Shown piece after piece: positions 1 to 64,000 of a stretch of DNA of 64,000 bases (position 1 is the first letter of the stretch; each line of letters opens with the position of its first letter). The DNA lies in NCBI RefSeq assembly GCF_001695835.1, contig NZ_MBSO01000073.1, positions 1-64,000 on the forward strand, read 5' to 3'. Position numbers and translations under genes: made by a program. The notes under the pieces were generated by a model that worked only from the letters and a program-made list of their open reading frames with translations, did no database searches and was not told the origin of the DNA. The DNA comes from Ensifer sp. LC11. Lineage in GTDB: Bacteria > Pseudomonadota > Alphaproteobacteria > Rhizobiales > Rhizobiaceae.

Positions 1-99
1 ATGAAGCACTTCCGACGCTTCGCCACCCGATACGACCGCAGAACAATCCACTTCGAAGGCTTCGTCTATCTCCTCGCCGCAATGATCTGGCTGCGATGA
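1..99 (+). mobile_element. 3' end of an IS5-family transposase gene
   Basis: Frame 1 is open from the window edge to a TGA at 97-99 and encodes a 32-residue tail beginning KHFRRFATRYDRR and ending in AAMIWLR. That is the conserved C-terminus of many rhizobial IS5-family DDE transposases, recognised from memory. The ATG at position 1 is probably an internal methionine, because the rest of the gene should lie upstream of the window. Whether the element is complete cannot be judged here, and I could not define its terminal inverted repeat. It stands just beyond the glmM terminator, so the insertion is next to glmM but not inside it. Confidence 0.75.
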
Positions 100-219
100 A
101 TGTCGATTCGTCCTAGAGCTGCTTCGGCCCGAAAGCACAAAGGCGTCCGGGTCGGATGGCGGCGCATTGAATGCAGGAGAAATCCTCAGCGCATGGCATT
201 CCCGACGCGCCACCAGGAT

Positions 220-248
220 AAAAAAGAGGCCGGTGCGTCACACCGGCC
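220..248 (-). terminator. Rho-independent terminator after glmM
   Basis: On the minus strand an 8-bp perfect GC-rich stem (GGCCGGTG/CACCGGCC, loop 236-240) is followed by a run of T (220-225 on the plus strand is A). It lies 27 bases past the glmM stop and should end the ftsH-glmM transcript. The rest of 100-275 shows no gene. Confidence 0.85.
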
Positions 249-275
249 CTGGAGGGAAATCGATCGTTTCAGGCC

Positions 276-1628
276 TCAGGCGGCATTGCGCACGCTGCCG
301 ATGACGTTGACCAGCTCATCGACGATACGCTCGACCTGGCCGCGATCATCGCCTTCCGCCATGACGCGGATGAGCGGCTCGGTGCCTGAGGGGCGGATGA
401 GCAGACGGCCGGACTTGGCAAGTTCGGATTCCGCATCGGCAATCGCCTGGCGCACCGTTGCATCTTCGAGCGGCTTGCCGGCGGAAACACGAACGTTCTT
501 CAAGATCTGCGGTACAGGTTCGAAACGGTGGCACACCTCGCTCACCGCCCTGCCCTGACGCTTGACGACCGCAAGGATCTGCAGCGCCGCCACGAGGCCA
601 TCGCCTGTCGTACCGAAATCCGAGAGCACGATGTGGCCCGATTGCTCGCCGCCGACATTCAAGCCGTCCTGGCGCATCTGCTCAACCACGTAACGGTCGC
701 CGACCTTGGTGCGACGCAGGTCGATGCCGCGGCCCTTCAGATAGCGTTCGAGGCCGAGATTGGACATGACGGTGGCGGCAACGGCACCGCCGCGCAGCAT
801 CCCGTCTTCCGCCCAGCTATCGGCGATAACGGCCATGAGCTGGTCACCGTCGATGACGGTACCGTTCTCGTCGACGATCAGCACACGATCGGCGTCACCA
901 TCGAGCGCGATACCGATGTCGGCCCGCACCTCATGGACCTTCTTCGACAGCGCTGCCGGATGAGTAGAGCCGCAATCGAGATTGATATTTTGCCCGTTCG
1001 GTTCCGTTCCGATGGTCACGACTTCCGCGCCCAGTTCCCAAAGCGCGGTCGGCGCCACCTTGTAGGCAGCACCGTTCGCGCAATCGATGGCAATCCGGAG
1101 GCCCTGAAGGGTAACATCGCGTGGCAGCGTGCGCTTTGCGTGCTCCAGGTAGCGGTAGATGTCGCCATCCACGCGCTTCGCCCGGCCGATGTCTTCGGAT
1201 TTTGCCAACTGCCCCGAGAGATCCTGGTCGAGCAGCGCCTCGATCTTCTCTTCGATGTCGTCGGAAAGCTTGTAGCCGTCAGGTCCGAAAAGCTTGATGC
1301 CGTTGTCCTGGAAGGGGTTGTGCGAGGCCGAGATCATCACGCCGATATCGGCGCGCAGCGACCGGGTGAGCATGGCAACGCCCGGCGTCGGGATCGGCCC
1401 GAGCAGGAAGACGTCGAGGCCAGCCGCGGTAAAGCCCGCCACCATGGCATTTTCGAGCATGTAACCGGAAAGACGCGTGTCCTTGCCGATCACCACGCGG
1501 TGACGGTGGGCACCGTTACGAAAGATCGTCCCGACGGCGATACCGACGCGCATCGCCAGATCCGGCGTCATCGGAAACATGTTGGACTGGCCGCGGATAC
1601 CGTCGGTGCCGAAATACTTACGCTTCAT
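276..1628 (-). CDS. glmM: Phosphoglucosamine mutase GlmM
   Basis: GlmM interconverts glucosamine-6-phosphate and glucosamine-1-phosphate in the cytoplasm, feeding UDP-GlcNAc synthesis for peptidoglycan and lipid A. The 450-residue product starts [13 protein letters not shown], as in the family. It has the phosphoserine loop MISASHNPF (Ser102), the metal-binding loop DGDADR (243-248) and the C-terminal phosphate-binding [11 protein letters not shown]. The frame stays open 26 codons further upstream, but the ATG at 1628 has a good ribosome site (GGAGCTCTT before ATG) and matches family length. It lies downstream of ftsH, an order seen in many proteobacteria, although a terminator separates the two. 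Nothing looks damaged. Confidence 0.97.
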
Positions 1629-1885
1629 AAGAGCTCCATCGTTCTGCCGGGTCAGCGCTGGCTTTGCCAGCTTCGCCTGTCTGCGTGGTGCGCGACTGGG
1701 TTTCATTGACCGGACCTCATTTCATGTCGGCGGTTGCCGTTCGCCTTGGACCCTCGGGCCAACCTTTGGCCTGCGATCGCAAACACATTTGTCTTCTTTG
1801 ACACAAAAGCGCAGCAAACGGCAGCAAGCCTAGCATCAGAAATCATTACATCCCGTTACCAAATGCCAGCCGCCAATTCACCAAC

Positions 1886-1919
1886 GAAAAGCCGCCGCTC
1901 CCGTTAAGGAACGGCGGCT
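1886..1919 (-). terminator. Terminator between ftsH and glmM
   Basis: The arms at 1890-1901 and 1908-1919 form a 12-bp stem with one G-U pair, followed on the minus strand by TTTT. It lies 23 bases after the ftsH stop, so glmM probably has its own promoter within 1629-1885 or relies on readthrough. I see no other feature in the 314-base ftsH-glmM gap. Confidence 0.85.
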
Positions 1920-1942
1920 CTTACACATCGCCAAAATGTCGC

Positions 1943-3886
<1,944 letters not shown>

Positions 3887-3986
3887 CGAACTCCCCGGAA
3901 CCTGTCACGACCCGCGCATTTCGCGGGCCGCTGTCTTGCTCCCTAACATAGGGTTCTGGTGGCGTATTGCCAAGGCAAACCGCCGG

Positions 3987-5303
3987 CTACCGTTCCATTT
4001 CTGTCAATAGATCGTGAACCGGCGGCGGAAGATAACGCTGTCGTCCGAACAATCCGGCGATCCCATCGGCCATGATCCTGTCGAAACCCGGCAAAAAGGT
4101 GTCGTAGAGCCCGATCCGCGGCTCCATTGTGGCAGATGCGACATTTTTGCCGTCTTCGGACAGGATTTGCGGAGCCGCGAGCGATGCGCGGCCGGCAACG
4201 CCCGGTGGAACGCCTGCGGCAATAAGTCTCTGCTGTTGTGGTCCATGGCCGCCCTCCGCACGCACGAACAGAGGGCTGTTCCCGGTGTTGCGCACCAGGA
4301 ACCGGCCGTCCCATATCCCGCTCTCGTCGGCCGCCAGTGTCAGCTCCGTCAGCCCCCGCGCCTCGCGATAGAGATAGAGCCCGCTCGCGCGGCGGTCGAA
4401 GACGGTTCGCCCGGCCGTCAGCCGTCCGGGTATCGTCCCTTCCAGGAAGCGCGCCAGCCGATCCACAGTCTCTGCCGCAGGCAGATGTGCACGGCCGCCG
4501 ATCACGCTCGCAAGCGCGAGCAGTGCCCGTTGCTCATCGGCGTCCCGGCATCGGTCCGCCATGACAGGCGAGATCTCCGCCACCAGCCCCGCATGCACCC
4601 GCACATGACGGTGAAGCAGCGCGGCAGCGGCCGCCGAGGAACGCGCCCGGGAGCGGGCATCCCAGACACCGGTCCTCACCTCCGGCGCCGACGCCAGCCA
4701 GGCCCGTGCGCGTACCCGCTCGAAACGAAGGTTGGCATTGCTCGGATCGTCGAACCAAACCATGCCTTGTTCTGTGAGAAAGGTGCGAATGGATGCGCGA
4801 TCAACCGTCAGGAAGGGACGCAGCACCCAGAAGCGACGGTCATAAAGGGTGGCTGCCGCCATGCCGGCGATACCGGGCCCCGCACCGCGCTGCGAGCGCA
4901 TCAGCACCGTCTCGCGCTGATCATCGCGCGTGTGGCCGGTGACGATGCAGCAAGCCTTGAACTGCTCCGCAGCATCCGCCAGCAAGCGATACCGCGCCTC
5001 GCGTGCCGCCGCCTGAATGCCGGTTTTGGGCTTCGGCCCATCCCATGTCGCGATGATATGCGGTACGCTCAGGCTCTCGCAGAATGCCGCGACACCACGC
5101 GCCTCTTCGGCCGATTCCGACCGCAGTGCATGATCAACGGTACAGGCAGTGAGAGAGAATTCGTTTGGCCTGCTTGCCTCGATCGCCTCGTTGAGGGCGA
5201 GAAGCAATCCCTTCGAGTCGCTTCCGCCGGAGACGGCGACAAGAATGCGAGCTGGCCTGTCGAAGGATGAAAGAAATCGTTTTGCCGTTTCGACAACGGC
5301 CAT
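3987..5303 (-). CDS. tilS: tRNA(Ile)-lysidine synthetase TilS
   Basis: TilS ligates lysine to C34 of the CAU-anticodon tRNA(Ile), changing it to read AUA, and is normally essential. The protein has the N-terminal PP-loop ATPase motif SGGSDS (25-30 from the chosen ATG) and a family-typical GHTRDDQRET segment further on. The frame could begin at a TTG at 5327 that overlaps the end of cpoB. I chose the ATG at 5303, which has a GAGG about ten bases upstream and gives 438 residues. It is tightly packed behind cpoB, so it is probably translated from the cpoB message. Confidence 0.93.
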   Translation of the reverse strand: MAVVETAKRFLSSFDRPARILVAVSGGSDSKGLLLALNEAIEASRPNEFSLTACTVDHALRSESAEEARGVAAFCESLSVPHIIATWDGPKPKTGIQAAAREARYRLLADAAEQFKACCIVTGHTRDDQRETVLMRSQRGAGPGIAGMAAATLYDRRFWVLRPFLTVDRASIRTFLTEQGMVWFDDPSNANLRFERVRARAWLASAPEVRTGVWDARSRARSSAAAAALLHRHVRVHAGLVAEISPVMADRCRDADEQRALLALASVIGGRAHLPAAETVDRLARFLEGTIPGRLTAGRTVFDRRASGLYLYREARGLTELTLAADESGIWDGRFLVRNTGNSPLFVRAEGGHGPQQQRLIAAGVPPGVAGRASLAAPQILSEDGKNVASATMEPRIGLYDTFLPGFDRIMADGIAGLFGRQRYLPPPVHDLLTEMER

Positions 5304-5316
5304 CGGCGCTTGAGCC

Positions 5317-6348
5317 TCAGCAGCCAAAGCGGCTCTGCTCGCTCGTCACCTTTGCCTTTACCGCGGGCGAGGCCTTGGGATAGCGCTTGTTGACCTCGCG
5401 CAGCGTCGCGCAGGCCGTTTCCTTGTTGTCGAGCGCACCCAGCGACATGCCGAGCTTCAACAGCATTTCCGGTGCCTTCGGTGATTTGCCGTGGGCCTGA
5501 TGGGCGTTGAGGAAGGTCTTGGCAGCGTCGCTGTACTTGCCCTGCGAATATTGCGCTTCGCCCAGCCAGAAGCTGGCATCTGCCGCCTTGTCGCCCTTCG
5601 GGAACGCCGCCAGATAGTCGCCGAATTCCTGCTCGGCGGTGCTGTAGTCGCCCGAGAGAACATGACCGTAGGCCGACTGGTAGAGATCGCCCGGATTGTC
5701 GAGCGACGCGGTCTGCTGGCTGCCAGGGTTGCTGTTCAAGCCGCCGTCGTTGGGCGAACCTGCGCCGGTTTCAACGCCCGGAACAGTGGCATTGGCGCCC
5801 GGCTGTGCGTCCGTCGTGGCTGCAACCGGATTGCCGTTCTCGTCGAAAACGATCTGGCCGAGCGTCGTCGGCGCTGCAGAGCCGTTGGCGCCCTGGCTCA
5901 CGCCCGGCGAAACGCCCGTGGACGCCGTGTCGCCACCTGCCGGCGCCATGGTCTGGCTATCCGTCACCCCCGGGGTGACGGACGCCTGGTCGTTGGTTCT
6001 CGGCGTCTGCAGAGCGCCACTCTTCTTCGGGGAGGCCTTGCCGCTTTCCAGATCCTGGAAGCGGAACTCGTTGTCCTCCTGGAACTTCCGGATCTGTTCC
6101 TGCATCTGCAGGAGCTGGAAGCTCATTTCTTCGATACGCCCGTTGAGCGAGCGGATCTGTTCTTCAAGCTGGCCAATCCGTGCGGTTTCGACCGACTGCA
6201 CCTTCACCACAGGCAGGTTCTGCTGTGCCCCGGCGTTGGTTTCGGTCGTTCGGGCCAGCAGCCCTGAAAGCGGCATGGCGTTCGCCGTCTGGCCAAGACC
6301 CGCAAGGGTCGCAAGACCGATCAGCCCCGCCACGACAAATTTCTTCAT
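5317..6348 (-). CDS. cpoB: Cell division coordinator CpoB (YbgF), Tol-Pal associated
   Basis: CpoB is a periplasmic TPR protein that, in E. coli, links the Tol-Pal machine to septal peptidoglycan synthesis. The ATG at 6348 (AGGA upstream) gives 343 residues. They comprise a signal peptide of about 26 residues ending TANA, a short coiled-coil segment with QLEEQIRSLNGRIEEM, a long low-complexity Gly/Thr/Pro linker, and a C-terminal TPR domain (about 215-343) with GDYSTAEQEFGDYL and ASFWLGEAQYSQGKYSDA. The frame is open 33 codons further upstream, but those codons lack secretion character. It follows pal after a terminator-like hairpin. The linker is longer than in E. coli. Confidence 0.93.
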   Translation of the reverse strand: MKKFVVAGLIGLATLAGLGQTANAMPLSGLLARTTETNAGAQQNLPVVKVQSVETARIGQLEEQIRSLNGRIEEMSFQLLQMQEQIRKFQEDNEFRFQDLESGKASPKKSGALQTPRTNDQASVTPGVTDSQTMAPAGGDTASTGVSPGVSQGANGSAAPTTLGQIVFDENGNPVAATTDAQPGANATVPGVETGAGSPNDGGLNSNPGSQQTASLDNPGDLYQSAYGHVLSGDYSTAEQEFGDYLAAFPKGDKAADASFWLGEAQYSQGKYSDAAKTFLNAHQAHGKSPKAPEMLLKLGMSLGALDNKETACATLREVNKRYPKASPAVKAKVTSEQSRFGC

Positions 6349-6483
6349 TTCATTTGTCCTGTTCGAATACCGGTTGTCCCACCCTTGATCCGGGGCCCGC
6401 AATACATCTCGCCGAGTCAACTGGGTGAATGCCGCACAGTTTTCCAATTACCCTGAAAAAGCAACGGAGTTCGGCCAAAGTGT

Positions 6484-6518
6484 GGTAAAAAAGCAAAGGG
6501 CGGCTGAGAGCCGCCCTT
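6484..6518 (-). terminator. Hairpin terminator between pal and cpoB
   Basis: Arms at 6496-6505 and 6509-6518 form a perfect 10-bp stem with a 3-base loop, followed on the minus strand by TGCTTTTTT. It lies about 90 bases after the pal stop. It should reduce or stop transcription into cpoB, which may therefore have a promoter between 6349 and 6483. Confidence 0.85.
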
Positions 6519-6605
6519 ATATTTTAGCAGTCTGTGATTTCAGGAACACTATGCGCCCCCTCGGACCACGTCATGCTTCGGGGCCGAGCAGGCTCGGCCG
6601 CGAAG

Positions 6606-7139
6606 TTACATGCCGGCGCCACCGAGAACGGTAACGGCGCGGCGGTTCTGTGACCAGCACGAGATGTCGTCGCAGACGGCGACCGGCTTTTCCTTGCCGT
6701 AGGAGATCGTCTTCATACGGTTCGACGGAACGCCCTGGCTGATGAGGTAATCGCGGGTGGAGGCCGCACGGCGGGCGCCGAGCGCCAGGTTGTATTCGCG
6801 CGTGCCGCGTTCGTCGGCGTGGCCTTCGATCGTGATCGCGTAGTTCGGATACTTGGCGAGCCACTGAGCCTGACGGGCAAGCGTCTGCTGCGCGTCGGCA
6901 CGGATCGAGGTGGAGTCGGTGTCGAAGAAGATGCGGTCGCCGACATTGACGGTGAAGTCCTGCTGCGAGCCCGGCGTTGCAGCACCGGCGCCGCCGAGAC
7001 CGAGCTCGTTGGCATTGTTCGGCAGGTTCTTCTTCGATGCACAGCCAGCGATGGCAAGTGTCATGACCAGGGCGATCATGACCGGGTTGCGAGCGATGGT
7101 CTGCATGCGGCCTACGGCCGGGGTGTCAATTCGGCTCAT
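6606..7139 (-). CDS. pal: Peptidoglycan-associated lipoprotein Pal
   Basis: Pal is anchored in the outer membrane, binds peptidoglycan and is released or relocated by TolB during constriction. From the ATG at 7139 (AAGGAGA upstream) the product has 177 residues. There is a hydrophobic signal ending IAGC (lipidated Cys33), a short linker and an OmpA-like domain with FFDTDSTSIRADAQQTL and IEGHADERGTREYNLALG, the diaminopimelate-binding region. An in-frame ATG at 7106 would give a shorter signal peptide. It belongs to the tolQRAB-pal series. Confidence 0.96.
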   Translation of the reverse strand: MSRIDTPAVGRMQTIARNPVMIALVMTLAIAGCASKKNLPNNANELGLGGAGAATPGSQQDFTVNVGDRIFFDTDSTSIRADAQQTLARQAQWLAKYPNYAITIEGHADERGTREYNLALGARRAASTRDYLISQGVPSNRMKTISYGKEKPVAVCDDISCWSQNRRAVTVLGGAGM

Positions 7140-7324
7140 GCGCCGGTCTCCTTGAGAAGTGTCTGAATTCACGGTTGCCAGACTGTAACCGGAAGCGGTT
7201 AATCGCTTTTCAACAGTTATGGTTAACAAATCGATAATTTCGTCTCGGCGCCTGCTAGACCAGCACTTTGCGGCGAGAAAGCGGCATCTCCGCCACATTC
7301 CCCGCCGCAAATTGGGTCAGGTTA

Positions 7325-7372
7325 GAGCGGGATGAGGAAAAGTGTATGCGGTTTTCCGCCCGCATCCCGCTC
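7325..7372. repeat. Rhizobial intergenic palindromic repeat
   Basis: GAGCGGGATG (7325-7334) and its exact complement CATCCCGCTC (7363-7372) flank a 28-base interior that includes GTATGCGGTTTTCC. I recognise it from memory as a common dispersed element in rhizobial genomes. It lies directly after the tolB stop and could act as a transcript-end structure or processing site between tolB and pal. Confidence 0.7.
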
Positions 7373-7383
7373 GTCGTCGTCAA

Positions 7384-8694
7384 CTACTCCAGCAGCGGCG
7401 ACCAGGCCGGGTCGGATGCAAAGCCCTTCGTCGGGATCGGCTGTTCGTTGTAACCGGAGATATCGATCGAATAGAGCTGCGGTCCGCCGGCACCGGCGTT
7501 CTGGCGGAAGAACATCAAGACGCGGCCGTTCGGCGCCCAGGTCGGGCCTTCGTTGTGGAAGCCCGTGGTCAGGATGCGTTCAGCCGAACCGTCGGGCTTC
7601 ATCACGCCGATCGAGAACTTGCCGCCCGACTGCTTGGTGAAGGCGATGAGGTCGCCGCGCGGAGACCAGACGGGCGTCGAATAGCGACCGTCGCCGAAGG
7701 AGATGCGGCGCTGACCGGAGCCGTCAGCACCCATGACGTAGATCTGCTGGCCGCCGCCGCGATCGCTTTCAAAGGCGATCTGGCTGCCGTCGGGCGAATA
7801 GGACGGCGCCGTGTCGATCGCTGCCGTGTTGGTGAGGCGCGTCGTGGTCCGCGAGCGCAGGTCCATCGTGTAGATGTTGGCGTTGCCATCCTGCTGCAGG
7901 CTCATGATCACGCGCTGGCCGTCCGGGGAGAAGCGCGGCGAGAAGGTCATCCCGGGGAAGTTGCCGACGACTTCGCGCTGTCCGGTTTCGAGCTGCAGCA
8001 GATAGACGCGCGGCTGCTGGTTTTCGAACGACATGTAGGTGACTTCCTGGCGGTTCGGCGAGAAACGCGGCGTCAGAACGATGTCGTTGGAATTGGTGAG
8101 CGCGCGGGCATTGAAGCCGTCCTGGTCCATGATCGCGAGCTCGCGCTTGCGGGCCGTCTTCGGGCCGCTTTCGGCGACATAGACGACACGGGTGTCGAAG
8201 TATCCCTTCTCACCGGTAACGCTTTCATAGATCGCGTCGGCGATGATATGGGCGACACGGCGCCAGTTTTCCGGCTGCGTGAAGAACTGCTGCCCGGTGA
8301 TCTGCTTCGCGCCGAAGGTATCCCAGAGTCGGAACTCGGCCTTCAGCCTGCCGTCGCCTTCCTGTGTCACGCGACCAGTGACGATCGCCTGCGCGTTGAT
8401 GACCTTCCAGTCCTCGAACCGCGGCGTCGCATCCGGGTTGCTGATCTTCTCGATGAAAGCACCCTTGTTGATCGGTGCGAACAGGCCCGAACGCTTCAGG
8501 TCCGCTGCGACCACGTCGGAGATCTTCTGACCGAGCTCACCCTGCAGGAAGTCGGTAACCGCGATCGGCAAGGGCTCGACCTTGCCCTTGTTGAGCTCGA
8601 TGACGACTTCTGCGTGCGCCGGTGCCACCGCCACGACGGCGGCTAATATGCCCGCGGCCACCATCAGGGCACGGAAAAGGGAGACCTTGATCAT
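7384..8694 (-). CDS. tolB: Tol-Pal system beta-propeller protein TolB
   Basis: TolB is the periplasmic propeller that contacts Pal and TolA. The 436-residue product has a signal peptide of about 28 residues ending APAHA, an N-terminal TolB domain (about 30-170) and WD40-like PD40 repeats with recurring motifs such as [16 protein letters not shown] and SPRGDLIAF. Length and order match the family. The start [11 protein letters not shown] has a weak AAAGG upstream. It lies 81 bases downstream of tolA. Confidence 0.97.
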
Positions 8695-8775
8695 AGAGAC
8701 AAGCCTTTCAGCTTAAATACGAAGGGTTTGTACGGTTGTCGTTGGCTGTCCGGCATGGTTCCAATCCGGGCAGCT

Positions 8776-9855
8776 CTAGAGTGCGAATTCCGAGGGGTCG
8801 AAGTTCAGCACGAGGGTATTCCATCCTTTTTCGCCATCATATTTTTCAGGTGGCAGGTTTTGCAGGGGAACCGAGCGACGGAGCGCGCGCATGGTGCTGC
8901 TTTCGACAGCGCGGCGCGTTCCTTCCGGTCCACCGGTTGCGGTGACCTCAGGTTCGCCGACGATGTTGCCGGTCGGATCGAGCTGCACGCGGATCGTGAC
9001 GCGAACCTCCGCGACGCCAGTCAAACCGGCGGTCAGTGCCCAATTGCTCTGGATCTGGCCCTTGACGCCATCGATCTCGTTGGCGCTGAGGCCGACGCCG
9101 ACGGTCTTCTTGCCGCCGAGTGCCGCCTCTTGCTTAGAGCTCTTGGCACCACCGGCCGACGGATCCTGCCGGTTGAGCAGCGCGGCAATCTCATCGGCGT
9201 TGAACTTGCTTTCCTCGGTGGACGCCGCCTTCTTCTGTTCCTTCGGCGTCTGCTCGTTCTTGCGATCCGGCGTCTTGGCGCTCTGGGCCGGCTTTTCGAC
9301 CTTGGGCTTTGCAGCCGGCGTCGGCACCTTTTCGGGCAGCGCTTCGGCTTGCGGGTTCTCCGCCGGCTTTTCTTCGGCTGGCGCCGGATCCGGCTTCGTC
9401 TCCGGCTTCACTTCCTGCTTCGGTTCCGGCAGGGCCGCGACTTCGGTCGCAGGCTCGGAAGCGGGTTTGGTCTCCTCGACCTTCTTGATCTCCTGCTCGA
9501 CCGGATCAGGCGTCGGTTCGGGCTTTTCGTTCTTTTCCGGCGATGCCGTGGCTTCGCTCTTCGACGGCTTGGCGTTCGGCGTCGGCGGTGTCTTCAGGTC
9601 GGTGTCGTTGTCGCCGACGTTTTCGGCCGGCTGGTTCGTTTCCGGACGCTTGGTCGGGACCGGCGACGAATGCTCCTTCTTCGGTGCCTTCTTGTCGCCC
9701 TGCTGTACCTGCGTCATTTCCGAATAGGGAACGATGTCGACAGGCAAAGCCTCGACGTCGGCGACCTGAAAGTCAGCCGGGCTGCCAAGCGACACCAGCG
9801 CCCAGGTCAAGACCATGGCGTGGAGGACAGCAGATGTAGCGAGACTGCCCTTCAT
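8776..9855 (-). CDS. tolA: Tol-Pal envelope protein TolA
   Basis: TolA joins the TolQR motor to TolB-Pal across the periplasm. The 359 residues contain an N-terminal membrane helix (about 7-24, AVLHAMVLTWALVSL), a very long Pro/Lys/Glu/Ala-rich spacer (about 45-245) and a C-terminal TonB-like domain with IQSNWALTAGL and VRVTIRVQLDPTGNIVG. The repetitive spacer is normal for TolA but gives unreliable similarity scores. The gene starts 9 bases after tolR. Confidence 0.94.
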   Translation of the reverse strand: MKGSLATSAVLHAMVLTWALVSLGSPADFQVADVEALPVDIVPYSEMTQVQQGDKKAPKKEHSSPVPTKRPETNQPAENVGDNDTDLKTPPTPNAKPSKSEATASPEKNEKPEPTPDPVEQEIKKVEETKPASEPATEVAALPEPKQEVKPETKPDPAPAEEKPAENPQAEALPEKVPTPAAKPKVEKPAQSAKTPDRKNEQTPKEQKKAASTEESKFNADEIAALLNRQDPSAGGAKSSKQEAALGGKKTVGVGLSANEIDGVKGQIQSNWALTAGLTGVAEVRVTIRVQLDPTGNIVGEPEVTATGGPEGTRRAVESSTMRALRRSVPLQNLPPEKYDGEKGWNTLVLNFDPSEFAL

Positions 9856-9864
9856 CGTGGACGA

Positions 9865-10317
9865 TCACTTTTCCTGTTCTTGCAGCGTGACGAGGCCGAG
9901 GTTCTTGAAACCGGCGGCCGAGATGCGGGCCATGACCTTCATGACCGTGCCATAGTCGGCGTTGGTGTCGCCGCGCACATAGATGCGCTCGTTGTAGCCG
10001 GTCGTGGCGATCGCCTCGAGCTTCGGCACGACCTCATCGATCGCGATCGGCGTTTCCTGCAGGTAGATCTCGCCGGCCGGATTGACCGAGACAGTGATCG
10101 GCTGCGTGTCGGAATTCAGCGCCTTTGCCTGCGTTTCCGGCAGGTCGATTGGCACGCCGACCGTCATCATCGGTGCTGCCACCATGAAAATGATCAGGAG
10201 CACGAGCATGACGTCGACGAACGGCGTGACGTTGATCTCGCTCATCACGGCTTTCTTGCCGCCGCGGCGACGACGACCGCCGCCCGAACCCTTGGCTCCG
10301 CCAACCGACATACCCAT
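9865..10317 (-). CDS. tolR: Tol-Pal motor stator protein TolR (ExbD family)
   Basis: TolR forms the proton channel with TolQ and drives TolA. The 150-residue protein has a Gly/Arg-rich N-terminus and one membrane helix (about 33-53) with the key protonatable aspartate in [11 protein letters not shown] (Asp35), then a periplasmic ExbD domain. The N-terminal [11 protein letters not shown] stretch is unusually basic but is common in alphaproteobacterial TolR as I recall. It sits 27 bases after tolQ. Confidence 0.96.
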
Positions 10318-10344
10318 CAGCGTGGTCTCCGTATTCTGTGGCGA

Positions 10345-11067
10345 TTATTGCGCGGCCTGGCGCGGGCTCTGGAGCTTCTCGTCGATCTGACGCGACAGGA
10401 TCGCGGAGAACTCGTCGGCGAAGGCTTCCATGCGCGCCGAGATCTTGCCGGCATCGGCCGAGAACTTGTTGTAGGCGATAACCGCCGGAATAGCGGCGAG
10501 AAGGCCGATCGCGGTGGCGAGCAGCGCTTCGGCGATACCCGGTGCCACGACCGCAAGGTTGGTCGACTTCGAACCGGCGATCGCCTGGAACGAGGTCATG
10601 ATACCGACGACGGTGCCGAAGAGGCCGATGAACGGGGCGGCCGAGCCGATGGTCGCGAGCGAACCGAGGCGGGCCTCCAGCGATTCCGATTCCCGGGCGA
10701 GCGTCACGTCCATGGCGCGGTCGATACGCATCTGCAGGCCGATCGGCGAGCGGGCACCACGCTCGAAGCTCTTCTTCCATTCCCGCATGGCGGAAACGAA
10801 GATCGCTCCCATACCGGCCGTCTGCCGGTCGGCAAGCGTGCGGTAGAGCTCTTCGAGCGACTGGCCGGACCAGAACACCTGCTCGAAGCTGTCGAGCTGG
10901 CGGCGAACGCGGCCATAGTTCAGCGTCTTGTCGACGACGATCGCCCAGGTCCAGACGGAGGCTGCGACCAGCCCCAGCATGACCAGCTTCACGACGAAGC
11001 CCGCTTGCATGAATAGCGACCAGAGGCTCACATCGTGCGTCGCCGCGGCCAATCCAACCTGTTCCAT
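10345..11067 (-). CDS. tolQ: Tol-Pal motor protein TolQ (MotA/ExbB family)
   Basis: TolQ is the three-helix inner-membrane motor subunit. From the ATG at 11067 the product has 240 residues. Helix 1 is at about 21-44, a cytoplasmic loop follows, and then come two helices at about 135-160 and 175-197 with [17 protein letters not shown], the family signature. The frame is open 37 codons upstream, but those codons are not membrane-like and the chosen start matches family length. It is the first gene of the tol block here. In many genomes ybgC precedes it; here ybgC lies 3 kb away. Confidence 0.96.
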
Positions 11068-11496
11068 CGTCTTCAGTCCCCGAATCCAAACACCCGGCAA
11101 GAGCGGTTCATGCTCGTGACCGGGTAGCCCAAACGTCCTGTTTGCAAGAATGCCCGGCACCGCCGCAGATCGCACCATCGCGACCTTTATTAGCTTTAGG
11201 TTGCCTTCTTGCCGTCAATTTTGGTCAAAGGATGACGTGCACTGCACAAATCCTGATGCGGTGATTAAGACACCATTATGGTTAAGAGACCGTTACTGCG
11301 GTGTGTCTTTGCAGTATCACCTGGCAAGCGGAACTTACCCGAGCCCGACACGTTTCTTTAGCCACGGCCCGATCCACGACCAAACGTTGCGGCAAGGCGT
11401 CGTTCTCGCGGTATCGTGCCCTTGAAGCCACGGCCGTGCCGATCTCCGAGCCGACCAGAAGGCCGTGGTTGTGAAAACGCGTTGCGGGTGATTAGG
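11068..11496. other. 429-base gap between tolQ and the LigD-like gene
   Basis: No coding frame here looks real on either strand. It should hold the divergent promoters of tolQ (minus) and the polymerase gene (plus). I looked for remnants of LigD ligase or nuclease domains upstream of the polymerase gene and recognised none. Confidence 0.6.
11189..11218 (-). promoter_or_regulatory. Candidate tolQ promoter
   Basis: Read on the minus strand, TTGACG (11218-11213) and GCTAAT (11194-11189) are 18 bases apart. This resembles the alphaproteobacterial housekeeping pattern TTGAC and GCTA. It lies about 120 bases upstream of tolQ. Pattern only, no other support. Confidence 0.4.
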
Positions 11497-12507
11497 ATGA
11501 CCGAATCCGGAAATGCTTCCACCAACCGTGGCAACGGCAAGCGAGCCGCCAAGACGGCCGAGGCCCCGGGCGCAACACGCGCGAAGACGCGTCCAGCCGC
11601 TTCCGAAGAGATCGTTTCCGGCATCAAGATCACACATCCCGAGCGGATCCTGTTCGAGGAACCGGGCATCAGCAAACTGGATCTTGCCCGCTATTATGCG
11701 GCGGTCGCCGATCACATGCTGCCCTATGCGGCCGGGCACCTCCTGTCGCTCGTCCGCGCGCCCCAAGGGCTGAAAGGCCCACGTTTCTACCAGAAGCACG
11801 CCGGTGATGGCTTTCCCGAGGAGATCCGGGAAGTCCCCGTCAAAGAGGGCTCTGGCGAAACCGAAAACTACATGTACCTGCACGATGCCAAGGGATTGGT
11901 CGCCGCGGTGCAGATGGGCGCGCTGGAGTTCCACATCTGGGGTTCGCGGCTCGATGCGCTTGAAACGCCCGACCGGCTCGTCTTTGACCTCGACCCCGAC
12001 GAGGGGCTTGATTTCGCGATCGTCAAGACGGCGGCGACGGCCTTGAGGGACGCGCTCTCGGCCCTCGGGCTGAAGTCGGTGCCGATGGTCACCGGTGGCA
12101 AGGGCGTCCATGTGATCGTGCCGCTCGCTGCCCGTGCGACCTGGCCGCAAGCCAAGACATTCGCAAAAGCCTTTGCGCAGGGTTTCGCCGAACGCGAGCC
12201 GGACAGGTTCGTCGCCACCATGGCGAAGGAGAAGCGCAAGGGGCTCATCTTCATCGACTGGCTGAGAAACGAACGCGGCGCCACCGCGATCGCCCCCTAC
12301 TCGACCCGCGCCCGATCAGGCGGACCAGTCGCCACGCCTGTCAGCTGGGACGAGCTTTCGGACCTTGAAGCCGCAAACAGCTTCCATATACCCGGCATTC
12401 TCGAACGCATCGGGCCCGGCGAGGACCCCTGGCAGGATATGGCCGGAACCAGACAATCGCTGACCGCGGCGATGCTGGACAAGCTCGGGGTGAAAGAGGC
12501 CGGCTAG
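11497..12507 (+). CDS. Standalone LigD-type polymerase/primase domain protein
   Basis: The protein belongs to the archaeo-eukaryotic primase superfamily polymerase found in bacterial NHEJ ligase D, which fills gaps and adds nucleotides at double-strand breaks. The 336 residues have a basic Ala-rich linker (about 10-38), then ITHPERILFEEPGISK and the polymerase fold. All catalytic landmarks are visible: DLDPD (Asp164, Asp166), TGGKGVHVIVPL (His205) and IFIDWLRN (Asp254). No phosphoesterase or ligase domain is attached, no Ku gene is in the window, and full LigD proteins exceed 800 residues. The start at 11497 has only a weak ribosome site. Its stop codon overlaps the stop of the convergent dehalogenase gene. 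Confidence 0.88.
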   Translation: MTESGNASTNRGNGKRAAKTAEAPGATRAKTRPAASEEIVSGIKITHPERILFEEPGISKLDLARYYAAVADHMLPYAAGHLLSLVRAPQGLKGPRFYQKHAGDGFPEEIREVPVKEGSGETENYMYLHDAKGLVAAVQMGALEFHIWGSRLDALETPDRLVFDLDPDEGLDFAIVKTAATALRDALSALGLKSVPMVTGGKGVHVIVPLAARATWPQAKTFAKAFAQGFAEREPDRFVATMAKEKRKGLIFIDWLRNERGATAIAPYSTRARSGGPVATPVSWDELSDLEAANSFHIPGILERIGPGEDPWQDMAGTRQSLTAAMLDKLGVKEAG

Positions 12508-13397
12508 GCCGCCTCCACGCGCTGCAGATCCTCGATCCAGGCGCGCACGGAAATCCCGATTGCGTCAGGGTGATCCTCCTGCAGATAGTGCGCTCCGGCT
12601 CCGAGTTTCACCAAACGGCAGTGCGTCAGCGCGCCAGCATAGGCTTCCGCTTCGGCCGGCGAGATCAAGGCACCGGGATCGCCAGAAAACAACAGCTTCG
12701 GATAGCGTGAGGCACGAAGGACCGCGTGGTCGGCGGTGCTGATCGCATGGAGCCCGCTTGGCGCACCCTCGATCGGCAGCTCGCGCGGCAGGCGGAGCAC
12801 CGGGCGACGCGAGGGCGGATCTGGAAACGGCGCTCGATAGGCGGCCATTTCCTCATCGGTCAGCCCGCGCAGGATCGCATTCGGCACCACCCGCTCGATG
12901 AACACGTTCTCCTCCAGGATCAGCCGCTCGCCAACGCCAGGGGTCCGGAACGCCTTAAACAGTTCGCGCGCCTGCGGTTTTTGGTGGAATCTCTCATAGG
13001 TTTCGGCCGGCCGGATGTATTCCATGAAGGCGAGCCCCAGCACCTGCTCCGGGTGCCGTGCTGCAAGGTGGAACGCGAGCGCCGTTCCCCAGTCCTGCGC
13101 GACCAGGAAGAGAGGGCCAGGCGCGACCTTTTCGATAAAGGCTTCGAGATAGCGGAACTGGTCGAGGAAGGAATAGTCGATATCGGGCTTGGCCGAATGG
13201 CCATAACCGATCAGATCCGGCGCCACACAGCGCCCGACCGAGGCCACATGGGGCAGGATGTTGCGCCAGATATAGGACGACGTCGGATTGCCGTGCAGGA
13301 ACAGAACCGTCGGGCCCGCGCCTTGATCGACATAGGCCATCGACGATCCGAGCACGTCGACGAATGACTTGCCCGCTGCAAATGCCTCTTCACGCAT
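12504..13397 (-). CDS. Haloalkane dehalogenase, subfamily II-like
   Basis: An alpha/beta hydrolase predicted to hydrolyse carbon-halogen bonds in haloalkanes to alcohols. All five family-II key residues are seen in the 297-residue product: halide-binding Asn37 (HGNPTSS), nucleophile Asp102 with halide-binding Trp103 (VAQDWG), catalytic acid Glu126 (FMEYIRP) and His270 (AGAHYLQED). Their positions nearly match LinB and DhaA as I recall them. The ATG at 13397 has a strong GGAGGAAGG and lies inside the last codons of the TetR gene (8-base overlap), which implies coupled translation. Natural substrate is unknown; an epoxide hydrolase is less likely given the Asn/Trp halide pair. Confidence 0.88.
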   Translation of the reverse strand: MREEAFAAGKSFVDVLGSSMAYVDQGAGPTVLFLHGNPTSSYIWRNILPHVASVGRCVAPDLIGYGHSAKPDIDYSFLDQFRYLEAFIEKVAPGPLFLVAQDWGTALAFHLAARHPEQVLGLAFMEYIRPAETYERFHQKPQARELFKAFRTPGVGERLILEENVFIERVVPNAILRGLTDEEMAAYRAPFPDPPSRRPVLRLPRELPIEGAPSGLHAISTADHAVLRASRYPKLLFSGDPGALISPAEAEAYAGALTHCRLVKLGAGAHYLQEDHPDAIGISVRAWIEDLQRVEAA

Positions 13398-13986
13398 GCC
13401 TTCCTCCATCAAATACGGTTGAAAAAACGATCCTTCTGAATGTCGAAAGCGGCGCCGGACTACGGTCGACCTTCATGCGCAGCATCGCACCCTGCCAGGC
13501 GCTGAGCAGGAAATCGGCAAGCTCGGCCGCCGAACCGACTGCCGCGATCTCACCCTTCTCCAGCCCTTCGGCGATGCAAGCCTCGAACGGGCCGCGCCAG
13601 ATCTCAAACAGCCGCGACAGGTGCGCGCGCAGTCGTTCATTGTCGAACGAGGCTTCGAGGCTGAGATTGCCGATCATGCAGCCGCGGCTGTAGTCGGCCT
13701 CGGCAAGCTTGCCGGTGATGAGATCGATATAGCGACGCAGGCGATCGACCGGCCGCACGCTTCTGTCGCCAAGCGCCTCTTCGACGAGACCCGAGACATA
13801 GGCGAAATAGCGGTCGAGCACCTCGATGACGAAGTCTTCCTTCGAGGCGAAATGGTTGGTGAAGGACCCCGGCCGAGCGCCCGCAGCCTCAACGATGTCG
13901 CGCACGCCGGTGCCGGCGTAGCCTGTGTTCCATACGAGCTGATCGCCCGCCTTGAGAAGATTTTCGCGTATCGATTTTCTGGACAT
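13390..13986 (-). CDS. TetR-family repressor of the dehalogenase operon
   Basis: A 198-residue TetR regulator. It has an N-terminal helix-turn-helix (about 10-55, with YAGTGVRDIVEAAGARPGSFTNHFASKEDF) and a variable ligand-binding domain. The motif PGSFTNHFASKE is typical of TetR members that control oxidoreductases or hydrolases. It is co-transcribed with the dehalogenase gene, whose start overlaps its stop. A perfect palindrome sits just upstream of the start, so autoregulation of both genes is likely. The inducer is not deducible. Confidence 0.9.
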   Translation of the reverse strand: MSRKSIRENLLKAGDQLVWNTGYAGTGVRDIVEAAGARPGSFTNHFASKEDFVIEVLDRYFAYVSGLVEEALGDRSVRPVDRLRRYIDLITGKLAEADYSRGCMIGNLSLEASFDNERLRAHLSRLFEIWRGPFEACIAEGLEKGEIAAVGSAAELADFLLSAWQGAMLRMKVDRSPAPLSTFRRIVFSTVFDGGRHA

Positions 13987-13991
13987 GGCGA

Positions 13992-14015
13992 AATAATACG
14001 TACGTACGTATTATT
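13992..14015. promoter_or_regulatory. 24-bp perfect palindrome, likely TetR operator
   Basis: The two 12-base halves (13992-14003 and 14004-14015) are exact reverse complements, with the central core TACGTACGTA. The palindrome begins 5 bases upstream of the tetR start codon, where binding would block initiation or elongation. Perfect symmetry over 24 bases next to a TetR gene is strong circumstantial evidence for its own operator. Confidence 0.85.
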
Positions 14016-14061
14016 GTCAATTGACAAACCGACACGCGGGCCGGAAGCGGTCCGGGCAAAG

Positions 14062-14085
14062 AAAAACGCCCCGCAAAGGGGCGTT
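14062..14085 (-). terminator. Terminator after ybgC
   Basis: Arms AACGCCCC (14065-14072) and GGGGCGTT (14078-14085) flank a 5-base loop, followed on the minus strand by TTTTTC. It closes the ybgC transcript before the TetR operon, so the tol genes cannot simply be read from a ybgC promoter. Confidence 0.85.
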
Positions 14086-14116
14086 CGGGACAGATGACCG
14101 CGGTGTGGCGATGCGC

Positions 14117-14572
14117 CTAGCCGGCGCTTTCTTTCGCATGCTGGAACTTGTAGGCCAACGCCTCCGGCAGCCTGCGCGGCCGGCCCTGGCCGTTGATCAC
14201 GGCGATGATCACCTTCGCAGCGATCAGCAATTGCTCTCCGCGGCGGATCTCCTGCTGCAGCACCATCTTGGCGCCGCCGGCTTTTTCCGTGACCGTGGTG
14301 ATCGTCAGGACATCGTCCATGCGCGCCGGCGCCTTGAAGTCGATCTCCATGCGATGCACGACGAAGACGAGGCCTTCGCTGTCCCCTTCGATCGCCAGCG
14401 TCGCCTGTTCGACGCCGAGCAGGCGGAGAAAATCGGTTCGGGCACGTTCCATGAAGTGCAGGTAGCGGGCGTGATAGACAACGCCGGAAAAGTCGGTGTC
14501 TTCGTAATAGACGCGCTGGATCAGTCGGTGGCCGTTTTCGGTCAGTTCGCCTGCGAGCGAAATCTGGGACAT
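14117..14572 (-). CDS. ybgC: Tol-Pal associated acyl-CoA thioesterase YbgC
   Basis: A hot-dog fold thioesterase. The 151 residues contain the family active-site motif YYEDTDFSGVVYHARYLHF near the N-terminus, with the catalytic Asp in it. In E. coli, YbgC acts on acyl-CoA or acyl-ACP and is linked to phospholipid metabolism; it is usually the first gene of the tol cluster. The ATG at 14572 has GCGGAG upstream. The frame is open 20 codons further upstream, without a better start. Here it is 3 kb from tolQ, with the TetR/dehalogenase and LigD-polymerase genes in between. Confidence 0.93.
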   Translation of the reverse strand: MSQISLAGELTENGHRLIQRVYYEDTDFSGVVYHARYLHFMERARTDFLRLLGVEQATLAIEGDSEGLVFVVHRMEIDFKAPARMDDVLTITTVTEKAGGAKMVLQQEIRRGEQLLIAAKVIIAVINGQGRPRRLPEALAYKFQHAKESAG

Positions 14573-14698
14573 GCTTTTCTCCGCAAGAATATCCCGTTTC
14601 CTGTGCAGGAACAAAAAGCCATTTGCAAGCATTGCAGCGTTGTCACAATCCTATCCTATCACGTGACGGACTTCCTTCCCTCGATCAGGAGAACGTGC

Positions 14699-15919
14699 AT
14701 GAAGATTGCAATTCTCGGCGGCGACGGTTTCGTCGGCTGGCCCACGGCCCTTCACCTGTCCGATGCCGGCCACGACGTTCACATCCTCGACAATCTCTCC
14801 CGCCGGTGGATCGATACGGAGCTCGGCGTGCAATCGCTGACGCCGATGGACTCGATCCAGGAACGCACCCGCATCTGGCATGCCGAAACCGGTCGCCGCA
14901 TCCATTTCAACCTGATCGATCTTGCCCGCGATTACGAGCTCCTGAAGAACTGGCTGGCGGAGCATCGCCCGGATGCCATCGTGCATTTCGCCGAACAGCG
15001 CGCCGCGCCCTATTCGATGAAGAGCGACCGTCACAAGAACTACACGGTCAACAACAACGTCAACGCCACGCACAATCTGTTGAATGCGCTGGTCGAACTC
15101 GGGCTCGATGCGCATCTCGTGCATCTCGGCACCATGGGCGTCTACGGCTATTCGACCATCGGCGCCGCGATCCCCGAGGGCTATCTGCCTGTTGGTATCG
15201 AGACGATGGACGGCGAAACCGTCAGCCAGGAGATCCTCTATCCGTCCAATCCCGGCTCGATCTACCACATGACCAAGTGCCTGGATCAGCTGCTCTTCCA
15301 GTTCTATGCGAAGAACGATGGGCTCCGGATCACCGACCTGCACCAGGGCATAGTCTGGGGCACCCACACCGAGCAGACGCGGCGCCACCCTCAGCTGATC
15401 AACCGCTTCGACTATGACGGCGACTATGGCACGGTCTTGAACCGCTTCCTCATCCAGGCGGCGATCGGCTACCCGCTGACCGTGCACGGCACCGGCGGCC
15501 AGACGCGCGCCTTCATCCACATCCAGGATTCGGTCCGCTGCATCGAGCTTGCACTCGAGAACCCGCCGGCCCGCGGCAGCCGCGTCGAGATCTTCAACCA
15601 GATGACCGAGACCCATCGGGTACGCGACCTCGCCGAGATGATCGCCGCGATTTCCGGCTCGCAGATCGCCTGGCTGCCAAACCCCCGCAAGGAAGCGGCA
15701 GAGAACGATCTCGTGGTACACAACGAGAAATTCTTGGGCCTCGGCCTCAACCCGACGCGTCTGCAAGACGGACTGCTGTCGGAAATCGTCGATGTCGCGA
15801 AGAAATTCGCCTATCGTGTCGATCGTACGCGCGTGCCTGCGGTCTCCGCCTGGACCAAGGATATCGCGCCGCTCATCAACCACGATCCCGAGGGCAAGCG
15901 GCTGAAATCCGTTTCATGA
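14699..15919 (+). CDS. sqdB: UDP-sulfoquinovose synthase SqdB
   Basis: SqdB converts UDP-glucose and sulfite to UDP-sulfoquinovose, the head-group donor for the sulfolipid SQDG. The 406-residue extended SDR protein has a nucleotide-binding GGDGFVGWP near the start, LVHLGTMGVYGYSTIG, and the YHMTKCLD segment with the YxxxK catalytic pair. LHQGIVWGTHTEQTRRHPQLINRFDYDG and similar stretches are typical of SqdB and of no other epimerase group I know. The ATG at 14699 has AGGAG eight bases upstream. The open frame upstream of it is antisense to ybgC and not coding. It heads a three-gene overlapping operon. Confidence 0.95.
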   Translation: MKIAILGGDGFVGWPTALHLSDAGHDVHILDNLSRRWIDTELGVQSLTPMDSIQERTRIWHAETGRRIHFNLIDLARDYELLKNWLAEHRPDAIVHFAEQRAAPYSMKSDRHKNYTVNNNVNATHNLLNALVELGLDAHLVHLGTMGVYGYSTIGAAIPEGYLPVGIETMDGETVSQEILYPSNPGSIYHMTKCLDQLLFQFYAKNDGLRITDLHQGIVWGTHTEQTRRHPQLINRFDYDGDYGTVLNRFLIQAAIGYPLTVHGTGGQTRAFIHIQDSVRCIELALENPPARGSRVEIFNQMTETHRVRDLAEMIAAISGSQIAWLPNPRKEAAENDLVVHNEKFLGLGLNPTRLQDGLLSEIVDVAKKFAYRVDRTRVPAVSAWTKDIAPLINHDPEGKRLKSVS

Positions 15920-16776
15920 CATCGAACGATCCTTCGGAGGGGCTCAGCCCCTCCTCGCCTCCGTCTGCCGACCATGCCTTCGTGACACTCGTCACCAATG
16001 CCGACTATGCGCTCGGCGCCCGTGCGCTCGCGCGCTCCGTTCGTCTCACCGGCACCGAGGCCGATATCGTCGTGCTGCATACCGGCGGCGTTTCGCTCGA
16101 AGCTCTGGCACCGCTGGCCGAATTCGGCTGCCGCCTGGCCGAGACCGACCTCTTGCCGCTCTCCGATGCCTTCAACGCGCGCCATCAACGCCGGAACGTG
16201 CATGAGAAGGCGCCCTTCACCAAGGGCCGCAAGCCGGACTTTCACTCACCGCTCGATAACTTCTGCAAGCTCAGGCTCTGGCAACTGACCGAGTACCGGC
16301 GCTGCGTCTTCATCGACGCCGACGCGATCGTGCTCAGGAACATCGACCGGCTGTTTGCCTATCCGGAATTCTCGGCAGCCCCCAACGTTTATGAAAGCCT
16401 CGCGGACTTTCACCGGCTGAATTCCGGCGTCTTCGTCGCCCGGCCGTCGTTGGAGACGTTTGGGCGCATGCTCGAGCAGCTCGACGCGCCGGACGCCTTC
16501 TGGCCGCGCACCGACCAGACCTTCCTGCAGACCTTCTTCCCCGACTGGCACGGCCTGCCGGTGACCATGAACATGCTGCAATACGTCTGGTTCAACCTGC
16601 CCGAGCTCTGGGACTGGCGCGCGATCGGCGTGCTGCACTATCAGTACGAAAAGCCCTGGGAGAAGGATCACCCACGCGCTAGAGCCCTGCGGCCGCTGAT
16701 CGACCTCTGGTTCGCCTATCTCACCGGAGAGAACATCCCAGACATCGCGTCGCTGGCCAATCCGGTGCGGCCATGA
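15916..16776 (+). CDS. sqdD: Glycogenin-like glycosyltransferase, SqdD type
   Basis: A family 8 glycosyltransferase of 286 residues. In Rhodobacter sphaeroides the gene after sqdB is sqdD, a glycogenin-like protein placed in SQDG synthesis, probably transfer of sulfoquinovose. Visible features are VTLVTNADYALGARALARS at the N-terminus, the metal/sugar-nucleotide DxD motif in CVFIDADAIVLRNID, and LNSGVFVARPS. The start overlaps the sqdB stop by 4 bases (ATGA), so translation is coupled. The symbol follows operon order and fold; the exact acceptor is inferred. Confidence 0.82.
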   Translation: MTSNDPSEGLSPSSPPSADHAFVTLVTNADYALGARALARSVRLTGTEADIVVLHTGGVSLEALAPLAEFGCRLAETDLLPLSDAFNARHQRRNVHEKAPFTKGRKPDFHSPLDNFCKLRLWQLTEYRRCVFIDADAIVLRNIDRLFAYPEFSAAPNVYESLADFHRLNSGVFVARPSLETFGRMLEQLDAPDAFWPRTDQTFLQTFFPDWHGLPVTMNMLQYVWFNLPELWDWRAIGVLHYQYEKPWEKDHPRARALRPLIDLWFAYLTGENIPDIASLANPVRP

Positions 16777-17675
16777 GCCGTGTGCTGGTTGCCGGCGGCG
16801 CCGGCTTTGTCGGCCGCTTCATCGTCGAGCATCTGATCGAGCATGGCTACGATGTCATCATCGGCGGCCGCCGCCCTCCTGACCCCGGATTCTTCACAGT
16901 CGATCTCCCCTTCGTACCGCTGCTTCTCGATCCGGACCGCGACCAGACCGCCGCATTCGATGGTATTGATCGCTTCGTCCATGCCGCATTCGAGCATGTC
17001 GAAGGCAAGTACCGCGGCGGTGAAGGCGACGATCCGGAGGGCTTTAATCGCGCCAACGTCGAAGGATCCATACGCCTGTTCGAAATGGCACGCAGTGCAG
17101 GCGTCAGGCGCTGTGTGTTTCTATCGAGCCGCGCCGTCTACGGCAGCCGGCTCTCCGGAAGCATCGACGAGACGTCACCGCCCGATCCCGACACGCTTTA
17201 CGGTGAGGTGAAGGTCGCGGCCGAAGATCGGCTGCACGCGCTTGCGACCGCAGAATTCGTGACCGCGAGCCTGCGCGTCACCGGCGTTTACGGCGCAGCC
17301 GGCCCCGGGAGGCGGCACAAATGGGCCGAGCTTTTTTCGACCTACCTCGATGGAAGACCAATCCAGCCCCGGCTCGGAACGGAGGTCCATGGCGACGATG
17401 TTGGCGCCGCCGTACGGCTTATGCTCGAAGCGGATGCGGACACGGTAAGCGGCGCGGACTTCAACGTCTCCGACCTGCTGCTCGATACGAGACAAATCCT
17501 GGCGCTCGTACAGGCGCTGACGGGATGTCCGCATCGACTGCCGGAGGTCGCCTCGACGGAGGGCTATCTGGTCATGTCAACTGACAGGCTGCGCGCCCTC
17601 GGCTGGCAACCGGGCGGCACGGCACGGCTGAAGACAACGATTCGGGATTTGCTGGCAGACATCGGCCCTGTCTGA
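16773..17675 (+). CDS. sqdC: NAD-dependent epimerase/reductase-like protein, SqdC type
   Basis: A 300-residue extended SDR protein with GGAGFVGRF at the N-terminus, CVFLSSRAVYGS and YGEVKVAAED (the YxxxK active-site pair). In R. sphaeroides the third gene of sqdBDC encodes such a protein, with a poorly defined role in sulfolipid formation. It overlaps sqdD by 4 bases, again ATGA. The symbol rests on operon order and family, so read it as SqdC-like. A generic sugar-nucleotide epimerase is the alternative. Confidence 0.75.
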   Translation: MSRVLVAGGAGFVGRFIVEHLIEHGYDVIIGGRRPPDPGFFTVDLPFVPLLLDPDRDQTAAFDGIDRFVHAAFEHVEGKYRGGEGDDPEGFNRANVEGSIRLFEMARSAGVRRCVFLSSRAVYGSRLSGSIDETSPPDPDTLYGEVKVAAEDRLHALATAEFVTASLRVTGVYGAAGPGRRHKWAELFSTYLDGRPIQPRLGTEVHGDDVGAAVRLMLEADADTVSGADFNVSDLLLDTRQILALVQALTGCPHRLPEVASTEGYLVMSTDRLRALGWQPGGTARLKTTIRDLLADIGPV

Positions 17676-17731
17676 AGCGGAGGGTAGTTTGCCGGACCTC
17701 AGCGCTCAATGACGCTACCCTCCAGTGCGCT

Positions 17732-18091
17732 TCATCCGAGGTGACCAATGGCATCCATCACGAGCAACGTGACACGGCCTCGGCAGCGCGCGCGATGCTC
17801 CGTGTTCGGGTGCACTGCGATCATGTCCCCTGATTGAAGGGTGTAACGTGTGACGATGCCTTCCGAACCACCCTCGCGAACATCGATTTCGAGTTCGCCG
17901 GAAAGGACGATGAAGAACTCGTCGCTTCCGTCATGGACATGCCATCCGGCCTCCGCATCCTGCATGATCCTGTAGCGAACTTTGTTGCCGTTGAATTCCA
18001 GGAGATCATGGCTCTGCCATCGCCCCTCTATCGGCTGATCGAACTGAACCGTGCTCGCGTGCGTTACCCACGCCTCATTATCGTGGGGCAC
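17732..18091 (-). CDS. Small cupin-domain protein
   Basis: A single-cupin protein of 119 residues with the first cupin motif in AGWHVHDGSDEFFIVLSGELEID and the second in GDMIAVHPNTEHRARC, so metal-binding His and Glu residues are present. Substrate is unknown. The GTG start at 18091 has GGAG upstream and is 11 bases after the phosphoesterase gene, which suggests it is the last gene of the ruv-phosphoesterase series. Confidence 0.85.
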   Translation of the reverse strand: MPHDNEAWVTHASTVQFDQPIEGRWQSHDLLEFNGNKVRYRIMQDAEAGWHVHDGSDEFFIVLSGELEIDVREGGSEGIVTRYTLQSGDMIAVHPNTEHRARCRGRVTLLVMDAIGHLG

Positions 18092-18102
18092 TTTTTCTCC
18101 AT

Positions 18103-19005
18103 CTAGCCGAGATCAATGACCACGATTTCGGGCGGCACGCCGAAACGAACTGGCGCGAGCGAGCAGCCAAGGCCGCCCGACACGATCAGATTGCAATCGT
18201 TCTCGACCATATGGCCATAGGCGTAGCGGTCGCCGAAGCGCGAGGGCACCACCGGCGCATAACCGAGAAACCGCACCTGGCCGCCGTGAGTGTGGCCCGA
18301 TAACGTCAATGCCACCCGCGACGGAACGCGCGGAAAAACGTCCGGTTCGTGCGCCAGCAGGATCACCGGATCGGTATCGCTGACCTGCGCCAGCGTACCC
18401 TCGAGATCGTCGAGACCGCTCATGCGCTTGCGCTGCCACTTCTTGCCGGGCACCAGGGCGAGCTGATCTTCAAGACCGGCAATCCAGAAGCCTTGACCTT
18501 CCTTCTCGAGTCGCACCGCCCGGTTGCTGTAGACGTTGATTCCGACGTCCTGGAGCGCCTTATGCCCGAAGGTCGGGCCGCCGCCATTCTTCTGCGCGGT
18601 CCTGTCTTCCCACCAGTCGTGATTGCCCATGACCGCATGTACGCCGAGCGGCGCCGTCAGTGTCGCCAGCGCCTGCGACCATTCACTGGAATGCACGTAG
18701 CGGGTGACCAGGTTCATGCCGGCCACATAGTCGCCGAGCAGCAGCGTGATGTCACCGCCAAGACTGTTGGCCTGCCGGCAGATCGAAGCGATGCGGCTCG
18801 CCGGCATCCAGGGCTCGCAGGCATGGATGTCCGTCAGGACGACGGCACGAAGCTTCAGCCCCGGCGTCCAATTGGGCGGCGTCAGCTTGTAACGGGTCAC
18901 GTTCAGCCGTGCCAGCGGCTCGACAGCGAAGGCGTAGCCGCCGAGTGCCGCCATGCTGGCGATGCCGCCGCCGATCATCTTCAACAATCCGCGGCGTGTG
19001 ATCAT
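18103..19005 (-). CDS. Tat-exported calcineurin-like metallophosphoesterase
   Basis: A 300-residue protein starting MITRRGLLKMIGGG, a twin-arginine type signal (TRRGLLK), followed by a hydrophobic stretch. The phosphoesterase core shows VLTDIHACEPW (metal site 1), LLGDYVAG, VMGNHDWW and LSGHTHGGQ, in the usual order with intact metal ligands. Relatives include YaeI/YkuE-type phosphodiesterases, some acting on lipid A-type lipids. It abuts ruvB directly (start 19005, ruvB stop from 19006). The precise substrate is not deducible. Confidence 0.88.
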   Translation of the reverse strand: MITRRGLLKMIGGGIASMAALGGYAFAVEPLARLNVTRYKLTPPNWTPGLKLRAVVLTDIHACEPWMPASRIASICRQANSLGGDITLLLGDYVAGMNLVTRYVHSSEWSQALATLTAPLGVHAVMGNHDWWEDRTAQKNGGGPTFGHKALQDVGINVYSNRAVRLEKEGQGFWIAGLEDQLALVPGKKWQRKRMSGLDDLEGTLAQVSDTDPVILLAHEPDVFPRVPSRVALTLSGHTHGGQVRFLGYAPVVPSRFGDRYAYGHMVENDCNLIVSGGLGCSLAPVRFGVPPEIVVIDLG

Positions 19006-20046
19006 CTATTCGTCCTCGAGCGTCAGACGGAACTGCGCCGCCTCGACTTCCTTGGGTGGATTGAGACCGATATGTTTCCAGGCATTGGCGGTCAAAATGC
19101 GGCCGCGCGGCGTGCGCTGGATGAAGCCCTGCTGGATCAGATAGGGCTCGATGATGTCTTCGATCGCGTCGCGCGGCTCGGAAAGCCCGGCGGCGATGGT
19201 CTCGATACCAACCGGTCCACCGCCAAAATTCTGCGCGATCATGAAGAGGTAGCGGCGGTCGAGCTGGTCGAGCCCCATATTGTCGACGAGCAGCCGCGTC
19301 AGCGCCTCGTCGGCGATCTCTCGGGTCACGGCTTCGGCGCGTGCCACTTCGGCGAAGTCGCGCACCCGGCGCAGAAGTCGGCCGGCGATGCGCGGCGTCC
19401 CGCGGGCGCGGCGCGCAATCTCGCGCGCACCGTCATCGGTCATGCCGAGGCCCATCAGTCGAGCACCACGCCGCACGATCGATTCCAGCTCATCGACCGT
19501 GTAGAAATTGAGCCGCACCGGAATGCCGAAGCGGTCGCGAAGTGGTGTCGTCAGCAGGCCGAGACGGGTCGTCGCCGCCACCAGCGTGAACTTGGAGAGA
19601 TCGATCTTGACCGAACGGGCCGCCGGCCCCTCGCCGATGATCAGGTCGAGCTGGAAATCTTCCATCGCCGGATAGAGGATTTCTTCGACCGCCGGATTGA
19701 GCCGGTGGATTTCGTCGATGAAGAGCACGTCGCGCTCTTCGAGATTGGTGAGAAGAGCGGCGAGATCGCCGGCCTTGGCAATGACCGGGCCGGAGGTCGA
19801 GCGGAAATTGACGCCGAGTTCCTTGGCCATGATCTGCGCGAGCGTCGTCTTGCCGAGGCCCGGCGGACCGACGAACAGCACGTGGTCGAGCGCCTCGCCG
19901 CGGTTCTTGGCCGCTTCGATGAAGATCTTGAGGTTGGCGCGTGCTTCCGCCTGGCCGGTGAAGTCGTCCAGCGTCTGCGGCCGCATGGTCGCGTCGAGGT
20001 CTTCACCACGCTTTTCCGGCGCTATCAGGCGTGCGGCGTCAGTCAT
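19006..20046 (-). CDS. ruvB: Holliday junction branch-migration ATPase RuvB
   Basis: RuvB is the hexameric motor that drives branch migration with RuvA. The 346 residues have Walker A GPPGLGKT (60-67), Walker [11 protein letters not shown], the RuvB-specific [13 protein letters not shown] segment and the C-terminal winged helix with [15 protein letters not shown]. The length is typical. It follows ruvA by 97 bases. Nothing is odd. Confidence 0.98.
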
Positions 20047-20143
20047 GCATTCGTTTCCAATCGATCGGGCAGCTGCTCGCTGCAGCCCGTCATCATGCCG
20101 GGCACTTTGCGTTCTGCCCTGCAGGCCCGATCAACGCAAGCCG

Positions 20144-20761
20144 TCATCGCGCCAGTTCCTTCAGGCCAAGTCGAATGAGCTTGGCGCTGTCGCCGCCTTC
20201 ACCGCCATTCTTCAGCGCAGCCGCAACGGCGTTTGCCGCCTGGTCACGCGAGTAGCCAAGGTTGGTGAGCGCCGAAACCGCATCGGAGACCGGTGCGGAG
20301 GCCACACCTTCGCCAAGTTCCTGCTTGAGGCCGATCGTGGCCGACATCTCACCGGCAAAGGACGGCGCCTTGTTCTTCAGTTCGGTGACGATGCGCACCG
20401 CCACCTTGGGCCCGACACCCGGGGCGCGCGAGACCGAGGTCTTGTCCTGCAGCGCGATGGCATTTGCGAGTTCGCCCGGTGTCAGGGTCGAAAGCACGCC
20501 AAGCGCCACCTTCGAGCCGACCCCTTGCACGCTCTGCAGCAGCCGGAACCATTCCCGTTCCAGTGCCGAGAGAAAGCCAAACAGCTTCAGCTGGTCCTCG
20601 CGCACATAGGTCTCGATGAAGAGTATCGCCGCCTCGCCTGCCGAACCGAGCCTGGACAGGGTGCGTGCCGAGCAGAAGGCAACGTAGCCGACGCCATGTA
20701 CATCAAGCACGACGTGATCCTCGCCAATCTCGTCGATGGTACCCTTCAGTTTGCCGATCAT
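20144..20761 (-). CDS. ruvA: Holliday junction DNA-binding protein RuvA
   Basis: RuvA tetramers bind four-way junctions and load RuvB. The 205-residue protein starts [21 protein letters not shown] (OB fold). It has the helix-hairpin-helix region [18 protein letters not shown] and [15 protein letters not shown], and a C-terminal UBA-like domain with [17 protein letters not shown]. Order ruvC-ruvA-ruvB is standard. Confidence 0.97.
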
Positions 20762-20828
20762 ATGGCGTCTCTCGCGGTGGGTTCGGGATGGTCGATCAGA
20801 CCATCGGAAAAAATGTGGTCGGGCGCAA

Positions 20829-21341
20829 CTACGCCATCAAAGCGGCAAGCCGGCTCGTCACCGATTGCCGGTTGTGGGCATGGCAGATGGCGATCGCCAA
20901 CGCGTCCGCCGCATCGTTGCCCTTGAACTCGACTTTCGGCATCAGGACCTTCAGCATCATGTGAATCTGCTGCTTCTCGCCATGCCCGACGCCGATCACT
21001 GCCTTCTTGACGGCGTTCGGCGCGTATTCGGCAACCCTCAGGCCGGCACGTGCCGGCACCAGCATGGCGATGCCGCGTGCCTGGCCGAGCTTGAGTGTCG
21101 CCGTAGCATCCTTGTTGACGAAGGTCTGCTCGACCGCCGCCTCGTGTGGCTGGTAGCTGTGCACGACCTCGGCAAGGCCGTCATGCAGCTGGCAGAGCCG
21201 CGAGGCGAGATCCATCTCGCCGTCGGAGGTCACCGTGCCGGAGGCAACGAAGCGCAGTGAATTGCCGAGCGTCTCGATGATGCCCCAACCGGTACGGCGC
21301 AGGCCCGGATCGATGCCGATGATGCGAATCGTGTTCTGCAT
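20829..21341 (-). CDS. ruvC: Crossover junction endonuclease RuvC
   Basis: RuvC resolves Holliday junctions by symmetric nicking. From the ATG at 21341 the 170 residues begin [18 protein letters not shown], carrying the first catalytic Asp. [21 protein letters not shown] and the late acidic residues in [14 protein letters not shown] complete the active site. The frame is open 55 codons upstream, but that stretch belongs to the gap towards the divergent oxidoreductase gene. ruvA follows after 67 bases. Confidence 0.97.
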
Positions 21342-21511
21342 GGATTTCACCCTATGTCTCCAGCCCGGACGCTGCCAGCAAAAAGTGAACAAAACAAAAA
21401 CATACGCACAGTTCCGAAGACCCTGCAGGAAATCCTCGCCCGGGCCCTTGGATTGAGGAAAATTGAGCTTACATAGCCTTTCATCAATTTCTCTCAATGA
21501 AGGCATGTGCC

Positions 21512-22513
21512 ATGGCGACTTTCTCCGTCCTCGATCTCTCGCCGATCACCGAAGGCGGCAGCGTCGCCCAATCGCTCGAAAACTCCCGCCGCCTGGCCCA
21601 GGCCGCGGAAGAAAACGGCTACAAGCGGTTCTGGCTTGCCGAACATCATGGCATGAAGGGCATCGCCAGCGCTGCGACCTCGATCGTGATTTCCCATGTG
21701 GCGGCAGCGACAAAGACAATCCGCGTCGGCTCCGGCGGCATCATGCTGCCCAACCATTCGCCGCTGGTGATCGCCGAACAGTTCGGCACGCTTGCCGCAC
21801 TCTATCCGGGCCGGATCGACCTCGGCCTCGGCCGGGCGCCCGGCACCGACATGCGCACCGCCCAGGCGCTTCGCCGCAACATGGAGGCGAGCGGCAACAA
21901 TTTCCCGAACGACGTCGTCGAACTGCAGGCGCTGCTCGGCCCTGTCGGCGAGGATCAGAAGATCATTGCCGTGCCGGGCGCCGATACCAATGTGCCGATC
22001 TGGCTGTTGGGCTCCAGTCATTTCAGCGCCCACCTCGCCGGCATGCTCGGCCTGCCCTTCGCCTTCGCCTCGCATTTCGCGCCGGACATGCTGCTCTCGG
22101 CGCTCGAGATCTACCGCGAGCGCTTCACCCCGTCCGAGACCCTCGACAAGCCGCATGCCATGGTCGGTGTCATGGGCGTTGCCGCCGACACCGACGAAGA
22201 GGCGAATTATCTCTTCACCTCGATGCAACAGTCTTTCGTGGCCCTTCGCCGCAATGCGCGCGGACGATTCCCGCCGCCCGTGCAATCCATGGACGGGCTC
22301 TGGAGCTACGACGAGAAGATCTTCGTCGATCATTCGATGATGTACGCCGTCGTCGGTGGACCGGAGACGATCCGCCGGAAGATCGCGACCTTCCTCGAAC
22401 AGACGAAAGCCGACGAACTGATCATCTCCATGCCGATTTTCGACATGGAGGCGCGACTGCATTCGCTTCGCCTTTTCGCCGAGGCGCAGCAGGCGCTCGC
22501 CAAGGCGGCCTGA
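21512..22513 (+). CDS. Luciferase-like (LLM class) flavin-dependent oxidoreductase
   Basis: A 333-residue TIM-barrel flavoprotein of the bacterial luciferase family, single-subunit YhbW/MsnO8-like type. It has [11 protein letters not shown] near the start, [28 protein letters not shown] and [10 protein letters not shown], all standard for this subgroup. These enzymes use FMNH2 and O2; the substrate is unknown. Two in-frame starts exist, ATG 21497 and ATG 21512; the latter has AAGG at good spacing. It is convergent with the HAD gene and divergent from ruvC. Confidence 0.88.
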
Positions 22514-22517
22514 GGGG

Positions 22518-23153
22518 TCAGCCGCCTTCGGCGCCGAAGGCCGACGCGATGTCCTCCATTCGGCCGAAGAACCGGTCCGGCCCGAGCCCTTGCAGGAAGC
22601 TCGGGTCGGCATAGCCCCATCCGACTGCGCCAGCCGCCACACCTGCCTTGCGCGCCGCCTCGATATCACGTGCCTCGTCACCGATCGCCAGGACGCGCGT
22701 CGGATCAAGCCCTGAATGGCGGATCGCCCGCTTGAAATGCTGCGCCTTGCCGAAAAGCGCCGCGCCGCACGCATAGAGATCGACGGTCGCCGCCACGTCG
22801 CCGAGTGCGAGGCGAATGCCCTCCTCCGCATTCGAACTGACAATGGCAATGCCGATGTCTGCCGCCTTCAACCGCAGAAGCAGATCGGCCGCCCCCGGAA
22901 AGAGCCGTACCGACGAAACGTCGGCAGCCATGGTGCGGCGCATGAAGGTGGCAATCTGCGGCAGCTTCCACATGGGCACCCCGAGATGCGCGATAATCTC
23001 GCGATTGCCCATCGTCCGCAGGGACTGGAACTCGTCGACGGAAAGCTCCCGGAACCCGTAGCGCCGTGCGGCAAGGTTGCACGCCGTCATGAAGCTCACC
23101 GCCGTGTCCGCGAGCGTGCCGTCAAAATCGAAGATCGCAAAATCGTAAGTCAC
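22518..23153 (-). CDS. HAD-superfamily hydrolase, phosphoglycolate-phosphatase-like
   Basis: The 211-residue product has HAD motif I FDFDGTLADT near the start, motif II VSSNAEEG, and motif III/IV GDEARDIEAARKAG, so the catalytic aspartates are intact. It is close to Gph-type phosphatases, but the substrate is not certain. The longer open frame upstream runs through the yebC terminator, so I chose the GTG at 23153. This places the start 11 bases from the terminator T-run. It ends 4 bases past the convergent LLM gene. Confidence 0.87.
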   Translation of the reverse strand: MTYDFAIFDFDGTLADTAVSFMTACNLAARRYGFRELSVDEFQSLRTMGNREIIAHLGVPMWKLPQIATFMRRTMAADVSSVRLFPGAADLLLRLKAADIGIAIVSSNAEEGIRLALGDVAATVDLYACGAALFGKAQHFKRAIRHSGLDPTRVLAIGDEARDIEAARKAGVAAGAVGWGYADPSFLQGLGPDRFFGRMEDIASAFGAEGG

Positions 23154-23164
23154 CGATCGCACCC

Positions 23165-23196
23165 AAAGAAAAACCCGTGCCCTTGCGGGCACGGGT
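23165..23196 (-). terminator. Terminator after yebC
   Basis: Arms at 23173-23182 and 23187-23196 form a 10-bp perfect stem with a 4-base loop, followed by TTTTTCTTT on the minus strand. It lies 32 bases past the yebC stop and just upstream of the HAD gene start, so HAD expression probably depends on readthrough or an unseen promoter. Confidence 0.88.
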
Positions 23197-23228
23197 GAAC
23201 CAAATGCTGGTCGTAGCGAGCCGGAAAA

Positions 23229-23975
23229 TCAGGCCGACAGCTTCGCCAGGATCTCGTCCGACACTTCGAAGTTCGAATAGACGTTCTGGACGTCATCATC
23301 ATCGTCGAGCGTGTCGATGAGCTTCATCAGCGACTGCGCCTTTTCCTCGTCGACCGGCACGGTGTTCTGTGCCTTCCAGATCGCCTTGACGGTTTCGGCT
23401 TCGCCGAGCGTGTCTTCGAGCGCCTTGGAGACTTCACCGATCGCTTCGAAGCCGCAGATGATCGTGTGGCCGTCCTCATCGGTGGTCACATCGTCGGCGC
23501 CAGCTTCGATCGCCGCTTCCATCACCTTGTCGGCGTCACCGGCGGACAGCTTGTAGGTAATTTCGCCGACGCGGTCGAAGGAGAAGGAAACCGAGCCAGT
23601 TTCGCCGAGCGCGCCGCCGGCCTTGGTGAAGGTCGAGCGCACGTTGGAGGCAGTGCGGTTGCGGTTGTCGGTCAGCGCCTCGACGATGACGGCGACGCCG
23701 CCCGGGCCATAGCCCTCGTAGCGGACTTCTTCGTAGTTCTCCGCGTCGCCGCCGGCAGCCTTCTTGATCGCCCGTTCGATGTTGTCCTTCGGCATCGACT
23801 GTGCCTTGGCGTTCTGGATCGCCAGACGCAGGCGCGGGTTCATCGCCGGATCGGCCATGCCCGCCTTGGCGGCAACCGTGATTTCGCGCGCGAGCTTGGA
23901 AAACATTTTCGAGCGCACCGCATCCTGACGGCCCTTGCGGTGCATGATGTTCTTGAACTGTGAATGGCCAGCCAT
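23229..23975 (-). CDS. yebC: YebC/PmpR-family protein (TACO1-like)
   Basis: YebC-type proteins act as DNA-binding regulators in some species; recent work also supports a translation role on proline-rich sequences. The 248 residues begin [23 protein letters not shown] and include the three-domain fold with [19 protein letters not shown]. Start: ATG at 23975; the frame extends six codons upstream without support. It is a single gene closed by a strong terminator. Confidence 0.95.
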
Positions 23976-24059
23976 GGCACCCTCTGCATGCATGATTTTA
24001 TAGGAATGGGGCGCCTTATAGTTTTATTGCCGCTTTCCGTCCAGCCGGGGCGCGGTTTT

Positions 24060-24542
24060 TCAATCGGCCGACACTTGCGCGCGGCTGAGCACGAAGCCGT
24101 GTCCGTCATCCCGACGACAGGAAAGGCCGGTTCTTTCGGAGCGGCAGGAGAACGGTCCCTGCGACCAGGTTTGCCCATAATCAAGCACTTGCCCGGCCGA
24201 GCAGCAGCTCGGATCGCCAATGGCGTGGTTGAGCATGGCGGCGCCTGCACGGCCGAGTGTGGCGCGGACATAGCGCGGCGAGACGATATCGCAGGCAAGC
24301 TCGGGCCCGCCATCCTGTGGCTGATAGACGGCGGTGCCGCCCGCCGGCGTGTAGACGCAACCGATATTGCCCGAGGGCATGATGAAGCTCTCCTGCTCGC
24401 CCGCCGGCCGGACCGGCGTTTCGAAGAGGTTTTGCTGCTGTTGTCCCTCCGGTGCGGGCATGCGCGGCGCCGGCGCCCCGCCGGCGACAGCAAAAGTTGA
24501 CAGAGAAAGGAAGAACGATACGCCAGCCACAAGCAACTTCAT
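24060..24542 (-). CDS. Exported hypothetical protein
   Basis: A 160-residue protein with a signal peptide of about 20 residues (MKLLVAGVSFFLSLSTFAVA), a Pro/Gln-rich linker, and a compact domain starting SFIMPSGNIGCVYTP with five or so cysteines, probably forming disulfides in the periplasm. The SGNIGC pattern resembles small secreted domains of the DUF6636 kind, from memory. Function unknown. It lies 16 bases after the MBL-fold gene, so they are probably co-transcribed. Confidence 0.8.
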   Translation of the reverse strand: MKLLVAGVSFFLSLSTFAVAGGAPAPRMPAPEGQQQQNLFETPVRPAGEQESFIMPSGNIGCVYTPAGGTAVYQPQDGGPELACDIVSPRYVRATLGRAGAAMLNHAIGDPSCCSAGQVLDYGQTWSQGPFSCRSERTGLSCRRDDGHGFVLSRAQVSAD

Positions 24543-24558
24543 CGGGCGATCCTAATGG

Positions 24559-25389
24559 TCAGACGCCCTGGAGAATATAAATCAGCGGTTTGCTTGGCAA
24601 GGAACGCAACGAGACCTTGATGCTGGCACTGTCGGCGAAGCGTTTGTCGTAGTCGTCGCCAAACATGTCGAGAAAGGCATCAATCGGCGGGCCGCGGCGA
24701 TGCATCGGCAGGATCAGCGAAGCGCGCAGCCGGCTGACCACCCGGCTCATGCTTTCCGCACACATGGTCAGGCCACCGTCGACGGGCACCATCAGCACGT
24801 CGAGCCTGCCGATCTGGCGGTAGTGGCTGTCGTCGAGCTCGTGATGCAGATGGCCGAGATGGCCGATGCAGAGATCCGCCACCTCGAAGATGAAGATCGA
24901 GTTGCTGTCGTGCTCCATCGCCCCGCCGGCACGGATATCGGTGGTGACGTTGCGGATATAGGTATCGCCCACAACGAGATCATGGCGCGCGGGTCCGCCG
25001 CTGTCGCCCCAGCCGTGCAGCACGTTTCTGATCGCCGGGTCCGGGGTCAGCGTGTAGTGGCTCGAATGCGCCTTGTTCATCGTCACGACCGTCGGCGGGC
25101 TCGACGGCGCGAACCAGCCATTGTAGTCGGTCGCGATCGAGACCCCACCAGGCGTCTCGATCAGAAAGGTGGAGTGGCCGAGATAACTGATCGTCACCTC
25201 GCCGGCCGCTGCTTGTGACTTGGCGGCGGCAGCGGGCGTAAAGCTGGCGAAGGTCGCCCGAGGCAGGGCCTCGGCGATTGCCTGGCACTGGCTGACGTGA
25301 CGGGGCTGCTCTTGTGCATGCGCAACCGACGGCCAGAACGCATGGATCAGCCAGATGGCGGCGAAGGTGTAGACAAGGTAGCGGAGCAT
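24559..25389 (-). CDS. Exported MBL-fold metallohydrolase, UlaG-like
   Basis: A 276-residue protein with a signal peptide of about 25 residues (ending VAHA). The metallo-beta-lactamase-like core shows YLGHSTFLIETPGGVSIATD, NKAHSSHYT, CIGHLGHLHHELDD and VPVDGGLTM, so most zinc ligands look present, although the HxHxD motif is degenerate (HSSHYT). Substrate unknown. It starts 16 bases before the exported hypothetical gene. Confidence 0.82.
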   Translation of the reverse strand: MLRYLVYTFAAIWLIHAFWPSVAHAQEQPRHVSQCQAIAEALPRATFASFTPAAAAKSQAAAGEVTISYLGHSTFLIETPGGVSIATDYNGWFAPSSPPTVVTMNKAHSSHYTLTPDPAIRNVLHGWGDSGGPARHDLVVGDTYIRNVTTDIRAGGAMEHDSNSIFIFEVADLCIGHLGHLHHELDDSHYRQIGRLDVLMVPVDGGLTMCAESMSRVVSRLRASLILPMHRRGPPIDAFLDMFGDDYDKRFADSASIKVSLRSLPSKPLIYILQGV

Positions 25390-25626
25390 CAGCCTTCACC
25401 TCTCTCGCTTTGCTTGCTTCGCCACGAACCCGAAAGTCGCGCGGCAGGCAGCCGTTGAACAGCAAATGGAAGCCCTTGCCTTCGCTCGGCCGAACCATGG
25501 GCGTCACGGGCCGGGAGAGGATTGTTCAACCGCCTGGCCGCGTCCAGTTACAAACGGCCGGATTTGCTCACGTTTGCGTCACCGCCCCTGGAGAGAACAA
25601 GGAAACTTGTCCCGTCCAACGGCAAC

Positions 25627-25648
25627 GCCCCGGCATTGCTGCCGGGGC
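25627..25648. repeat. Perfect 9-bp hairpin after the RND gene
   Basis: GCCCCGGCA (25627-25635) and TGCCGGGGC (25640-25648) flank a 4-base loop. There is no T-run on either side, so it is not a clear terminator. It lies 26 bases past the RND pump stop and may still stabilise or end that transcript. I see no gene in 25390-25673. Confidence 0.5.
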
Positions 25649-25673
25649 GCCGCATCCTTGCGATTGGTTCCCG

Positions 25674-28600
25674 CTACTCCGCCGGGTGGGGCGCCGGCTC
25701 GGTCATCGTCGCCGGCTTGCGCCGCCGGAACGACCGTAGCGCCACATAAAAGACCGGTGTCAGGAACAGGCCGAGGAAGGTGACCCCCAGCATGCCCGAG
25801 AACACGGCCGTGCCCAGCGACTGGCGCATTTCCGCACCCGGTCCGGTCGCGATCATCAGCGGCACGACGCCGAGGATGAAGGCGAAGGCGGTCATCAGGA
25901 TCGGCCGCAAGCGCAGTTGGCTCGCCTCCACCGCCGCCTCGATCGGCGTCTTGCCCTCGTCCTCGCCTTGGCGTGCGAACTCGACAATCAGGATCGCGTT
26001 CTTGGCCGCAAGGCCGATCAGGACGATGAGCCCGATCTGCGTCAGCACGTTGTTGTCGAGACCGCGGATAGACACGCCGACCAGCGCTGAAAGCACACCG
26101 AGCGGCACGATCAGGATGATCGCGAGCGGCAGCACCCAGCTTTCATACTGGGCCGAAAGCGCCAGGAACACGAAGATCACCGACAGTGCGAAGATGAACA
26201 CCGCCGTATTGCCCGTCTGGCGTTCCTGGAAGGCAAGCTCCGTCCACTCGAAGGTCGTGCCCTGCGGCAGGATCTGGGCGGCAAGCGCCTCCATCTTGTC
26301 GAGGGCCGTGCCGGTCGAGACGCCGATCGCGGGATTGCCCTGGATCGGCACCGATACATACATGTTGTACCGCTGGACCAGCGTCGGCCCGGCCGTATCG
26401 CGGATCTCGACGAGCGTGCCCATCGGCACCAGCGCCCCGGTCGCCGAACGCACCTTCAGAGCCAGGATATTGTCACGCTCGACGCGGTACTGCTGGTCGG
26501 CCTGCGCCCGCACCTGATAGACGCGGCCAAAAGCGTTGAAGTCGTTGACATAGGAGGTACCGAGGTTGATCGACAGCGCCTCGAAGATGTTGGGGATCGG
26601 CACGTTGAGGGTGCGCGCCTTGTCGCGGTCGATCGCAAGGAAGTATTGCGGGCTGGAGGCCGAGAAGGTGGTGAACACCCCGGTCAGCCCTTCCGTCTGG
26701 TTGGCAGCACCCATCATCTGGTAGGTGAGCCCCAGGGCACGGCGCATGTCGGCACTCTGCCGGTCCATGATCTGCATCTTGAAGCCGCCGGAGTTGCCGA
26801 TACCGCGCACCGACGGCGGCGGCACGGCGATGATGAAGGCTTCCTGGATGCTCTGCAGGCTGCCGTAGAGCTGGCCGATGATCTGGTTGGCCCCCTGCCC
26901 GTGCTTCAGCCGCTCTTCAAAACTCTCGAAGGAAGCGAAGACCACGCCCGAGTTGGACGCATTGGTGAAGGTCGCACCGTTGAAGCCGGCAAAGGCAACC
27001 GCGCTCTTCACCCCGGGAACGTCCTCGATGATCTTCGAGGCCCGCTTGACCACCGCGTCGGTACGGTCGAGCGAGGCGCCGTCGGGAAGCTGGATCACGA
27101 CGATCGCATAGCCCTGGTCCATGGTCGGCACGAAGCCGCGCGGCACCACCTGCGCCATGTACCAGGTGGCCCCGAGCAGGCCGACGAAGACCAGCAAGGC
27201 CGCAACGATTGCCGTCTTGGTCGAAACCAGCTTGCGCACGATAAAGGCATAGCCTTCCGCCATGCGGTCGAAGCCGTTGTTGAAGCCGTTGGCCAGAGCT
27301 TTGCCGAAGCGCGTCAACGGGTTTCGGCTCTCGTGATGACCGTTCTCGTGTGGCTTCAACAAAATCGCGGCGAGCGCCGGCGATAGCGTCAGCGAGTTGA
27401 AGGCCGAAATGACGGTCGCCACCGAGATCGTCACCGCAAACTGCAGATAGAACTGGCCGGCGATGCCGGGGATGAAGGCCGTCGGCACGAAGACCGCGGT
27501 CAACACCAGCGAGATTGCGATGACCGCCGCCCCCACCTCGTCCATGGTCACATGTGACGCTTCGCGCGGGGTCATGCCACGCGCGAGATTTCGCTCGACG
27601 TTTTCCACGACGACGATGGCATCGTCGACGACGATACCGATCGCCAGCACGAGACCGAACAGCGTCAGCATGTTCAGCGAGAAACCAAAGGCATAGAGGA
27701 AGGCGAAAGTGCCGACGAGCGACACGGGAATCGCGACGATCGGGATGATCGCCGTGCGCCAGGACTGCAGGAAGACGAGAACGACGATCGCAACGAGCAC
27801 GGCCGCCTCGGCGATCGTCTTGTAGACCTCGTTGATCGATTCCGAGATGAACTCGGTCGGATTATAGACGATCCGGTATTCGAGCCCTTCGGGGAAATCG
27901 CGCGAGACGTCGGTCATCACCTTCTGGATCTGCTCGGCGGCGTCGAGCGCATTGGTACCCGGCCGAGAGAAGATGCCGAGCGCCACTGCCGGGCTGCCGT
28001 CGAGATAACTGTTGTTGACGTATTCGCGGGCGCCGAGCTCGACGCGCGCGACGTCCTGCAGCTGCACGAGGCGGCCGGTTTCCGTCGCCTTAACGATGAC
28101 GTAGCGGAACTGCCGCGCATCACTGAAGCGACCGTCTGTCGTGACGGTATATTGGAACTTACTGTCACCCGGCGCCGGCGGACCGCCGATCGAGCCGCCG
28201 GACACCTGCACGTTCTGCTCGCGCAGCGCCTGCACGACGTCTCCCGCGGTCATGCTGTAGGCCGACAGCTTTTCCGGATCGAGCCAGACGCGCAACGCAT
28301 ATTCGCGCTCGCCGAACAGGATGACGTCGCCCACACCGTCGAGCCGGACAAGCAGGTCGCGGATGCGCGTGCGCGCATAGTTCGAGACGTAGAGCTGGTC
28401 GTAGCGCTCGCTCGGCGACAGTAGATGCACGACCATCATCAGGTCGGGCGAGCTCTTGGCCGTGGTGATGCCAATGCGCCGGACTTCCTCCGGCAACCGC
28501 GGTTCAGCGATCGACACGCGGTTCTGCACCAGAACCTGCGCCTGATCGAGGTCGGTGCCGAGCTTGAAGGTGATCGTCAGCGCCATAGCGCCGTCGGCGG

Positions 28601-28853
28601 TCGAATAGGAGGACATGTAGAGCATGTTCTCTACGCCGTTGATCTCCTGCTCGAGCGGGGTTGCCACGGTGTTGGCGACGGTTTCGGCGTCAGCACCCGG
28701 ATAGGCCGCCCGGACGACGATCGTCGGCGGTGCGATTTCCGGGTACTGCGCCACCGGAAGCTGGAAATAGGCGATGCTGCCGACGATCAGAAGCACGATC
28801 GAAAGCACCGATGCGAAGATCGGCCGGTCGACGAAAAAGTGTGCGAACCTCAT
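25674..28853 (-). CDS. RND efflux pump inner-membrane protein (AcrB/MexB type)
   Basis: A proton-driven multidrug exporter of the HAE1 class, 1059 residues. It starts MRFAHFFVDRPIFASVLSIV (first helix), has the central GIVVDDAIVVVENVERN with the paired Asp residues used in proton relay, and a second helix cluster with AAKNAILIVEFARQGE near 935. The length and two large periplasmic loops fit AcrB. It overlaps the adaptor gene by 4 bases. No TolC-like gene or dedicated regulator is adjacent, so substrate range cannot be told from context. Confidence 0.95.
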   Translation of the reverse strand: MRFAHFFVDRPIFASVLSIVLLIVGSIAYFQLPVAQYPEIAPPTIVVRAAYPGADAETVANTVATPLEQEINGVENMLYMSSYSTADGAMALTITFKLGTDLDQAQVLVQNRVSIAEPRLPEEVRRIGITTAKSSPDLMMVVHLLSPSERYDQLYVSNYARTRIRDLLVRLDGVGDVILFGEREYALRVWLDPEKLSAYSMTAGDVVQALREQNVQVSGGSIGGPPAPGDSKFQYTVTTDGRFSDARQFRYVIVKATETGRLVQLQDVARVELGAREYVNNSYLDGSPAVALGIFSRPGTNALDAAEQIQKVMTDVSRDFPEGLEYRIVYNPTEFISESINEVYKTIAEAAVLVAIVVLVFLQSWRTAIIPIVAIPVSLVGTFAFLYAFGFSLNMLTLFGLVLAIGIVVDDAIVVVENVERNLARGMTPREASHVTMDEVGAAVIAISLVLTAVFVPTAFIPGIAGQFYLQFAVTISVATVISAFNSLTLSPALAAILLKPHENGHHESRNPLTRFGKALANGFNNGFDRMAEGYAFIVRKLVSTKTAIVAALLVFVGLLGATWYMAQVVPRGFVPTMDQGYAIVVIQLPDGASLDRTDAVVKRASKIIEDVPGVKSAVAFAGFNGATFTNASNSGVVFASFESFEERLKHGQGANQIIGQLYGSLQSIQEAFIIAVPPPSVRGIGNSGGFKMQIMDRQSADMRRALGLTYQMMGAANQTEGLTGVFTTFSASSPQYFLAIDRDKARTLNVPIPNIFEALSINLGTSYVNDFNAFGRVYQVRAQADQQYRVERDNILALKVRSATGALVPMGTLVEIRDTAGPTLVQRYNMYVSVPIQGNPAIGVSTGTALDKMEALAAQILPQGTTFEWTELAFQERQTGNTAVFIFALSVIFVFLALSAQYESWVLPLAIILIVPLGVLSALVGVSIRGLDNNVLTQIGLIVLIGLAAKNAILIVEFARQGEDEGKTPIEAAVEASQLRLRPILMTAFAFILGVVPLMIATGPGAEMRQSLGTAVFSGMLGVTFLGLFLTPVFYVALRSFRRRKPATMTEPAPHPAE

Positions 28854-30004
28854 TGCGCCACTCCCGTGACCTGCCCTTCGGGCGGCAACTGGATCGTCTC
28901 AGGCTTGACCTTGGTGCCAGGACGCGCCCGCATCAGGCCATTGACGACGATCGTCTCCTCGCCCGTCATGCCTGAGCGGATGACGCGGTAGCCGTGAACC
29001 TTCGGGCCGAGCCGCACCGGCTTGGTCACAACGGTTCCGTCGGCGGTCACTTCGTAGACGATGCGCTCGTTCTGGTCGGCGCCGATCGCCTCATCCGGAA
29101 TGAGCACGGCCTTATAGGTGTTCGAGCCCTCGATCTGCACGCGACCGAAGAGGCCGGGCTGCAGCACCAGGCTCGGGTTCTCGAGGCGCGCGCGCACGCG
29201 CATGGTGCCGCTCTGCGGGTCCACGCGATTTTCGGCGAAGTCGAGCTTGCCCTTGAACGGCTCTTCGTTGGAATCGGCAATGGTGACGAGCACCTCGAGC
29301 GAACCGCCGCCCTCCTGAAGCGCGCTACCGCGCTCGCGCGCGACCCGTGCATAGGAAAGCAGCCGCCGTTCGTCGACGTCGAAATAGAAGTCGATCGGGT
29401 CGAGCGAGACGATCGTCGTCAAGACGGTCTGGTCGGCCTGCACGAGATTGCCCTGCGAGAGAAGGCGCCGGTCCACACGGCCACTGAGCGGTGCGGTGAT
29501 CGTCGTATAGTCGAGGTCGAGCTTGGCGCGTTCGACCGCCGCTTCCGAACCGCGCACCAGCGCCTGCGCCGAAAGCAGTTCCCGGCGATGGTCGTCCAGC
29601 GTCGAGACCGAAAGCGTGCCTGTGCCTGTCAGCGATTGCGTCCGCTTGAATTGGGACTCGGCGAATTCCAGCGTCGAGCGTGCCGATTCCAGCGTCGATT
29701 CGGCCTGGGAGAGAGCCGTCCGATAGGGGCGCTGGTCGATGACGAAGAGCTTGTCGCCCTTCTTCACCAGGGCGCCGTCGGTGAAATTGATCTCGTCGAG
29801 ATAGCCACCGATGCGGGCGCGAACCTGCACCTCGTCGACCGGCTCGAAGCGACCGATGAACTCGTCGCTGTCGATCACGTCGCGCACCACCGGCTTGGCG
29901 ACGGTCACGGCAGGCAATTGCGCGTCCTGCGCCTTGGCGCCAACGACGGAAAGCAGGGAAAGAGAAGCGCCGACGATGATCGGCAAATGCCACTGAGACA
30001 ACAT
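28850..30004 (-). CDS. RND periplasmic adaptor (MFP) subunit
   Basis: The membrane-fusion partner of the RND pump. From the ATG at 30004 (GGAGGG upstream) the 384 residues have a signal-like N-terminus (MLSQWHLPIIVGASLSLLS) ending near GAKAQ. A barrel-sandwich (lipoyl-like) half DSDEFIGRFEPVDEVQVRARIGG, a coiled-coil hairpin (about 95-165), and VDRRLLSQGNLVQ follow. There is no lipobox Cys, so anchoring would be by the signal or none. It forms a two-gene operon with the pump. Confidence 0.93.
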   Translation of the reverse strand: MLSQWHLPIIVGASLSLLSVVGAKAQDAQLPAVTVAKPVVRDVIDSDEFIGRFEPVDEVQVRARIGGYLDEINFTDGALVKKGDKLFVIDQRPYRTALSQAESTLESARSTLEFAESQFKRTQSLTGTGTLSVSTLDDHRRELLSAQALVRGSEAAVERAKLDLDYTTITAPLSGRVDRRLLSQGNLVQADQTVLTTIVSLDPIDFYFDVDERRLLSYARVARERGSALQEGGGSLEVLVTIADSNEEPFKGKLDFAENRVDPQSGTMRVRARLENPSLVLQPGLFGRVQIEGSNTYKAVLIPDEAIGADQNERIVYEVTADGTVVTKPVRLGPKVHGYRVIRSGMTGEETIVVNGLMRARPGTKVKPETIQLPPEGQVTGVAQ

Positions 30005-30499
30005 GCATGCCCTCCGAATGCACTTTGGATCACGATGAGCAGCCGTCCGGCGGAAGCATCGCAATCGCCTTGAATACTTCGGAGCCGGACATCAGCGGAA
30101 AATGCCCGCGTTATCGTCCCGCCCCGCTCAACGCCTCGGATCAAGAGCGATCCAAGAGGCAAAATCACACAACCAATTAAATGATAAGGCGCTTCCGCCC
30201 TTTCGGCCGGCGAACGTTGCTGGATCAAAATCGCTGGCGGCGAGCAACTGCGCCCGTTGCCCAGCGACAAAAGCACATGCCCGCAATCCAGGACTGCGGA
30301 CACTGTTCATACTGCAAAACTCACGAGTGCATCACGCCCCGGCCCGGCGTGACTGGGCGTTAACCTGCCATCATTTGATGGGGTTGTCACCTTGAAAAAA
30401 ATCAATTCCGAGAAGGCGATACGTGACGGCCGAAGGTGCTCGCCTGTAGCTCCAGCAATAGAGCTTCAGCAATACGACCGGAACCCGTTTGCTTCGCGC
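30005..30499. other. 495-base gap without a recognisable gene
   Basis: The stretch lies between the MFP gene and the YmdB-like gene, both on the minus strand. It should hold the efflux operon promoter. I found no RNA gene, repeat or convincing frame; the long plus-strand frame from 30392 is antisense to the YmdB gene. Confidence 0.6.
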
Positions 30500-31324
30500 C
30501 TAGGACCAGAAATCCGGAATTGTCTCGGCCAGTCTCGGTCCGAGACGCAGCGGCGCGATCTTCTCGGCAAGCCCCGTGCGGTCGGAAATCTCGACACCAA
30601 GGCCGCAGATGGTCGCCGGGCCCGAAGCCGCCTCGAAGCGTCCTTTCGGCATCTTGGAGATGAAGCGGTTGAGCGGCTCTTCCTTGTCCATGCCGAGCGA
30701 GGAATCGTAGTCGCCGCACATGCCGGCGTCGCTCATATAGCCGGTGCCACCGTTGAGGATCTGGTGGTCAGCCGTCGGCACATGGGTGTGTGTACCGACG
30801 ACAAGGCTAGCCCGTCCGTCGACGAAATGGCCGAAACACTGCTTCTCGCTGGTCGCCTCCGCGTGGAAGTCGAACACGATCGCATCCGCCTGTTCGCCGA
30901 GCGGGCAGGCATCGAGGATCGCCTCGGCCGACTTGAAGGGATCGTCGAGTTCCGGATGCATGAAGACGCGGCCCATGACATTGGCAACCAGCACGCGGGC
31001 GCCGTTGCGGGCGAAGTAGAGGTTGGACCCGCGGCCCGGCGTGCCGGCGGGATAATTGGCGGGGCGCAGAAACTGGTCGTGCCGCTCGCAGAAGACGACC
31101 GCCTCCTTCTGGTCCCAGACGTGATTGCCCGTCGTCACCACGTCGGCGCCGGCATTGATCGTCTCGAGGAAGATGTCTTCGGTAATGCCGAAGCCGCCGG
31201 CGGCGTTCTCGCCGTTGACGATCACGAAGTCGAGCTTGAGATCGCCCACCAGTCCCGGAAGACGCTCCCAGACCGCCGTCCGGCCCGTCTTGCCCACCAT
31301 ATCACCCAGAAACAGAAGCCTCAT
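30500..31324 (-). CDS. YmdB-like metallophosphoesterase (TIGR00282 family)
   Basis: A 274-residue protein beginning MRLLFLGDMVGKTGR, with NGENAAGG, TTGNHVWD, DFHAEATSEK and VGTHTHVPTADHQIL. These are the full set of metal-site motifs of the family. In Bacillus subtilis YmdB hydrolyses 2',3'-cyclic nucleotides and influences biofilm versus motility. In alphaproteobacteria its role is not defined. It follows 5-formyl-THF cyclo-ligase by 211 bases with no gene in the gap. Confidence 0.92.
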   Translation of the reverse strand: MRLLFLGDMVGKTGRTAVWERLPGLVGDLKLDFVIVNGENAAGGFGITEDIFLETINAGADVVTTGNHVWDQKEAVVFCERHDQFLRPANYPAGTPGRGSNLYFARNGARVLVANVMGRVFMHPELDDPFKSAEAILDACPLGEQADAIVFDFHAEATSEKQCFGHFVDGRASLVVGTHTHVPTADHQILNGGTGYMSDAGMCGDYDSSLGMDKEEPLNRFISKMPKGRFEAASGPATICGLGVEISDRTGLAEKIAPLRLGPRLAETIPDFWS

Positions 31325-31535
31325 GCTCGCTCAATCCCACCAGGGCAGTTCCGGCGGAAGCGCGTCAGCGGTTTTGGCGTCCGGTACTGCATAATCAAAA
31401 GAAGTAGAGCGTCTACACGATCCAGGCTCCGCAGGGAACGCTCAAGCGCAATCCAGAAGGGCCGGTCAGCGAATTCCCGGTCGCGATCGCGGAATCTTAA
31501 GGCGTTCGGTCATTTCACCGCCCTCGCAAAACAAC

Positions 31536-32108
31536 CTAGAAATGCCGAAATCCGCTCTCCGTAAGCACAGCGTCCAGCGCCACGTCGTGCGGTTCGGCCG
31601 GAACGGACGTCACCTCCTGGCAGTCGAAGGCGATGCCGATCAGCTTCGGCAGGTGGCCCTTGTTGCGCAGCCGGTCGATCGCCCGGTCGTAATAGCCGGC
31701 GCCATAGCCGATCCTGTGCCCCGCCGCGTCGAAGGCCGAAAGCGGCACGAGCATGATATCCGGATCGAGCACCGGCGCATCCGGCCCCGGCCCCGTCGTT
31801 CCGAAGCCGGTGGAGATAATGTCGATGCCGTCGAGCAGTTCGCGAAAGACGATCGTCTGCTTGTCCATGATGACAGGAAGGCAGAGCCGCGCGCCGCGCT
31901 GCTGCAGCCGCGCCATCAGCGGCCGGATGTCGACCTCGGATCGGATCGGCCAGAAGCCGGAAACAATATGCCCCGGATCGAGCGCGATGACGTCGCCGGC
32001 ATGGTCGGCCATCGTCAGACTTGCCTCGATACGCACCTCCGCCGACATCGCATCGCGCAACGCCAGCCGCTCCTTGCGCAGTGCCGCTTTCAAATCTCTC
32101 GGTGACAT
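31536..32108 (-). CDS. 5-formyltetrahydrofolate cyclo-ligase
   Basis: This ATP-dependent enzyme converts 5-formyl-THF to 5,10-methenyl-THF, recycling folate. From the ATG at 32108 (strong GGGGAGGA) the product has 190 residues. They include KAALRKERLALRDAM at the N-terminus and the signature LVPLSAFDAAGHRIGYGAGYYDR. The frame is open 85 codons upstream, but this lacks coding character. In many bacteria this gene (ygfA/fau) directly follows zapA and 6S RNA; here three other genes intervene. Confidence 0.94.
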   Translation of the reverse strand: MSPRDLKAALRKERLALRDAMSAEVRIEASLTMADHAGDVIALDPGHIVSGFWPIRSEVDIRPLMARLQQRGARLCLPVIMDKQTIVFRELLDGIDIISTGFGTTGPGPDAPVLDPDIMLVPLSAFDAAGHRIGYGAGYYDRAIDRLRNKGHLPKLIGIAFDCQEVTSVPAEPHDVALDAVLTESGFRHF

Positions 32109-32450
32109 CTGTCCTCCCCTGCCAGCCCGCCGCTCGCCGCGGTTACATGCCCAGTCGTCTACGACGTCGGCGAAGAAAATTCCCTTCCCGAAATGGCACA
32201 GCTCTACGCTTTTTCGCCGATTCCCGCGCCGGCCACCAGACTGTTTACGCGACGGCCCGCTCGCCACGCCCCTCGGCGTCGCCGCTTTTGCAGCAGTTTG
32301 CGACAGTTGAGAGGCGTGCCTCCCAGAACGAAACAGCTTTAGCGTTCCGTTCATCATGGGCAAGGGTTCCGCTTTCGCGAGTGACGGACCACGTGCAAAT
32401 AAAGACGCGATTTCAAATAATTAGCAGGAACTAATGCCCGTGTTCGATGT
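32109..32450. other. 342-base gap, promoter region only
   Basis: It separates the cyclo-ligase gene (minus) from the small HTH gene (plus). No reliable frame, repeat or RNA signal was found; it should contain the two divergent promoters. Confidence 0.55.
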
Positions 32451-32702
32451 ATGGACGCGCTCCTGCAGGCAGCGGTGGAAAAGCCAACGTCCATGAAGGA
32501 CCAGATGAACGAACTCGACCCATTGGAATTGCGTTGCCTGACGCTCGCCGCTCGCGGCCGAACGCGCCAGGACATGATGCGCGAAACCGATATACCGCTT
32601 GATCGGATCGATCGGGCACTCGAAGACGCCATGCGCAAGCTGCAGGCAGGCAATCTCGCCGAAGCCGTTTTCCGCGCCGCCAGACTCGATCTCATCTCTT
32701 AA
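32451..32702 (+). CDS. Small protein with a LuxR/GerE-like helix-turn-helix
   Basis: 83 residues that are almost only a DNA-binding domain. LDPLELRCLTLAARGRTRQDMM, then LDRIDRALEDAMRKLQAGN, follows the pattern of the GerE four-helix domain of LuxR-type regulators, with no receiver or ligand domain. Three in-frame starts exist (32451, 32493 and 32505); the one at 32505 has the best ribosome site (AAGGAC). It is convergent with the small gene at 32727. The family assignment is by pattern only. Confidence 0.7.
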   Translation: MDALLQAAVEKPTSMKDQMNELDPLELRCLTLAARGRTRQDMMRETDIPLDRIDRALEDAMRKLQAGNLAEAVFRAARLDLIS

Positions 32703-32726
32703 GGTCGGGCCGGCTGGCGCAAACGG

Positions 32727-32951
32727 TCACAGCAGCCAATGGGACCGGTAGACCAATTCCAGCATCGATCTTTGCTCGCGCGCCAGTTCGGCCGCCTCCC
32801 GCTCAATCCCCGCATCACGCAGGAGCACCGGCCTGTCTGTCGGCACTTCGACGGGCATCTCGGCAAGCAACAGTTCGCCAACCCATCGCGCCGCCCTGCG
32901 CCGGGCGGCGATGGATGCTTCGGAAAAGGCGAAGACGGCAAGTACGCTCAT
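32727..32951 (-). CDS. Small hypothetical protein
   Basis: A 74-residue frame starting MSVLAVFAFSEASIAARRRAARW and ending LELVYRSHWLL. It has an AGGG about ten bases upstream of the ATG at 32951, an amphipathic, charged composition and no membrane helix. It is divergent from the LysR gene, 99 bases away, which is a common arrangement for a LysR target. I do not recognise the family, and it may be spurious. Confidence 0.5.
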   Translation of the reverse strand: MSVLAVFAFSEASIAARRRAARWVGELLLAEMPVEVPTDRPVLLRDAGIEREAAELAREQRSMLELVYRSHWLL

Positions 32952-33050
32952 GGGAATGGCCCTGCACAGGATGATGTGACCGGCCGATCTTCGTCCGCGC
33001 GTTGACATCTGACAAACGAATTGCAAGCATAGCTGCCATCAGAAATTCTG

Positions 33051-33932
33051 ATGGACTATGCCATGTCGCTCCCCCTCGACAGCGATCTGCTTCGAACCTT
33101 TCTCGCGGTTGTCGATACCGGCAACGTCACGCGTGCGGCAGACATCGTCGGCCGCACGCAATCCGCCGTCAGCATGCAGATCAGGAAGCTTGAAGACATG
33201 CTCGGAGACGCGCTGTTCGAACGCCACTCGCGCGGCGTCGTTCTGACGCCACAGGGGTTGCGGCTTGTCGACAATGCGCGACGCATCGTCACCCTGCTCG
33301 ACGACACGGCCGCCGCCATGCGCCAGCCCGCTCTCGACGGCGCAGTCCGCATCGGCATACCCGAGGAATACATCAACTCCACCCTGCCGAAGGCGCTCGG
33401 CAGTTTTGCCGCCATCCATCCCGGCGTCGAGGTGACCGTGCAGCAGGGCGCATCGATGACCAATGTGGCGGCACTGGAGTCGGGCGAACTCGATCTCGCC
33501 GTCGTCTTCGAGCCCGGCGGGCGGACGAAGAACGAAGTACTGATGATGGACCCGACCGTCTGGGCTACCTCGGAACAGCACCGCACCGACGAACGCCGCC
33601 CGGTGCCGATTGCCACCTATACCTATCTGGAGGGCGGGTGGTGCGACGACCTCGCCCAGCGCAATCTCAGGAAATGTCGCATCGACAACCGCGTCGCCTA
33701 TGTCAGCCGCACCAGCGGCGGCCTGATGGCGGCGGTCGTTTCGGGTCTGGCGATTGCACCGCTCGCCCGCAGCAGCATCCCGACCGGATGCCGCGAGCTG
33801 ACCGCCGATGACGGCTACGAGGTGATCGACCACTCGAACGTGGTCCTGCGCATATCAAAAGCAGGAAACGGCAAGGACCGGATCGTCGAGGCCATGGCCG
33901 ACGCCATTCGCCGGGCCTTCGCCGGAGATTGA
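33051..33932 (+). CDS. LysR-family transcriptional regulator
   Basis: A 293-residue regulator with the N-terminal winged helix (SDLLRTFLAVVDTGNVTRAADIVGRTQSAVSMQIRKLE and related LysR positions) and a periplasmic-binding-protein-like effector domain (about 95-290). An alternative ATG lies at 33063. The target is unknown; the divergent small gene at 32727 is one candidate. It runs towards the 6S RNA candidate, which is on the other strand. Confidence 0.92.
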   Translation: MDYAMSLPLDSDLLRTFLAVVDTGNVTRAADIVGRTQSAVSMQIRKLEDMLGDALFERHSRGVVLTPQGLRLVDNARRIVTLLDDTAAAMRQPALDGAVRIGIPEEYINSTLPKALGSFAAIHPGVEVTVQQGASMTNVAALESGELDLAVVFEPGGRTKNEVLMMDPTVWATSEQHRTDERRPVPIATYTYLEGGWCDDLAQRNLRKCRIDNRVAYVSRTSGGLMAAVVSGLAIAPLARSSIPTGCRELTADDGYEVIDHSNVVLRISKAGNGKDRIVEAMADAIRRAFAGD

Positions 33933-33977
33933 GCGGCCATCTTTAAAGGAAGAGAGAGTGCGATCCACACAACCGAT

Positions 33978-34132
33978 GGAGAGTTTACGATCCCGGGTGC
34001 CTACAAAGTAGGTGGGCGCCATGTGTCCAGACCCACAGGCCCGGACAGGGACAGCTCCCTTGAGATCGAGTATGGCCCCGGGGATTGTGGTTCCTGTCGG
34101 GAGGCGCAGACCGCATCCGACATATAAAGCGT
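33978..34132 (-). ncRNA. ssrS: 6S RNA candidate (SsrS)
   Basis: 6S RNA binds sigma-70 RNA polymerase and lowers housekeeping transcription in stationary phase. The region lies directly downstream of zapA, its standard partner. On the minus strand it shows an apical stem CCACA/TGTGG with paired CCCGG/CCGGG above. Outside it is a 12-by-12 central bubble, closed by GCGCC/GGCGC. A hairpin CCTACTTTGTAGG and a CCCGGGAT end follow. A possible -10 (TTATAT) lies at 34127-34122. The ends are estimates to within about 15 bases. Confidence 0.75.
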
Positions 34133-34171
34133 CTCGGTGCTTTGCGCCAGAGGCCCGCCGCCGAAACCTTG

Positions 34172-34549
34172 TCAGCTTGACGGTGTTGTGGTGCGGCCGT
34201 TCAGCTTGGCGGCAATGCCGTGGATCTGGGCGGTGACTTCGCTGAGCGCCGAAGCCAGTGCCTCTTCGCTCTTCATCTGATCGGACATGGCGGCATCGCG
34301 TCCATCAGTCAGGTTGCCCACTTCGGCCTCGAGGTTCTTCAGCCGGCGGTTGACCTCGCTCAACTCGTCCATGACCATGATACCGGCCATGACCGTGAGG
34401 CGAAGATCACCGATCTCGCCGAACTGGCTCTTGAGATGCCCGACATATTGATCGAACTTGGTGGCAAGCTCGGTCAGGTGACCTTCCTGCCCCTCTTCGC
34501 AGGCCATCCGGTAGGCCTTGCCATCGATCGAAACTGTCACCTGCGCCAT
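34172..34549 (-). CDS. zapA: Cell division protein ZapA
   Basis: ZapA bundles FtsZ filaments at the division site. The 125 residues have the globular head (MAQVTVSIDGKAYRMACEEGQEGHLTELA) and a long C-terminal coiled coil with VMAGIMVMDELSEVNRRLKNLEAEV. It is 11 bases after the DUF4164 gene, presumably one operon, with 6S RNA next. Confidence 0.93.
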   Translation of the reverse strand: MAQVTVSIDGKAYRMACEEGQEGHLTELATKFDQYVGHLKSQFGEIGDLRLTVMAGIMVMDELSEVNRRLKNLEAEVGNLTDGRDAAMSDQMKSEEALASALSEVTAQIHGIAAKLNGRTTTPSS

Positions 34550-34560
34550 GTCGATTAATC

Positions 34561-34830
34561 CTAGCGGTCGAGCACCGCCCGAATGGTTTCCATCGCCGTC
34601 ACGAGGCGCCGGGAAACCTCGCGATTGACCTCCTCGAGCCGGTTGGCCCGGAACTGCGACTGATCGAGTTCCTGTGCCAGCCGCGACCGATCGGTGTTGA
34701 CGCGCCTGACCTCGCCCTCGAACTCACTGAAATCCCGCTCCCTGTCAAACCGACCGTCGATCGCATTCTCCAGGGATTGCACCGCGTTGCGCAGTTCATC
34801 GATCGCCGCTTTGACAGTCTTTGCCGGCAT
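34561..34830 (-). CDS. DUF4164-family coiled-coil protein
   Basis: An 89-residue, fully helical protein (ELRNAVQSLENAIDGRFDRE and RSRLAQELDQSQFRANRLEE) of the DUF4164 type, which I recall as a rhizobial companion of zapA. Both are coiled-coil proteins in one operon, so a role with ZapA at the division site is plausible. That is inference from position only. Confidence 0.82.
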   Translation of the reverse strand: MPAKTVKAAIDELRNAVQSLENAIDGRFDRERDFSEFEGEVRRVNTDRSRLAQELDQSQFRANRLEEVNREVSRRLVTAMETIRAVLDR

Positions 34831-35179
34831 GTGTTCCGAATACCTCGCCCATGAGGCCGAATCGCCCGAATCCCGTCCGCCGCTTCGGCTCGATCTTTTT
34901 TAAACCTATTACGTAAGTCTCAACAATGCCAAGCATCGCAAACAACAGCGGAAGCTGTGGATGGATTGCGTAGCCGGCTTTCTTCAACGGCGGTGCGAAA
35001 GCTTTGTTGCATTGCGGGACATGGCCAAGACATCCCCTTGAACAACCTGCCGTCAAATGGCCGCGGAAGGCCCGTATTTGTTGACTCGCACGGCGCACCT
35101 GCTATGTGTCAGCCGCTTCTTGCGCGGTCTTTGGAGGATAGAGACCGTTCCCTGACCACCGAACGCAAACGGAACAGTC
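34831..35179. other. 349-base divergent promoter region, zapA operon and tkt
   Basis: It contains a candidate tkt promoter: TTGAC at 35081-35085 and CTATGT at 35102-35107, 16 bases apart, about 70 bases upstream of the tkt ATG. A TTACGTAA palindrome lies near 34909. I found no gene. Confidence 0.45.
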
Positions 35180-37162
35180 ATGATCTCTCGCGAAAAACAC
35201 GACCGGATGGCAAATGCGATCCGTTTCCTCTCCATGGATGCCGTCGAGAAGGCAAATTCCGGCCACCCCGGCCTGCCCATGGGTGCAGCCGACATAGCGA
35301 CAGTCCTCTTTACGCGCTATCTGAGCTTCGACCCCAAGAACCCCTCCTGGCCGAACCGCGACCGCTTCGTGCTGTCGGCCGGCCATGGCTCGATGCTGCT
35401 CTACTCGCTGCTCTATTTGACGGGCTACGACGACATCACCATCGACGAGATCAAGAACTTCCGCCAGCTGGGCGCCCGCACCGCCGGCCACCCGGAATAC
35501 GGCCATGCCGCCGGCATCGAGACGACCACCGGTCCGCTCGGCCAGGGCATTGCCAACGCCGTCGGCATGGCGATCGCCGAGCGCAAGCTGCGTAACGAAT
35601 TCGGTTCCGACCTGATGGAGCACTATACCTACGTGCTCGCCGGTGACGGCTGCCTCATGGAAGGCATCAGCCAGGAAGCGATTTCGCTCGCCGGCCACCT
35701 GAAGCTCAACAAGCTGATCGTCTTCTGGGACGACAACAACATTTCGATCGACGGCCCGATCTCGATCGCCGACTCGACCGACCAGCACGCCCGCTTCCGC
35801 GCCAGCAACTGGAACACCATTGCCGTCGACGGCCATGACCCGGACGCGATCGCCGCCGCGATCGACCAGGCACAGAAGTCCGACAAGCCGACGATGATCG
35901 CGGCTAAGACGACCATCGGCTTCGGCGCGCCGAACAAGGCCGGCACCCACAAGGTTCACGGCTCGCCGCTCGGCGCCGAGGAAATTGCCGCCACCCGCGA
36001 GGCGCTCGGCTGGGAAGCTGAAGCCTTCGTCGTTCCTTCCGATGTGCTCGACGCCTGGCGTCTGGCCGGCCTGCGCTCGACCAAGTCGCGCAAGGAATGG
36101 GAAGAGCGTCTCGAAAAGAGCAATGCCGAGAAGAAGGCTCAGTTCGTTCGCCGCTTCTCCGGCGAGCTCGAAGGCCGTCTTTCGTCCGCGATCGACGATT
36201 ACAAGAAGAAGCTGGCCGAGACCAAGCCGTCGCCGGCAACCCGCAAGGCTTCCGAAGACGCACTTGAAGTCATCAACGGCGTTCTGGCCGAAACCATCGG
36301 CGGCTCGGCTGACCTCACCGGCTCCAACAACACCAAGACCAGCCAGACCAAGTCGATCACCCCTGACGACTTCTCCGGCCGCTATATCCATTGGGGCGTG
36401 CGCGAGCACGGCATGGCCGCTGCCATGAACGGCATGGCGCTGCATGGCGGCGTCATCCCCTATTCCGGCGGCTTCCTGATCTTCTCGGACTATTGCCGTC
36501 CGTCGATCCGCCTTGCCGCGCTGATGGGGATCCGCGTCATCCACGTGCTGACGCATGATTCCATCGGCCTTGGCGAAGACGGCCCGACGCACCAGCCGGT
36601 CGAGCACATGGCTGCGCTCCGCGCCATCCCGAACCTCCTGATGTTCCGCCCGGCCGACGCCACGGAAACGGCCGAGTGCTGGCAGCTGGCGCTCGAGAGC
36701 CACAACCGTCCGTCCGGCATCGCGCTGACGCGCCAGAACCTGATGGCGGTTCGCACCGAGTATGAGGAAGAGAACCTCTGCGCCCACGGCGCCTATGACC
36801 TGATCTCGGCCGCCGACGCCAAGGTCACGATCTTCGCCACCGGCTCGGAAGTCGAGATCGCCGTCAAGGCCTGCCAGGCGCTGACCGCCAAGGGCATCTC
36901 GACCCGCGTCGTCTCCGTTCCCTGCTTCGAGCTCTTCGCCGAACAGAGCGAAGACTACCAGCAGGCGATCATCGGCAACTCGCCGGTCAAGATCGCCGTC
37001 GAGGCCGGTATCCGCCAGGGCTGGGATCACTTCATCGGCAGCGACGGCACCTTCATCGGCATGTCGTCCTTCGGTGCCTCCGGTCCCTACAAGGAACTCT
37101 ACAAGCACTTCGGCATCACGCCCGAGGCGGTGGTCGCCGCTGCGGAAACGAAGCTCGCCTGA
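35180..37162 (+). CDS. tkt: Transketolase
   Basis: Transketolase moves two-carbon units between sugar phosphates in the pentose phosphate and Calvin-type pathways, using thiamine diphosphate. The 660 residues contain [16 protein letters not shown], the thiamine motif [18 protein letters not shown] with DDNNISIDG, and the pyrimidine-domain [14 protein letters not shown]. Full length and intact. It starts the tkt-gap-pgk series; a strong terminator separates it from gap. Confidence 0.97.
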
Positions 37163-37169
37163 TCAAGTT

Positions 37170-37203
37170 GCGGGGCGCGCCGAAGGGCGCGCCCCGCTTT
37201 TTT
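37170..37203 (+). terminator. Terminator after tkt
   Basis: A 12-bp perfect stem (37170-37181 with 37186-37197, 4-base loop) is followed by six T. It lies 7 bases past the tkt stop, so gap must have its own promoter or be read through; only 34 bases remain before the gap ATG. Confidence 0.93.
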
Positions 37204-37237
37204 CGTACCACGTCATCCAGACAGGGAGAGACCCGAC

Positions 37238-38248
37238 ATGACAGTAAAAGTCGCCATCAACGGTTTTGGCCGCATCGGTCGCAACGTGCTTCGCGCCATC
37301 GTCGAATCCGGCCGCACCGACATCGAAGTTGTTGCGATCAACGACCTCGGCCCCGTTGAGACCAACGCTCACCTGCTGCGCTATGACTCGATCCACGGTC
37401 GTTTCCCGGCCGAGGTCAAGGTCGAAGGCGACACGATTACCGTTGGCGGCGGCAAGCCGATCAAGGTCACGGCGATCAAGGATCCGGCAACGCTGCCGCA
37501 CAAGGAACTCGGCGTCGACATCGCGATGGAATGCACCGGCATCTTCACCGCCCGCGACAAGGCTGCAGCCCACCTGACGGCCGGCGCCAAGCGCGTCATC
37601 GTCTCGGCTCCGGCCGATGGCGCTGACCTGACGGTCGTCTACGGCGTCAACCACGACCAGCTGACCAAGGACCACCTGGTCATCTCCAACGCATCCTGCA
37701 CGACGAACTGCCTGGTCCCGGTCGTCAAGGTCCTGAACGATGTCATCGGCATCAACCATGGCTTCATGACCACGATCCACTCCTACACGAACGACCAGCC
37801 GTCGCTCGACCAGATGCACAAGGACCTCTACCGCGCCCGCGCTGCCGCTCTGTCGATGATCCCGACCTCGACCGGTGCTGCCAAGGCCGTTGGTCTCGTT
37901 CTGCCGGAACTGAAGGGCAAGCTCGACGGCACGTCGATCCGCGTTCCGACCCCGAACGTCTCGGTTGTCGACTTCAAGTTCGTCGCCAAGCGCAACACTT
38001 CGGTCGAGGAAATCACCAGCGCCATCAAGGCTGCCGCCAACGGCGCGCTGAAGGGCGTTCTCGGTTACACGGAAGAGCCGCTTGTCTCGCGCGACTTCAA
38101 CCACGACAGCCACTCCTCGATCTTCGCGATCGACCAGACCAAGGTCGTCGAAGGCAACTTCGTTCGTATCCTCACCTGGTACGACAACGAGTGGGGCTTC
38201 TCGAACCGCATGGCCGACACGGCGGTTGCCCTGGCCAAGCTCATCTAA
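37238..38248 (+). CDS. gap: Glyceraldehyde-3-phosphate dehydrogenase
   Basis: GAPDH oxidises glyceraldehyde-3-phosphate to 1,3-bisphosphoglycerate with NAD. The 336 residues have [14 protein letters not shown] at the N-terminus, the catalytic cysteine in [13 protein letters not shown] (Cys154), and [23 protein letters not shown] precedes the ATG. The glycolipid-binding-domain gene starts 5 bases after its stop. Confidence 0.98.
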
Positions 38249-38253
38249 ACCAG

Positions 38254-38844
38254 ATGTTTCGCGCCCTTTCTCCAAAGACGGTCCGCTGGCGTCCGCTGGA
38301 AGGGGAAGGGCTCGAACATCTGACGTTGACGCAATCCGAAACAACCGACGGCGCGGTCATCCGCGCCGTTGGCGTTCTGATCGGCAGCCGCGGCGGCACG
38401 CCCTATGGCGTCCGCTACCGGATCGATTGCGATGGCGGCTGGCTGGTTCGCAAGTTCATGGTCGACACGACCGATGGTCGCAGCCTGCATTTGCGCTGCG
38501 ATGTTCCCGGCCAATGGCAGACGGCGCGAGGCGCTGTCTTGCCCGAATTCGACGGCTGCATCGACATCGACCTTGCCGGAACGCCCTTCACCAATACGCT
38601 GCCAATCCGCCGCCTTGGCCTCACCCGCAGGTCCGGCACCGCCAGGCTGAAGATGCTCTACGTGCCGTTCGACACGTTCGAGCCTGTCGTGGACGGCCAG
38701 TACTACACCTGCCTCGATGACTTCAGGCTTTATCGCTACGAGGCCGAGGACCGCAGCTTTGCCGCGGACCTGCCCGTGGACGAGGATGGCCTCGTCATCG
38801 ACTACCCCACCCTTTTCCAAAGACTATCACCGGAGACTATCTGA
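38254..38844 (+). CDS. Putative glycolipid-binding domain protein (DUF1089 type)
   Basis: A 196-residue protein from the ATG at 38254, with [27 protein letters not shown] and [19 protein letters not shown] recognise these as the PA1994-like glycolipid-binding fold (DUF1089). No signal peptide or membrane segment is seen, so it is cytosolic, which is odd for a glycolipid binder. It lies between gap and pgk (5-base gap, then a 1-base overlap), so it is surely co-expressed with glycolysis. Role unknown. Confidence 0.85.
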
Positions 38845-40040
38845 TGACTTTCAAGACCCTCGACGATCTGACCGACATCGCCGGCAAGCGCGTGCTGGTG
38901 CGCGTCGATCTCAACGTGCCGGTCAAGGACGGCGTGGTCACGGATGCGACCCGCATCGAACGCGTCGCTCCGACCATCCGCGAGCTGTCCGAGAAGGGCG
39001 CCAAGGTCATCCTGCTCGCCCATTTCGGTCGCCCGAAGGGTGAGCCGGTCGCCGACATGTCGCTGAAGACGATCGCACCCGCGGTCGAAGACGTGCTCGA
39101 CCAGCGCGTGCACTTCGGCGCCGACTGCATCGGCGACAAGGCCAAGAACGCCATTGCCGAGATGAGCGACGGCGACGTGCTGCTGCTTGAAAACACCCGC
39201 TTCCACAAGGGCGAGGAAAAGAACGAAGCCGAGTTCGTCAAGGCGCTTGCCGCCAATGGTGACATCTACGTCAACGACGCCTTCTCCGCCGCCCACCGTG
39301 CCCATGCCTCGACCGAAGGCCTTGCCCATCATCTGCCGGCCTTTGCCGGCCGCACGATGCAGGCCGAACTCGAAGCGCTGGAAAAAGGTCTCGGCCAGCC
39401 GAAGCGGCCGGTCGTCGCGATCGTCGGTGGCGCCAAGGTCTCGACCAAGATCGACCTCCTGCAGAACCTCGTGACCAAGGTCGACGCGCTCGTCATCGGC
39501 GGCGGCATGGCCAACACCTTCATCGCCGCCAAGGGCGTCAATGTCGGCAAGTCGCTCTGCGAGCATGATCTCGCCGACACGGCCAAGGCGATCATTGCCG
39601 CTGCCGACAAGGCCGGCTGCGCCATCGTGCTGCCGGAAGACGGCGTCATTGCCCGCGAGTTCAAGGCCGGCGCCGACAACGAAGTGGTGGACATCAACAC
39701 CATCCCCGCCGATGCCATGGTTCTCGACGTCGGCCCGAAGTCGATCGCAGCCGTCAACGACTGGATCTCCAAGGCCGAAACGCTGGTCTGGAACGGCCCG
39801 CTCGGCGCCTTCGAAATCGCCCCCTTCGACAAGGCGACCGTCGCTGTTGCCAAGCATGCGGCTGGCCGCACCCGCCAGGGTTCGCTGGTCTCGGTTGCCG
39901 GCGGTGGCGACACGGTTGCTGCGCTGAACCACGCCGAAGTCGCCGACGATTTCAGCTACGTCTCGACTGCCGGCGGCGCGTTCCTGGAGTGGATGGAAGG
40001 CAAGCCGCTTCCGGGCGTCGACATCCTCAAGCAGAAGTAA
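38844..40040 (+). CDS. pgk: Phosphoglycerate kinase
   Basis: PGK transfers phosphate from 1,3-bisphosphoglycerate to ADP. The 398 residues show [46 protein letters not shown] and [13 protein letters not shown], the standard hinge and nucleotide sites. The ATG overlaps the stop of the preceding gene by one base (TGATG), so translation is coupled. A terminator follows. Confidence 0.98.
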
Positions 40041-40047
40041 GCCATGC

Positions 40048-40086
40048 GACTGGCGCGCGGACACAACCGCCGCGCGCCAGTCTTTC
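40048..40086 (+). terminator. Terminator after pgk
   Basis: A 13-bp perfect stem (40048-40060 with 40070-40082) is followed by TTTC. It ends the gap-DUF1089-pgk transcript 8 bases after the pgk stop. Confidence 0.9.
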
Positions 40087-40100
40087 AAGAAAAAATCGTT

Positions 40101-40131
40101 ACTGTTCAATCGATTAAAAAATTTTAAATCG
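40101..40131. promoter_or_regulatory. LacI-type operator candidate upstream of aldolase
   Basis: AATCGATT (40108-40115) is an exact palindrome with a central CG and AT-rich flanks, and a looser AT-rich dyad with AAATCG follows. In Sinorhizobium the LacI-family regulator PckR controls glycolytic and gluconeogenic genes, and this is a reasonable site for such a protein. The link to PckR is inference. Confidence 0.35.
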
Positions 40132-40288
40132 TTTCAGTCGCTTTTCTTGCCATTTTCCTGGACAATTTCACCTGTTACTCGCGCCCTCGTTTGGAGCGTG
40201 GCGGCAGCCTTGTGCGCCGTCGGTCCGAAACTGCTTGTTTCAGTACTTGCCTGGTCCCCGGTGATCAGCGCTGTCTAGGGAGAAAAAC

Positions 40289-41314
40289 ATGAGCGAAAGA
40301 CTGGAAGACATCGCAATTGCCATGGTCGCCAACGGCCGGGGCCTGCTCGCTGCCGATGAGTCGACGGCGACGATCAAGAAGCGTTTCGATACGATCGGCC
40401 TCGAATCCACCGAGACCTCCAGGCGTGATTACCGCGAGATGCTGCTGCGCGCCGACAAGGCGATGCGCAAGTACATCTCCGGCGTCATCCTCTATGAGGA
40501 AACCCTGTTCCAGCACGCCGTCGACGGCACGCCGCTCGTCGATATCATCCGGGCGGCCGGCTCGATCCCCGGCATCAAGGTCGACGCCGGCGCCAAGCCG
40601 ATGACCAACTTCCCGGCCGAAACCATCACCGAGGGCCTCGACGGCCTCGCCCAGCGGTTGGCGAGATATTACGAGGCTGGCGCGCGCTTTGCCAAATGGC
40701 GCGGCGTGATCGCCGTCTCCGACACGTTGCCGAGCCCGGGCGCGGTTCGCGCCAACGCCCATGCGCTGGCCCGCTACGCCGCCCTTTGCCAGGAGGCCGG
40801 CATCGTGCCGATCGTCGAGCCGGAAGTGCTGATGGATGGAGCGCCGGGCGACCATTCGATCGACCGTTCGGAAGAGGTGACGGAGTGGACGCTGCGTATC
40901 ACCTTCGAGGAACTGGCGGCCATGCGCGTCAAGCTCGAAGGCATGATCCTGAAACCGAGCATGGTGATCGACGGCAAGAAGGCCCGCAAGGCTTCCGTCA
41001 CTGAGGTGGCCGAGCGCACGATCAAGGTGCTGAAGCGCACCGTGCCTTCCGCCGTTCCGGGCATCGCTTTCCTCTCGGGTGGCCAATCGACTGAAGAGGC
41101 AACCGCCCATCTCTCGGCGATGAACACCCATCACGACCTGCCGTGGAAGCTCACCTTTTCCTATGGCCGCGCCCTGCAGCAGGAAGCTCTCAACGCCTGG
41201 CATGGCAAGGCCGACAACATCGGTGCGGGCCAGCGCGCCTTCTCGCATCGCGCCGAGATGTGCAGCCTCGCTGCCAAGGGTACCTGGAAGAAGGATCTCG
41301 AAAAAGCCGCGTGA
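40289..41314 (+). CDS. Fructose-bisphosphate aldolase, class I
   Basis: A Schiff-base aldolase that cleaves fructose-1,6-bisphosphate. The 341 residues contain GRGLLAADESTATIKKRF and the catalytic lysine in GMILKPSMVIDGK (Lys222), with IAFLSGGQSTEEAT. No zinc-site class II features are present. The start has AGGGAG upstream. It has its own promoter region of about 200 bases after pgk and its own terminator. Confidence 0.96.
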   Translation: MSERLEDIAIAMVANGRGLLAADESTATIKKRFDTIGLESTETSRRDYREMLLRADKAMRKYISGVILYEETLFQHAVDGTPLVDIIRAAGSIPGIKVDAGAKPMTNFPAETITEGLDGLAQRLARYYEAGARFAKWRGVIAVSDTLPSPGAVRANAHALARYAALCQEAGIVPIVEPEVLMDGAPGDHSIDRSEEVTEWTLRITFEELAAMRVKLEGMILKPSMVIDGKKARKASVTEVAERTIKVLKRTVPSAVPGIAFLSGGQSTEEATAHLSAMNTHHDLPWKLTFSYGRALQQEALNAWHGKADNIGAGQRAFSHRAEMCSLAAKGTWKKDLEKAA

Positions 41315-41340
41315 TCCACGGGCAACCAAGGCAAAGTGGA

Positions 41341-41364
41341 GGGGCTGCGTGGCGGCCCCTTTTT
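41341..41364 (+). terminator. Terminator after the aldolase gene
   Basis: GGGGCTGC (41341-41348) and GCGGCCCC (41352-41359) pair with one G-U and a 3-base loop, followed by five T. It lies 27 bases past the stop. Confidence 0.85.
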
Positions 41365-41485
41365 GCATCGTGGACTGGAACGCTGCCCGCCTGGAACTTG
41401 TCACCGGAACAAGTTGCCGTCTTTGCCGGGCGTAATCGCTGGCTTAAGCCTTGTCACGCAACGAAGCCCAGCGAAAGCCGATGCC

Positions 41486-42415
41486 ATGACAGCAGCCTCG
41501 ACAACCATCGCCTACGTCACCGTCGACGTCTTCACGTCAGAGCGTTTTGCCGGCAACCAGCTCGCCGTCATCCCCGATGCCCGGGGCTTGAGCGACCGCC
41601 AGATGCAGGCAATCGCGACCGAATTCGGCTATTCGGAAGTGACGTTCGTGCTGCCGGCCCGCGACCCCGCCAACACCGCCGAGGTCCGGATTTTCACGCC
41701 GACAATGGAAATCCCCTTCGCCGGCCATCCGAATGTCGGCACCGCCTTCGTGCTCGGCCGACGACAGGAGATCTTCGGCCGGGTGCCGGGTGACGTCCTG
41801 CGCTTCGAGGAAAAGGCAGGCCTGGTCGAGGCAACGCTGCTGCGCCAGAAGGGCGAGGTCACCGGCGCCCGCATCGTCGTGCCGCGCAGCCTGATCGTCG
41901 GCCCAGAAATCGACGCCGAGACCATCGCCGCCTGCGCATCGCTCCCACCGGAGGCCATCAGCACGCGCGTCCACGCGCCCGCCCGCCTTTCAGTTGGCCT
42001 GCCCTTCGCGGTCGCAGAGATCAGCGATGTCGCGACGCTTTCGACAGCCCGGCCGAACGTCACCGCCTTTCAGGCGGCCAATGTGCGCTACAAGCCGGAG
42101 GAAGACAGCTTCAGTCTGTTCCTTTACAGCCGATCCGCGCAACAGCCCTGGCAGATCCGCGCGCGCATGTTCGCGCCGCTCGACAACGTCAATGAGGATC
42201 CCGCCACCGGCAGCGCTTCGGCGGCCCTTTCCGCTCACCTCGTAGCTCTGCTGCCGGATCCGGATATCGATGTCGACATTGCCATCGAGCAGGGCGTGGA
42301 GATGGGACGCCGCAGCCTTATCGGCGCCTCTGTCCGCAAGCGGGACGGTGTCGTTCGTCAGGTCAGCCTCTCCGGCGAATGCGTAGACGCCATGCGCGGC
42401 GTCATCGACCTCTAG
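41486..42415 (+). CDS. PhzF-family isomerase-like protein
   Basis: A 309-residue protein of the PhzF/diaminopimelate-epimerase fold. It has VDVFTSERFAGNQLAVIPDA, EFGYSEVTFVLPA with the catalytic Glu of the family, TPTMEIPFAGHPNVGTA and DPATGSASAALSAHL. PhzF proper isomerises a phenazine precursor, but no other phenazine genes are present, so this member has another, unknown substrate. The ATG at 41486 has a weak ribosome site; another ATG is 5 bases earlier in another frame. Confidence 0.9.
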   Translation: MTAASTTIAYVTVDVFTSERFAGNQLAVIPDARGLSDRQMQAIATEFGYSEVTFVLPARDPANTAEVRIFTPTMEIPFAGHPNVGTAFVLGRRQEIFGRVPGDVLRFEEKAGLVEATLLRQKGEVTGARIVVPRSLIVGPEIDAETIAACASLPPEAISTRVHAPARLSVGLPFAVAEISDVATLSTARPNVTAFQAANVRYKPEEDSFSLFLYSRSAQQPWQIRARMFAPLDNVNEDPATGSASAALSAHLVALLPDPDIDVDIAIEQGVEMGRRSLIGASVRKRDGVVRQVSLSGECVDAMRGVIDL

Positions 42416-42476
42416 CATGGCCCTTACCGCCAGGCCCGGCGCGCCGCGCCGCCGATCGAATCCCTAGCGCTTTTCG

Positions 42477-43031
42477 CTACGCTTGGGGTTCCGGTTTCGA
42501 CTGCAGCCTCAGAATGTCGGCAAACATATCCTGCCACTCGGCGTCATCCATTTCGAGGAAGCCGAAACCGCGCAGCAGGAAGACGCCTTCCGTTGCCAGA
42601 AACATCAGCCGCGCCCGGCGCCCCCCTTCCGTCGACAGGTCCAAGCCATCAAGACGGGCGCGATACCAGGCGCGGTTCTTCGCCATATGCTCTTCACGCT
42701 GCAACAGGGCCGCCATCATGCCGGACGTACGGGCGTTCTCGGCGGTGTTCATCCGGGCGGTCACCGCCGCATGAGCGCGCATCGCCTTCAGCGGGTCAGC
42801 ATCGTCACCGCCCTCCGCCGCAACCGCGCCGTCGAATTCGGAAAACCAACGCTCCATCATCGCGTCGATCAGGCCGTCCTTGTTGCCGAAACAGTATTGC
42901 ACGCCGCCCTTGGTGATACCGGAAGCCTTGGCGACGGCATCGATCGTCAGGCCGGCGGCGCCGACGGTGTTCACGATCGCCTCCGCCGCATCCAGAACCT
43001 TGTCACGATCGATTGTTCGTCGCCGTCCCAT
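42477..43031 (-). CDS. TetR-family regulator, divergent to an MFS exporter
   Basis: A 184-residue TetR regulator: RTIDRDKVLDAAEAIVNTVG, then the recognition-helix region KASGITKGGVQYCFGNKDGL. It is divergent from the DHA2 exporter gene with a 108-base gap that contains a TACGTACGTA palindrome. SmvR- or QacR-like control of the exporter by cationic drugs is a fair guess from the pairing. Confidence 0.9.
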   Translation of the reverse strand: MGRRRTIDRDKVLDAAEAIVNTVGAAGLTIDAVAKASGITKGGVQYCFGNKDGLIDAMMERWFSEFDGAVAAEGGDDADPLKAMRAHAAVTARMNTAENARTSGMMAALLQREEHMAKNRAWYRARLDGLDLSTEGGRRARLMFLATEGVFLLRGFGFLEMDDAEWQDMFADILRLQSKPEPQA

Positions 43032-43053
43032 CTTGACTTCCTATTTCAAATCC

Positions 43054-43065
43054 ATACGTACGTAT
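43054..43065. promoter_or_regulatory. TetR operator candidate, ATACGTACGTAT
   Basis: A perfect 12-base palindrome 22 bases upstream of the tetR start and 74 bases upstream of the exporter start. It contains the same TACGTACGTA core as the operator of the dehalogenase TetR at 13992-14015. Confidence 0.7.
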
Positions 43066-43139
43066 TCAAATAAACAATGACCCTGACGTAAACAAGGCCC
43101 AGCCTCCATTTCCCCGTGGGCGGCCACCTGAGGTGTAAC

Positions 43140-44654
43140 ATGCTTCCGCAAAATCGCTGGCTCATTCTGGCCATCGTGTCGAGCGCTCTCTTTCTGATCG
43201 TCGTCGATATGACGGTGCTCTATACTGCCCTGCCCCGGCTGACCCACGACCTCGGCGCAACCGCGTCCGAAAAGCTCTGGATCGTCAATGCCTATGCCCT
43301 CGTCGTTGCCGGCCTCCTGCCCGGCCTCGGAACGCTTGGCGACAGGCTTGGGCACAAGAAGCCCTTCATCGTCGGCCTCGCCGTCTTCGGCGTCGCCTCT
43401 CTGATCGCCGCCTACGCGCCCAATCCGGAAGTCCTCATCGGCGGCCGCGTGCTGCTTGCCGTCGGCGCTGCGCTGATGATGCCGGCAACGCTGTCGATCA
43501 TCCGGCTGACCTTCACCGACGAGCGCGAGCGGGCGCTGGCGATCGGCGTCTGGGCCGCGATCGCCTCCGGAGGTGCGGCCATCGGCCCGGTACTTGGCGG
43601 CTTCCTGCTCGAATATTTCTGGTGGGGCTCGGTCTTCCTGATCAACGTGCCGATCGTCGCAATCGCCCTGCTGCTCGGCCTTGTCGTGCTGCCCAACACA
43701 GCAGGCAATCCCAAGCATCCGTGGGACGCGCTCGGCTCGCTGCAGATCATGGTCGGTCTCATTGGCCTTGCCTATGCCGTCAAGGAAACCAGCAAGCGCG
43801 AGCCTTCGCTGGAAGCCGGTCTTGCCGCCGCCGTGATCGGCGCGATCGCGCTTGTCCTTTTCGTACGCCGGCAGCGGCGGAGCAGCCATCCGCTGATCGA
43901 TTTCAGCCTCTTCCGCAACGGAGCCTTTTCCTCTGGCGTCGCGGCGGCATTGGTCGCATCGGCTTCCATCGTCGGTATCGAGCTGGTCCTCAGCCAGCAA
44001 CTGCAGTTGGTTGAAGGCTTCTCGCCGCTTCAGGCGGGCCTCTTCATCCTGCCGATCCCGCTCGCCGCCTTCGTCGCCGGCCCTCTGACCGGCGTGCTCC
44101 TGCCGCGGCTCGGTGCGGAGGTGGTGCTGCGCTCAGGCCTCATCCTTTCGGGCCTGGGCCTTGGTGGATATCTGCTGGTTCACGAAGCCGGCGCCTTTGC
44201 CCAGATCGCCAGTCTCGTCGTTCTCGGCCTCGGCATCGGCGCATCGATGACCGCAGCCTCCAGTGCCATCATGTTCAACGCCCCGCCGGAGCGGGCAGGC
44301 ATGGCGGCCTCCGTCGAAGAAGTCTCGTTCGAGCTTGGCGGCGCGATCGGCATTGCCGTGCTCGGCAGTGTGATGTCGCTCGTCTACACCGCCTTTCTCG
44401 TCCTGCCGGAGGGTGCCGCCATCTCGCCGATGGCGCGCGACAGCCTGGACGAGGCCTTGCTGCTTGCCGAGAAACTGCCGGCTGATGTGGCCGGCGAACT
44501 CGTGACCCGTGCCCGCTTTGCCTTTGAACAGGCCTTCACCGCAGTGGTGATCGTTGCGACGGCCATGCTGTTCGTCACCGGCCTCGCCATCTGGTGGCTG
44601 ACGGGTGGCCGCAGCAGCGTCCCGGTCGACGGCCGCCAGGCGAGCCATCATTAA
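43140..44654 (+). CDS. DHA2-family MFS drug exporter, SmvA/QacA-like
   Basis: A 14-helix proton antiporter of 504 residues. The N-terminus has VVDMTVLYTALPRLTHDLG with the membrane Asp in helix 1, typical of SmvA and QacA, then GDRLGHKKPFIVGL (motif A) and GPVLGGFLLEYFWW (motif C). Such pumps export quaternary ammonium and other cationic compounds. The ATG at 43140 has AGG upstream; the frame extends eight codons further. It is controlled by the divergent TetR in all likelihood. Confidence 0.9.
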   Translation: MLPQNRWLILAIVSSALFLIVVDMTVLYTALPRLTHDLGATASEKLWIVNAYALVVAGLLPGLGTLGDRLGHKKPFIVGLAVFGVASLIAAYAPNPEVLIGGRVLLAVGAALMMPATLSIIRLTFTDERERALAIGVWAAIASGGAAIGPVLGGFLLEYFWWGSVFLINVPIVAIALLLGLVVLPNTAGNPKHPWDALGSLQIMVGLIGLAYAVKETSKREPSLEAGLAAAVIGAIALVLFVRRQRRSSHPLIDFSLFRNGAFSSGVAAALVASASIVGIELVLSQQLQLVEGFSPLQAGLFILPIPLAAFVAGPLTGVLLPRLGAEVVLRSGLILSGLGLGGYLLVHEAGAFAQIASLVVLGLGIGASMTAASSAIMFNAPPERAGMAASVEEVSFELGGAIGIAVLGSVMSLVYTAFLVLPEGAAISPMARDSLDEALLLAEKLPADVAGELVTRARFAFEQAFTAVVIVATAMLFVTGLAIWWLTGGRSSVPVDGRQASHH

Positions 44655-44690
44655 GCACGACCGCCGGACGGAAATCCGCGTCCGGCGGGT

Positions 44691-46628
44691 TCAGCGCAGG
44701 CCCGCCTCGCATTTGGCGATCGCCTCGACCATCGCCTGGAAGCGCACGTGGTGGCGGACCGTATCCAGATCGGAATCCTGCTTGAACCAGAGCAGCTGAT
44801 AGCAGGAGCTCTGCGGCAGCAAGGTTTCCAGCAGATCGAGTGCTGCGTCGATGTCGCCGAGAATGGAATAGACGCACGCCGTGTTGTATCGGGCAACCAC
44901 GTCGTCGGGGTCGATCGCCAGCGCACGTGCGGCCCATTCCCGCGCCCGATCGGCCTCGCCCATATGGGCCAGCGCCAGCGCGCCGCGATGCGCGGGACCG
45001 GAGTTTTCCGGATTGAGTTCCAGCGCGCGCTCCGCGCGCGATATCCCGACCCTTGCCCATTGCGCACGCTCGGCGTTGCGCCCGAGCGACTTGTACGCGC
45101 TCATCAGGTGGATCGGCGACAGATAGTCGTCGGGCCTGATATCGGCAGCACGCTTGAAGAACTGGATCGCGGTCTCAAAGGAGCCTTGCATGAACAGGAA
45201 GCGGCCATAGTGGAAGTTCGCTTCGTAAAGCCCGGCATCAAGCGTCAATGCCTGCTCGAACTCGGCAACCGCCTCGTCGCACTGGCCGTCCTGATGCAGG
45301 ACCAGGCCGCGGGACGCGTGCGCCTCAGCCAGGTTCGGATCGAGCGCCAGGGCTTTGTCGGTGGTGGACAGGATGCTTTGCAGCGGGAACTCGTCTTCGT
45401 GCCAGTCGCGCAGGGCCGACTCGCAATCGGCAATGCCGGCATAGGCGCGGGCAAAATCCGGGTCGAGCTCCACCGCCTTCAGAAACATGCGCCGGGCCAG
45501 AAGCAGGTAGGATCGGGTCCAGGCGTGGGAGAACTGCCGGCCACGCAGATAGTAGGTATAGGCCTCCACGCTCGTCGTCGGATCGCTTTCGATCGCCCGC
45601 TTTTCCGCCGGCAGCAGCTTGATCCTCAGTTGATCGACGATCGCATGGGTGATCTCGTCCTGAATGGCGAAGATGTCCGTCAGCTCCCGGTCGTAGCGGT
45701 CGGCCCAGAGATGCGTCCCGGTCAAGGCGTCGATGAGCTGGCCGGTAATGCGCACCCGCGCGCCGGCCTTGCGCACGCTGCCTTCGAGGATGTAGCGGAC
45801 GCCAAGTTCCTGGGCCACCTGCTTCACCTTCACCGACCGCCCCTTGAAGGTGAACACGGTGTTGCGGGCGACCACATGCAGCTTCGAGATCTTCGAGAGA
45901 TCGGTGATGATGTCTTCCGTGATGCCGTCCGAGAAATACTCCTGCTCCGGATCGTGGCTCATGTTGGTGAAGGGAAGTACGCCGACGGAGAGCCCGTAGC
46001 CATCGTCGAGCACAACAGGACACGAGCCGTTCGGCGCCGAAGCGACTTTTGTCGGCGCACCGAGCGCGATCGAATAGACGTGCACCCCGGCGGCGATGTT
46101 CTTCAGCGTATGCTCGCCCTTGTCGATGAAACCGACATCCAGGCGCGAGCCGACATGGTCGCGCACCGAGGCCGAAACGGCAATGCCGGAGGGCTCCGCC
46201 AGCCCCTCAATGCGGGCTGCGACATTGACGCCGTCGCCGAAGATGTCCCCATCCTCGACGATGATGTCGCCGAGATGCACGCCGATCCTGAGTTCGATGC
46301 GTTTCAGCGGCGGCACGCCTTCGTTGCGGATCAGCATGCCGCGCTGGATGTCGACGGCGCAGGCAACCGCATGCACGACGCTTGCGAACTCGACAAGGAT
46401 GCCGTCGCCGGTGAGCTTGACGATCCGTCCCTTGTGGCGATTGATTTTCGGATCGACGAGTTCACTCTTGTGGCGCTTCATCGCGGCAAGCGTGCCCGTC
46501 TCATCAGCGCCGATCAGGCGGCTGTAGCCCACGACATCGGCAGCGAGAATTGCAGCGAGCCGGCGTTCCAAGAAACCCCCGAAATCATCTCCCGAATGAA
46601 GTGCGCACTTTAGCGCTTTCTTTCCCAT
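44691..46628 (-). CDS. Class III nucleotide cyclase with FlgO/TolB-like and TPR domains
   Basis: The 645 residues start with a cyclase domain (about 20-185). It has LAAILAADVVGYSRL (metal Asp31), KLTGDGILVEF (metal Asp75) and GDGVNVAARIEGLAEP. A domain at about 210-340 follows (VGVLPFTNMSHDPEQEYFSDGI, IEDIITDLSKI-like), known from cyclases and from FlgO-type proteins. Then come TPR repeats (about 370-640). No membrane helix is evident. This architecture is expanded in Sinorhizobium, where most members have unknown inputs. The ATG at 46628 has AGGACAG upstream. Confidence 0.9.
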   Translation of the reverse strand: MGKKALKCALHSGDDFGGFLERRLAAILAADVVGYSRLIGADETGTLAAMKRHKSELVDPKINRHKGRIVKLTGDGILVEFASVVHAVACAVDIQRGMLIRNEGVPPLKRIELRIGVHLGDIIVEDGDIFGDGVNVAARIEGLAEPSGIAVSASVRDHVGSRLDVGFIDKGEHTLKNIAAGVHVYSIALGAPTKVASAPNGSCPVVLDDGYGLSVGVLPFTNMSHDPEQEYFSDGITEDIITDLSKISKLHVVARNTVFTFKGRSVKVKQVAQELGVRYILEGSVRKAGARVRITGQLIDALTGTHLWADRYDRELTDIFAIQDEITHAIVDQLRIKLLPAEKRAIESDPTTSVEAYTYYLRGRQFSHAWTRSYLLLARRMFLKAVELDPDFARAYAGIADCESALRDWHEDEFPLQSILSTTDKALALDPNLAEAHASRGLVLHQDGQCDEAVAEFEQALTLDAGLYEANFHYGRFLFMQGSFETAIQFFKRAADIRPDDYLSPIHLMSAYKSLGRNAERAQWARVGISRAERALELNPENSGPAHRGALALAHMGEADRAREWAARALAIDPDDVVARYNTACVYSILGDIDAALDLLETLLPQSSCYQLLWFKQDSDLDTVRHHVRFQAMVEAIAKCEAGLR

Positions 46629-46739
46629 CTGTCCTGCGCCCTTTTCTGGTTGAAACGTCAGGTTTCTCAACCAAACTAGCGGCAGGCCGGAGGTGATGGA
46701 GTTCCAAAGGTAACGGCGAGTTGCGTTACGGGCGACGCA

Positions 46740-46895
46740 CTACGGCCGTATCAGCACGGTCACCATCATCATGACAATGGCAAAGACCGCGATCTTCCAG
46801 AAGTCGCGACGATGTCGCAATCCCGGCAGGCCGAGTGGCCACAGCAACTGGATGACCATTGCCAGAAGCAGAATAAGGGCGAGCGCCTTCTGCAT
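46740..46895 (-). CDS. 51-residue membrane protein
   Basis: A short frame starting MQKALALILLLAMVIQLLWP and ending MMMVTVLIRP, with two membrane helices (about 4-23 and 33-49) and a basic loop GLRHRRDFW between them. GAGGGCAAC lies just upstream of the ATG at 46895. Strong ribosome site, helices on both sides of a positive loop and typical codon use make it a real gene; the function is unknown. Confidence 0.75.
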   Translation of the reverse strand: MQKALALILLLAMVIQLLWPLGLPGLRHRRDFWKIAVFAIVMMMVTVLIRP

Positions 46896-47185
46896 GTTGC
46901 CCTCATGAACCAAAGGTCACCTAACCGGCAGCGTGTTCGCAGGGCCGGCATCGTTCGTCGCATGGAGCACCGCCTCCTCCCAAGGACTGGCGATACGCTG
47001 CGCTTGGCAAAAAGGGCTAGTGTTTCCGGAGCCGATTTGCAATGACCGGCAGCCGCGTGTTGCTTCGATCATCGCCGATTGGGGGACAAAAGCATGCGGC
47101 AAACCAAAGTGCTGTAAAGAGAAACCGGCTGGCAATTCGCTAGGCATCGCCCTAACTTGCTGACGGCAGAACGAATTTCGGATGG

Positions 47186-48490
47186 ATGATGAGAAAGAAC
47201 CTGCTCCCGGTCGCCGCCCTCCTGCTCGGCACGCTGTTTCTCTTTCTGGGCAATGGTCTTCAGGGGCTTCTTCTTCCCGTGCGCGGCACCGCTGAAGGTT
47301 ATCCGACCACCATCCTCGGCCTGATCGGCACATCCTGGGCGGCGGGCTTCGTTCTCGGCTGCTTCTTTGCCCCCAACGTCGTCAAGCGCATCGGCCATGT
47401 GCGGGCCTTCAGCGTTTTCGCTGCGCTCATCGCCATCGTCGCGCTGACGACCGGTATCCTGATCGATTCCACCTGGTGGCTGATCCTGCGGGCGCTGACC
47501 GGCTTTGCCACCGCCGGCACCTCGATGATCATCGAAAGCTGGCTGAACGAGCGCGCCACCAATGAAAGCCGCGGGGTGATCTTCTCGCTCTATATCGCCA
47601 TCACCCTCTTTGGCGTCGTCGGCGGCCAGATGATGATCCCCTTCGGCGATACGTCGACCAGCTTCTTCTTCATGATCTGCGGCATCCTCTATTGTGTCGC
47701 GATGCTGCCGACCTTGATGTCGAAGGCCGCCTCGCCGCAGCCGTTGAAGAAGGTCAGTCTCGATTTGCGCGGCCTCTACCGGAACTCGCCGGTTTCCTTC
47801 CTCGGCATCCTGCTGGTCGGTATCGCCAACGGCGCCTTCGGCACGCTCGGCGCGGTCTTCGGCCGGCAGGCCGGGCTTTCCGACAGCACCGTTGCGGCAA
47901 TGATGAGCGTGGCGATCTTCGCCGGCGCGGTCATGCAGCTCCCCGCCGGCCGCCTCTCCGACCGTATCGACCGACGTTACGTACTGGCAGCCCTTGCCGG
48001 CATTGGCGCCTTGGCCGGGCTGCTGATCTTCCTCATCGAGCCGAGCCAGGTCTGGATCGTGCTGACGCTGATCGCAATCTACGGCGCTGCCGCCAACGCG
48101 CTCTATCCGATCGCCGTTTCGCACGCCAACGACTTCGCGACCGCCGAGGACTTCGTCAAAGTCTCCGGTGGCCTGCTGCTGCTCTACGGCATCGGCACCA
48201 TTATCGGCCCGACCATCGGCGGCCCGGTCATGACCGCGGCCGGCCCCTACGGTCTGTTCATGATCACCGCCTGCGCCCATATTCTGATCACGGCCTATGC
48301 CATCATCCGCAGCCGGGTGCGCGCGCCTGTGCCGGTTTCCGACCGCGATGCCTTCTCGCCCGTCAACGCCGGCACGCCGACGACGCCGGAAAGCCTGCAG
48401 CTTTCGCCACGCGCGGCCCCATTTGAAGAGGCCCGCAACGAGCCGGACAAGCGTCCGGAATGGGAGGATCAGTCCGATGAGCCTATTTGA
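47186..48490 (+). CDS. MFS transporter, YcaD-like
   Basis: A 12-helix transporter of 434 residues. VKRIGHVRAFSVFAALIAIVAL and ESWLNERATNESRGVIFSLY are typical of the YcaD-like group, whose substrates are poorly known. The C-terminal 60 residues are hydrophilic (RAPVPVSDRDAF). The last codons overlap the start of the DUF1192 gene, so the two are coupled. Confidence 0.88.
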   Translation: MMRKNLLPVAALLLGTLFLFLGNGLQGLLLPVRGTAEGYPTTILGLIGTSWAAGFVLGCFFAPNVVKRIGHVRAFSVFAALIAIVALTTGILIDSTWWLILRALTGFATAGTSMIIESWLNERATNESRGVIFSLYIAITLFGVVGGQMMIPFGDTSTSFFFMICGILYCVAMLPTLMSKAASPQPLKKVSLDLRGLYRNSPVSFLGILLVGIANGAFGTLGAVFGRQAGLSDSTVAAMMSVAIFAGAVMQLPAGRLSDRIDRRYVLAALAGIGALAGLLIFLIEPSQVWIVLTLIAIYGAAANALYPIAVSHANDFATAEDFVKVSGGLLLLYGIGTIIGPTIGGPVMTAAGPYGLFMITACAHILITAYAIIRSRVRAPVPVSDRDAFSPVNAGTPTTPESLQLSPRAAPFEEARNEPDKRPEWEDQSDEPI

Positions 48491-48665
48491 CGACGATCGG
48501 CCACAGAAGAAGGTGGCCCACGAAATCGGCAGTGACCTCGCGCTCCTGTCAGTCGACGAGTTGACACAACGCATCGCCCTTCTGACGGACGAAATCGCCC
48601 GGCTGGAAGCCGAACGGACACGCAAGTCCGCAAGCCGCTCGGCTGCGGAAAACCTGTTTCGCTAA
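48477..48665 (+). CDS. DUF1192-family small protein
   Basis: A 62-residue helical protein beginning MSLFDDDRPQKKVAHEIGSDL, then LLSVDELTQRIALLTDEIARLEAE, the DUF1192 pattern found across alphaproteobacteria. It overlaps the MFS stop and has GGGAGG upstream. The acidic N-terminus and helical C-terminus suggest a coiled coil. Function unknown. Confidence 0.9.
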   Translation: MSLFDDDRPQKKVAHEIGSDLALLSVDELTQRIALLTDEIARLEAERTRKSASRSAAENLFR

Positions 48666-48709
48666 GGCGCCTCAGGCAGCGGTCCGCGCGGAGCAAGACA
48701 GGGCGCGCT

Positions 48710-48724
48710 TAACGGCACATTAAG
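48710..48724. promoter_or_regulatory. CtrA box 1, TTAACGGCACATTAA
   Basis: An exact TTAA-N7-TTAA match to the CtrA full site, 45 bases past the DUF1192 stop and 297 bases before rcdA. A terminator lies between it and rcdA, so it may control something other than rcdA. Confidence 0.7.
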
Positions 48725-48732
48725 CATTATCT

Positions 48733-48848
48733 GCGATTGTCAGGGCATCCGGAGCTTTCCGGGCTCAGACAATTTCTCCGACTGGCGAATGGGTCTGATT
48801 TTTCTCCCTGTTTTACCTTGAGAGCCGCTTTTCGCGGCTCTTTTTTTG
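48733..48848 (+). ncRNA. Candidate small RNA upstream of rcdA
   Basis: The interval has no frame but follows a CtrA box. It contains a dyad ATTGTC/GACAAT around a GC-rich core (about 48738-48774) and then a pyrimidine-rich single-stranded stretch (TTCTCCCTGTTTTAC, about 48802). It ends at an intrinsic terminator. This is the layout of a trans-acting small RNA of about 100 bases with anti-ribosome-site character. The 5' end is not determined; it could instead be the 3' UTR of the DUF1192 message. Confidence 0.45.
48821..48848 (+). terminator. Intrinsic terminator before rcdA
   Basis: AGAGCCGC (48821-48828) and GCGGCTCT (48834-48841) form a perfect 8-bp stem with a 5-base loop, followed by seven or eight T. 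It is 155 bases past the DUF1192 stop. Confidence 0.92.
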
Positions 48849-48882
48849 TTTTGGCATAGGTTTCTCTAAAGAACTGTGGAGA

Positions 48883-48924
48883 TTAACCCTTTCTTAAGAA
48901 TGCCCTTGCGCGAAATGCGCTATC
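48883..48924 (+). promoter_or_regulatory. rcdA: CtrA box 2 and likely rcdA promoter
   Basis: A second exact TTAA-N7-TTAA (48883-48897, TTAACCCTTTCTTAA), with GCTATC at 48919-48924 in the position of a -10 (alphaproteobacterial GCTA type). The box would cover the -35, the usual place for CtrA activation. The rcdA ATG follows about 95 bases later. Confidence 0.72.
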
Positions 48925-49020
48925 GGATCATTCTTCAAGCATAGAGACGGCAAGGATTTATTTCCCATAACCGTCCGCTACCTGACTGTCGTGATGCGTT
49001 TGAACCAGGGAAAACAGGTC

Positions 49021-49539
49021 ATGTCCGAGAGAGGATTGAATACGGTCAGTTTCGCAGGACACGCAGCGTCCTCGGCACAATTCAAGACACTCTATTCGGA
49101 AGGCATGGGTCTGGTCGAGGAAACGGCGACCTATCTCGATGGCGCCGGCCGCGCTGCTTCGAAGGTTCTTCCGCGCATGGCATCTGTTCTTTATGCTGCC
49201 GAATCCATGCGGCTCACCACCCGCCTGATGCAGATGGCCTCGTGGCTGCTGCTGCAGCGCGCCGTCAACAACGGCGAGATGAGTCGCGACCAGGTGATGT
49301 CGGAAAAGAGCAAGGTGCGCCTCGACAGCTTCAACGTCGACAAGGCCGCTCCCGGCTGGGCCGAGCTGCCGGAATCCTTCCGCGATCTGATCGAGCGCTC
49401 ACTGCGCCTGCAGAACCGCGTCGCCCTGCTCGACCGCGAAATCTATCGCCCGCACGAAGCCGCCGCGATCGTTCCGGACAACCAGAACGGCGTCAAGGCG
49501 CAGATCAAGCTGCTGCAGACGGCCTTCGGGACGAATTGA
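49021..49539 (+). CDS. rcdA: RcdA, regulator of CtrA degradation (DUF1465)
   Basis: RcdA is an adaptor that, with CpdR and PopA in Caulobacter, delivers CtrA to ClpXP. The 172 residues match the RcdA family pattern: EGMGLVEETATYLDGAGR and ESMRLTTRLMQMASWLLLQRAV are close to Caulobacter RcdA as I recall it. The ATG at 49021 has AGG nearby; another ATG is at 48991. Two CtrA boxes upstream suggest feedback: CtrA controlling its own destruction factor. Confidence 0.88.
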   Translation: MSERGLNTVSFAGHAASSAQFKTLYSEGMGLVEETATYLDGAGRAASKVLPRMASVLYAAESMRLTTRLMQMASWLLLQRAVNNGEMSRDQVMSEKSKVRLDSFNVDKAAPGWAELPESFRDLIERSLRLQNRVALLDREIYRPHEAAAIVPDNQNGVKAQIKLLQTAFGTN

Positions 49540-49570
49540 TCGGGCACCTGCCCGCTGACTAAGACAAGAA

Positions 49571-49594
49571 ACCCGGCCATCGCCGGGTTTTTTG
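49571..49594 (+). terminator. Terminator after rcdA
   Basis: ACCCGGC and GCCGGGT (49571-49577 and 49582-49588) with six T following. It lies 32 bases after the stop. Confidence 0.9.
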
Positions 49595-49663
49595 TTGTCC
49601 GTTTCTTTCATGCTTTTGTCGCAGCCGCCCCCCCCTACCCCGAGACATCCGCGACCGCACGGC

Positions 49664-49690
49664 AACAAAAAAGCCCGGCAGAGCCGGGCT
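49664..49690 (-). terminator. Terminator after rpmE
   Basis: AGCCCGGC (49672-49679) pairs with GCCGGGCT (49683-49690), loop AGA; on the minus strand it is followed by TTTTTTG. It ends the rpmE transcript 25 bases past its stop. Confidence 0.9.
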
Positions 49691-49715
49691 TCGAGTATTC
49701 TGAAGAAGCAGTCGA

Positions 49716-49937
49716 TTAGAGGCCGAGGCCTTCGAAGCGCTTCTTGAACTTGGAGACGCGGCCGCCGCGGTCCATGAGCTGCTGGTTGCCGCCGGTCCAG
49801 GCTGGGTGCGACTTGGGGTCGATTTCCAGGTTCATGGTTGCGCCTTCCGAACCCCAGGTCGAGCGGGTTTCGTATTCGGTGCCGTCAGTCATGACCACCT
49901 TGATGATGTGGTAGTCGGGATGGATGTCTGCCTTCAT
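49716..49937 (-). CDS. rpmE: Ribosomal protein bL31
   Basis: A 73-residue bL31 beginning [29 protein letters not shown] and ending FEGLGL. It has no Cys, so it is the zinc-free (C-minus) type; the family uses cysteine-containing and cysteine-free forms. It is divergent from the ABC exporter gene by about 200 bases. Confidence 0.97.
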
Positions 49938-50144
49938 AACGATCTTCCTAGAGTTCCAGGGTCCAATTGTCGCAAGGCATTGCGACTTCGAGACCGAACA
50001 CGTAAATGAAGCCGCGGACCGGCTGAAGGGCCACGGCTTCCCAATTGGATGCCGTGCCTATACATCAAGGTCTGCGGGATAACAAGTGCCGCGCGGAAGA
50101 CTCATGGGCAAACCCTTTCCTCCGTGGTTGGCGAAAGGGGTCAA

Positions 50145-51947
50145 GTGTCGACAAGAGAAATCCAGGCGCCAGCGCGCAAGTCCATTCGCCCTCTCGCCAC
50201 GTTGGTGCCCTATCTCACCCGCTATCGCCATCTGGTGATCGGCGCAGGCGTCTCCCTGGTTATTGCGGCGGTGACCACATTGACGCTGCCGCTGGCCGTC
50301 AGGCGGATGGTCGACAATGGCTTCTCCAGTTCCGATAGCGGCTTCATCAACACCTACTTCTCGATGCTGATGCTGCTCGCCATCGTGCTCGCGCTCGCCA
50401 GTGCCGCCCGCTATTACTTCGTCATCTCACTCGGGGAGCGCATCGTTGCGGACATCAGGCGCAATGTCTTCGATCGCGTTACCCGCCTCTCGGCTTCCTT
50501 CTTCGATGTCAACCAATCCGGCGAGATCGTCTCACGGTTGACGGCTGATACGACCCAGGTCAAATCCGCGGTCGGTGCCACAGCCTCGGTCGCACTGCGC
50601 AACCTGATCCTGTGTCTCGGCGCCATCGGCATGATGGTCTATACCAGCCCGAAGCTCTCAAGCCTGGTGCTGATCGCCATCCCGATCATCGTCTTTCCGC
50701 TTGTCGGCTTCGGCCGCTCCGTCCGCCGCCGTTCGCGCCAGGCGCAGGACACGCTCGCCACGGCCTCCGCCTATGCCGGCGAAGCGATTGCCGCCTCGCG
50801 CACCGTGCAGGCCTTCAACGGCGAGGAACTTGCCAACCGGCACTTCGCAAGCTCGGTGGAAGATGCCTATGCCGCGGCGCGAGCAGCGATCAAGGCGCGC
50901 TCCGTGCTCACCGCATTCGCCATCACCATGGTATTCGGCAGTGTCGTCGCGGTGCTGTGGTTCGGAGCCCATGACGTGCTGGCGGGCAACCTTTCGGCCG
51001 GCACACTCAGCCAGTTCCTGCTCTATTCGGTCTTTGCGGCCGGCAGCCTTGGCTCGCTCTCCGAGGTCTGGGGCGAGCTTTCGCAAGCCGCCGGCGCTGC
51101 CGAGCGGCTCAATGAACTGCTGACGGAGATCCCCGAGATCCAGGCACCTGAAAATCCGGTCGCCATGCCGGTGCCGGCGGCGGGCGCCATAACCTTCGAC
51201 GACGTGTACTTCGCCTATCCGGCGCGTCCCGACTTCAAGAGCCTGAACGGCCTCGCCTTCGCGATCAGGCCCGGCGAGACCGTCGCCATCGTCGGGCCGT
51301 CCGGTGCGGGTAAGAGCACCGTCTTTTCCATGCTGCTTCGCTTCTACGACCCCTCCAAGGGCACGGTTGCCGTCGATGGCGTCGACATTCGCACGGTCGA
51401 TCCGAAGGACCTGCGCGAGCGGATTGCGATCGTGCCGCAGGATGTCACCATCTTCGCCTCCTCGGTCCATGACAACATCGCCTTCGGCGTGCCCGGCGCC
51501 AGCCGCGAGGCGGTGCGCGCCGCCGCCACCGCCGCCCAGGCGGACGAATTCATCAACCGGCTCGACAAGGGTTATGACACCTTCGTCGGCGAACGCGGCG
51601 TCACGCTGTCGGGCGGCCAGCGCCAACGCATTGCCATAGCCCGCGCCATTCTCAAGAATGCACCCATCCTGCTTCTCGACGAGGCAACGTCGGCGCTCGA
51701 CGCCGAGAGCGAAACCTTGGTCCAGAAGGCACTTGACGGCCTGCTCCATGAGCGCACGACGATTGTCATCGCCCATCGGCTCGCAACCGTGCTGAAGGCC
51801 GACCGCATTCTGGTCATGGATCATGGCCGTATCGTCGAGGAAGGCACACACGCCTCCCTCATTCGCCACGGCGGGCTCTACGCAAAGCTCGCACGTCTGC
51901 AGTTCAACCACGGCGCCGAGGCCCTGTTCGTCGGCACCCAAAGCTGA
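50145..51947 (+). CDS. MsbA-like ABC exporter, fused permease/ATPase
   Basis: A half-size exporter of 600 residues from the GTG at 50145 (AAAGGGG upstream). Six membrane helices occupy the first 320 residues. The ATPase domain has Walker A GPSGAGKST, signature LSGGQRQRIAIARA, Walker B ILLLDEATSALD, and the H-loop IAHRL. The alphaproteobacterial MsbA-related family exports unknown substrates, perhaps lipids. The open frame from 50049 is non-coding before the GTG. Confidence 0.92.
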   Translation: MSTREIQAPARKSIRPLATLVPYLTRYRHLVIGAGVSLVIAAVTTLTLPLAVRRMVDNGFSSSDSGFINTYFSMLMLLAIVLALASAARYYFVISLGERIVADIRRNVFDRVTRLSASFFDVNQSGEIVSRLTADTTQVKSAVGATASVALRNLILCLGAIGMMVYTSPKLSSLVLIAIPIIVFPLVGFGRSVRRRSRQAQDTLATASAYAGEAIAASRTVQAFNGEELANRHFASSVEDAYAAARAAIKARSVLTAFAITMVFGSVVAVLWFGAHDVLAGNLSAGTLSQFLLYSVFAAGSLGSLSEVWGELSQAAGAAERLNELLTEIPEIQAPENPVAMPVPAAGAITFDDVYFAYPARPDFKSLNGLAFAIRPGETVAIVGPSGAGKSTVFSMLLRFYDPSKGTVAVDGVDIRTVDPKDLRERIAIVPQDVTIFASSVHDNIAFGVPGASREAVRAAATAAQADEFINRLDKGYDTFVGERGVTLSGGQRQRIAIARAILKNAPILLLDEATSALDAESETLVQKALDGLLHERTTIVIAHRLATVLKADRILVMDHGRIVEEGTHASLIRHGGLYAKLARLQFNHGAEALFVGTQS

Positions 51948-52087
51948 GCTGCAAGGCCAGACACGTAACACCCTCTTCGATTTTTCATTCAACGGTTGCC
52001 GTCGTGAGGCCAGGCCCTATTGTTAAGGAGCCCGGTCGACGACAGGCCGGCATCGCTGTTGGCAGAATTGATCGGGAGGAATATCGC

Positions 52088-53080
52088 ATGGCATTTTCGC
52101 AACTGGTTCGGCGCGCAACCCTGACATTGGGCCTGGTGGCGCTATCGGCGCTGCCTTTTGGCTCGACGGCGCTTGCTCAGGGCTTTCCCGACCGGCCGGT
52201 TACCCTGGTCGTTCCCTTCGCCGCCGGCGGTTCCACCGATGTGGTTGCGAGAATAGTGGCGCAGAAGATGTCCGAGGACCTTGGCGAACAGGTGATCGTC
52301 CAGAACGTCGCCGGCGCCGGCGGCAACCTTGGCGCCGCCAATGTCGCGCGTGCAGACCCGGACGGTTACACGATCCTGATGGGGACCGTCGCCACCCACG
52401 CCCTCAATCCACTGATCCTCAAGACCAAGCCCTATGATCCGGAGAAGGACTTCGCGCCGATCTCGCTGCTCGTCGTCGTGCCCAATGTGCTTGTCGTCAA
52501 TCCGGAGCTCCCCGCAAAGAACGTCGAGGAACTGCTGGCGCTGCTCAAGGCCAAGCCCGACGAATACAGCTACGCTTCGTCCGGCAACGGCACGCCGTTG
52601 CATCTCTCCGGCGAGCTGTTCAAGAAGATGGCCGGCGTCAGCATGCAGCATATCCCTTACAAGGGCGCCGGCCCGGCGCTGAACGACGTCATCGGCAATC
52701 AGGTGCCGATCATGTTCGACAACCTCCCTTCCTCCTCCGGCCACATCAAGGCAGGGACGCTCCGGGCGCTTGCGGTAACGACCGCGGAACGCGCACCTTC
52801 CTTCCCCGACGTGCCGACAGTCGCGGAGTCAGGCATTCCGGGCTACGAGACCTACACCTGGAACGCGCTCTTCGCGCCGGCCACTACGCCACAACCGGTG
52901 GTCGCTCGCCTCAATGAGGCTGCAAACAAGGCCCTGAAGGATCCGGCCGTCGTCGAACGCATGAAGGAATTCAGCGCCAAAATCGTTGGCTCAACCCCGG
53001 AAGAGCTCGGCGCGCATGTGACGGCGGAACTGGCGAAGTGGACGCCGGTCGTTCGGGACGCCAACGTGCAGATGGATTGA
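52088..53080 (+). CDS. TctC-type (Bug) substrate-binding protein
   Basis: A periplasmic binding protein of the tripartite tricarboxylate transporter class: 330 residues, signal peptide ending STALAQG (about 30), then FPDRPVTLVVPFAAGGSTDVVAR and SMQHIPYKGAGPALNDVIG, the family marks. GGGAGG precedes the ATG at 52088. No TctA or TctB gene is adjacent, so it may be an orphan receptor, common in this family. Confidence 0.9.
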   Translation: MAFSQLVRRATLTLGLVALSALPFGSTALAQGFPDRPVTLVVPFAAGGSTDVVARIVAQKMSEDLGEQVIVQNVAGAGGNLGAANVARADPDGYTILMGTVATHALNPLILKTKPYDPEKDFAPISLLVVVPNVLVVNPELPAKNVEELLALLKAKPDEYSYASSGNGTPLHLSGELFKKMAGVSMQHIPYKGAGPALNDVIGNQVPIMFDNLPSSSGHIKAGTLRALAVTTAERAPSFPDVPTVAESGIPGYETYTWNALFAPATTPQPVVARLNEAANKALKDPAVVERMKEFSAKIVGSTPEELGAHVTAELAKWTPVVRDANVQMD

Positions 53081-53130
53081 TCTCGATCAGCTGGCCTGGC
53101 TCGGCGACGTTCGCCCTTGCCTGCCAGCTA

Positions 53131-53157
53131 CCTTCTCCCCGCCAAGCGGGGAGAAGG
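53131..53157. repeat. Palindromic repeat hairpin (RIME-like)
   Basis: CCTTCTCCCCGC (53131-53142) and its exact complement (53146-53157) with a 3-base loop. A degenerate relative lies near 53289-53312. The 246-base interval has no gene and resembles the rhizobial RIME-type mosaic repeats, from memory. It may help end transcription of the binding-protein gene. Confidence 0.55.
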
Positions 53158-53326
53158 ACACCAGTGGCGCGCTGCGTGCACGCGGTCTCAGCCGACGTGC
53201 CGGGAAACAGGAAGCTTCGGTCAGGCTTCGCCGCAACGTCAGCACGCAGCACTTGGGGCGAGAGGAATGTAGCCGAGGGCTCGACCATGCCCCTTTCCGC
53301 CTGCGGCGAGAGGGCCAGGGCAGCAA

Positions 53327-54973
53327 TCACGCCCCGGCAGCACCCCGCCCCGCTACCCGGCCGGAAAAGATGCAGCCGCCGAGGAAGGTGCCTTCAAGCG
53401 CGTTGTAGCCATGCATGCCGCCGCCACCGAAGCCGGCCACTTCGCCGGCCGCATAGAGACCAGGCACCGGTTCGCCCGATTGCTCCAGCACCTGGCCGGT
53501 AAGATTGGTCTGCAGGCCGCCAAGCGTCTTGCGCGTCAGGATGTGCAGCCGAACGGCAATCAGCGGCCCGGCTTTCGGATCGAGCAGCCGATGCGGTTTG
53601 GCGGTGCGCAGCAGCCGGTCACCGCGATAGCTGCGAGCGCCGCGGATCGCCGTCACCTGAGCGTCCTTGGAGAAAGGGTTGGTGATCTCACGGTCACGCG
53701 CCTCGATCTGCTGGCGCAAGTGCTCGAGCGACAGCCGGTTCTCGCCCGTCAGCACATTCATCGCCGGCACGAGATCTTCGAGGCGGTCGCGAACAATGAA
53801 GTCCTCGCCTCTGTCCATGAAGGCCTGTACCGGTCCCGGCGGGTTCTTGCCGAGCCGCTTCAAAAGCAGCGATATGCTCTTGCCGGTCAGATCCGGGTTC
53901 TGCTCGGAACCGGAAAGGGCAAACTCCTTCTTGATGATCGCCCTCGTCAGGATGAACCAGCTGTAGTCGTGGCCGGTGTCGCGGATCGCCTGCAATGTGC
54001 CGAGCGTGTCGAAGCCCGGCATGGCCGGCGCCGAAAAACGGTTGCCATCCGCGTCACACCAGAACGACGAGGGGCCGGGCAGGATGCGGATGCCGTGGTC
54101 CGGCCAGATTGGATCGAAGTTCTTCAGCCCTTCCGTATAATGCCACATACGGTCGGAATTGATCACCGAGCCGCGCGCACGGCTGGCGATCTCCAGCATG
54201 CGCCCGTCGACATGGTGCGGGACGCCTGCAACCATCGTCGCCGGCGGCTGGCCGAGCCGCTTGCGCGGCCAGTTGCGACGGACCAGCTCGTGGTTGCCGC
54301 CAATCCCGCCCGAGGTGACGAGGACCGCGCCGGCCGAAATCTCGAAGTCGCCGACGATGTCGCGTGAGCTGCGCTGGCCGCGCCCGACCGGATCATCCTT
54401 CAAGAGCGCGCCGCGCGCACCCGTCACCCGCCCATCCGCGATTGTTAGCTCATCCACCCGGTGGCGGAACCGGAACCGGACGAGACCGCGGCTTTCGGCT
54501 TCCCGCGTCAGGCGGACGAACGGTTCGAGCACCGCCGGCCCCGTGCCCCAGGTGACGTGAAACCGCGGCACCGAATTGCCGTGACCGTGGGCAAGGCCAC
54601 CACCACGCTCGGCCCAGCCGACGACCGGGAACCAGCGCATGCCGAGCGAATGCAGCCAGCGGCGCTTCTCCCCGGCTGCAAATTCGAGATAGGCCTCTGC
54701 CCAGAGTTGTGGCCAATGGTCCTCGGCGCGGTCGAATTGCGATGAGCCCATCCAGTCTTGCCGCGCGAGTTCGCGCGTATCGCGGATACCCATGCGTCGC
54801 TGCTCGGGGCTGTCGACGAAGAACAGTCCGCCCAGCGACCAGAACGCCTGTCCGCCGAGGTTTTGTTCCCCCTCCTGGTCGACAACGATGACCTTGCGGC
54901 CAAGTGCTGCCGCCTCCGAGGCGGCGACAAGGCCGGCGAGCCCCGCGCCGATAACCAATACGTCGCAATCCAT
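53327..54973 (-). CDS. FAD-binding dehydrogenase (fumarate reductase/ketosteroid-type)
   Basis: A 548-residue flavoprotein with the dinucleotide site DVLVIGAGLAGLVAASEAA at the N-terminus and a C-terminal flavin segment with GLYAAGEVAGFGGGGMHGYNALEGTFLGG. This is typical of 3-ketosteroid dehydrogenase or fumarate-reductase flavoproteins. The substrate is unknown; a gene for a TctC binding protein is adjacent on the other strand, so uptake and oxidation of a carboxylate is one idea. Confidence 0.87.
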   Translation of the reverse strand: MDCDVLVIGAGLAGLVAASEAAALGRKVIVVDQEGEQNLGGQAFWSLGGLFFVDSPEQRRMGIRDTRELARQDWMGSSQFDRAEDHWPQLWAEAYLEFAAGEKRRWLHSLGMRWFPVVGWAERGGGLAHGHGNSVPRFHVTWGTGPAVLEPFVRLTREAESRGLVRFRFRHRVDELTIADGRVTGARGALLKDDPVGRGQRSSRDIVGDFEISAGAVLVTSGGIGGNHELVRRNWPRKRLGQPPATMVAGVPHHVDGRMLEIASRARGSVINSDRMWHYTEGLKNFDPIWPDHGIRILPGPSSFWCDADGNRFSAPAMPGFDTLGTLQAIRDTGHDYSWFILTRAIIKKEFALSGSEQNPDLTGKSISLLLKRLGKNPPGPVQAFMDRGEDFIVRDRLEDLVPAMNVLTGENRLSLEHLRQQIEARDREITNPFSKDAQVTAIRGARSYRGDRLLRTAKPHRLLDPKAGPLIAVRLHILTRKTLGGLQTNLTGQVLEQSGEPVPGLYAAGEVAGFGGGGMHGYNALEGTFLGGCIFSGRVAGRGAAGA

Positions 54974-55136
54974 GAAATGCTCTCCCCTCGCATCCCATTC
55001 AGCACCAGGTGTTCTCCCGGACGCACAAACGTTGCCGCAGCCACTGGGATGGCTGCAGCAACTGTTACGCGTACGTCAAGGTCAATTCAAGAGTCGGGCT
55101 TCGGCCTTAGGCTGCAATGTGCCGAGGATCCGCGGC

Positions 55137-56168
55137 TCACTTCTCGGTCAGTTTGAGCTCGATGCGGCGGTTCTGCGCCCGGGCTTCCGGGCTCTCGCCT
55201 GGCGCGATCGGCTGAAACTCGCCGAAACCTGCCGCGACCAGCCGGTCCGCCGGCACACCCTTCGAGATCAGGAACTTCACCACCGAGGTTGCGCGCGCCG
55301 ACGACAGCTCCCAGTTATCGGCAAAGCGGCCGCTGCCGGAGAGCTGCACATTGTCGGTGTGACCATCGACACGCAGAACCCAGTTGATCTCCGCCGGGAT
55401 CTCCTTGGCGAGATCGAGCAGCGCCGCGGCGAGCTTGGCCATCTCGACCTGCCCCTCGGGATTGAGGTCGCTGCCACCGGAGGGGAAAAGCACCTCGGAC
55501 TGAAAGACGAAGCGGTCGCCGACGATGCGGATGTTTTCGCGGTCGGAAAGGATCTCCCTCAGGCGACCGAAGAAATCGGAACGATAACGGTTGAGCTCCT
55601 GCACCCGCTGGGCAAGTGCCACGTTCAGGCGGCGGCCGAGGTCGGCGATCTTGGTCTGCGACGCCTGGTCCTTGGCCTCCGACGCCTGAAGCGCGACCTC
55701 AATGGCGGCGATCTGGCTGCGCAGCGCAGCGATCTGCTGGTTCAGCAGTTCGATCTGGCTCATGGCCCGGGCGCTGATCTCGCGCTCGCTCTCAAGTTCG
55801 GAGCCGAGACGACCGATCTTCTGGTTGGCGGCGTCGGTGCTGCCGGCGCCCTGATCGAGCAGGGCCTGGAGCCGCGACCGTTCGCCTTCGGACGTGGCAA
55901 GCGACGCTTGGAGATTGGCCAGCGAATCCTCAAGATCCTGCTTGCCGCTCTTCTCGAGCGCCAGAAGCTGCGTGAGTTCGTTGATCTGGCTGTTCAGCCG
56001 GGTCAGCACCTCGTCCTTGCCGCTGATTTCGCGGCTCAAGAGAAACTGTCCGAGAACGAAGACGGTGAGCAGAAACATGATCGAAAGCAGAAGCGTCGAC
56101 AGGGCGTCGACGAAGCCCGGCCAGTAGTCGATCGTGCGCTGCGAGCGGCCTTTACGGGCGAGCGCCAT
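55137..56168 (-). CDS. MotB/OmpA-like protein, partner of the MotA-like gene
   Basis: A 343-residue protein with an N-terminal membrane helix (about 17-41, FVDALSTLLLSIMFLLTVF), a long coiled coil (about 50-190) and a C-terminal OmpA-like peptidoglycan-binding domain with VDGHTDNVQL and SSARATSVVKFL. The DALSTLLL stretch resembles the MotB plug/helix region. It starts 3 bases after the MotA-like gene ends. The pair should form a proton-driven envelope complex, function unknown. Confidence 0.88.
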   Translation of the reverse strand: MALARKGRSQRTIDYWPGFVDALSTLLLSIMFLLTVFVLGQFLLSREISGKDEVLTRLNSQINELTQLLALEKSGKQDLEDSLANLQASLATSEGERSRLQALLDQGAGSTDAANQKIGRLGSELESEREISARAMSQIELLNQQIAALRSQIAAIEVALQASEAKDQASQTKIADLGRRLNVALAQRVQELNRYRSDFFGRLREILSDRENIRIVGDRFVFQSEVLFPSGGSDLNPEGQVEMAKLAAALLDLAKEIPAEINWVLRVDGHTDNVQLSGSGRFADNWELSSARATSVVKFLISKGVPADRLVAAGFGEFQPIAPGESPEARAQNRRIELKLTEK

Positions 56169-56171
56169 GGA

Positions 56172-57275
56172 TCACTCCCCTCCGGTCTCGTCCATGCGGC
56201 TCACCTTGGCGGGCACCGGCGACTTGTCGCCGTGCACCGCGAGGCGATCGCCGCTGCCGATGCGCGAGGCCAGTTTGTCCAGGGTCTTGCGCATCGCCTT
56301 GGCCTCGTCCTGCTGCGCTTCGATCCAGTCCCGGAGCATCTGCTGCTCACCACGCATGTTCTTGACCAGACCCTGAATGCCTTCGGCGAGTGTTGCCATC
56401 GCCGCAGTCGTGCGCTGGTTCGCGCCCCCCTCCTGGTTGAGGCGAACCAGCTGGTCGGTGAGTTTCTTCAGTTCCTCCACCGGGGCGCCTGCCGGCAGGT
56501 CGAGTGACGACGACAGCTCGGAACCGACATCGGTGACCGAGGAGAGCCAGTTTTCGAGCTCGGTGTAAAAGCGGTTCTGGGCACGTCCCGCCTGCAGGTC
56601 GAGGAAGCCGAGGATCAGCGAACCCGAAAGGCCGAAAAGCGACGTCGAGAAGGCCGTACCCATACCGGTGAGCGGTGCCGACAGTCCGCTCTTCAGCGCT
56701 GCCAGAATGTCCTCGGTCGTTCCCGATCCTGCATCCAGCGACTGGATCACCGTGTTGATCGAGCCGATTGTTCCCAGAAGCCCCCAGAAGGTCCCGAGCA
56801 GGCCGAGAAACACCAGCAGCCCGGTCATATAGCGCGAGATGTCGCGCGATTCATCAAGCCGGGTCGCAATGGAATCGAGGATCGAACGCAGCGCCGTTGT
56901 CGAGATCGCCGTCTGGCGACCGCCGATCAAGGCGCGCATGGGCGCGAGCAGGACCGGGTCGCGACCGACCTTGTCGGCGCTGCCGGCGGCGCGGAACGAG
57001 TTGAACCAGCGCACCTCGGGGCGCAGCCCAAGCACATGGTTGAACACGAGCAGGATGCCGATCAGCAGCACCCCGAGGATCAACCCGTTGAGGCCCGGAT
57101 TGGCGAGAAAAGCATTGTGGGCCTGGCGGAAGAGGATCGCCCCCACGAAACCGACGATGATCAGGAAGACCACCATCGTCCAGAAATAGTGCATGGGGCT
57201 CGAGAGCTTGTGCGGGTTGTAGCCGTCTTCCATGCTTTCCCGACCATTCCACCCGGACAGATGCAGTTTCGTCAT
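56172..57275 (-). CDS. MotA/TolQ/ExbB-like inner-membrane protein
   Basis: A 367-residue protein with four membrane helices: about 33-52, 62-83, 147-171, and 205-228. TFWGLLGTIGSINTVIQSL is the MotA/TolQ signature. It is followed by a long helical cytoplasmic tail (about 235-367), which the classical TolQ does not have. Two starts are possible: ATG 57275 and ATG 57233 (better ribosome site GGGAAAGC). It is the first gene of a pair with the OmpA-like gene. Confidence 0.85.
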   Translation of the reverse strand: MTKLHLSGWNGRESMEDGYNPHKLSSPMHYFWTMVVFLIIVGFVGAILFRQAHNAFLANPGLNGLILGVLLIGILLVFNHVLGLRPEVRWFNSFRAAGSADKVGRDPVLLAPMRALIGGRQTAISTTALRSILDSIATRLDESRDISRYMTGLLVFLGLLGTFWGLLGTIGSINTVIQSLDAGSGTTEDILAALKSGLSAPLTGMGTAFSTSLFGLSGSLILGFLDLQAGRAQNRFYTELENWLSSVTDVGSELSSSLDLPAGAPVEELKKLTDQLVRLNQEGGANQRTTAAMATLAEGIQGLVKNMRGEQQMLRDWIEAQQDEAKAMRKTLDKLASRIGSGDRLAVHGDKSPVPAKVSRMDETGGE

Positions 57276-57335
57276 CGGTGTAAGTATCTCCCGGTTTACT
57301 TGACGGAACGGCGCATCGCCGGCCCGGAGCCTACC

Positions 57336-57379
57336 GCATAATTCCCGAAACCGAAATCGATTCAAGGGCGAAATTATGC
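57336..57379. repeat. Rhizobial intergenic repeat, GCATAATT/AATTATGC
   Basis: Arms GCATAATT (57336-57343) and AATTATGC (57372-57379) flank ATCGATTCAAGG-like sequence. I recall this as a common dispersed element of Rhizobiaceae. It lies upstream of the MotA-like gene, so it might influence its expression. Confidence 0.65.
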
Positions 57380-57521
57380 ATTGAACCAGGACCAAGCAGC
57401 AGCCTTGCCCTCCCTGGAGCATCCCGTCCCGAACTGGATTCACCGGACCATAGGATCACGCGGCGTTCTAGATAGGCACGGGCCTGTGGCGCTGTCGTGT
57501 TCCATCGCTTAGGTCCGACCC

Positions 57522-57560
57522 AAAAAAACAAGCCTCCGACACGGGCACGCATCGGAGGCT
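57522..57560 (-). terminator. Terminator after suhB
   Basis: AGCCTCCGA (57531-57539) and TCGGAGGCT (57552-57560) form a perfect 9-bp stem, followed on the minus strand by TGTTTTTTT. It is 21 bases past the suhB stop. Confidence 0.9.
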
Positions 57561-57581
57561 CTAAGACGAACAGGTTGCCGT

Positions 57582-58382
57582 TTACTTCGTCGGCACCGGG
57601 CGATGAACGACGTCGTTCAGCGCCTTGACGATGTATTCGTTGCCGCAGACGACCGAGCCGTCCTCAACCGGCTTGGCGCCGCCGTTGATATCGTGCGCCC
57701 AGCCACCGGCCTCCCGGATGAGAAGCACGCCGGCGGCAATGTCCCAGGCAGCGAGGTCACGTTCCCAGTAGCCGTCGAAACGGCCGGCTGCCACGTAGGC
57801 AAGGTCGAGCGAAGCCGAGCCCATGCGGCGGATGCCCGCCACTTCGCCCATCACATGGCGCAGTTCAATCAGGTACTTGCCATGGTTGCCGCGTCCGAGA
57901 TGCGGGGTGCCGGTGGCAATCACGGCGTCGGAAAGGTGCTTGCGCGAAGCGACGCGAAGGCGGCGATCGTTCAGGAACGCGCCACCACCGCGCTCGGCGG
58001 TGTAGAGTTCATCGGTCGCCGGGTTGAAGACGACGGCGCCGACGATTTCGCCCTGGCGTTCCAGTGCGATCGAGACCGCGAAATGCGGGATACCGTGCAG
58101 GAAGTTGGTGGTGCCATCGAGCGGGTCGACGATCCAGCGATGCGCACCGTCGGTGCCGATGATCTCCTCGCCTTCCTCACCGAGGAAGCCGTAGGTCGGC
58201 CGGGCTTTCAGCAGTTCTTCGCGGATGAGCTTTTCGGCCTTGCGATCAGCCTGCGAGACATAGTCGGCCGGTCCCTTGAGCGAGACCTGCAGGTTCTGGA
58301 CTTCGCCGAAATCGCGGGCCAACGACTTGCCGGCCTTGAAGGCGGCCTGAACCATGACATTGAGAAGAGCTGAACGGGCCAT
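57582..58382 (-). CDS. suhB: Inositol-1-monophosphatase SuhB
   Basis: A 266-residue magnesium-dependent phosphatase. GFLGEEGEE, WIVDPLDGTTNFLHGIP and WDIAAGVLLIREAGG are the three metal/substrate motifs. In E. coli SuhB also binds RNA polymerase and helps rRNA antitermination. The gene stands alone with its own terminator. The ATG at 58382 gives the standard family length. Confidence 0.95.
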   Translation of the reverse strand: MARSALLNVMVQAAFKAGKSLARDFGEVQNLQVSLKGPADYVSQADRKAEKLIREELLKARPTYGFLGEEGEEIIGTDGAHRWIVDPLDGTTNFLHGIPHFAVSIALERQGEIVGAVVFNPATDELYTAERGGGAFLNDRRLRVASRKHLSDAVIATGTPHLGRGNHGKYLIELRHVMGEVAGIRRMGSASLDLAYVAAGRFDGYWERDLAAWDIAAGVLLIREAGGWAHDINGGAKPVEDGSVVCGNEYIVKALNDVVHRPVPTK

Positions 58383-58472
58383 CTGGCGATCCTTTGAAAA
58401 CGAAGCCGGTCGAGGATGCTCGATCGGGTGTTGAACCTGCTTGCCGGAATCTTACCGCGATGCCCTCCACGC

Positions 58473-58530
58473 CAGCGGCGCGCGTCCGGTCAGACGCGCA
58501 AAGGTCGCTGTCGCACTTGAATGCAGCATA
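58473..58530. repeat. Dispersed rhizobial repeat, copy A
   Basis: Contains CAGACGCGCAAAGGTCGCTG flanked by a GCGCGCGTC dyad. A diverged copy is at 61768-61811 in this window, and the type is common in rhizobial genomes from memory. It occupies the 317-base gap between suhB and the Sel1 gene, where I saw no gene. Confidence 0.65.
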
Positions 58531-58699
58531 TTCCGACGTCAAAAAACCGAGTGAAATATCACTCCGCACGCGGCCGCCGACAATTGCCAGGCGCCACGAG
58601 CAAAACCGCGGCTTGAGAACCACAAATGGCCCGCAAGTTCAAGCGAAATAGCATTCCCATCAACTCAGCCGCAGAGGAATCCGCTGCAATCGGAGCCAT

Positions 58700-59854
58700 T
58701 CAGCTCCGGCGATACTTGTTCGCCGCACTGAGCGCCTGCTTCTGCTGCTCTTCGTTGAGGCCGAGATAAAAGTCTTCGAGCGCGTCGTCCTTAAGCCCGG
58801 CGCGGCGCGAAAGCACATACCATTTCGCCGCCTCGACCGGATTGGGCCTGGTGCCGATGGCATTGACGTACAGATGCGAAAGCCGGTTCTGCGCAACGAC
58901 ATTGCCACCTTCGGCCGCCCGCCGCATCCAGCCGAAACCGTCCTCAAGATTCCGGTCGCCGGCTATGCCTTCGATCATCCAGATGGCAATGTCGAGTTGT
59001 GCGGTGTCAAAACCCGCCCGTGCCGCACGGACGAGCCATTCGCGGGCGCGCACCCGCTTGCTCTCCTCGATGCCATCGACATTGACGAGGATCTGCGACA
59101 GCGCATACTGCGCGTCCGCGATGCCCTGCTCGGCCGATTTTTCATAATAGGGCATCGCCAGCTTCAATCCCTTCGGTCCGGGATTGTCGGCGACGAGGGT
59201 CTGTCCGTAGTTGAATTGGGCCGATCCGTTGCCGAGATCAGCCGCCCTCTTCATCAACTCTTCGGATTTCTTCCGGTCGCGCTTGACGTAGCGCCCCTCC
59301 ATCAGGATCAGCGCATATTTGAACATCGCCGCCGGGTCGCCTTTTTCCGCCGCCTGGCCATACCAGAAGGCAGCCTGCTGGGGGTTGCGCACCACGCCCA
59401 GCCCCTGCTGCAGGATTTCGGCGATCAGCGTCTGTGCCGCCGCGTCCCCGAGCTGCGCCCGCGGCAGTGCGAGATCCATCGCGGTCAGGTAATAGCCGCG
59501 CTGGAAGGCGCCATAGGCATCATCGACCTTGCCAGCGAAGGGCTTCTCGGCCGGCAACGCTGGCAGTTCGGCGCCCATGCGGTCGAAGACGCCGACGCCG
59601 CCGGACGGCTCGTTTCCGTCGGCCGGCTTCTTTCCGGGAGACGCGGCCGACTTGTCATCGGCCTTGTTCGGTGCCGTCCCTTCCGGCAGGGCAGCCCCAT
59701 TGAACGGCGTGATCCGACCGCGCTTTTCGACGCCAGCATCCTCGCCCCCGCCCTGCAGCTCTTGCGCATGCGCCGGCAGCGCCAGCGCGACCGCCACGGC
59801 GAAAAGGGAGAGACCTCGGCTCAATCTGGAAGACAGTCGGCTCAACATCGACAC
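58700..59854 (-). CDS. Exported Sel1-repeat protein
   Basis: A 384-residue protein with a signal peptide ending ALPAHA (about 30), a low-complexity region (about 35-90), and at least six Sel1/TPR-like repeats, seen as AAFWYGQAAEKGDPAAMFKYA, KSAEQGIADAQYALSQ and RAAEGGNVVAQNRLSHLY. Such proteins scaffold envelope complexes or signalling systems; ExoR-type regulation is one rhizobial example, but this is not ExoR. It starts 3 bases after the ThiE-like gene ends. Confidence 0.88.
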   Translation of the reverse strand: MSMLSRLSSRLSRGLSLFAVAVALALPAHAQELQGGGEDAGVEKRGRITPFNGAALPEGTAPNKADDKSAASPGKKPADGNEPSGGVGVFDRMGAELPALPAEKPFAGKVDDAYGAFQRGYYLTAMDLALPRAQLGDAAAQTLIAEILQQGLGVVRNPQQAAFWYGQAAEKGDPAAMFKYALILMEGRYVKRDRKKSEELMKRAADLGNGSAQFNYGQTLVADNPGPKGLKLAMPYYEKSAEQGIADAQYALSQILVNVDGIEESKRVRAREWLVRAARAGFDTAQLDIAIWMIEGIAGDRNLEDGFGWMRRAAEGGNVVAQNRLSHLYVNAIGTRPNPVEAAKWYVLSRRAGLKDDALEDFYLGLNEEQQKQALSAANKYRRS

Positions 59855-59857
59855 GTC

Positions 59858-60505
59858 TTAATCTTCAAACCGTGGCGCTTTTTCGTCAAGCAGAGCATTG
59901 ACGGCAGCAACGACGGAAGGTGCCTGTCCCGGCTCGCCGAAGACCGCAAGGCGAAGGGCAACGAACTCGGCACCGGTCTCGGCGACGGCAAGTGCCGACT
60001 GCGGATCCGTGCCGCCCATGACGATGCAGGGGATTTCGATCATCGAGGCCCACCATTCGGCGAGTGCCAGGTTTTTCGGATGCGCCTCCGGTTTGATGTC
60101 GCCATCGGTCTTGCCGAAGAACACGTAGTCCGGGCGCACTTCGCCGATCTCGAGCGCATGGTGGCGATCGGCCGCATTGCCGCCGCCGACGATGAGCTTC
60201 GGCGTATGCTTTTCGACAGCTTCGCCAAGCGCTTCGGCATTGCCGGCAACATGCAGCCCATCGGCCTTGGTCCGTCCCGCCACGCGCGAATCGCCCGCAA
60301 TCAGAGCTGCGGCACCAGCGTCCTGGATGATGGGCACGAGGCGCTCGGCGTGTTTCTGGAACTCGGTGTCGTCGAGGCCGTATTGCGGCACGATGACGGA
60401 AGCGACATCGCCGCCCTTGAGGGCGTCGGCGAGCACCGTGGCGCGTTCCGCCGGATCGGGCATGTCGGGCGCGATCAGCACCAGGCGGCAGCGTTCTGTT
60501 GTCAT
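59858..60505 (-). CDS. ThiE-like thiamine-phosphate synthase family protein
   Basis: A 215-residue TIM-barrel protein of the ThiE/TenI group. GDVASVIVPQYGLDD, GDSRVAGRTKADGLHV and VMGGTDPQSALAVAETGAEFVALR fit. The canonical GPVF-x-T-x-TK loop is replaced by DYVFFGKTDGDIKPEAH, so it may be a divergent or non-thiamine member. A thiE symbol is not assigned for that reason. It is in operon with the Sel1 gene, an unusual neighbour. Confidence 0.8.
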   Translation of the reverse strand: MTTERCRLVLIAPDMPDPAERATVLADALKGGDVASVIVPQYGLDDTEFQKHAERLVPIIQDAGAAALIAGDSRVAGRTKADGLHVAGNAEALGEAVEKHTPKLIVGGGNAADRHHALEIGEVRPDYVFFGKTDGDIKPEAHPKNLALAEWWASMIEIPCIVMGGTDPQSALAVAETGAEFVALRLAVFGEPGQAPSVVAAVNALLDEKAPRFED

Positions 60506-60611
60506 GCTCAGATATCCATTTCCGGCTGTACCCGCCTTAAGGCGAAACCAGCGCTCGATTTCATTTTCGAAAACCGATAGACGGAGACGGCAAAAGGATC
60601 AACCGCCACTC

Positions 60612-61391
60612 ATGCTTCCGGATCTCGACTTCTATCTTATCGCCATTCCGGCGGTTCTGCTCGTCGGCCTCAGCAAAGGCGGCATGGGGGAAGCGCTCTC
60701 GCTGATGGGCGTGCCGATCCTGTCGATGGCGGTATCCCCAGTCCAGGCGGCCGCCCTCCTTCTCCCGATCCTGATCGCGATGGACATTGTCTCCTTGTGG
60801 ATGTGGCGCAAGCACGGCGATCGCACCACACTCTTCATGCTGCTGCCCGGCGCCATTGCCGGCATATTGATCGGCTGGGCGACCTCGGCCTACGTGTCGC
60901 GCGACCTGCTGCGACTGATCATCGGCCTGATCACCGTGCTCTTCGTGCTCAGATACGTCTACAATGTCTGGCGCGCTCGCAAAGGCATCGCGATCGCGCC
61001 GAAGAAACAGCGCGCCGGTCCGGCAGCACTTTGGGGTTCTTTTGCCGGTTACGGCAGCTTCGTCGCCCATGCCGGCGGCCCGCCTTTCCAGATCTATGCG
61101 CTGCCGCTGCAGCTGGATCCACGGCAATATACCGGCACGATCGTGCGCTTCTTTGCGATCCTCAACGCCGTCAAGCTCATCCCCTATTTCGCCCTTGGAC
61201 AACTGGATCTGAGCAACCTGAAAATCTCGGCGACGCTCTTTCCGCTGGCGATCGTTGCGACCATGTGCGGCGCCTTTATCGTTCGGCGGATGAAGCCGCA
61301 GATCTTCTACCCCTTCATGTACACAATGGCCTTCATCGCCGGCTCGAAGCTTCTTTGGGATGGCTTTGACAGCTTGCTCGCCACCGGCTGA
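60612..61391 (+). CDS. TauE/SafE-family sulfite/sulfonate exporter
   Basis: A 259-residue permease with eight helices: VLLVGLSKGGMGEALSLMGVP near the start is the family motif, and GSFVAHAGGPPFQIYALP is its second half. Substrate among sulfite, sulfoacetate and related anions is unknown. The ATG at 60612 has AAGGATC upstream at long spacing. Confidence 0.88.
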   Translation: MLPDLDFYLIAIPAVLLVGLSKGGMGEALSLMGVPILSMAVSPVQAAALLLPILIAMDIVSLWMWRKHGDRTTLFMLLPGAIAGILIGWATSAYVSRDLLRLIIGLITVLFVLRYVYNVWRARKGIAIAPKKQRAGPAALWGSFAGYGSFVAHAGGPPFQIYALPLQLDPRQYTGTIVRFFAILNAVKLIPYFALGQLDLSNLKISATLFPLAIVATMCGAFIVRRMKPQIFYPFMYTMAFIAGSKLLWDGFDSLLATG

Positions 61392-61490
61392 GCCAGCGTC
61401 AAGTATTGCGGAAATATTGCAAAGCAAAATTAGCGTTTCGCACCGCACAAAATTCTTGCTGCCTCGCAAGATTTCGCCTAACGTCCACCC

Positions 61491-61751
61491 ATGACGATCG
61501 CGGACCCTTTCGATGCCATCGCAGACCCCAACCGGCGCCATTTGCTGGAGGAGTTGCGGCGCGCGCCAAAGACCGTAAACGAACTGGCGGAAGGCCTGCC
61601 GATCAGCCGGCCTGCTGTGTCGCAGCACCTGAAGGCCTTGCTGGATTGCAATCTGGTCTCGGTATCGGCAAGCGGCACGCGCCGGATCTATGCGATCAAC
61701 CGACCGGGATTTGACCGGCTTAACCTGTGGCTCGACCAGTTCTGGTCTTGA
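61491..61751 (+). CDS. ArsR-family winged-helix regulator
   Basis: 86 residues: DPNRRHLLEELRRAPKTVNELA and PISRPAVSQHLKALLDCNLVS are the standard ArsR helix-turn-helix. No metal-binding Cys motif (CxC) is present, so it is of the non-metal type. It stands 99 bases after the TauE/SafE gene. Confidence 0.9.
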   Translation: MTIADPFDAIADPNRRHLLEELRRAPKTVNELAEGLPISRPAVSQHLKALLDCNLVSVSASGTRRIYAINRPGFDRLNLWLDQFWS

Positions 61752-61767
61752 GCCCGGCAGCCGCCTG

Positions 61768-61811
61768 CAGCGCCGCGCATCCTGTCAGGCGCGCAAAGGT
61801 CGCGGCAGCAG
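61768..61811. repeat. Dispersed rhizobial repeat, copy B
   Basis: About 43 bases matching copy A at 58473 in the order CAGCG, CGCGC, GTCAG, GCGCGCAAAGGTCGC, with a few changes. A separate hairpin GACCGGGC/GCCCGGTC lies at 61832-61852, with TTTG on the minus side; it may end the DUF465 transcript. Confidence 0.6.
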
Positions 61812-61956
61812 GCAGCGCCCTGAGACAAACAGACCGGGCCTCAAGCCCGGTCCAAAATTCCGTATATTCCACTGTGGGGGATTGGTTCTAAACCTTGTTG
61901 CGCCTACTCAGAGGGGAGATGGCGCCTCCCGAAGTTCTGGGAAATACCGTTGATAA

Positions 61957-62130
61957 TCAGTGAGTCGAGGAACGAAGCCTTTCGATTTCGTCCTTGATGC
62001 GCAGCTTCCTCCGCTTGATGTCAGTGATCAGTTCGTCTTCCACCGACGGCTGATTCAATGCCGCATGGAGCTCCTGCTCCAGGACGCCATGTTTTTTCTC
62101 AAGCGTTGCAAGATGAGCCTCAACAGTCAT
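61957..62130 (-). CDS. DUF465 (YdcH-like) small coiled-coil protein
   Basis: A 57-residue helical protein: MTVEAHLATLEKKHGVLEQE, then KRRKLRIKDEIERL, which is the DUF465 pattern. The ATG at 62130 has GGAAGGG upstream. Function unknown. It faces a second DUF465 gene on the other strand, 213 bases away. Confidence 0.9.
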   Translation of the reverse strand: MTVEAHLATLEKKHGVLEQELHAALNQPSVEDELITDIKRRKLRIKDEIERLRSSTH

Positions 62131-62343
62131 TTGGCAGTCCCTTCCTTTTGCTTGCATCCGGCATGCAAATGCCGGATGTTCCATGGTTGTAACCTTACTA
62201 CTGTGCCATGCCATTTTTCATTTGTCGAAGGCGAAATGATGACGACGGATAACTTCCCGTTACCGCCCAAGATGTGATAGAGCGGCGCATGAAATTCCGG
62301 TTCGAGGAGGACTTCGCAACCGGGCTGATGGGGATCGCTTTGC

Positions 62344-62547
62344 ATGCCGGACCAGGACCAGGCCGAACTCAGACTGACCGCCGCGCGGCTGAGGCAGGAA
62401 CATGAAGACTACGACGCTGCCATCAACGCCATGATCGAGACCGGCTGTGACGCGCTGAGAATTCAGCGCATGAAGAAGAAAAAGCTGGCGATCAAGGACA
62501 AGATCAGCAAGATCGAAGACCAGATCATCCCCGACATCATCGCCTGA
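62344..62547 (+). CDS. DUF465 (YdcH-like) small protein, second copy
   Basis: 67 residues with RLRQEHEDYDAAINAMIETG and RMKKKKLAIKDKISKIED, the same family as the neighbour but more diverged. The stop is 18 bases before the purE start, so it is probably co-transcribed with purEK. Function unknown. Confidence 0.88.
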   Translation: MPDQDQAELRLTAARLRQEHEDYDAAINAMIETGCDALRIQRMKKKKLAIKDKISKIEDQIIPDIIA

Positions 62548-62565
62548 ACGCGGAACAGGACAAAC

Positions 62566-63066
62566 GTGATCGACACCACGACCCCACCCGTCGCCATTAT
62601 CATGGGAAGCCAGTCGGACTGGGAAACGATGAAGAACGCCGCCGATACGCTCGACGCGCTCGACATTGCCTATGAGGCACGCATCGTATCGGCGCATCGC
62701 ACACCCGATCGGCTTGTCAATTTCGCCAAGGGCGCCCGCGACGAGGGCTTCAAGGTGATCATCGCCGGTGCCGGGGGTGCAGCACACCTGCCCGGCATGT
62801 GCGCTTCGATGACGCCGCTGCCGGTCTTTGGCGTCCCGGTTCAATCACGGGCACTGTCGGGTCAGGACAGCCTGCTGTCGATCGTCCAGATGCCCGCCGG
62901 CATCCCCGTCGGAACGCTCGCGATCGGCCGCGCCGGCGCCGTCAATGCCGCGCTTCTCGCCGCCGCCGTGCTGGCGCTCAGCGACGAGGATCTAGCCGAC
63001 CGGCTCGACGACTGGCGCGAACAGCAGACGATTTCCGTTGCCGAGTATCCGGTGGACGAGCAATGA
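62566..63066 (+). CDS. purE: N5-carboxyaminoimidazole ribonucleotide mutase PurE
   Basis: PurE moves the carboxyl group of N5-CAIR to give CAIR in purine synthesis. The 166 residues have [26 protein letters not shown], and [21 protein letters not shown] with the catalytic loop. It starts with GTG at 62566 (AGGA upstream), is of the class I (PurK-dependent) type, and overlaps purK by 4 bases. Confidence 0.97.
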
Positions 63067-64000
63067 CCACCATCGGCATTATCGGCGGCGGCCAGCTCGG
63101 CCGTATGCTGGCGATGGCAGCAGCCCGACTGAACTTTCGCACCGTCATCCTGGAGCCGCAGATCGACTGTCCGGCCGCCCAGGTCGCCAACGAGCAGATC
63201 ATTGCTGCCTATGACGACGAAGACGCACTCGGAAGGCTCGCTGACGTCAGCGACATCATCACCTACGAATTCGAGAACGTTCCGGTCGCAGCTGCCGAAC
63301 GCCTTGCCGCACGACGTCCCGTCTTCCCGCCGCCAAAGGCGCTGGAAGTCGCGCAGGACCGTCTTGTCGAGAAGCGCTTCATCAATGGCTGCGGCATTGC
63401 CACGGCTGGCTTTCATGCGATCGACAGCCAGGCTGACCTTGAAACGGCGCTCGCCGATTTCGACGGAGCCGGCGTACTCAAGACCCGCCGCCTCGGTTAT
63501 GACGGCAAGGGTCAGCGCGTCTTCCGCTCTGCGGCCGACAGTCCGGCCGGCGCTTTTGCAGCGCTCGGCGGCGTGCCCCTGATCCTTGAGAGCTTCGTGC
63601 CATTCGAACGGGAAGTCTCGATCATCGCCGCACGCTCGACCGACGGGACGGTCGCCTGTTTCGATCCGGCAGAAAACGTCCATCGCAACGGCATTCTCCA
63701 TACCTCGACCGTCCCTGCAGCCGTGAGTGCCGCGACGGCCGAGGCAGCGCGCAAGGCCGCCAAGGCAATCCTCGATGCGCTCGGCTATGTCGGCGTCATC
63801 GGCGTCGAATTCTTCGTGCTGGCCGACGGCAGCCTGATCGCCAATGAGATGGCGCCCCGCGTGCACAATTCCGGCCACTGGACGGAAGCCGCGTGCGTTG
63901 TCTCCCAGTTCGAGCAGCATATCCGTGCCGTCTCGGGATTGCCGCTCGGCAACCCCCGCCGCCATTCGGACTGCGTCATGCGGAACCTGATCGGCAACGA
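63063..64000 (+). CDS. purK: N5-carboxyaminoimidazole ribonucleotide synthetase PurK, partial at window end
   Basis: PurK makes N5-CAIR from AIR, ATP and bicarbonate. The frame runs from the ATG at 63063 (ATGA overlap with purE) to the last base without a stop: 312 codons of an expected 350-360. [37 protein letters not shown], and [26 protein letters not shown] are standard ATP-grasp PurK features. The C-terminal domain is outside the window. Confidence 0.96.

Follow-up and report, generated by a model that had tools for sequence, protein, structure and literature searches.

A predicted small RNA gene between two CtrA-type boxes upstream of rcdA in Ensifer sp. LC11

We wanted to know what two CtrA-type boxes regulate when both of them lie in a single gap upstream of rcdA, which encodes an adaptor in the proteolysis of CtrA. 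The gap is part of a 64-kb stretch of DNA from Ensifer sp. LC11, to which we refer as the window. The original prediction assigned both boxes to rcdA and saw in them a loop in which CtrA drives its own clearance. We propose, with a probability of about 0.85, that the gap holds two transcription units, each with a CtrA-type box: a small RNA (sRNA) with box 1 and rcdA with box 2.

The boxes and their neighbours

The two genes and the two boxes are located as follows.

48477-48665, plus strand: DUF1192 gene, 62 aa, the upstream neighbour (Pfam PF06698, 84.8 bits)
48709-48723, plus strand: box 1, TTAACGGCACATTAA, exact motif, putative CtrA-type box of the sRNA promoter
48883-48897, plus strand: box 2, TTAACCCTTTCTTAA, exact motif, putative CtrA-type box of rcdA
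49021-49539, plus strand: rcdA, 172 aa, CtrA-proteolysis adaptor (Pfam DUF1465, 199.2 bits)

The gene downstream of the boxes had been called rcdA, and its product indeed carries the DUF1465 domain and resembles Caulobacter RcdA; the single solved relative found for it was RcdA (3ctw, E 5.5e-31). The interval between rcdA and rpmE (49569-49692) contains several terminator-like hairpins.

Both exact TTAA-N7-TTAA boxes were present, although box 1 lies one base to the left of the place first given for it (48710-48724). They are the sole exact matches in the window, for which shuffling gave an expectation of 0.03, and none of 100 shuffles of the window produced two exact boxes. The gap between the DUF1192 gene and rcdA has 355 bp and 51% GC. 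Dinucleotide shuffles of this gap contained at least one box in 27 of 5000 cases and two boxes in none, which agrees with the earlier view that such a pair is unlikely by chance. In the whole genome (6.2 Mb) there were 40 exact boxes and 31 matches to reversed-pattern controls, i.e. the motif was 1.3 times commoner. Since the exact pattern is not rare genome-wide, a single box is little proof; motif counts alone are weak evidence, and the reality of the boxes is decided by comparison between species. In that comparison TTAA-N7-TTAA was conserved in a manner that indicates selection, for box 1 as well as for box 2. This supports the view that both are CtrA-type boxes, with CtrA as the presumed factor on each of them in this genome. 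Another pair of exact boxes, 64 bp apart, was seen on the same contig outside the window (G000:C73:159335-159413).

CtrA sites at rcdA, predicted or bound, are described in passages of four papers (PMC2877005, PMC3616915, PMC4433202, PMC10469942), which together also give rcdA as essential in S. meliloti. According to the relevant passages of PMC4433202, CtrA activates rcdA in Caulobacter, and ChIP-seq in S. meliloti found CtrA bound at rcdA. In Hyphomonas rcdA is described as lying outside CtrA regulation (PMC7200025). Box 2 belongs to the same kind as the sites published for Caulobacter, S. meliloti and agrobacteria; the passages on these sites neither separate two boxes nor mention an intervening sRNA.

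A small RNA gene between the boxes

Comparison of sequences places an sRNA gene between the two boxes and in the neighbourhood of rcdA, which the original prediction had overlooked. Its predicted parts are listed below.

48736-48741, plus strand: -10-like element of the sRNA, ATTGTC, position deduced from the columns of 92 aligned promoters
48743-48847, plus strand: sRNA gene of about 100 nt, counterpart of RF02356 BjrC1505 / SmelC671 by sequence comparison
48749-48762, plus strand: stem-loop 1 of the sRNA, predicted fold
48804-48811, plus strand: unpaired stretch CTCCCTGT, likely pairing seed by its conservation
48820-48847, plus strand: predicted intrinsic terminator of the sRNA, a 9-bp stem followed by a T run

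Two stem-loops, of which the second is variable, the unpaired stretch and the terminator make up the sRNA. The terminator is strong and lies 97 nt after box 1 and about 180 nt before rcdA. A majority of the rcdA loci that we scanned had the same terminator stem, and terminator and upstream box recur together in front of rcdA across the order. The stretch CTCCCTGT was invariant in all 30 aligned sequences and was found in 151 of 166 distinct loci. A first stem of 5 bp with varied pairs could be drawn for 154 of these 166 sequences, compared with 29% of shuffles. RNAalifold detected no compensatory pairs in the 30-sequence alignment and returned the terminator as the only consensus structure, partly because the first stems were poorly aligned.

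In a sensitive scan against Rfam, RF02356 aligned over its full length to 48702-48847, at a score of 26.2 bits. The cut-off of the family is 50 bits, therefore we treat the window copy as a divergent counterpart and not as an Rfam-grade member. It agrees with the family in its place before rcdA and in the CUCCCUGU stretch followed by a terminal hairpin, and by sequence it is the positional counterpart of BjrC1505 from Bradyrhizobium. The two share the place before rcdA, the terminator and the CCUCCCUGU stretch, but the middle stem-loop differs, and the window copy scores below the cut-off, as do many close relatives. The Rfam lines seen for RF02356 contain no link to CtrA. Our own model, R1, gave 94.7 bits for the window copy and 21 bits for the next match in the genome; R1 was built from 30 sequences that included the window's own (L033), and these were picked from loci in which both the box and the terminator could be recognised, which is a selection bias. 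The RF02356 model itself spans the position of the box, whereas R1 begins after it.

The window sRNA is very probably the counterpart of S. meliloti SmelC671. The RNAs described in parts of the literature as SmelC671, Sm84 and ReC71 (S. meliloti, R. etli) are likewise 100 nt long and encoded on the plus strand, with an unpaired CUCCCUGU and a 3' terminator; the window copy has the unpaired CUCCCUGU between hairpins, the terminator and a length of about 100 nt. Passages on SmelC671 report a transcript of 100 nt, for which a Northern blot is cited (PMC2873474), the CUCCCUGU stretch, a terminator and relatives in several families (PMC3927594, PMC2873474). A review table gives expression in nodule zone II and lists no promoter motif for it (PMC7143759). 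The sole coordinate that we compared was the distance from 6S RNA to the sRNA, which is 14.2 kb in strain 1021, 12.8 kb in Ak57 and 14.6 kb in the window. Of all Rfam families, only 6S RNA (RF00013; 33958-34115, minus strand, 80.7 bits) exceeded its cut-off in the window. The 3.7-Mb S. meliloti record CP090106.1, titled pSymB, contains tkt, gap, rpmE and rcdA and appears to be the chromosome.

Two other identities were rejected. RF00519 (mmgR) reached 23.6 bits against a cut-off of 41. EcpR1 has its locus elsewhere, between divK-pleD and rpmG. Both EcpR1 and GspR (SmelC775), S. meliloti cell-cycle sRNAs described in parts of PMC7143759 as acting on dnaA/gcrA and ctrA, come from loci other than that of the window sRNA.

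Further, we searched for RcdA and RF02356 in samples of 121 genomes of the family and 101 genomes of the order; here and in all other counts related genomes are non-independent observations. An RcdA match was present in 119/121 family-sample and 92/101 order-sample genomes. RF02356 matched at E 0.01 in 104/121 and 86/101, and over the 50-bit cut-off in 64/121 and 70/101, respectively. Nearly all of these matches lay on the same strand as rcdA and at most 1.5 kb upstream of it (100/105 in the family, 83/88 in the order). There was no RF02356 match in 14 control genomes, with Caulobacter vibrioides on the control list. Of 20 selected rcdA loci, 14 had a match to the family above the cut-off; the six others were five Rhizobiaceae, including the window's genome, and one locus of another family (L089). 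Genomes with rcdA and unmatched RF02356 numbered 15 of 119 in the family sample and 8 of 92 in the order sample, the window's genome being in both. When R1 was applied to the gaps of six such genomes (L165-L170), it matched weakly in three of them (L165, L168 and L169) and had no match in the other three (L166, L167 and L170).

In a class sample, RF02356 matched at E 0.001 in 29 of 241 genomes, with 13 over the cut-off. We examined 27 of the 31 places concerned; the four set aside were two in same-order genomes, a second copy in G373 and a place that had no locus. Within 100 bases around the model start, the box was exact in 9 of the 27 and matched 7/8 in a further 15, and rcdA was downstream in 14. 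The evidence from the whole class is weaker, since a 7/8 box somewhere in 100 bases is not rare.

Assignment of the boxes

The position of box 1 relative to the sRNA was determined in loci from L033 on, of which 212 had a match longer than 80 nt and 166 were distinct. A box lying 15-26 nt from the sRNA match had all 8 bases in 97/166 loci and at least 7 of 8 in 145/166. The exact boxes clustered sharply by distance: most of them (67) stood at 20 nt, with a further 23 at 19 nt and 3 at 21 nt. The background further upstream was 0.03% per position for exact boxes and 0.23% for at least 7/8. Inside the family 67 of 89 loci had an exact box and 81 a box of at least 7/8; outside it the numbers were 30 and 64 of 77. 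The 7-base spacer of box 1 varies among loci while the distance to the sRNA stays fixed. No box of at least 7/8 was found in 21 of the 166 loci, among them the Rhizobiaceae L044, L046, L056 and L057, and some of the 21 are weak and probably false RNA matches.

We observed the same arrangement where the sRNA was located away from rcdA. This was the case in five genomes (G027, G116, G107, G014 and G126), in which the sRNA was on another contig, far off, or 4.6 kb from rcdA. All five relocated copies (L151-L155) had an exact box 1 at 20 nt, and in the four Rhizobiaceae among these genomes rcdA retained an exact box of its own. In G134, which had no RcdA match, both sRNA copies (L156, L157) had an exact box at 20 nt. 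The exceptions were the G161 copy (L158), with a 7/8 box at another distance only, and the extra G200 copy (L159) and the doubtful L160, neither of which had such a box. As far as sequences can tell, the two boxes are inherited separately, and the fixed spacing between box and RNA identifies box 1 as the presumed promoter site of the sRNA.

Many relatives have a -10-like TTTACT or ATTACT 13-18 nt after box 1, to which the ATTGTC of the window is a weak match. The column frequencies of the aligned promoters revealed no further conserved -35 before the sRNA. Phosphorylated CtrA on box 1, at about -38 to -24, would most likely activate the sRNA promoter, because the box replaces the -35 before a weak -10. 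Repression of the sRNA by CtrA through box 1 would also fit a box that overlaps the promoter region, since sequence by itself does not tell activation from repression; however, the location of the box in the -35 place before a poor -10, with no other -35 conserved, makes repression unlikely. A box in this place before a poor -10 is the layout of activated promoters.

Box 2 was counted in 136 loci in which RcdA could be placed. Where RcdA was at least 70% identical, all 34 loci had an exact box between the sRNA and rcdA; of the 102 other loci, 36 had one, namely 32/39 Rhizobiaceae and 4/63 of other families. Thus the assignment of box 2 to rcdA holds, as the box is exact in all close loci and stays with rcdA after departure of the sRNA. 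Loss of both boxes from relatives that keep rcdA had been named as evidence against the prediction; box 2 was not lost in the family, and outside it was mostly absent. The further proposal, a GCTATC promoter with its -35 under box 2, was not supported, as the commonest base reached just 46-70% in those columns. Alignment of 30 Rhizobiaceae sequences showed other conserved elements around box 2.

48875-48879, plus strand: TGTGG, 93-96% per column in the 30 Rhizobiaceae sequences
48905-48934, plus strand: likely rcdA core promoter by column conservation, with CTTGCG at 48905-48910, an 18-bp spacer and CATTCT at 48929-48934

The CTTGCG was conserved at 96-100% per column and CAT..T at 93-96% at four fixed columns. 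Therefore the core promoter of rcdA is probably at 48905-48934, and since CTTGCG is conserved and GCTATC is not, box 2 would lie just upstream of the likely -35. Conservation of the TGTGG, which immediately precedes box 2, equals that of the core promoter; the element resembles part of the DnaA box consensus.

We considered whether both boxes regulate rcdA, the transcript from box 1 being a long rcdA leader with an attenuator. Both boxes are upstream of rcdA, CtrA activates rcdA in Caulobacter (PMC4433202, in part), and a transcript beginning about 275 nt ahead of the ATG is within the 300-nt mRNA limit described in the S. meliloti start map (PMC3616915, in part). However, box 1 is fixed to the sRNA and leaves rcdA together with it while rcdA retains box 2, on which ground we rejected this explanation as quite improbable. 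Box 1 with the sRNA also extends past the group that has box 2, and SmelC671 is described as a separate 100-nt transcript in the passages seen of PMC2873474. Moreover, the part of PMC4433202 on CtrA depletion in S. meliloti reports rcdA expression without significant change. A loop in which CtrA drives its own clearance is thus known in so far as CtrA activates rcdA in Caulobacter, but in its form with both boxes it has, by this depletion result, already been tried in a close relative with no visible effect on rcdA. The genome-wide excess over reversed controls, 1.3-fold, would fit boxes that arose by chance because the gap is richer in A+T. We regard this as practically negligible, as no gap shuffle contained two boxes, and in most of the 166 loci the half-sites of box 1 are kept in a fixed place while the spacer changes.

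Proposed regulation of the sRNA and rcdA

Returning to two transcription units, one per box, we infer where transcription starts, in which direction CtrA acts and what the sRNA targets as follows. With box 1 at its promoter, the sRNA would probably be controlled directly by the CtrA cell-cycle switch. The transcript would end at the 48820-48847 terminator, before rcdA. Most likely it would act in trans, with the unpaired CUCCCUGU directed at the ribosome-binding sites of mRNAs. Box 2 would tune rcdA from its place immediately before the core promoter of that gene.

Control of the sRNA by CtrA would explain why CtrA is found at rcdA in S. meliloti with rcdA unchanged upon depletion, as described in parts of PMC4433202, although the published ChIP summit could lie on box 2 alone. 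The start map for S. meliloti, in the passage concerned, demands that an sRNA start lie more than 300 nt before a gene on the same strand (PMC3616915); therefore the predicted sRNA start, about 275 nt ahead of rcdA, would be assigned to the rcdA mRNA. In agrobacteria, each of the three rcdA orthologues has several transcription starts according to a passage of PMC10469942, which is what two promoters would give. In the openly accessible main texts searched, we found no link between CtrA and the RF02356/SmelC671 RNA: PMC3927594 mentions neither CtrA nor rcdA, and the main text of PMC4433202 mentions no sRNA, small RNA or non-coding RNA. CtrA depletion strains exist for S. meliloti (PMC4433202, in part).

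One candidate target is rcdA itself.

49006-49018, plus strand: rcdA ribosome-binding region, CAGGGA + AAAACAGG, complementary to the sRNA seed region

The energy of the sRNA-rcdA duplex ranked 6 of 341 crude gene starts. CAGGGA was near the start in 20/30 rcdA genes of at least 70% identity, compared with 7/341 background genes, and in 4/28 more distant rcdA genes. The pairing is a hint only, since the windows were unequal (120 bases for background, 90 for rcdA) and the starts were guessed. Accessibility of the seed was moderate, with a median of 0.70 unpaired and 0.68 in the window. These values are suggestive only and make rcdA a possible target of the sRNA in Rhizobiaceae. We keep rcdA targeting for the boldest reading, because CAGGGA fails in most of the distant genomes. 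According to that reading, which we find doubtful, the sRNA would be a core and ancient member of the CtrA regulon in Alphaproteobacteria outside Caulobacter, made late in the cycle, and its CUCCCUGU would block ribosome-binding sites including that of rcdA in Rhizobiaceae. CtrA would then raise rcdA transcription via box 2 and delay RcdA synthesis via the sRNA. Such a feed-forward timer, instead of a plain negative loop, would protect CtrA until G1-S.

A comparable RNA is CcnA of Caulobacter, described in parts of PMC8959179 as presumably activated by CtrA and modulating the CtrA circuit. CcnA differs in its length (182 nt) and its location at the replication origin, and it is set apart from our sRNA by this description and by the 0/14 result for RF02356 in control genomes.

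In summary, CtrA sites and CtrA binding at rcdA were known before, and the present comparison ties box 1 to an sRNA. If the proposed assignment is true, CtrA would directly control a widespread family of sRNAs to which the literature examined assigns no function. CtrA control in rhizobia and their relatives would thereby gain a level of RNA regulation beyond the Caulobacter model, as the RF02356 family was not found in Caulobacter. CtrA sites that at least some surveys have filed under rcdA may then partly belong to the sRNA.
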